Origin: a virus
Reading direction: 5' to 3' (one strand)
IMG/VR virus record: IMGVR_UViG_3300035179_000888
Span: 1 to 22,178 of that record
Length of the DNA stretch: 22,178 nt
Shown: in pieces, positions 1 to 22,178 of the stretch
Numbering within the stretch: position 1 is the first letter of the stretch
Layout of the letters: each line of letters opens with the position of its first letter
Notes under the pieces: generated by a model
What the model was told of the DNA's origin: nothing
Databases searched by the model: none
The model's input: only the letters and a program-made list of their open reading frames with translations
Translations under genes and position numbers: made by a program

Positions 1-162
1 CTAGATGGCTTTCAGCATCTCTTGTATCTTGTCCCATCGTCCTTGCTTAACTAAGCCCTGAATGTATTCTACTCTTTTTGCCAGTTCTTGTGTGCTTGAT
101 GCTTTTCTGCCCTCATGTAAGACGAGCCTAAACGCATCTTCTACTCCTTTCTCATAACTCAT
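1..162 (-). CDS. Small hypothetical protein, 53 aa
   Basis: The minus strand has an ATG at 162 and a TAG at 1-3, encoding 53 residues that begin MSYEKGVEDAF and end IQEMLKAI. A near-perfect ribosome site, GGAGGTGA (complement of 171-178), lies 8 nt before the ATG, which is the main reason to call so short a frame real. The product is charged, predicted to be all helical, and has no membrane segment or cysteine. The central stretch (about residues 22-37, STQELAKRVEYIQGLV) looks like an amphipathic helix, so a small dimerising or DNA/protein-binding regulator is possible. I recognise no family. The gene ends at the window edge and its downstream neighbour is unknown. Confidence 0.72.
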   Translation of the reverse strand: MSYEKGVEDAFRLVLHEGRKASSTQELAKRVEYIQGLVKQGRWDKIQEMLKAI

Positions 163-318
163 GCTTAGAGTCACCTCCGTAAAAATTCAATCTGGTTAAT
201 TTGCTGCTTAAGAAACCATTGCTCGAAAGAAAATAAAAAAACTGGAGAGAGCTGAGTAAAAGTAAAACTTAAGTCTTAACCATAGATGAGATGAAAATAT
301 AGTGAAGAGGAGAACAAA
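163..318. promoter_or_regulatory. Divergent intergenic region between two small genes
   Basis: This is an AT-rich gap between the divergent small genes at 162 (minus) and 319 (plus). It holds the GGAGGTGA site of the left gene (171-178) and a purine-rich GAAGAGGAG stretch (303-311) just before the right gene. AT-rich TATA-like stretches occur near 265-280 and 291-300, but none is clear enough to call. No repeat or RNA structure stands out. Confidence 0.4.
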
Positions 319-537
319 ATGGAGTATACGAGACCAAGCATTATTGCGACATTGTTATGGGCTTTTGGGATAGTTATAATCGGCTTTACAATCTACTGTA
401 TGGTTAGCTGGCAGGGCTGGACACAAAACATACACGACACGCTTCTAGTCTTGGTAGCCTTCTCATCAGGCATAAACGCAATCGCAACAGGAGCCCTAAT
501 AGACATACACACAATGAAAACCAAGAAAAGACTATAG
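319..537 (+). CDS. Small two-helix membrane protein, 72 aa
   Basis: ATG start preceded by GAAGAGGAG, a reasonable ribosome site about 7 nt upstream. The 72-residue product has two hydrophobic segments, about residues 8-29 (IIATLLWAFGIVIIGFTIYC) and 41-62 (LLVLVAFSSGINAIATGALI), joined by a short polar loop, and ends in a basic tail (MKTKKRL). Both helices are predicted in the membrane with a cytoplasmic C-terminus. Size and topology are compatible with a holin-like or other small viral membrane protein, but no family signature is visible. It is transcribed away from the 53-aa gene on its left and converges on the 220-aa membrane protein gene on its right. Confidence 0.7.
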   Translation: MEYTRPSIIATLLWAFGIVIIGFTIYCMVSWQGWTQNIHDTLLVLVAFSSGINAIATGALIDIHTMKTKKRL

Positions 538-594
538 CAAACTCAACCTCGAGTGCGGTCTTAGCATGAAGACTTTGAAGGTTCTGGGAAAACA

Positions 595-1257
595 CTAGTC
601 CAATGGCGTTGCGGGTTTGATATCACTTTTTTCTATCCTTTTACTAGTTATTCTCTCAAGTTTCTTAAGATAATTAATTAGGTTAAGTCTAAAGATAGTG
701 TTGAATTCGTTTACAAAACTTGTGTTATATTGCAAACGAATGTTTTCTGAGATAGGGTGCTTCTCTGTCAACTTTTGGAAGACTTTTGAGAACGTCAAGT
801 ATTGATTAACAATTTCACAGAATTCTGTTGAATATTCAATTAACAAATCATCGTCCACATCTTTTCTTTGCTTTTTGAATCTCCGTTCAAGATTCAAATA
901 CCATGATTTGAGAACAAAGGAAAAACTGTTCTCATAATATTTCCAGAATTCTGGTTCACTCGAAAAGGGATTAGGCATTATGGCCCAATTGGGATGATTA
1001 AAAAACCTCTTGAAATCTTCAATACAGATTTCCAAATCATCTATTAATTCCAAAAAAGGGTCTACCTTTATGCGCAGTATTAGAAAGTAAGTTATCGTGA
1101 GAGTAACTCCCACGAACAATACAAAAATCCACATCGGAACTTGTAGCTCTAGAGGTTGAGAACCAAAGGATTGAAACAAAAGAAAAATACCATTGGAGAG
1201 TAAGTTTATAATGATTGCAATAAATATTTCTCTTGGTGTAGATAGTTTATTTTTCAT
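595..1257 (-). CDS. Membrane-anchored protein with helical cytosolic domain, 220 aa
   Basis: The 220-residue product starts with two hydrophobic segments (about residues 10-32 and 41-63), followed by about 155 mostly helical, charged and aromatic residues without recognisable catalytic motifs. The N-terminal hairpin followed by a soluble domain resembles many two-TM accessory proteins of mobile elements, including effectors of toxin or abortive-infection modules and superinfection-exclusion proteins. This is analogy only, since no family was recognised. It lies 10 nt downstream of the 60-aa two-TM gene (1268-1450) on the same strand, so the two are probably co-transcribed and may work together at the membrane. 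The start has no strong ribosome site, so translation may be coupled to the upstream gene. Confidence 0.7.
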   Translation of the reverse strand: MKNKLSTPREIFIAIIINLLSNGIFLLFQSFGSQPLELQVPMWIFVLFVGVTLTITYFLILRIKVDPFLELIDDLEICIEDFKRFFNHPNWAIMPNPFSSEPEFWKYYENSFSFVLKSWYLNLERRFKKQRKDVDDDLLIEYSTEFCEIVNQYLTFSKVFQKLTEKHPISENIRLQYNTSFVNEFNTIFRLNLINYLKKLERITSKRIEKSDIKPATPLD

Positions 1258-1267
1258 AAGCCAAACA

Positions 1268-1450
1268 CTAGCTTCTTCTTCGGGTTAAAAGGTAGAAAAT
1301 CTGCAACGCAACACCCAGAACCACGAATGTCCAACCAGAATTTCTCATTGAGGTATCGTTGTTGCTGCTTCCCATTACAAGTAGGACAAAGCCAAGCACA
1401 ATGCATATTGCTGGAACTGTTGCTGCCCAGATGCTAATTTTGAACGACAT
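1268..1450 (-). CDS. Small two-helix membrane protein, 60 aa
   Basis: 60 residues, MSFKISIWAATVPAI at the start, with hydrophobic segments at about 7-27 and 39-55 separated by a polar loop (GSSNNDTSMRNSG), and a strongly basic end (TRRRS). The layout is two transmembrane helices with positively charged flanks. The minus-strand region just upstream contains an AT-rich TATA-like element (near 1463-1473) close to the start, consistent with a short leader. It is followed after 10 nt by the 220-aa membrane protein, so they form a two-gene operon. The function is unknown. Confidence 0.6.
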   Translation of the reverse strand: MSFKISIWAATVPAICIVLGFVLLVMGSSNNDTSMRNSGWTFVVLGVALQIFYLLTRRRS

Positions 1451-1494
1451 CTTATATCATCTGTAATATATTCGTTTTATCCTCTTGTATTTAA

Positions 1495-1665
1495 CTCTAC
1501 ATACCTTTCAATTTTGCCTTTTCTGAACTGGTTTCTAAATGTAAGAAATGTGGAAAACTTCAGTATGATGGGCTTAACGATGGTTTTATGGTTATCAAGG
1601 ATGTTCTTGGTTCCCGCTTAAGAAGACTGACTTCTGACTTTATCCCTCAGTTGTTGGTTGTTTAG
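1495..1665 (+). pseudogene. Possible zinc-ribbon gene remnant
   Basis: A plus-strand frame stays open for 56 codons between a TAA at 1492 and a TAG at 1663 but lacks a start codon and a ribosome site at its beginning. It reads through a CKKCG knuckle (SKCKKCGKLQYDG) followed by a short hydrophobic end. One CxxC pair resembles half of a zinc ribbon. It could be the tail of a decayed gene or chance coding. The stretch is otherwise unannotated, between two well-supported genes. Confidence 0.2.
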
Positions 1666-1709
1666 GCTGGAATCGCCTAAAAATATGGTATTTTGGCATT
1701 ACAACCATG

Positions 1710-1731
1710 TTTTTAATAGATTTTTAATAGA
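1710..1731 (+). promoter_or_regulatory. Tandem TATA-like boxes before the AbrB gene
   Basis: The 11-mer TTTTTAATAGA occurs twice back to back (1710-1720 and 1721-1731). The second copy sits where an archaeal TATA box would place transcription start near 1752, giving a leader of about 22 nt with the ribosome site GGAGGTGA (1762-1769). The duplication could give two start sites or form an operator for the small regulator encoded just downstream. Confidence 0.45.
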
Positions 1732-1773
1732 GCGTCAGCGTAGAGGTTTCTTGACGACTGAGGAGGTGAACGC

Positions 1774-1938
1774 ATGACAAAGGAAAACAAGCAAACACTT
1801 CCAACAGAGACATCAATCAACAAGTATGGCTTCCTCTATCTTAGTAAAGAAGTTTTGGCAACACTGGGTTTTCAGAAGGGCGACAAAGTCATACTGCGAC
1901 AGACGCCTGAGGGACTACTCGTAACGAAGGGAGCTTAG
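1774..1938 (+). CDS. AbrB/SpoVT-type small DNA-binding protein, 54 aa
   Basis: ATG at 1774 is preceded by AGGAGGTGA at optimal distance. The 54-residue product ends ...EGLLVTKGA. Residues about 15-53 follow the swapped-hairpin AbrB pattern: a basic turn (INKYGFLYLSKEV), then LGFQKGDKVILRQTPEGLLV, where LGxxxGDKV is the family hallmark. Such proteins dimerise and bind AT-rich DNA as transition-state regulators or as antitoxins (MazE-like). No toxin is evident next to it: the downstream gene (1974-3407) is convergent and belongs to the tail operon. It is therefore more likely a stand-alone viral or host-type transcription regulator. It may control its own tandem TATA region. Confidence 0.82.
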   Translation: MTKENKQTLPTETSINKYGFLYLSKEVLATLGFQKGDKVILRQTPEGLLVTKGA

Positions 1939-1973
1939 AGAAGTGAGATAAATCCGAGCCTTCTCCTTCTCTC

Positions 1974-3407
1974 TCATTTTCTTTTCCAAAATAGGTAAAC
2001 TTTTGTTTGCAATAGCAAAGCTGTGACATGGATAAGTTTCGCAAGTTTCTCTAACGTTGCAGTCTCTACTCTCTGCCTATATAATTCCCGTTTTCCATAC
2101 GGTTCATGATAGAAAAATTCTTTCAAAAAGCGCACATGCACATTCTTCATGAACGCATGACGCATCTCCAAAACTTGTTCATCCGATAAGCCACGAAGCT
2201 TGTTGAGAACGTATTTTTGGCTACCTAACAAGACTATGTTGAAGCCCAGATTTGAAAGCACATCTCGAATGGCTAAAGCATGCTTAGGCGGAAGCTGCTC
2301 CATAACCTTCTGCATTCCTGCACGCTGGAAAAACGGATTATATTTGGCCATAACCGCTATTGTTTCAACATAAGGCGTGCCCACAAGCCGCAAGGTTTCT
2401 CGTACAAGTCGTTGACCCAAACCTACAGTACGATATTTGGGATGAACAACAACTCGCATAATAACACTCAGCTTTTGGTTCAAGTCTTGCACACTCATCT
2501 TAGGCAGAACTTTGAGACGCCCAGCGACGGCCATTCCAGGATAACAATAAACTATGACGCCTGCAACCTCATTGCTACGAACCGCACGAAAAATCTTGCG
2601 CACAATCCCAATCTGGTGACTACGGTAATGAAAACCCGCCAGTAACCCATAGTCAGATCTTGTGCCTTCTTCTATACGAATTTCCTTGGTTAGACTACTT
2701 TCCTTGGCTGGATCATTCGGAAAGTAGCACACTTCAATTTCTTTCCCAAATCGCTTGTGAACGTGAACCGAAGGCTTTAAGTCTTCAAATAAGTCGGTGT
2801 GTGTTGTGGCTGCTAGAACTGCCTTTCCTTCTTGTCTTGCTAGTTTTTGAAGGTTGTAGGCTACGATTTTGGCTGTGTCTCTGTCTAATGTTGCGCAGAA
2901 TTCGTCCATAACCCAGAACTGTTTGCCTGACTCGATTAGTTTGGCGATTCTGAAACGATACTTCTGCCCATCGCTTAATTGACTATACCGCCTAACAAAG
3001 AGGAATGCATCGTTTAAACCTACTCTGCTCAGCAGTTCTAAGCCTTCCTCAACAGTTTTGCCAACACAGTCAATTAACGGCTTATTCCTTTCAAGTTTGA
3101 CGTCATCTATGTTGATGGCTTGTGAGCCTAAATCCTTCTCTAAAGCCCGTAGCAAAACAGATTTTCCAGACCCTGACTCACCCGTGATATACACAATGTC
3201 CTCTGGACCTATCTTCAATTCTACATTGTCATAAACTACATGCCTCTGATAATCATCTACACCAAGCCCAAACGCTTCATGAACAGCAATAGTTCTGTCC
3301 GTGATGTCGGTCTTAGTCTTGTAGGCTATGTTGATTACGAACTTTCCAGTAGTGCGGTCATATTTTCTTGCGAATTTTGTTATCTTAAAGAATTCACGTT
3401 TTTGCAT
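1974..3407 (-). CDS. ABC-type ATPase fused to GNAT acetyltransferase (COG2401-like)
   Basis: 477 residues. The N-terminal part is a soluble ABC ATPase: Walker A GESGSGKS (76-83), signature LSDGQ (144-148), Walker B FWVMDE (164-169) and switch histidine in TTHTD (about 203). The C-terminal half carries a GNAT acetyltransferase core: VVVHPKYRTVGLGQRLV (319-335) matches the acetyl-CoA-binding R/QxxGxG/A motif, followed by YNPFFQRAGM, typical of the last GNAT strand and helix. There is no membrane segment, so it is not a transporter. The pairing matches the archaeal family described as an ABC-type ATPase fused to a predicted acetyltransferase; its substrate is unknown to me. It is the last gene of the tail operon, 21 nt after the preceding tail gene, which suggests late expression. 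Possible roles: modifying DNA (phage Mu Mom is GNAT-related), tRNA or a protein; this is inference. Confidence 0.85.
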   Translation of the reverse strand: MQKREFFKITKFARKYDRTTGKFVINIAYKTKTDITDRTIAVHEAFGLGVDDYQRHVVYDNVELKIGPEDIVYITGESGSGKSVLLRALEKDLGSQAINIDDVKLERNKPLIDCVGKTVEEGLELLSRVGLNDAFLFVRRYSQLSDGQKYRFRIAKLIESGKQFWVMDEFCATLDRDTAKIVAYNLQKLARQEGKAVLAATTHTDLFEDLKPSVHVHKRFGKEIEVCYFPNDPAKESSLTKEIRIEEGTRSDYGLLAGFHYRSHQIGIVRKIFRAVRSNEVAGVIVYCYPGMAVAGRLKVLPKMSVQDLNQKLSVIMRVVVHPKYRTVGLGQRLVRETLRLVGTPYVETIAVMAKYNPFFQRAGMQKVMEQLPPKHALAIRDVLSNLGFNIVLLGSQKYVLNKLRGLSDEQVLEMRHAFMKNVHVRFLKEFFYHEPYGKRELYRQRVETATLEKLAKLIHVTALLLQTKVYLFWKRK

Positions 3408-3428
3408 GTTGAGGACCCTTAACTTCCT

Positions 3429-4019
3429 TCAGAAAATTCCAACTCCCATTAGCGTTCCACTGTGTTGTTTACTCTGAGATGGTTGAGGAGGAGTTCCAAC
3501 CGTCCACGTAAAATTCTCTATTCTGCTGTTGTATCCAGAACTTCCGAAGCGAAATTGATATTCAGTGACCGCGTCAGTATCCACAGGAAACATTCTTCTG
3601 TAGATGTGATAGCGAACTGTCCACGTTGCAACATCAAGACTTTGTGCTCCTAACTGCTCAGTTATGAATGTTGCTTTCAAAGTTGTTGGTGGAGAGTAGT
3701 CATTCGCGTAAACTCTGACAACGACAGCGTCGTAGTAGCCTAAACTTTGTTGGGACGAATTGTACCATGTGGCGCTGACCAGTGCTGTAACATCGCTGTT
3801 TGCGATAGCAACCACCAAAGATGCAATGGGTGTTTCGTTGCCGTTTTCATCTCGCTTCCAAATCTTTATGCCTATATATTGTGTGACATAGACGTCTCCG
3901 TCGTAAGCGTTAATTGAAACGCTAGAAAAGCTCGTAGTGTTTGATGTAAGTAGCTTTTTCGCACTTAAACCGTTGATGGTATGCGTATCACTGCGCATAT
4001 AACGAGTTTCAGTGGGCAA
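3429..4019 (-). CDS. Putative tail/baseplate surface protein, 196 aa
   Basis: 196 residues, predicted almost entirely beta: repeated threonine/serine-rich strands, VYVTQYIGIKIWKRDENGNE in the N-terminal third and a YNSRIENFTWTVGTPPQPSQ segment before a glycine-rich hydrophobic end (TLMGVGIF). No enzyme motif is visible. It lies directly downstream of a small tail gene (stop at 4020) and the hub/fibre gene, so it is probably a fibre tip, fibre chaperone or other exposed tail component. The frame starts at TTG 4019, with GGAG 9 nt upstream. An internal ATG at 3998 (MRSDTHT) is an alternative start with no ribosome site. Confidence 0.68.
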   Translation of the reverse strand: MPTETRYMRSDTHTINGLSAKKLLTSNTTSFSSVSINAYDGDVYVTQYIGIKIWKRDENGNETPIASLVVAIANSDVTALVSATWYNSSQQSLGYYDAVVVRVYANDYSPPTTLKATFITEQLGAQSLDVATWTVRYHIYRRMFPVDTDAVTEYQFRFGSSGYNSRIENFTWTVGTPPQPSQSKQHSGTLMGVGIF

Positions 4020-4283
4020 CTACATTTTCTCCATTTGTTTTCTTGCCTCAAAAGCCAGGCGGTAAGCGTCGTAAAGCGATAGAAGTTTCATTTTCACATA
4101 GTCTTTGACAGACTTCATTGGGTAAGCATCTTTCCAGTCTGCAAAGTCGCTAACGTCCAAGCAATAGATTGTTGTTATGTCGAGTTCCACGAACTTTAGA
4201 GAAAACCCAACGCTGTAGGAGCCTGAAACATAGAAGTTGTCGAGTTCGACATTTTTCCCTGTCTCTAATTCTATCTTGATCAT
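4020..4283 (-). CDS. Small tail-operon protein, 87 aa
   Basis: 87 residues, with a beta-rich first half (IKIELETGKNVELDNFYVSG) and a helical, basic C-terminal half (VKDYVKMKLLSLYDAYRLAFEARKQMEKM) that could form an amphipathic helix or coiled coil. The start ATG overlaps the stop of the hub gene as ATGA, which indicates translational coupling. The next gene begins at the base adjoining its stop. A baseplate or fibre accessory role follows from position only, and no family was recognised. Confidence 0.65.
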   Translation of the reverse strand: MIKIELETGKNVELDNFYVSGSYSVGFSLKFVELDITTIYCLDVSDFADWKDAYPMKSVKDYVKMKLLSLYDAYRLAFEARKQMEKM

Positions 4284-6664
4284 AATTTCACCCCCGCCAT
4301 AACCATTCTTGCATCAGCAGCCATCGTGTCGCTCGCATTGTCTGCGTCGCGGTAAATTTTGATTATGACAACATCATTGGCTTGCAAGTCTGGAGTGGTA
4401 AACGTGATTTCACTTGTCGCTATCTGCCCAGTCGTTGCTGGTGCATTTGTCGTTACAGATTGTACAGAACCTAAGGCAGAGTCATACGCTTCGCCATTTG
4501 CTCTACCCAAGAACTGTGCTGCCCAAACGACTGCGCCAGTGGTCACGGCGCTGATCCATTGAATGACAATAACTATGCTTGAGCCCACCACATAATTTGG
4601 AGGCAACTTGAACTGAAAATAGCAGACTTCATCAACTGCAGCATCAAAATCAAGAATGTAGTAAACGAAATTTGTGCCTACACCTTTAGTCTGGGCAGGC
4701 GCACCTGAAGAAGGTAAAACGGCACCTAACGGAGTTAAGACGGCAAATACTCCAGATTTTAATGTCATGTCTATTTCTTCGTCAGTCGGATCGTCTGCAA
4801 TTGTCAACGCGATGTTTGAGCCTTCAATAATGTTGATTCGTCTGCGAGCACCAATGTCAGAGCCACTATTCTTACGCACTTTAACTCTTGCAACACAGTC
4901 AAGCAAATCAGCCAGAACAAAGGCGTCTGCTCCGCCAGATTTGTGCCTATCTTTATGTGAGGCAAAGTCTGATTGCAGAGCCATGTCTGGGTTATGCCAT
5001 TCGTTAGCATGTTGAACCATGCTGCCTCCACCGCCTCCACCCCCGACGCTGCCAGAGACTCCACCTGACGCGCTTGCCTTATACTTGTCAAGTTTTAGAA
5101 TTGACTTCCTGAAGCCGTAAATGAAATCTGCCAGAAGTTGTGGTTCTTTAGCCAGTTCCAATTCAACTTCTAAAGTTTGATCTCTGCCGCTTGCTTTGTA
5201 CTCAACTGAAATTAGCCGATAGTCGCCGTCAATGTTCTCATTTGGAACTGTAACGTGAATTTTGTCAGCTGCAAGAATTGGCGTAGTGCCATAATCCACA
5301 ACTTCGCTACGCACTTTCAAAGTTTCAATCGGGTCTTTAAGAAAATCGAGCAACGCTTTTGCTCTATATTCACATTCGGCATCGCTGAAAAGTTCTTCGT
5401 CTACTTCAGTTTTTTCTCGTAAATCACCTGATCCCGTGACTGTGGCTCTAAAACGTCCGTCGCCAAAATATATGCCGTCAATATCCATTGTGAAATATGT
5501 TAGTGACATGAAGAAGTAGAATTCTATTTTAGTGATGTCTGACCAGTCTGCATTACCAAATTTCAGCCATTTGCCTGCTGGATTATCATCGCTTTTTTCC
5601 TGACTTCGTCCCAGTTTAATTTGATTGAACTTCCATGTTGAACCGATTACCATATCTTCATCTGCAATTCTGAAAAATCCGCCAAGACCCGGTGCATAGG
5701 CTTGTATGTAGCCTCCTAAATTTGAGTCTGCGCCATTAAACCTTATGTAAAAATTGAGCGTCTGAAAGCCTTTATTTCCTAGACCTGAAATGCTGGAAGG
5801 TAGAGTGAGACGGGCAACGCTTGTATAGTTGAGATCTATTTCGCTTGTTACATGAATGTATTTTAATCCAACTTTTGGATTTGATCCTGAAAGAGAACCT
5901 TCTCCTGGACCAAACGCCCAGCCATCCAATGATTCTTCGGTATATGCATCTTTATCTGCGGGCTCATTGCGTCCTCTGGCACCGTAAACTGTAATTTTAT
6001 TTCTTACACGAAAAATGTCTTTTTTATATTCGCTAACTTCCAGCCGTTCCGAAAGGTCGACTGATGATGTCTTAGAATTTTTTGGGAAGAATTCGAATTT
6101 GCCATCTGGAGCAATTCTGAAATCGTATCCTATTGCACCTGCAAGGTCTGCGGTTTCTGCAATATACTTTATAATATCAAAAACAGGCGTATCATCATAT
6201 TCCAGGTGAGTGTATATGGTATCAGTGTCTTCAACCAATTCTACGCTATCTCGGACATGGCTGAGAGAAGTGTAGTTGTCAATGACATATTTGATGACGA
6301 CTTCACCTTTCACGTTGTCCCATGACTTGGTAACTAAGCGCCTAAACAGTTGCTCTCCGTTACAGCGACCCCTAACCCGAATGTAATGCTCAAGTGCGTC
6401 GGATAGAGGTTCAATTTCCTCAACCTTCCCAGTCAAAACTAAAGGACAATTAGGGTCTCTACCGAGACTAATCGTAGCGTCACTACCAACATTAATCGGA
6501 TAAGTGCCGCCTGGACTATACTTCTTATCAAAGTTCTGAAGTAAACATTCAAAGCTAGAGATTTCAGCAGTGCAGCCTAAGTGAACACGCAGATCTATTA
6601 TGTCACTTTGCGGAGGCGTAACAGAACCGAAAACTGCAGAGGCTTTTGGGATGGCAACGCTCAT
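4280..6664 (-). CDS. Tail hub / fibre fusion protein, 794 aa
   Basis: The largest gene in the window. Residues about 1-240 and 405-530 read like a baseplate hub (gpD/gp27-type): VLTGKVEEIEPL, NGEQLFRRLV, SEYKKDIFRVRNKITVYGARG, then YGTTPILAADKIHV and DGDYRLISVEYKASGRDQTLEVEL. Between them (about 241-405) sits an inserted beta-sandwich-like module opening with DGWAFGPGEG and closing with FTMDIDGIYFGDGRF, similar in style to carbohydrate-binding jelly rolls. A glycine linker (541-547) leads to a fibre section with the HxDRHxSGGADAF pattern common in tail fibres (about 570-582), and a beta-rich C-terminal domain (about 635-794) that may bind the cell surface. The start ATG at 6664 overlaps the stop of the tape-measure-like gene. 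It is the probable receptor-binding and tail-tip protein. Confidence 0.78.
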   Translation of the reverse strand: MSVAIPKASAVFGSVTPPQSDIIDLRVHLGCTAEISSFECLLQNFDKKYSPGGTYPINVGSDATISLGRDPNCPLVLTGKVEEIEPLSDALEHYIRVRGRCNGEQLFRRLVTKSWDNVKGEVVIKYVIDNYTSLSHVRDSVELVEDTDTIYTHLEYDDTPVFDIIKYIAETADLAGAIGYDFRIAPDGKFEFFPKNSKTSSVDLSERLEVSEYKKDIFRVRNKITVYGARGRNEPADKDAYTEESLDGWAFGPGEGSLSGSNPKVGLKYIHVTSEIDLNYTSVARLTLPSSISGLGNKGFQTLNFYIRFNGADSNLGGYIQAYAPGLGGFFRIADEDMVIGSTWKFNQIKLGRSQEKSDDNPAGKWLKFGNADWSDITKIEFYFFMSLTYFTMDIDGIYFGDGRFRATVTGSGDLREKTEVDEELFSDAECEYRAKALLDFLKDPIETLKVRSEVVDYGTTPILAADKIHVTVPNENIDGDYRLISVEYKASGRDQTLEVELELAKEPQLLADFIYGFRKSILKLDKYKASASGGVSGSVGGGGGGGSMVQHANEWHNPDMALQSDFASHKDRHKSGGADAFVLADLLDCVARVKVRKNSGSDIGARRRINIIEGSNIALTIADDPTDEEIDMTLKSGVFAVLTPLGAVLPSSGAPAQTKGVGTNFVYYILDFDAAVDEVCYFQFKLPPNYVVGSSIVIVIQWISAVTTGAVVWAAQFLGRANGEAYDSALGSVQSVTTNAPATTGQIATSEITFTTPDLQANDVVIIKIYRDADNASDTMAADARMVMAGVKL

Positions 6665-7215
6665 TAATCAGTGACCCCTCGTCTAAGCAAAGCAGATTCT
6701 TCTTCCCCCGCACGGCTTATACCACGCGTACTTCCAGGCGTTTCTGCTGCAGTAGCGTTAAACTCACGCATAGATGATGTAGCAGCCATAGTCGACATAC
6801 TAAGCGCTGCCATAGCTGCAGCTGCAACTATGATTGCGCCTACTCCCATTGTTAATAGAACGATTTTTGCAGCAAGACTTGCGTTATGTGCCCACTGAAC
6901 CGCCGTGTCAATCGCAGTTTTGATGGTTGAAATCGTTTGAGCACTGGCCAAGTAACTAAAAGTTCTGATCATAGTACCAGCTAACGCAAGAATGCTTCCA
7001 AAGCTAGCAATAGCGTCGGCTTGCTGTTTAGATAAGATTCCGAATTGCTCACCTACTCTGGCGATTGCGAAAGCTGAGGCGCCAAAAGAAGCAAATTCAC
7101 GACCGACGCTCCTAATCTCTGAACTCATTTTGCGACTACTGGTTGAGATTTTCTCAAATTCAGCGCTTGCACTATCTCTTGCTATGACATCTATTGCAAT
7201 TTCATGGAAACTCAC
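6664..7215 (-). CDS. Very short tape-measure-like protein, 183 aa
   Basis: 183 residues beginning MSFHEIAIDVIARDSASAEF, the usual opening of tape-measure proteins (small beta strand, then DxSA and a helix with FEKIS...REF). The rest is helical and alanine-rich with hydrophobic segments at about 75-95 and 113-142 (IVLLTMGVGAIIVAAAAMAA), also typical of tape measures. It lies between the chaperone/gp10-like genes and the hub gene, the position expected for this protein. Most tape measures are several times longer. If this is the whole ruler, the tail would be very short. The start is GTG at 7215, overlapping the stop of the gp10-like gene by GTGA. It might also be an N-terminal part of a split tape measure, but no second part is visible. 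Confidence 0.68.
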   Translation of the reverse strand: MSFHEIAIDVIARDSASAEFEKISTSSRKMSSEIRSVGREFASFGASAFAIARVGEQFGILSKQQADAIASFGSILALAGTMIRTFSYLASAQTISTIKTAIDTAVQWAHNASLAAKIVLLTMGVGAIIVAAAAMAALSMSTMAATSSMREFNATAAETPGSTRGISRAGEEESALLRRGVTD

Positions 7216-7580
7216 TCTTTAGCCTCCCTAATGGCTTGATCAATAGCCTCACGCATGCGACGCACAAGATCCGGCATACAATATTCAAGTGCTCTAGCTA
7301 AGAAGCGTCTGGGCTGGATGAAGCGAGTTCCAAACTCTACGAAGGCAGCATAGGGAGCAGTGGCGCCAACTTTCAAGATCCATTCTTCCACTTTAGCGTA
7401 GATAGTTGATTCAAGATAGCCTGTTCTTCGTGGGGCAAAGGATTGAGCCGTATTTCTCAGCACTTCCCCTTGCTCAACAAGTGTATCATGCACTTGGCTT
7501 TTCATAGCAGAGTTCAATGTCTCTATCTTTCGGCGTAAGTCATCCAAGCCTTCGACATGAATTTCCAATTCAACGGACAT
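7212..7580 (-). CDS. HK97 gp10-like tail/neck protein, 122 aa
   Basis: 122 residues with the HK97 gp10 signature: EGLDDLRRKIETL at the start, then APRRTGYLESTIYAKV (about 50-65), YAAFVEFGTRFIQPRRFLARAL (about 81-102) and a charged C-terminal helix. Proteins of this family act at the head-tail junction or in tail completion. Here it sits after the tail chaperone rather than beside the connector genes, an unusual place. ATG at 7580 overlaps the end of the frameshifted chaperone frame (stop at 7570-7572) by 11 nt, so its translation may be coupled to the frameshift product. Confidence 0.82.
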   Translation of the reverse strand: MSVELEIHVEGLDDLRRKIETLNSAMKSQVHDTLVEQGEVLRNTAQSFAPRRTGYLESTIYAKVEEWILKVGATAPYAAFVEFGTRFIQPRRFLARALEYCMPDLVRRMREAIDQAIREAKE

Positions 7581-8102
7581 GTTTTGCCTCCCTCTTCGCC
7601 TTCTCCATTTCCTCCTCAGTTTGGCGGTCTACCTCATTCAAAATCACGATGAATTCTTCAATGGTTTTGGATGGTTGGCTTGCAAGCTGTTTTGGTGTCC
7701 ACCCGAACTCTTTGCAGAGTCGGAACTCGATGAGTTTCGAGCTTGGTTTTCGACGTCGGATTGCTCTGATAAAAAACGAGTATCTTCAGTTGTGACACTA
7801 CAGAGCCGATTCGCAACCTTGCTGAGTAATTCGCCCAACTCTATAGGGATACCATTTTCTTCGCTAAGCAATTTTTCCAATGAGATAGGCTTGTTCGCTG
7901 GTTGGTCTTTCAAGCTTGCCCAAATTTGTTCCGCTTGAATGGCAACATAATCGCTACAGACTACTTGCCCAGTTATGGGATGATATTTTGTGTGCTTCTG
8001 AATTATACGGCTACGTTTAGCCCAGCTTATTTCTTGGAAAACGTATTTGCCTACGTATTCCTTGCCAAATCTTTCATCTATCTCAACCGTTTCTGTTCGC
8101 AT
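7570..8102 (-). CDS. Tail assembly chaperone, -1 frameshift product (gpGT-like), 177 aa
   Basis: Reading the first 111 codons of the chaperone gene (8102 to 7770), slipping back one base and continuing in the -1 frame from 7770 gives 66 more residues, stopping at TGA 7570-7572. The extension contains LIEFRLCKEFGWTPKQLASQ followed by SKTIEEFIVILNEVDRQTEEE and a basic charged tail. The clear protein-like composition, including the GWTPxQL and EEFxxILNE pattern seen in tail chaperone second domains, contrasts with the low-complexity zero-frame end. The product would be the less abundant fusion that links tape measure and tube protein during assembly. The translation was done by hand codon by codon. 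Confidence 0.82.
7644..8102 (-). CDS. Tail assembly chaperone, zero-frame product (gpG-like), 152 aa
   Basis: 152 residues. The first 110 look folded (RFGKEYVGKYVFQEISWAKRS; AIQAEQIWASL; IPIELGELLSKVANRL) and fit a tail assembly chaperone, lying just before the tape-measure region as usual. After residue 111 the sequence turns into low-complexity serine/asparagine-rich text (NSSSSDSAKSSGG), which suggests this end is a by-product of the reading frame rather than a domain. At codons 110-111 the heptamer T_TTT_TTA allows a -1 shift into a well-formed helical extension (separate entry). The short form likely binds the tape measure in molar excess, as gpG does in lambda. ATG at 8102 overlaps the end of the preceding gene. 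Confidence 0.8.
   Translation of the reverse strand: MRTETVEIDERFGKEYVGKYVFQEISWAKRSRIIQKHTKYHPITGQVVCSDYVAIQAEQIWASLKDQPANKPISLEKLLSEENGIPIELGELLSKVANRLCSVTTEDTRFLSEQSDVENQARNSSSSDSAKSSGGHQNSLQANHPKPLKNSS
7724..7776 (-). promoter_or_regulatory. Programmed -1 frameshift site with downstream hairpin
   Basis: On the minus strand the heptamer TTTTTTA occupies 7776-7770 and is read in the zero frame as xxT TTT TTA (codons 109-111), an exact X_XXY_YYZ slippery site identical to the HIV-1 gag-pol heptamer. About 26 nt downstream, AGCTCGA (7743-7737) can pair with TCGAGTT (7730-7724) around a 6-nt loop, giving 7 pairs including one G-U. The hairpin is further away than the usual 5-9 nt spacer, so its role is uncertain. 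The heptamer itself is the strong evidence. Confidence 0.78.
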
Positions 8103-8289
8103 TTGTAACTCTCTCCATAACTAAAATACGGCTTTCAATAGCTGTGAGAAAATCCTCAAGCAAGATGGTCTGCTCCCTTTCAGGCAGGCGCTGTATTCTA
8201 TCGCCTATCTGAGCCCACAACTGGCTCCATTTCTTCTTTAGATGAGCCGTACGACCAAAATTTTTCAAAGGCTTCACTTCTGCAGACAT
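8083..8289 (-). CDS. Small helical tail-operon protein, 68 aa
   Basis: 68 residues from ATG 8289. This start is chosen over an upstream in-frame TTG at 8328 because GAGGTG (minus strand, 8301-8296) lies 6 nt before it, within the stop region of the tail tube gene. The protein is mostly helical and charged (HLKKKWSQLWAQIGDRIQRL; EQTILLEDFLTAIESRI). It sits between tail tube and tail chaperone genes and overlaps the chaperone start by 20 nt. It may assist tube or chaperone function, but no family was recognised. Confidence 0.65.
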   Translation of the reverse strand: MSAEVKPLKNFGRTAHLKKKWSQLWAQIGDRIQRLPEREQTILLEDFLTAIESRILVMERVTNANRNG

Positions 8290-8299
8290 GTCTAGCACC

Positions 8300-9154
8300 T
8301 CAGCTGATCCAGATATCTCTGGCGACAAATGGCGCCTTCAGAGAAACTAGGTCCTCAATCTTTGTCGGTGTACCTGCTCTTTCCCACTTGCAATACTTGA
8401 ATAAGGCACTGTTGCTTCCGCCTAAGCCGAATTTGAGGCTGAATTCGCTGTCATTGACTATGTCGTCGTATTCCTGCTTGCTCTCAAACTCGAAAGTCAA
8501 CTCGCCTGAGAGGACTCGGTGGCGCTCTTGCAGATATTTCAGTAGGTATCCGCTTGTGCTTCTGATAACGGGCACTCTTTTGAAGTTGTTTTCAATCGTG
8601 AATTTCCAGTCAGTAACCCTTTCAATAGCAGCTAAGCCAGAGCCATCTCCTGCTCCCCGTTGCACAAAACTTTCGTGAAAGGGCACTGCACCACTGTAAT
8701 CGGCATATGTGGCTCCACTTATTTTTGAGGTCCCTACAGCTAAGTCTTGACCAATTAACTCAGCCATAGCCTTGACAACGTTTTCAATTGAGCACTCCAC
8801 CGTTAACTTGTCCATTCTGCAACCTTTGTGAAGCAAATCTATGATGCCGCTTGGTTTCTCATAGAATACTTCAACACTGAGCGATTTCAGAGTCTGTACA
8901 TGCTGTAGAAAGTTTATTGGAGAGTCGCTTGGCAGAGCGTATGCAACCTTCAGCCCGACTTGTCTCAAGCCTTTGTGGATTACTCGAAGGTCCCTTGAAC
9001 CGATGCCTCTAACCTTTATTAGGTTAGGGTCTAAGGCGGGTTCGACGTTTTCGGCTGTTGCTATGCCTAGCATGCTCGGATTTGTTGGTGTTACGCCGTA
9101 TGTTGATTCTTCCACGTAGAAGATTTTTGCTTCATGCGCACCATAAACACTCAT
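8300..9154 (-). CDS. Tail tube protein, 284 aa
   Basis: 284 residues opening with FYVEESTYGVTPTNPSM, the common beginning of phage tail tube proteins, followed by a beta-rich body (IGSRDLRVIHKGLRQVGLKVAY; SIENVVKAMAELIGQDLAVG) and a C-terminal strand region ending APFVARDIWIS. The order terminator - tube - chaperone fits siphovirus-type tails. ATG at 9154 has AGGAGG (minus strand, 9173-9168) about 13 nt upstream, a strong but slightly distant ribosome site. The presence of a tube protein shows that the virion has a true tail tube even though the tape measure is short. Together with the absence of a sheath gene, this points to a non-contractile tail. Confidence 0.82.
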   Translation of the reverse strand: MSVYGAHEAKIFYVEESTYGVTPTNPSMLGIATAENVEPALDPNLIKVRGIGSRDLRVIHKGLRQVGLKVAYALPSDSPINFLQHVQTLKSLSVEVFYEKPSGIIDLLHKGCRMDKLTVECSIENVVKAMAELIGQDLAVGTSKISGATYADYSGAVPFHESFVQRGAGDGSGLAAIERVTDWKFTIENNFKRVPVIRSTSGYLLKYLQERHRVLSGELTFEFESKQEYDDIVNDSEFSLKFGLGGSNSALFKYCKWERAGTPTKIEDLVSLKAPFVARDIWIS

Positions 9155-9171
9155 TTTTCTTTTTCATCCTC

Positions 9172-10152
9172 CTAAGTAGTTGGAACAGTTTCAAACAACC
9201 ATGACTTTATGACAAACTCAGTTCGCCAAATGAACGGCTTAACACGGACTTCATCAGCATCACGAAAACTAACAACATCCGCATACGTTATGCCACAAAC
9301 CGTAAACACGACCTGAGCATGATCACAATAGAGAACTGCTGGTGTAACGCCATCACTTGGATTAGTTGTTTTGGCAAGGAAATACAGGTAGCCATTCGCA
9401 TCAATGTAATTTGGCAAATTTGCAGACAACGTAATAGTTAATGTCTCATCACTTCCTCCAGTGCCCGAAACTGCATTTTGCCATTCGCCAGCAGAATGAT
9501 TCCAAACTTTAATTGAAGAGCCATTTCCGCTTGGTGCAATACCATAGCCTTCAAACGACAAGACAATCTGTTTAACAACATTCTCGTTTGCATCGACTTT
9601 AAATCTGAAAAGCATGAGAGCGTATTTTCTGTTTTCTGAGGTTGACTCGTTGAAGCGGTTGTCATCGCTGTACCAGATTTTTTGATATTCAAGGTCTGTT
9701 AGCTCCGTCCAGCCAGAATCAATTGGTGAGAGTTCGGTTGCTGAGGCTGCATGATAGGCTTTATGTGTTCCTGTTGATCGTCCGACTCCGCCAAAGTAGT
9801 AGTCTACCTGGTTGGGTTTGCTACGTTTCTCTCGAATAACCCGATTCACATCTGCACAAATTCTATCTCGTAGAGTTCTTCCAACAATGCCTAGATCTGG
9901 CTTATCTATGACCCAAACGTTAATGCGAAAAAAGCATGTTCGGCGCCTAAGATTTCCAGTAAGGCTGAGTTTCTGGTCTTCGCTTCTGTCTAATCCAACG
10001 CTTATTTGTCCGTCATAGTTTTTGAAAAGCTCACGGTCATACCATTCTTGGCTGACCTGTATGCTGGCTAGTGAGCCGTCATCCTTTACAATCCACAGAT
10101 ACCGCTTGAGCAATCGAATGAGCGTGAGAACTGGTTTCTCAACTTCAGGCAC
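9172..10152 (-). CDS. Tail terminator-like protein with inserted beta-sandwich, 326 aa
   Basis: Residues about 1-125 resemble a tail terminator/neck protein: helix ETPVLTLIRLL-like opening, SQEWYDRELFKNYDGQISVG, a strand pair (RRTCFFRINVWVID) and a helix (LRDRICADVNRVIREKR). The fold seems to resume only at the very end (EVRVKPFIWRTEFVIKSWLF, about 301-320). Between them (about 143-290) is an aromatic and glycine-rich module with KIWYSDDNRF, LSFEGYGI, SSIKVWNHSAGEWQN and NGYLYFLAKT, like a jelly-roll adhesion or carbohydrate-binding domain. Its place between closure and tube genes supports the terminator call. The start is GTG 10152, overlapping the closure gene by 8 nt. The exact insertion boundaries are my estimate. 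Confidence 0.66.
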   Translation of the reverse strand: MPEVEKPVLTLIRLLKRYLWIVKDDGSLASIQVSQEWYDRELFKNYDGQISVGLDRSEDQKLSLTGNLRRRTCFFRINVWVIDKPDLGIVGRTLRDRICADVNRVIREKRSKPNQVDYYFGGVGRSTGTHKAYHAASATELSPIDSGWTELTDLEYQKIWYSDDNRFNESTSENRKYALMLFRFKVDANENVVKQIVLSFEGYGIAPSGNGSSIKVWNHSAGEWQNAVSGTGGSDETLTITLSANLPNYIDANGYLYFLAKTTNPSDGVTPAVLYCDHAQVVFTVCGITYADVVSFRDADEVRVKPFIWRTEFVIKSWLFETVPTT

Positions 10153-11536
10153 CTAAAAGCCTCCTGCAGAAAGCTTTACGATAGGCTGTTTCGCCTTGAA
10201 AGTCGAATTCTTGGATACCCAGAATCTCGTAGTCGACTCCTTTACGCCGTATCTTGTCATGATGTCTTATGGGAGCGAAAACGTGGACGGTGATGTAGTC
10301 GTTGATTATGTAGCCAGGTTCTATGAGAACTTCTTCAATTCTTGCTGGAGAAACAATGGCTTGGATATCTATGCCTTCGCCATATGAAACTTGGTCAGCT
10401 GCTTCTCGCACTGGATATAGGATTATGTTTTCGCCTTTAGACTTCAGAATTTGTGCGAAGCGAGTTAACGGGTCCTCATAGTTTAGATAGAGAAGTGACA
10501 GCCAACAGACCGTTGCAGTAGCCTTCTTGTTTTCTACATAACTGTAGTTAATGTGTTTGACGCCCCAAAACATGAACTCGTCCTGATGTTTGTCAATGAT
10601 TTTCATGCTGAATTGAAGGCTTGATTTATCGTGGTTTTTGCGTATTTTCCATATGATACCACTTGTGACAGCATCATAGTAGTCGCATGCTGGAAAACGG
10701 CTGACAACATCGATGTAACCTGCCCAACAAATGACTGGATTGTAGGCTGGATATTGAGCGCTTGCTCTAATCGTGTTGATGAAGTTGTAGACCTTCTCCG
10801 CTGTTAGGCTCCAGCCTTCATAATCGTATAGCCCGAGTAGAGCATAGGCGAATGGGTCATCATAAATCTCGTTTTCAGTTAAGCCAACACGATGCCAACT
10901 GGAATCCGAAGGGTCATAATGTAGCCAGAGGTTTTCAAAACCTTCCCGTAGAAAAGCCACAGCCTTAGACATCATAGATTCATATAGGCTTGCATTTGCA
11001 ACATCATATTTTTCAGCGAGCATTTTCAAGCCAATAAGACCGTAGAGGCATTCGACGTCCATTTGCAGAAGCCAAGCGTCATCGATTGTGACTGCTCTTG
11101 CGAATCCGCCATGAGTCTGCTTGTCTTGCATGGTTTTAAGGAACGTTGTCCCTGCAAGTTTGGCAGCGTCCAAATAGTCTGTGTCACTTGTTAGCTCGTA
11201 AGCTTTAAAGAGAGACGGAATGACACGACATGCATCAACACTGTAGTAGTAGTTGCTGGTCTCGTTGGATTTGAATCCGCCATAAGCCTTCTTGACATTA
11301 TTTGTGCACTGTTGCGTGAGAATCCAGTCTGCAAGGCTAACAATCTTGTTATAGATGTCCGTTGTCTTGGTAGCGAATTGTGGATCAGAGTAGGCTTGAT
11401 ATAGAAAGTCTATAGCGAAAGCTGCTGCGAACACGGCTCTTCCCCATGTTAGGTCTGGTCCTGAGCCTGGAATAACGTAAACGTAAGGCGCATAATCCAT
11501 AATGAACTGGTAGTAGGCTTCAGGAACTGTGCCCAT
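10145..11536 (-). CDS. Helical-toroid (six-hairpin) domain fused to head-closure protein, 463 aa
   Basis: The last 110 residues (about 354-463: DPLTRFAQILKSKGENIILY, then VSPARIEEVLIEPGYIINDY and DYEILGIQEFDFQGETAYRKAF) have the form of a phage head-closure/head-tail joining protein, and the gene lies exactly between the adaptor and the terminator. The first 350 residues are something else: repeated helix pairs with aromatic and glycine-rich loops (AYGGFKSN; YYYSVDACRVIPSLFKAYEL; HGGFARAV; DAWLLQMDVECLYGLIGL; DDPFAYALLGLYDYE). This pattern is typical of (alpha/alpha)6-barrel glycoside hydrolases, lyases and epimerases. Acidic residues that could serve catalysis occur at DDAW (152-153) and EIYDDP (223-228), but no family-specific signature was identified. 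An exposed neck enzyme or binding domain acting on host glycans is inferred. Confidence 0.7.
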   Translation of the reverse strand: MGTVPEAYYQFIMDYAPYVYVIPGSGPDLTWGRAVFAAAFAIDFLYQAYSDPQFATKTTDIYNKIVSLADWILTQQCTNNVKKAYGGFKSNETSNYYYSVDACRVIPSLFKAYELTSDTDYLDAAKLAGTTFLKTMQDKQTHGGFARAVTIDDAWLLQMDVECLYGLIGLKMLAEKYDVANASLYESMMSKAVAFLREGFENLWLHYDPSDSSWHRVGLTENEIYDDPFAYALLGLYDYEGWSLTAEKVYNFINTIRASAQYPAYNPVICWAGYIDVVSRFPACDYYDAVTSGIIWKIRKNHDKSSLQFSMKIIDKHQDEFMFWGVKHINYSYVENKKATATVCWLSLLYLNYEDPLTRFAQILKSKGENIILYPVREAADQVSYGEGIDIQAIVSPARIEEVLIEPGYIINDYITVHVFAPIRHHDKIRRKGVDYEILGIQEFDFQGETAYRKAFCRRLLGA

Positions 11537-11539
11537 TGT

Positions 11540-11899
11540 TTAGGGTCCCTCCAGCAAGGTTACACCAAACCGTTTCTTGTTAGCTATGAAGCTCTCAACA
11601 TGCCCCAGCAAAAACTCAAGCTGTTTTCCAGCGTTTGGAGAAACACGCAGGTCTCCAACTGAAAAATCTAAACCTACTGCAGACCCGCCAGTAACCTTAC
11701 AATAACAATAGATTGCCGCTAGATTGCGGATAGCGTTTGCTTCCGCTTCTGTGCAGTTTTCAGCGTCAAGTGTTTTGCCAATCTCCTCACCTAAAAAGGC
11801 TGTAACCTCGTCTCTGAAGGCTAGGACATCCTCATCACTGATGTCTGCTACAGTCAACCCTAAGCGTTTACGAATTTGGTCTGCAGTAACGGCAACCAT
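11540..11899 (-). CDS. Head-tail adaptor (gp6/gp15-like connector), 119 aa
   Basis: The protein from ATG 11899 starts MVAVTADQIRKRLGLTVADISDEDVLAFRDEV, the usual opening of ring-forming head-tail adaptors. It continues with a helical bundle (CTEAEANAIRNLAAIYCYCKV) and ends with SFIANKKRFGVTLLEGP. An in-frame TTG at 11941 would add 14 hydrophobic residues, but adaptors do not carry membrane leaders, so ATG 11899 is preferred although no good ribosome site precedes either start. It is the first gene of the long minus-strand connector and tail operon, which suggests that the promoter lies in 11900-12034. Confidence 0.75.
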   Translation of the reverse strand: MVAVTADQIRKRLGLTVADISDEDVLAFRDEVTAFLGEEIGKTLDAENCTEAEANAIRNLAAIYCYCKVTGGSAVGLDFSVGDLRVSPNAGKQLEFLLGHVESFIANKKRFGVTLLEGP

Positions 11900-11950
11900 G
11901 ATTATCCAGAGAAATAAGGCGAAAATGAGGCTAAAAAACAAATCTGAACT

Positions 11951-11978
11951 TGGAGATTAATTAAAATGGAGATTAATT
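11951..11978. repeat. Direct repeat TGGAGATTAATT, candidate operator
   Basis: TGGAGATTAATT occurs at 11951-11962 and again at 11967-11978, separated by AAAA (16-bp period), in the divergent region between the tail operon (minus) and the terminase operon (plus). The complement of 11971-11981 reads TTCAATTAATC, identical to 11 bases of the operator-like site before the head operon (18497-18507). The AT-rich core could also serve as the TATA region of the tail operon. Confidence 0.5.
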
Positions 11979-11996
11979 GAAGAGAATGTTCAGATT

Positions 11997-12007
11997 TTCT
12001 TAAAAAC
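11997..12007 (+). promoter_or_regulatory. Putative TATA promoter of the terminase operon
   Basis: TTTCTTAAAAA (11997-12007) lies about 32 bp before the GTG start at 12035, which would give a nearly leaderless transcript of the archaeal type. No ribosome site is present before that start, which agrees with a leaderless message. Confidence 0.4.
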
Positions 12008-12034
12008 CTCGATTTCTGCTTATTCTTTAGGGTT

Positions 12035-12475
12035 GTGTATGATTTGAGTCAGAAGGTGCTTAAGCAACTCAAAGACTTGCAGTTAGGCGACTTGATCAAC
12101 GTGTTGTGGCTTGATGCTTCTCGAGGTAAACTAGAGACTGTTGAGCAGTTGCGTGAAGGTGGAGCATCTGGCGCTGAAATTGATTTGCCAGTTTCAAGCT
12201 GGGGCATATACATCGGAACCTTCGGAAAAATCGCCAAACATGTGGTTCTAGTAGCGAGTCAATGGCTTTATTGCGAGCAGTATGGGCAAATTGACTGCAC
12301 AGTCATCCCTCTGGGCACGGTTGAAAGCATCACGGTTATCAAGCCCAAGGCTATGACTGTAGAGAGTGTGCAAGTCTGCCAGCAAGCGTTTATCCACGGT
12401 AGAGCAAGGCGGCTGATGCGAAGAATAGCCTTTTTCGGGAATGAATTTTGGGGTTCGGAAGAGGTAGGTAGATAG
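12035..12475 (+). CDS. Hypothetical protein ahead of terminase, 146 aa
   Basis: 146 residues from GTG 12035. The first half (VLKQLKDLQLGDLINVLWLDASRGK, then SSWGIYIGTFGKIAKHVVLVASQW) looks like a small beta-barrel such as an SH3/Sm-like domain, with LxxGDxIxVxW at its start. The C-terminal part is basic (AFIHGRARRLMRRIAFFGNEFW). No enzyme motif is seen. It is the first gene of the plus-strand packaging operon, so a DNA- or RNA-binding role in early packaging or regulation is possible. Start choice rests on the absence of other upstream starts and on the TATA element about 30 bp before it. Confidence 0.62.
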   Translation: MYDLSQKVLKQLKDLQLGDLINVLWLDASRGKLETVEQLREGGASGAEIDLPVSSWGIYIGTFGKIAKHVVLVASQWLYCEQYGQIDCTVIPLGTVESITVIKPKAMTVESVQVCQQAFIHGRARRLMRRIAFFGNEFWGSEEVGR

Positions 12476-12499
12476 GTACGGTCTGGAGAGATAGAGAGA

Positions 12500-12748
12500 G
12501 TGAAAAATCCGATTCGAGAGGCTTTGACGAAAACTGTTCGTGCTAGGAAAGGGCGACAGGAAGTTGAGGTTCCACCAAGCCAACGGTTGCTTTATGCCGT
12601 GTATTTCAGCCTAGGTATGGTTGCATGCTTAAGCGGGCTTGAAGCCGTCCACTTGATTGTTTTGGGCACATGGAACGCTGAAATCTTTACAGTCATTGCT
12701 GGTCTGGTGGGCAACATTACGGGCATATTCTTGACGCAGAAGGCGTAG
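12500..12748 (+). CDS. Two-helix membrane protein, holin-like, 82 aa
   Basis: 82 residues from GTG 12500 (GGAGAGA upstream, 12485-12491). A basic N-terminus (about 1-25, VRARKGRQEVEV) precedes two hydrophobic segments, about 29-52 (LLYAVYFSLGMVACLSGLEAV) and 61-79 (IFTVIAGLVGNITGIFL). The size, two helices and charged end are compatible with a holin. Its position directly before the terminase genes is common for small viral membrane proteins. No endolysin gene is visible, and archaea mostly lack peptidoglycan, so lysis would have to use another route. The gene is 4 nt upstream of TerS, so they are co-transcribed. Confidence 0.65.
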   Translation: MKNPIREALTKTVRARKGRQEVEVPPSQRLLYAVYFSLGMVACLSGLEAVHLIVLGTWNAEIFTVIAGLVGNITGIFLTQKA

Positions 12749-12752
12749 TGAA

Positions 12753-13190
12753 ATGGCGAAAGGCAAACGATGGACAGATGCGGAAGTTCAGCTTCTGCTG
12801 CAAATGGTTAAGGAAGGCAAATTCGTTGAGCAGATAATAGATTCTGGCAAGTTTCCAGATAGAACGCATAGAGCAATTGAAAATGCAGTTTCGAGGCTTA
12901 CTTTTGAGAACCAAAGGAAAAAATCGTTTGGTACTCAAATCAGAGAGGCTGAAATTGTAGGTTTAGAAACTATTGTTGCCCGTTATGTTGATGCTTTCAA
13001 CAAAATCTGCGACTTGAAAGAGTATGATAAGGCGGATCTGGAGCGTTTTCGCATAATTTTCCAGGCTGCTTGGAAGTATCGTGAGCTTTTCCGTGAATAT
13101 GAAAAACTGGAGGATTTGGAAGCCCGTGTGGAAAGCCTTGAGAATCTTCTGGCGGAGATTAAAGAGCAGAGAAGTAAGGCAGCGGTTTGA
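12753..13190 (+). CDS. Terminase small subunit-like protein, 145 aa
   Basis: 145 residues. The N-terminal domain (about 4-50) is a Myb/SANT-type three-helix DNA-binding fold: KRWTDAEVQLLLQMVKEGK, then FPDRTHRAIENAVSRL. The middle is helical, and the end (about 105-140: FREYEKLEDLEARVESLENL and onward) is a coiled coil suited to ring oligomerisation. DNA-binding head plus oligomerisation coil, placed immediately before TerL, supports the small terminase that selects viral DNA for packaging. No strong ribosome site; the start is 4 nt after the preceding gene, so coupling is likely. Its 3' end overlaps the assigned start of TerL. Confidence 0.75.
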   Translation: MAKGKRWTDAEVQLLLQMVKEGKFVEQIIDSGKFPDRTHRAIENAVSRLTFENQRKKSFGTQIREAEIVGLETIVARYVDAFNKICDLKEYDKADLERFRIIFQAAWKYRELFREYEKLEDLEARVESLENLLAEIKEQRSKAAV

Positions 13191-14511
13191 TAATATTGAA
13201 GAGGAAGCAAGAGATGTACTCCGCCAAGAAGAAGTCGAAATAGAAGGACCTGTAGATTTTGCTGAAAAAGTTTTAGGCATGAAGCCTTTTCCCTATCAAG
13301 CCAAACTACTTAAGGACAGTAGCAAACGCATCGTTGCATGCATGGGAAGGCAAACGGGCAAAACCACGACTATAGCTATGAAGGCCATTCATTTTGCAGA
13401 CACTAACCCAAATGTGACTGTGTTGATCACGGCTCCTAGCCTGAGGCAGAGCATGATAATGTTTGACCGTATAGCAGCCTTCGTTTATTCCTCAGCTTTC
13501 TTAAGAAACAAGGTAGTTAGGGCTACTAGAACGCTTATTCACTTTGAGAATGGAAGCCGAATAATCGCCTTACCATGTAGTGAGAACCTTTTGCGTGGCT
13601 ATACTGCAACTATGGTGATTTTGGATGAAGCCTCGTGGATACCTGAAGAAGTTATTACGCAGATTCTTTTTCCAATGCTGACTACGACACAAGGTTATGC
13701 AATTTTCTTGAGCACTCCATGGGACAAAAACCACTTCTTCTACAGAGCCTTTGTTAACCCAAACTATAGTGTGCATAAGGTGAAGTCTCAAGAATGTCCG
13801 CTTGTGACTGCTGAGTTTTTGGAAGAGATGCGTCAGAACATGACGCGTGAAGCCTACTTGATGGAGTATGAAGCCGAGTTTGTTGAAGCCTTAAACAGTT
13901 ATTTTCCGCAGGAGTTGATCCGCAGATGTGTTGAACTCGCCCAAAAACTAGGTAGCGAACTATACACAAGCCTTGAAACAGCCTTCTTAAGCGGCGATTA
14001 CTATGCTGGAGTGGATTTTGGCAAACTCGCCGACTATTCTGTACTTACGGTTTTGAAACGTGATACTGACATTGTTAAACTTGTTTACATGTATCAGTTT
14101 CCGCTTGAAACTCCATACAGCAAAGTCATTGGACATCTTGTAAGGGCTAACCAGAAATTTGCGTTCAGAAAAATGCTTGTGGACCAAACAGGCGTAGGCG
14201 AACCCGTAACCGAGGAGATATGCAACCAAGGCGTAAAAAACGTGGAAGGAATAAAATTCACGGTTCAAACCAAGGAAGAGTTACTTTCAAGCCTGAAAAT
14301 TGTTATGGAACAGAATCGTTTGGCAATACCCTACCATAGGCAGCTGTGCGAGCAAATCAACGAGCAACAGTACAGCTACAGCAAAAGCGGACATTTACAG
14401 TTCAGCCACCCCGAAAACGCTCATGACGATATACTGTGGGCATTAGCGCTTAGCGTCTATGGGGCAAGAGAACCAAGAAAAATACCAGCATTCACTTTCG
14501 GACGAGAGTAG
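13126..14511 (+). CDS. terL: Terminase large subunit, 461 aa
   Basis: ATPase and nuclease motor that packages DNA through the portal. Seen in the sequence (numbered from GTG 13126): adenine-binding FPYQAKLL, Walker A GRQTGKT (74-80), Walker B VILDEA (164-169), coupling motif FLSTPWD (about 194-200), and RNase H-type nuclease residues in YAGVDFGKLADYS (D297), MLVDQTGVGEP (D353) and AHDDILWAL (D434/D435). The set is complete, so the enzyme should be active. The true start is uncertain: the frame is open from GTG 13081, no in-frame ATG lies between 13101 and the ATG at about 13279, and GTG 13126 has GGAGG 12 nt upstream inside the TerS gene. The gene therefore overlaps TerS by about 65 nt. A tRNA-like sequence begins just after its stop. 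Confidence 0.92.
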   Translation: MWKALRIFWRRLKSREVRQRFDNIEEEARDVLRQEEVEIEGPVDFAEKVLGMKPFPYQAKLLKDSSKRIVACMGRQTGKTTTIAMKAIHFADTNPNVTVLITAPSLRQSMIMFDRIAAFVYSSAFLRNKVVRATRTLIHFENGSRIIALPCSENLLRGYTATMVILDEASWIPEEVITQILFPMLTTTQGYAIFLSTPWDKNHFFYRAFVNPNYSVHKVKSQECPLVTAEFLEEMRQNMTREAYLMEYEAEFVEALNSYFPQELIRRCVELAQKLGSELYTSLETAFLSGDYYAGVDFGKLADYSVLTVLKRDTDIVKLVYMYQFPLETPYSKVIGHLVRANQKFAFRKMLVDQTGVGEPVTEEICNQGVKNVEGIKFTVQTKEELLSSLKIVMEQNRLAIPYHRQLCEQINEQQYSYSKSGHLQFSHPENAHDDILWALALSVYGAREPRKIPAFTFGRE

Positions 14512-14520
14512 GCCCCGTCT

Positions 14521-14553
14521 AGTTTGTGGGTTCAAATCCCACACCCGGCTCCG
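14521..14553 (+). other. tRNA 3'-end-like sequence, candidate attachment site
   Basis: Directly after the terL stop lies a perfect T-arm: stem GTGGG (14526-14530), loop TTCAAAT (14531-14537) and stem CCCAC (14538-14542), followed by ACCCGGC, which reads like the 3' acceptor strand of a tRNA. No D-arm, anticodon arm or 5' acceptor strand is present upstream, where the terL C-terminus is encoded. A 3' tRNA half alone is what integrating elements carry as attP/att. It could be the virus's own attachment core or the scar of an insertion that brought in the two cargo genes downstream. The base after the acceptor (T) is unusual for a discriminator. Confidence 0.55.
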
Positions 14554-14593
14554 TTCTTGAACCTTTATTTCCGTTTAGAAGGGTAACTCATAA

Positions 14594-14606
14594 ATTTATT
14601 TAATAC
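14594..14606 (+). promoter_or_regulatory. Putative TATA promoter of the glycosylase-nuclease pair
   Basis: ATTTATTTAATAC (14594-14606) is a good archaeal TATA-type element about 37 bp before ATG 14636, predicting a leader of about 10 nt. The two cargo genes thus appear to have their own promoter and not to depend on the terminase operon. Confidence 0.5.
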
Positions 14607-14635
14607 ATTATCTGTAATTGTTGATAGGCCCAACA

Positions 14636-15433
14636 ATGCAAAAATATAGAGAGATATTCACTCAAATAGAAGATACCCTGCGTAAAGAAAGCGGTCTTTC
14701 AAGAGAGTTGTTTAACTCTCGTTTTGGAGATTTCAAGAATGTTAGTTATAAGAATATGTCGGATGAAGACATTTTTTGGACGATGGTTTATGTTGTCTTT
14801 TATTCTGGAATGCGTGCATCTACTGTTTCTCAAAGACTACCTACTTTAAAAAAGTACCTGTATGATTTCACGAAAGTGAAGGAATACTCTCAAAAAGAGG
14901 TAAACCAAATTCTAAAAGACCCTGATTCAATCCATTATAAACGCAAAATTGAAGCCTGTATAACGAATGCTAAAGAATTCTACAATATTGTAACCAGGTA
15001 TAGTTCATTTACAAAATATCTCGAGTCATTCGGCGAGCTTACCGATGAGAAAACCATCAACAAGTTACGAGTAGATTTGGAAAGTAGATTTCAATATCTC
15101 GGCAAGAGGACAGTTAATCACTTTCTAACAGATTTGGGCGTTAACGTTCTTAAACCTGACAGAGTCATTTGTAGAATTTTTTCAAGACTTGGGTTAATTA
15201 GTGGAGAAGATGACATAGCACATACCATTGATGTAGGTAGGGAAATTGCATTAGTAACTGGTTATCCAATAAGATATGTGGACATCATTTTTGTAAAATA
15301 TGGTCAGATGGGAAAAGATGATTACTTTGGGTTGGAGGATGGAATATGTTTGGAAAGGAAACCAAAGTGCAAAAAATGTGGAGTAAGAAACTATTGTAAG
15401 CATTATGCGTGCATGGTCCACCTTGAGGGATGA
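14636..15433 (+). CDS. HhH-GPD DNA glycosylase, Tag-like with Fe-S cluster motif, 265 aa
   Basis: Base-excision enzyme that should remove a damaged or modified base from DNA. The N-terminal half resembles 3-methyladenine glycosylase I (Tag): DEDIFWTMVYVVFYSGMR, then YKRKIEACITNAKEFYNIV and FTKYLESFG. Next comes the helix-hairpin-helix with the catalytic aspartate region (LGKRTVNHFL, VLKPDRVICRIFSRLG). The Asp of KPDR matches the conserved glycosylase Asp. The lysine used by EndoIII-type lyases appears replaced by Arg (KRT), which suggests a monofunctional enzyme. The C-terminus has CLERKPKCKKCGVRNYC, an exact C-x6-C-x2-C-x5-C spacing as in EndoIII Fe-S clusters. ATG 14636 is preferred over TTG 14618. 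The stop overlaps the next gene as ATGA. Confidence 0.85.
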   Translation: MQKYREIFTQIEDTLRKESGLSRELFNSRFGDFKNVSYKNMSDEDIFWTMVYVVFYSGMRASTVSQRLPTLKKYLYDFTKVKEYSQKEVNQILKDPDSIHYKRKIEACITNAKEFYNIVTRYSSFTKYLESFGELTDEKTINKLRVDLESRFQYLGKRTVNHFLTDLGVNVLKPDRVICRIFSRLGLISGEDDIAHTIDVGREIALVTGYPIRYVDIIFVKYGQMGKDDYFGLEDGICLERKPKCKKCGVRNYCKHYACMVHLEG

Positions 15434-16170
15434 TTATGGTTGCGACCATGAAGGATTGGGATAGTAGAGAAATTCGAATAGCAACAAGCAAAGGGGGCAA
15501 AATAAGTGTATGTGACTACGAAGATAACGTTATCATCCCCCATCATTCAATTTGGCCTCATCCCGATATTGTCAAGAAACTGTATAAGAGTGAGCATAGC
15601 AAAGACTTTGATGCCCCCGCGCTTTCTGAGCTGTCTAAAAAGCTCGGGTTCTACTGCGATCTGCAATCACTGAGAAGCGAGGATGCAATTACATGGTCGG
15701 TATTTGGAACTTTGCACTACTTCACTAAAGAATCTCAAGTTCAGTTCGTCAACTCGCTTCTAGATACGATTAATGAGAAACTGCAGGTTAATGATTGTTC
15801 AATTCAGCTTTGGACTCGAATAGCACATCCAGACACACTTGTTTCTGGCGGACCTGAGCTAGACTTCCAAATTGTCAGCGACAAAGTTGTCTTATTCGGT
15901 GAATCTAAGTGGACGGCAAAGGTAGCTGAAGAACAAGGGAAAGAAAAGGACAAGAATCAACTACAACTCAGAGGGGAATATCAACAAAAATATGGGAATC
16001 GAATATTCCACAAAGCGGACAGATTAATAGTCTTAGCTGTTGGGCTTTCAGAGCAACGAAGCCATAATTATCCCTATATCACATGGGAAGAGATTTGCAA
16101 CAAGACGCAACACCCATTAAAAAACGAAATCAAGAGTTACTACTTATGGAAAAAGGAACATGGAAGATAA
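15430..16170 (+). CDS. PD-(D/E)XK restriction-type endonuclease, 246 aa
   Basis: 246 residues. A helix with LRSEDAITWSVFGTL (about 81-95) supplies the acidic residue often seen before the core. The core is GPELDFQI (D145) followed by VVLFGESKW (E158, K160), which reads as the D-xn-ExK metal site of the PD-(D/E)XK superfamily. NQLQLRGEYQQKY (about 176-188) then resembles the Q-rich helix seen after the core in several restriction enzymes. The gene overlaps the glycosylase stop by 4 nt (ATGA), so the two are co-translated. An internal ATG at 15436 has GAGGG 6 nt upstream and may be the real start. There is no methyltransferase nearby, so it is not a classical restriction-modification system. 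Cutting DNA at sites opened by the glycosylase is a reasonable inference. Confidence 0.78.
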   Translation: MIMVATMKDWDSREIRIATSKGGKISVCDYEDNVIIPHHSIWPHPDIVKKLYKSEHSKDFDAPALSELSKKLGFYCDLQSLRSEDAITWSVFGTLHYFTKESQVQFVNSLLDTINEKLQVNDCSIQLWTRIAHPDTLVSGGPELDFQIVSDKVVLFGESKWTAKVAEEQGKEKDKNQLQLRGEYQQKYGNRIFHKADRLIVLAVGLSEQRSHNYPYITWEEICNKTQHPLKNEIKSYYLWKKEHGR

Positions 16171-16225
16171 CAGAAAAAAAGCGGTGTTTGCAAGGGATAT
16201 CACCAGCCTTCTGGTACAATCACCA

Positions 16226-16486
16226 TTAAAAGGAAGGTTTGAGATTGGTTGCTATCTTTTCGGCTTCAGAAATGTATTCAGCTATTCGGCGTCCAGCAGT
16301 TGAAAGCCTGCTCAGTCGTCTAGGCGCGTGAAACTCGCTCATCAACAAGCCTTCTTCAGCTAGAAACTTTACTATCCTACAGCAATGCTCCTGCGTAATG
16401 CCGACACGTCTAGCAATTTGATTATTTTGCAAAGGCTCCTGCTTAAGCAATTCGATCAAAATTTTCTGTTCAAGAGTGAGAAGCAT
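16226..16486 (-). CDS. Winged-helix transcription regulator, 86 aa
   Basis: 86 residues forming a compact winged helix: LTLEQKILIELLKQEPLQNN (helix 1), QIARRVGITQEHCCRIVKFLAEEGLL (helix-turn-helix, about 23-48), then a wing with HAPRRLSRLSTAGRRIAEYI. It resembles MarR/ArsR-like archaeal viral regulators. A TATA-like element (complement of 16518-16526) lies about 36 bp before the ATG, consistent with a leader of about 9 nt. It stands alone between the convergent nuclease gene and the end of the head operon, and is a candidate regulator of the operator motifs described near 18496-18577. Confidence 0.8.
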   Translation of the reverse strand: MLLTLEQKILIELLKQEPLQNNQIARRVGITQEHCCRIVKFLAEEGLLMSEFHAPRRLSRLSTAGRRIAEYISEAEKIATNLKPSF

Positions 16487-16517
16487 GCCTTATCGATATC
16501 TATAGCATATTTTTAGA

Positions 16518-16526
16518 CTTATAAAC
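16518..16526 (-). promoter_or_regulatory. Putative TATA promoter of the winged-helix gene
   Basis: The minus strand reads GTTTATAAG at 16526-16518, about 36 bp before the ATG at 16486. This predicts a short leader like those of the other TATA-type promoters in the window. Confidence 0.45.
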
Positions 16527-16540
16527 AATATTTGAAGTCT

Positions 16541-16558
16541 ATTTCAAAAAGAAAAGGG
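16541..16558 (-). terminator. Possible terminator of the head operon
   Basis: On the minus strand the sequence after the small head gene (stop at 16574) runs CCCCTTTTCTTTTTGAAAT (16558-16540). T-rich tracts without a strong hairpin are the usual archaeal termination signal. It also lies upstream of the winged-helix promoter, so it would separate the two transcripts. Confidence 0.35.
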
Positions 16559-16573
16559 GAAATAAGGGCTTTT

Positions 16574-16750
16574 TCAGGCTCCTACCGTTTGTCTTCTTTT
16601 AGGTTTCTCTGTTTCTTTTGGCTCTTCAACAATAGGTTCTAGAAAGTCAAGACCAGAATAACTTTCAGGTAGCTCCACGATGTCGCCAGGCGCATAGTCC
16701 TTGTTTTGGTAACCGAACACTGAAACCTTGCGCACCCTAAACTTTGGCAT
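16574..16750 (-). CDS. Small head protein downstream of capsid gene, 58 aa
   Basis: ATG 16750 has AGGTGA 7 nt upstream, overlapping the end of the capsid gene. The 58-residue product begins MPKFRVRKVSVFGYQNKDYA and continues PGDIVELPE, a small SH3-like beta pattern (GDxVELP) often found in short proteins encoded next to capsid genes of tailed phages. The end is charged and disordered (EEPKETEKPKRRQ). It is probably a minor head or connector accessory protein; no exact family was recognised. It is the last gene of the head operon. Confidence 0.68.
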   Translation of the reverse strand: MPKFRVRKVSVFGYQNKDYAPGDIVELPESYSGLDFLEPIVEEPKETEKPKRRQTVGA

Positions 16751-16761
16751 TTCAAAGTCAC

Positions 16762-17646
16762 CTAAGTGATGCCTGTTATCTCGCAGATTGCTGTAGGTCT
16801 TTTAATTCTGGGAACAACAGCCTCATAGACTTTGAAGTGGTGTGAAAGGTCTAGCGCTTGCATGTAGAATGTCTTCAAGTCTTGAGCCACGCATACGTCT
16901 GCGTTTTCAGCTCCCGACTTCATGAGGATAACACTGTTTGTTGTGCCGCCAGAAGCCTTGAGCTGACTAGAAACGTACACTTGTCCGCCGATGAGTTCTT
17001 TCATTTTCTCCAGCTGACTTATCCCGGTGTTAGCGATTAGTGTATGTGCATCCATGAAGGCGCTGGGTTGCAGTATCAAATCGTATGGCGGAGGATAATA
17101 CTTTTCTAGGAGTTTCTTAGCTGCTGCACGAACATCACTCAAAGCATTCGGGCTTGTTGCCCATGCTCCACCGCTTGCTTGTGTCTGTCTTCCAGTAGCA
17201 GTTGTTAACCCTTCTATACCAAGCATTGGCTCGCCCGTGATTTGACCATTAAGTATAAGGCGGTCTTCTTTTTGGGCAACTACAAGAGCTGCGCTTTCAG
17301 CGTTCGCTGCGTCAAGAGTTGTTCCGAAGCGTCTGGAAGATTCTAGGTCTCTCATTGAAATCCTGAAGTCCTTGTGCAAGATTGGCACGATCAGCGATTT
17401 GCGCGTGTAAAGCACTACATCTTCACCTGGAGTCTCTCCGTACATGCTGATTAAGGCTGCACTCATCTCAGTCAATTCATCCCAGCTGACACTCATGACG
17501 CCGATACCTGCCAATGCTTTCACTGGCAAGACGCGTCTGCCCACAAGCACGGGTTGAACAGCTCGGACTACAGCTTCATCAAGTTGCTTCCATTCCTCTT
17601 CCACAAGAGGCGCCTGTGCTCTTCCAACAAGATGCAACGGATCCAT
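16762..17646 (-). CDS. Major capsid protein, encapsulin-like HK97 fold, 294 aa
   Basis: 294 residues. The sequence follows family 1 encapsulin/linocin-type HK97 capsids: an N-terminal helix with APLVEEEWKQLDEAV, a GRRVLPV strand, DLESSRRFGTTLDAANAESAALVVAQKEDRLILNG as the long spine-helix region, GIEGLTTATG, and YDLILQPSAFMDAH in the A-domain. The order after scaffold and decoration genes, and the portal, protease and terminase nearby, show that it is a virus capsid and not a cellular nanocompartment. ATG 17646 is preceded by GGTGA within the end of the decoration gene. No separate delta domain is visible, as expected when a scaffold gene is present. Confidence 0.83.
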   Translation of the reverse strand: MDPLHLVGRAQAPLVEEEWKQLDEAVVRAVQPVLVGRRVLPVKALAGIGVMSVSWDELTEMSAALISMYGETPGEDVVLYTRKSLIVPILHKDFRISMRDLESSRRFGTTLDAANAESAALVVAQKEDRLILNGQITGEPMLGIEGLTTATGRQTQASGGAWATSPNALSDVRAAAKKLLEKYYPPPYDLILQPSAFMDAHTLIANTGISQLEKMKELIGGQVYVSSQLKASGGTTNSVILMKSGAENADVCVAQDLKTFYMQALDLSHHFKVYEAVVPRIKRPTAICEITGIT

Positions 17647-17648
17647 TT

Positions 17649-18080
17649 CTAAATCACCAACTTCACCATAACTGGCTTGTCCGCTGCAGAAGCGTCAACG
17701 CTTTCTTCTGCATAGCCAGTGAGCCTCTGGTAATTCTCCGTGTTTGGAAGCGGTTTGCATAATCCGCTAGCTTCAGACTGTATCTTGGCGCCTTTTGCAA
17801 CGGTGTTTCCCGCCTTGAGAGTTAACACTACGACAATGTTGCCCTTCAAAACTTTGACGGGGTAATTGTTTGGATAAGCGTCTGTGATTGGGCGTTTAGC
17901 GTCATAGTCAACTACTCCGATCACGTTTTCGGCGCTAAGCCCCGCTAGTTGGACTTGATGATCACCAGTTCCTTTGATAACGAAGCGTCCAGGCTTCACC
18001 GTAGTGCCTTCTGTTACAAGCTCCTCGACAAGGGGTGTTCCACCGACTAAAATCTTGTTTGTTGGTCTAACGAATGGCAT
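17649..18080 (-). CDS. Capsid decoration (cement) protein, 143 aa
   Basis: 143 residues, predicted beta-barrel: VEELVTEGTTVKPGRFVIKG, then AENVIGVVDYDAKRPITDAY and VVVLTLKAGNTVAKGAKIQS, ending VMVKLVI. This matches small decoration proteins encoded directly before the capsid gene (DUF2190-like), which stabilise expanded capsids. The ribosome site AAGGAGTGAT lies before ATG 18080, and the gene is 2 nt from the capsid gene, so the two are made together in similar large amounts. Confidence 0.75.
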   Translation of the reverse strand: MPFVRPTNKILVGGTPLVEELVTEGTTVKPGRFVIKGTGDHQVQLAGLSAENVIGVVDYDAKRPITDAYPNNYPVKVLKGNIVVVLTLKAGNTVAKGAKIQSEASGLCKPLPNTENYQRLTGYAEESVDASAADKPVMVKLVI

Positions 18081-18087
18081 AACTCAA

Positions 18088-18447
18088 TCACTCCTTATGA
18101 TATAGGCAACCTACAGTTAGCTTGCCTTCGCCTTCGCTTGCTTCTGCACCAGCGCTTCTTATGTTCTTCACTGTGCCCTTCGCACTATCAGTAGCCTTCT
18201 CAACTAGCTTAAGCTGAGGAAGATCCATCTTGTCAAGCTCGTCTTTGCTCCAGTTAGCCTTCTCCATGATGACTTTGATTGTGACCTCTTTCTCACGGTC
18301 CACATAAACCTTCAATACTTTGCTTGCCTCGTCTAGAGTTTGACGTAGCTTCTGGTTTTCAGTGTCCAATTCAACATTGCACTTTTCTAGGTCTGCATTT
18401 TTAGCCTTGAAAGCCTCAACATTTTCTTCTTGTTTTTGCTGAGACAT
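18088..18447 (-). CDS. Capsid scaffolding-like protein, 119 aa
   Basis: 119 residues with a coiled coil over about the first 55 residues (ENVEAFKAKNADLEKCNVEL and onward), then a short helical section (WSKDELDKMDLPQLKLVEKA) and a flexible end. Length, coiled coil and position just before decoration and capsid genes fit a scaffolding protein, which guides assembly and is removed by the protease. It is the first gene of this transcript. A TATA-like element and three operator-like repeats lie upstream. Confidence 0.66.
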   Translation of the reverse strand: MSQQKQEENVEAFKAKNADLEKCNVELDTENQKLRQTLDEASKVLKVYVDREKEVTIKVIMEKANWSKDELDKMDLPQLKLVEKATDSAKGTVKNIRSAGAEASEGEGKLTVGCLYHKE

Positions 18448-18479
18448 TTTTCATCCTGAAAACAAGCCTACAACAGGTG

Positions 18480-18491
18480 ATATTATTTCAG
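18480..18491 (-). promoter_or_regulatory. BRE/TATA promoter of the head operon
   Basis: The minus strand reads CTGAAATAATAT here, about 37 bp before the ATG at 18447. The same 12-mer occurs at 20689-20700 before the 81-aa membrane protein gene. GAAA next to an AT-rich box matches the archaeal BRE-TATA layout and predicts a leader of about 10 nt. Confidence 0.58.
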
Positions 18492-18495
18492 TGGA

Positions 18496-18577
18496 TTTCA
18501 ATTAATCAAAATCTATATGGACTTTACATTTTGACTAACCAAAATTTTAATGGACAAAGATTTCACCTAATCAAAAT
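18496..18577. repeat. Three operator-like repeats before the head operon
   Basis: The 17-bp motif TTTYAVYTAAYCAAAAT occurs at 18496-18512 (TTTCAATTAATCAAAAT), at 18529-18545 (TTTTGACTAACCAAAAT, one departure at the fourth and fifth bases) and at 18561-18577 (TTTCACCTAATCAAAAT). Spacing is 33 and 32 bp, three helical turns, so bound proteins would sit on the same DNA face. Each copy is roughly palindromic (ATTTTG...CAAAAT in the second), as expected for a dimeric regulator. The array lies just upstream of the head-operon BRE/TATA element, between divergent promoters. Confidence 0.68.
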
Positions 18578-18612
18578 GGTGTAGTTTTCTAGAACTCAGT
18601 TTCAACCAGAAA

Positions 18613-18624
18613 GAAATTTATAAC
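18613..18624 (+). promoter_or_regulatory. Putative BRE/TATA promoter of the 137-aa membrane protein
   Basis: GAAATTTATAAC (18613-18624) lies about 36 bp before ATG 18656, predicting a leader of about 9 nt. It is on the opposite strand from the head-operon promoter and shares the operator array between them. Confidence 0.5.
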
Positions 18625-18655
18625 AGACAGAAGAAATCCCTTAGAGTTGAAGACT

Positions 18656-19069
18656 ATGGGTATACTTGAATCTGTCTTTTTAACACCTATAGGAAAATAT
18701 GTTTTAGAACTGATTTTTGCTTCCCTAGCTATAGTTTTCAACAAGATTAGTGATCCTGACCTCAAGGGTGACGAGTTATTCTTCAAAGCTCCTAAAATAA
18801 AGACAGGTACTTTTAATTGGACAATGTTCACAATTGGTATAGTATATGCTATTATAATAGATCATAGCAATTTCAATAAATCAATGATTATGTTTTTTGT
18901 CCTAATCATCTTCATCATAGTTATGGCTGGTTGTTGGAGAGTTGTTGGACTTGGACGAGATTGGCGTGGTTCTGAGACATTTGCCAATATAGCTATGTAT
19001 GGTGGACCATTAACTCTTTCAATTCTATCCTTGATCGTCTTTATCTTTCTCGATACAGCTCAGATTTGA
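18656..19069 (+). CDS. Multi-pass membrane protein, 137 aa
   Basis: 137 residues from ATG 18656 (TTG 18647 is an alternative start). Four hydrophobic segments are visible, at about 13-29, 53-69, 76-95 and 110-132, with a charged loop near residues 30-50 (KISDPDLKGDE) and another at WRVVGLGRDWRGSE. No family was recognised. It is transcribed against the surrounding head genes from its own TATA element and lies between the protease and scaffold genes. It is AT-richer in feel than its neighbours, which suggests an acquired accessory gene, for instance for superinfection exclusion or host membrane interaction (inference). Confidence 0.68.
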   Translation: MGILESVFLTPIGKYVLELIFASLAIVFNKISDPDLKGDELFFKAPKIKTGTFNWTMFTIGIVYAIIIDHSNFNKSMIMFFVLIIFIIVMAGCWRVVGLGRDWRGSETFANIAMYGGPLTLSILSLIVFIFLDTAQI

Positions 19070-19144
19070 GAAGTCACCAAATTTCAATTTTGGATTTTCT
19101 ATAGGCAAAGAGGAGCTGCTTCTTCTGACTTAAGTTCTTATTTT

Positions 19145-20365
19145 CTAGAAAGCAACCTTTAGCTGAGCGACCAAAGCCTTAACCCTAGCGATTATTGCAT
19201 CTGCAGCCTCAAAGCCTTGAAGTTTTTCCTTCACATTCGCAGGCAGAGCTCTAGCTTCTGGCAACTCTTGGTCATAGTTTAAAGCTATACCATACTGTAG
19301 TGCACGTCGCACAATGCGCTCATAAATAACATTCCTCTCCGACTGCTCATACTCTTCTCTAAATGCACTCCAACGGGCTAATGCATTTTTGCAGCGGTCT
19401 TCTGGCACAAGTGGATACTTGTAGTTGACTGGGTCTGCATAGTCGTCTTCGTTTGTTGGGTAGCCTTCAGGCGGTGTTAAGTGTCCTTCGCCTTCACGGA
19501 ATTTTATGCCGTATTTCTCTTCTCTCCGTTTTGCAGCTTCATGTAGCTCTTCTCTTTCCCCCTCTTCTTCACTCTGATTTTCATTCGCTCTATCGCCTTC
19601 CTCCTTTGTTGCTGGCTCAAAAGTTCCATCATGCTCTTGACAGTGGTTACGGGCTTGGTCTTCACTCCAATTCTCTACTGGATAGCGGTAAGCCTGCTCA
19701 ACTGAACCCGCATCTTTCTCTCCTTTTGGCTTGCCATAAATCACGCGGTAGGTTTTGCCATCATGTTCTCTGGTTCCGCTACCGACAATATCAAGCGTAT
19801 CTGGGTTTCTAAGTCTGCAACTATGCTCATTCGGGTAAGGATCTGCTCCTCTTAGTGTGTCCACACCTATTCCACATGCTGGATAGCTACATCTTCCCTG
19901 CCAGTCTCCAACGGCTACATGGTCGATGAGAATGTCACGTTTAACATAGTCGTAGTGCTTGCCCTTCCACTCACCAGACTCTGGTAAACACTCCCAAAAG
20001 AAGCCTATGCTAACGCTTTGAACCTTACCGCTCTTTATATCTGCCAAATATTTTGGGCTACAACGGTCTTTAAAAAACACTAGGTCAGCTTTTATGCGGT
20101 CCTTTTCAAACTTGGGGTTGCGAACAGTGCCACGAATAAGCCTTGGACTAGACAAAATTATTTCTGGCGGATGGTCTTCGACAATCCAAGCGTTTTCGGC
20201 TGTGAAGGCTGATTTCTCAACTTCTTCGGCTGGCTCGTAAACTAGCGTGCCTTCATAGTCGTAGACGCCTTCTCGCGTGATTACAGCTGGCACAGTAAGT
20301 ATCCGATCGTCTTCGCTAACCGTTAGCTTGTCAACTTCAACGCTGTTCAAACCGTATTTTCGCAT
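19145..20365 (-). CDS. Prohead protease (DUF2213-type) with extra C-terminal domains, 406 aa
   Basis: Residues about 1-170 form a DUF2213-type capsid maturation protease: RILTVPAVITREGVYDYEG, a histidine in EDHPPEI (H65), the serine strand VQSVSIGFFWE (S117/S119), and RDILIDHVAVGDWQGRCS with H149. The middle part (about 180-255) is a separate cysteine- and aromatic-containing module (SCRLRNPDTL, YRVIYGKPKGEKDAG, WSEDQARNHCQEHDGTFEP) also found in other phage head proteins. After an acidic linker, about 285-370 resembles DUF6582 (YPLVPEDRCKNALARWSAF). It cleaves scaffold and capsid proteins inside the prohead. It is followed by the opposite-facing membrane gene, so it ends its transcript. Confidence 0.8.
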   Translation of the reverse strand: MRKYGLNSVEVDKLTVSEDDRILTVPAVITREGVYDYEGTLVYEPAEEVEKSAFTAENAWIVEDHPPEIILSSPRLIRGTVRNPKFEKDRIKADLVFFKDRCSPKYLADIKSGKVQSVSIGFFWECLPESGEWKGKHYDYVKRDILIDHVAVGDWQGRCSYPACGIGVDTLRGADPYPNEHSCRLRNPDTLDIVGSGTREHDGKTYRVIYGKPKGEKDAGSVEQAYRYPVENWSEDQARNHCQEHDGTFEPATKEEGDRANENQSEEEGEREELHEAAKRREEKYGIKFREGEGHLTPPEGYPTNEDDYADPVNYKYPLVPEDRCKNALARWSAFREEYEQSERNVIYERIVRRALQYGIALNYDQELPEARALPANVKEKLQGFEAADAIIARVKALVAQLKVAF

Positions 20366-20402
20366 AGTGGCACCGTCCCAAGAACTTCAGGCTTAGAGTT
20401 GC

Positions 20403-20648
20403 TTATGATTCGGTTGTTGTGGCTTCCTGATGATCCCATATAACGATGCTAATTGGTATGAAGGCAACTGCAAAGCTAAGCAATAGTTCCCAGAAAGGCT
20501 GCGGAAACGCGGCTGGAGCACCATAGAAAGTTGCGATTCCGTTAACGGCAGTTGTCAAGCCAGTCGTAAATGTGAACGTGACTCCAAAGAGGATTAGGGC
20601 AACGAAAATGCCCAATGTCAGCCTAGACATGAAGCTTGTTTTAGCCAT
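20403..20648 (-). CDS. Two-helix membrane protein, 81 aa
   Basis: 81 residues from ATG 20648. This start is chosen over GTG 20660 because GAGGTGA (minus strand, 20663-20651 region) overlaps that GTG and lies 8 nt before the ATG. The product has hydrophobic segments at about 12-32 (LGIFVALILFGVTFTFTTGL) and 52-72 (FWELLLSFAVAFIPISIVIW), a basic start and an acidic end (DHQEATTTES). It sits between portal and protease genes and starts a transcript with its own BRE/TATA element. The size suits a holin-like or virion membrane-interacting protein, but no family was identified. Confidence 0.68.
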   Translation of the reverse strand: MAKTSFMSRLTLGIFVALILFGVTFTFTTGLTTAVNGIATFYGAPAAFPQPFWELLLSFAVAFIPISIVIWDHQEATTTES

Positions 20649-20688
20649 TTCCTTTTTCACCTCGCTAGAAACCAGACAGTTGGCAGCT

Positions 20689-20711
20689 ATATTATTTCAG
20701 CGAACCAAAAT
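20689..20711 (-). promoter_or_regulatory. BRE/TATA promoter with overlapping operator motif
   Basis: The minus strand reads CTGAAATAATAT at 20700-20689, the same 12-mer as before the head operon. The plus strand carries a fourth copy of the operator-like motif, TTTCAGCGAACCAAAAT (20695-20711), overlapping the BRE end. Transcription would start near 20664 and make the 81-aa membrane protein and the protease. Confidence 0.58.
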
Positions 20712-20723
20712 GATCAGATATCC

Positions 20724-22178
20724 TTACTTTAGTCCGTATTCTTCAACCCAATCGTAATAGGTCTGGGTGCTTATGCCCATGTCGCGACAGATTTTGTTAA
20801 CACTTTCACCCTTACCGATTTTGTCAGCTAACAGTCTATCTACAGGTTTTCCGAATTTTCGTTCAAGCTCCCACTTACGTTTACTAAGCACATTTACGTT
20901 TGGGCTTGAAAAACCACCACTCTGAGTCCTGGTCAAGCCTAAGACTATGTCGCCTCCTGGAATCCGTTCTAAACCCTCTTCTTCTCGAATCTCGTTCACT
21001 GTCATCCAGTTAGTTTTGACTTCCAATACACGAACCTTGTCAAGTTCAGCAGCAGCATGATCCCTCGGATTGATCTCGAAACCACCTAACCATTTAATCT
21101 TGTAAGGAGCATTTGGAATTTGCTTTGTCTCCATCAATCTGTCGATTAATTCCATTATGCCGGGTTCATAGCGGCTTTGGCAGTCGCTGATCAGCTTGAA
21201 GTATTCGCGTTCGTTGACTTCGCTTCCAGCCAATTGGCCTGCTTGTGCTCCTCGCAGGATTGCCATGGGAATGCTTGTTCCAGCGCTGATGTTTTCCATT
21301 ATTGGTGTGTAGTAGGGTTCAGGGTCTAGGGCTCTGCCAGCTAAGCCTTTAAACTCGATGGTTGTGTTTTCGTCTGTCCACATGCTTGTTTGCGCTGTTA
21401 GAGGACCCCACTCTTCCTTGTACTTTTTAATCTGCTCTTCTGTAGCGCCTTTAACCGTAACCACTGGAAACCCGCTTCCATAACGATACATAGTTTGACC
21501 CATACCCCAACGAATATTACGTAGAACCGTTAAATCGTCCCAGACAGGCTCTAGCACGCTTATGCCCTTATAGCCAGGCTCAATCTTGCGTGTGGCAAAA
21601 TGAATCACACGACTATAATGAATTTCGACTTCTTCCGTATCACTTATTTTTACCTTGTAGATTTCTGGCAAGCCGAAACGTGGGCTTTCTTTGTTTTTGT
21701 CAACTTCAACACTTGTTATCATGGGAGGACTGTAGGCTTCTAATGTAACGATTTTCTCAGGCTGCGATACGAGCGTCTTTAGCGTGATGCCTTTATCCTT
21801 GTAGCCTAAAACAACTATTGACCAGCCATAAGCCCTCTCGAAAACCGTTGCTTGTGTGAAGACATCTTTTGCATTAAGGAGAAGCAACTCTTTCTGCACA
21901 GTCTCGTTAAATTTCGCTTGGTCAACACCTTCCTCAAGCGGTTCAACCTCAAACCAGTTGTCGAAAACATCATGAGCCACAGCAAAAACTATCCTGTGAG
22001 CTACGGGTTCACGCTTTAAGGCAAAAGTAATGTTGGCAGCCGTTATAGGCTGGCCAAACTCGACGCCCAAACCCGTATGAATCCGCTGTATCTCAGTCTG
22101 AGTTTTTGTTGGTGCAGAGTGAAAACCTAAAAGCCTAGCCATGGTGGTCTGTGCAACATGTTTCAGCCTAACAGCCAT
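20724..22178 (-). CDS. Portal protein with C-terminal helix-turn-helix, 484 aa or longer
   Basis: Portal of the DUF1073-like type, the ring through which DNA enters the head. Visible features: FGQPITAANITFALKREPVA near residue 40-60, DVFDNWFEVEPLEEG, the wing (YGWSIVVLGYKDKGITLKTL), VIHFATRKIEPGYKGISVLEPV, MYRYGSGFPVVTVKG, and the clip/stem region with GAQAGQLAGSEVNEREYFKL and INPRDHAAAELDKVRV. The last 45 or so residues are unexpected: GKPVDRLLADKIGKGESVNK followed by ICRDMGISTQTYYDWVEEYG form a helix-turn-helix. The ATG at 22178 is the last base triplet of the window, so the start may lie further upstream and the gene should be treated as possibly 5' partial. Confidence 0.85.
   Translation of the reverse strand: MAVRLKHVAQTTMARLLGFHSAPTKTQTEIQRIHTGLGVEFGQPITAANITFALKREPVAHRIVFAVAHDVFDNWFEVEPLEEGVDQAKFNETVQKELLLLNAKDVFTQATVFERAYGWSIVVLGYKDKGITLKTLVSQPEKIVTLEAYSPPMITSVEVDKNKESPRFGLPEIYKVKISDTEEVEIHYSRVIHFATRKIEPGYKGISVLEPVWDDLTVLRNIRWGMGQTMYRYGSGFPVVTVKGATEEQIKKYKEEWGPLTAQTSMWTDENTTIEFKGLAGRALDPEPYYTPIMENISAGTSIPMAILRGAQAGQLAGSEVNEREYFKLISDCQSRYEPGIMELIDRLMETKQIPNAPYKIKWLGGFEINPRDHAAAELDKVRVLEVKTNWMTVNEIREEEGLERIPGGDIVLGLTRTQSGGFSSPNVNVLSKRKWELERKFGKPVDRLLADKIGKGESVNKICRDMGISTQTYYDWVEEYGLK

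What the first reader, a model, noticed from the sequence alone, without database searches (positions are those of the whole stretch)
14521..16170. Glycosylase plus PD-(D/E)XK nuclease cargo next to a tRNA-like scar
A Tag-like HhH-GPD glycosylase with an EndoIII-type C-x6-C-x2-C-x5-C cluster motif and a PD-(D/E)XK nuclease overlap by ATGA, share their own TATA promoter, and lie between terminase and head genes directly after a tRNA 3'-end-like sequence. No methyltransferase is nearby. Glycosylases that attack modified phage DNA are known as defence proteins (Brig1). A viral pair of glycosylase and nuclease could therefore be an undescribed system against rival viruses with modified bases, or one that degrades host DNA. 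Function is inferred.
Basis: partly seen in the sequence, partly recalled or inferred. Interest (0 to 1): 0.8.

Follow-up and report, generated by a model that had tools for sequence, protein, structure and literature searches.

The report
Glycosylase-nuclease cargo in archaeal virus
A virus, probably of archaea, carries two extra DNA-attacking genes at a spot where related viruses carry other extra genes; one is a base-removing enzyme closely related to a gene of methane-eating archaea, and the pair itself was seen only here, so a dedicated two-gene weapon is possible but unproven.

Summary
The window is a whole 22.2-kb IMG/VR contig of a tailed virus, probably archaeal. GLY (14636-15433) is an HhH-GPD DNA glycosylase with an EndoIII-type iron-sulfur motif (model pLDDT 94.8). 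It belongs to an uncharacterised, sporadic family; 31 of 31 aligned members keep KPD175 and the four cysteines, and all match PADLOC 'OGG'. NUC (15430-16170; ATGA overlap) is a divergent PD-(D/E)XK nuclease, indicated by a shared SEDxxTxxVF + ExK signature and weak matches to PADLOC PDC-M15A; its fold could not be modelled.

Relatives show an accessory-gene hotspot between TerL and a wHTH gene: empty in three, filled with BrxC/D-like, Schlafen AlbA_2 or nuclease-like genes in others. The cassette begins at a tRNA 3'-end-like sequence; L005 has a similar one at the same site, L003 at a second hotspot. GLY's closest relative is from Ca. Methanoperedens (70% identity, dN/dS about 0.15), where the family also lies beside tRNA genes.

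The pair was not found again: 0 of 36 GLY loci had such a nuclease directly downstream. GLY is not a Brig1 homologue. Best reading: conflict or repair cargo captured from an archaeal tRNA-linked island. Joint action is unsupported.

The parts
13189..14511 (+). TerL (large terminase), left flank of the hotspot; longer frame starts at 13081
   Evidence: Terminase_6N E=5e-16; 39 relatives in IMG/VR
14512..16225 (.). Inserted cargo segment: DNA homology to sister virus L015 stops at about 14513 and resumes at about 16234; L002, L003 and L006 have TerL directly next to wHTH
14515..14552 (+). tRNA 3'-end-like sequence (T-arm 14526-14542, then acceptor-like ACCCGGCTCC); candidate attachment-site imprint or recombination scar
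   Evidence: same arrangement in L005 (9370) and, at a second hotspot, L003 (11615)
14592..14605 (+). A/T-rich TATA-like stretch 30-45 nt before the GLY start (promoter not demonstrated)
   Evidence: sequence; not conserved in relatives
14636..15433 (+). GLY: HhH-GPD DNA glycosylase, 265 aa, catalytic-Asp motif KPD175, FeS motif Cx6Cx2Cx5C
15430..16170 (+). NUC: divergent PD-(D/E)XK nuclease-like protein, 246 aa; SEDAITWSVF signature and ELD-x12-ESK
16226..16486 (-). wHTH regulator gene, right flank of the hotspot
   Evidence: HTH_24 E=5e-7; conserved in relatives

Best explanation
The two genes are an accessory cassette captured by a tailed virus, probably of an archaeon, at a variable site between TerL and a small regulator gene. 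The left edge is a tRNA 3'-end-like sequence. GLY is most likely a monofunctional DNA glycosylase that flips out and removes a particular damaged or modified base with Asp175, using an iron-sulfur domain for DNA contact, and leaves an abasic site. NUC is most likely a metal-dependent PD-(D/E)XK nuclease that cuts DNA. I think the cassette serves conflict between genetic elements: during infection or as a provirus the products attack or block rival DNA. Shown: insertion, families (GLY firmly, NUC by motif and remote homology), catalytic and cluster residues, purifying selection on GLY, archaeal relatedness. Inferred: activity, target, and any joint action. Two separate enzymes with neighbouring genes are at least as likely as one system.
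For: Hotspot with defence-like alternatives: L008 BrxC/D-like ATPase plus PDC-M34B/HEPN_Swt1-like protein, L005 and L013 Schlafen AlbA_2, L009 kinase-like and nuclease-like genes, L015 NucS-like nuclease at a second site. GLY family is sporadic (7 of 238 genomes in the class) and in part found beside RM genes: L067 type IIG-like MTase and SNF2 helicase, L052 HsdS, L077 N6-MTase, L150 MTase 31 bp upstream on the same strand, L148 Dam-type MTase plus two nuclease-like genes. L147 against L148 shows those RM-type genes lying between GLY and the tRNA-Thr 3' end in one genome only. GLY GC is 35% against 43-49% for most core virus genes; dN/dS about 0.15 against Methanoperedens. Two separated viral GLY clades. 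Invariant KPD175 and Cys; no conserved catalytic Lys (position 157 variable). NUC motifs.
Against: Many bacterial GLY members lie beside housekeeping genes (metH, a class II tRNA synthetase, biotin carboxylase, riboflavin synthesis), which fits ordinary repair. No substrate evidence. NUC has only distant relatives and no usable model. GLY and NUC differ in GC (0.35 against 0.41), so they may have separate origins. The pair does not recur. Host is unknown.
Confidence: 0.5

Rival explanations
1. GLY is a plain base-excision-repair enzyme that helps virus or host DNA survive damage (alkylation, oxidation or deamination); NUC is an unrelated passenger or an accessory repair nuclease.
For: Homology to Tag, Ogg and MutY folds; many bacterial members stand alone beside housekeeping genes; purifying selection.
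Against: Sporadic distribution, location at tRNA sites and beside RM genes in archaea, and position in a virus cargo hotspot with defence-like alternatives.
Confidence: 0.33
2. GLY and NUC form a dedicated two-component restriction system against DNA with modified bases: GLY makes an abasic site, NUC cuts there.
For: ATGA overlap suggests co-translation; both classes act on DNA; glycosylase-based defence exists in Brig1 and Brig3 (PMC11078745, PMC13160076).
Against: No second instance: 0 of 36 GLY loci, no credible NUC match in the searched genomes; different GC.
Confidence: 0.12
3. The products degrade host DNA or act as counter-defence during infection, freeing nucleotides or removing host modification marks.
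For: Nucleases for host-DNA breakdown are common in lytic phages (general knowledge).
Against: Two relatives carry integrases, so the group seems temperate; no anti-host signature was found; the closest GLY relatives are cellular genes.
Confidence: 0.05

Closest known systems
HhH-GPD glycosylases: Tag (DNA-3-methyladenine glycosylase I), EndoIII/MutY, archaeal Ogg (3knt, 3n0u)
   Same: Fold and N-terminal Tag-type region; EndoIII-type FeS loop; catalytic Asp position
   Different: Combines a Tag-like N-terminal half with a KPD catalytic motif and FeS cluster; no conserved catalytic Lys; curated Tag model cut-off missed (29 against 232.5 bits)
PADLOC 'OGG' (PDLC00910)
   Same: All 31 aligned GLY members match, P0001 at E=1e-16
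   Different: PADLOC's system context for OGG could not be looked up; matching a model does not show defence
PADLOC PDC-M15A PD-(D/E)XK proteins
   Same: Shared 'SEDxxTxxVFxxLxYL' segment and ExK motif
   Different: Only weak scores (E about 1e-4; hhalign P=0.002); the partner gene seen beside M15A (about 210-250 aa) is absent next to NUC
Brig1 / Brig3 anti-phage glycosylases
   Same: Idea of a glycosylase acting against phage DNA
   Different: Uracil-DNA-glycosylase superfamily, not HhH-GPD

Membership tests
HhH-GPD DNA glycosylase superfamily | HhH-GPD fold with hairpin and catalytic Asp | tested here: met
   Model pLDDT 94.8; Foldseek to Tag, Ogg, MutY, EndoIII E 2e-5 to 1e-3; D175 in 31/31
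HhH-GPD DNA glycosylase superfamily | EndoIII-type FeS motif Cx6Cx2Cx5C (subset of the superfamily) | tested here: met
   Four Cys in 31/31 aligned members
HhH-GPD DNA glycosylase superfamily | Base-excision activity | not testable with these tools
   Needs an assay
Tag (DNA-3-methyladenine glycosylase I) | Curated full-length Tag model score | tested here: not met
   29 bits against cut-off 232.5 (TIGR00624)
Brig1-type anti-phage glycosylase | Uracil-DNA-glycosylase superfamily fold | tested here: not met
   Model matches HhH-GPD structures; Brig1 and Brig3 are UDG superfamily
PD-(D/E)XK nuclease | Conserved D...ExK active-site motif in a related family | tested here: met
   ELD-x12-ESK; SEDAITW + EPD/ExK shared with L125, L126, L129 and PDC-M15A members
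PD-(D/E)XK nuclease | alpha-beta-beta-beta-alpha-beta core fold | tested here: inconclusive
   Model pLDDT 35.7; profile of five relatives hits PDB nuclease 4qbn only at E=0.5
Two-gene glycosylase-nuclease system | Recurrent adjacency of the two genes | tested here: not met
   0 of 36 loci; no NUC in searched GLY genomes
Provirus tRNA attachment site | tRNA 3'-end identity repeated at the other provirus end, with integrase beside it | tested here: inconclusive
   T-arm present but no integrase in the window; integrases at contig ends of two relatives; host tRNA not found in 393 genomes

The most novel reading that the evidence does not exclude
A virus-borne two-component base-excision restriction system in which an FeS HhH-GPD glycosylase turns modified bases of rival DNA into abasic sites and a co-translated PD-(D/E)XK nuclease cuts there, used against rival viruses.
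Probability: 0.12. Interest if true: 0.75.

Novelty: new member of a known kind. Interest (0 to 1): 0.42.

Why it matters
The GLY family is a widespread but apparently unstudied FeS HhH-GPD clade that archaeal viruses and archaeal tRNA-linked islands seem to have picked up more than once, several times beside restriction-modification genes. If it acts in conflict, it would extend glycosylase defence beyond the uracil-glycosylase fold. The hotspot map gives a list of cargo genes in these viruses to test.

Tried and rejected
Direct pattern and tblastn searches for both proteins in IMG/VR, phages and plasmids found nothing for NUC and only Tag-level matches for GLY. The first alignment-based scan chose poor patterns; a catalytic-motif pattern worked. 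Rfam gave only a sub-threshold RNase MRP match on the tRNA-like stretch, read as chance. ARAGORN calls no complete tRNA in the window. TerL search in the phylum of L069 was empty, and in the Methanoperedens class only distant TerL relatives appeared, at most 39% identity, so the host stays open. The scar pattern was absent from 393 genomes. The first idea that PADLOC OGG and PDC-M15A form one system was dropped: the gene beside M15A is a different protein. Weak NUC hits in genomes (E 0.004 or worse, some with stops inside) were judged chance. The hoped-for promoter conservation was absent.

Full report
WHAT IS THERE. The window is a complete IMG/VR contig with a tailed-virus gene set: portal, capsid (best match Linocin_M18/encapsulin family, E=1e-44), cement, tail tube, HK97-gp10-like and terminase genes. 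GLY (14636-15433) and NUC (15430-16170) overlap by ATGA. Upstream, a perfect 17-nt tRNA T-arm lies at 14526-14542, followed by an acceptor-like stretch; no complete tRNA is called.

THE SITE IS A CARGO HOTSPOT. Thirty-nine TerL relatives were fetched. With the window genes placed on them, TerL abuts the wHTH gene in L002, L003 and L006; 0.7-3.7 kb of other DNA lies there in L004, L005, L008, L009, L013 and L015. DNA similarity to L015 ends at about 14513 and resumes at about 16234, so the cassette is an insertion or replacement of about 1.7 kb. Other cargo at this site includes a BrxC/D-like ATPase with a PDC-M34B/HEPN_Swt1-like protein (L008), Schlafen AlbA_2 proteins (L005, L013), and kinase-like and nuclease-like genes (L009; the nuclease call is from its sequence motif); a NucS-like nuclease sits at a second hotspot between the scaffold-like and protease-like genes in L015. 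L009 carries its own GLY relative in that second hotspot.

THE tRNA-LIKE SCAR. The same T-arm with a different acceptor end (CCCCCGCACCA) lies at the same place in L005 and at the second hotspot in L003. Exact T-arm hairpins look more frequent than expected in these contigs (my own rough estimate is about 0.25 expected, several observed, some possibly coding). Two relatives have an integrase at a contig end. I read the scar as an attachment-site imprint or a recombination edge; this is inferred, since no matching host tRNA or second copy was found.

GLY. A catalytic-motif pattern (KPDxxhxRhFxRLG) gave 39 genome loci, of which about 30 hold clear family members. Thirty-one sequences were aligned: K173, P174, D175, R180, D216 and C238, C245, C248, C254 are invariant. 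Position 157, which lines up with the EndoIII catalytic Lys in my ungapped comparison of the two motifs, is variable, which predicts a monofunctional glycosylase. All 31 match PADLOC OGG. The tree joins P0001 with Methanoperedens LFW-280_3_1 (L061; identity of that genome from PMC8561730) and another archaeon (L069) at high support; L009 and the viral contig L043 form a separate clade. dN/dS against L061 is about 0.15 (dS about 1.2).

CELLULAR CONTEXT. Seven of 238 genomes of the Methanoperedens class hold the family. A tRNA gene lies 303 bp (L147, Thr), 15 bp (L149, Gly) and about 730 bp (L153, Ser) from GLY; in L148 three restriction-modification-type genes (named from sequence by eye) sit between GLY and the tRNA-Thr, and L147 lacks them at the aligned site. 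Bacterial members show no such tRNA link; some lie near RM genes, many near housekeeping genes. L147, L148 and L152 share surroundings, so these are not independent counts.

NUC. No close relative was found. PADLOC PDC-M15A models match weakly (E about 1e-4). Three M15A members and three near-identical viral proteins found with the pattern EDx[IL]TWxVFxxL share the N-terminal SED..T..VF motif followed by D...ExK, as in NUC. The single-sequence model is unusable. PD-(D/E)XK is therefore likely by motif and remote homology, not shown by structure.

HOW IT WORKS. GLY: base flipping and excision to an AP site (inferred from family). NUC: metal-dependent cleavage (inferred). Use in conflict between elements is my preferred reading, repair is a close second, and obligate cooperation is unsupported because the pair does not recur. 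GLY and NUC also differ in GC.

KNOWN OR NEW. Both components are divergent members of known superfamilies. Brig1 and Brig3 are a different fold. No paper in the searched library combined DNA glycosylase, anti-phage, helix-hairpin-helix and nuclease; that is a narrow search of an incomplete library.

Noticed in passing
window 18447-19145; L009 6561-7367; L003 11615; L015 13306-14145: Second cargo hotspot between the scaffold-like and protease-like genes; holds a low-GC ORF in the window, a GLY relative in L009, a bare tRNA 3' end in L003 and a NucS-like nuclease in L015.
   Followed up: partly
L148 1735-4960 against L147 5561-5864: Restriction-modification-type genes (Dam-type methylase and two nuclease-like proteins) sit between GLY and the tRNA-Thr 3' end in one archaeal genome and are absent from the aligned site of a relative.
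   Followed up: partly
L150 6388-8194: A GLY-family gene lies 31 bp downstream of a DNA methyltransferase gene on the same strand, a methylase-glycosylase pair in an archaeal genome.
   Followed up: no
L102 7734-7809: ARAGORN predicts a tRNA with anticodon TTA (would read the stop codon TAA) in the sister virus contig of L015; could be a suppressor tRNA or a misprediction.
   Followed up: no
window 16762-17646: The major capsid protein matches the encapsulin family (Linocin_M18) far better than phage capsid families in Pfam.
   Followed up: no
window 1974-3407: ABC-type ATPase fused to a GNAT-like domain; homologues lie directly beside TerL in several related viruses.
   Followed up: no
L008 9282-12082: BrxC/D-like ATPase with an adjacent HEPN_Swt1/PDC-M34B-like protein at the same hotspot of a sister virus.
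   Followed up: partly
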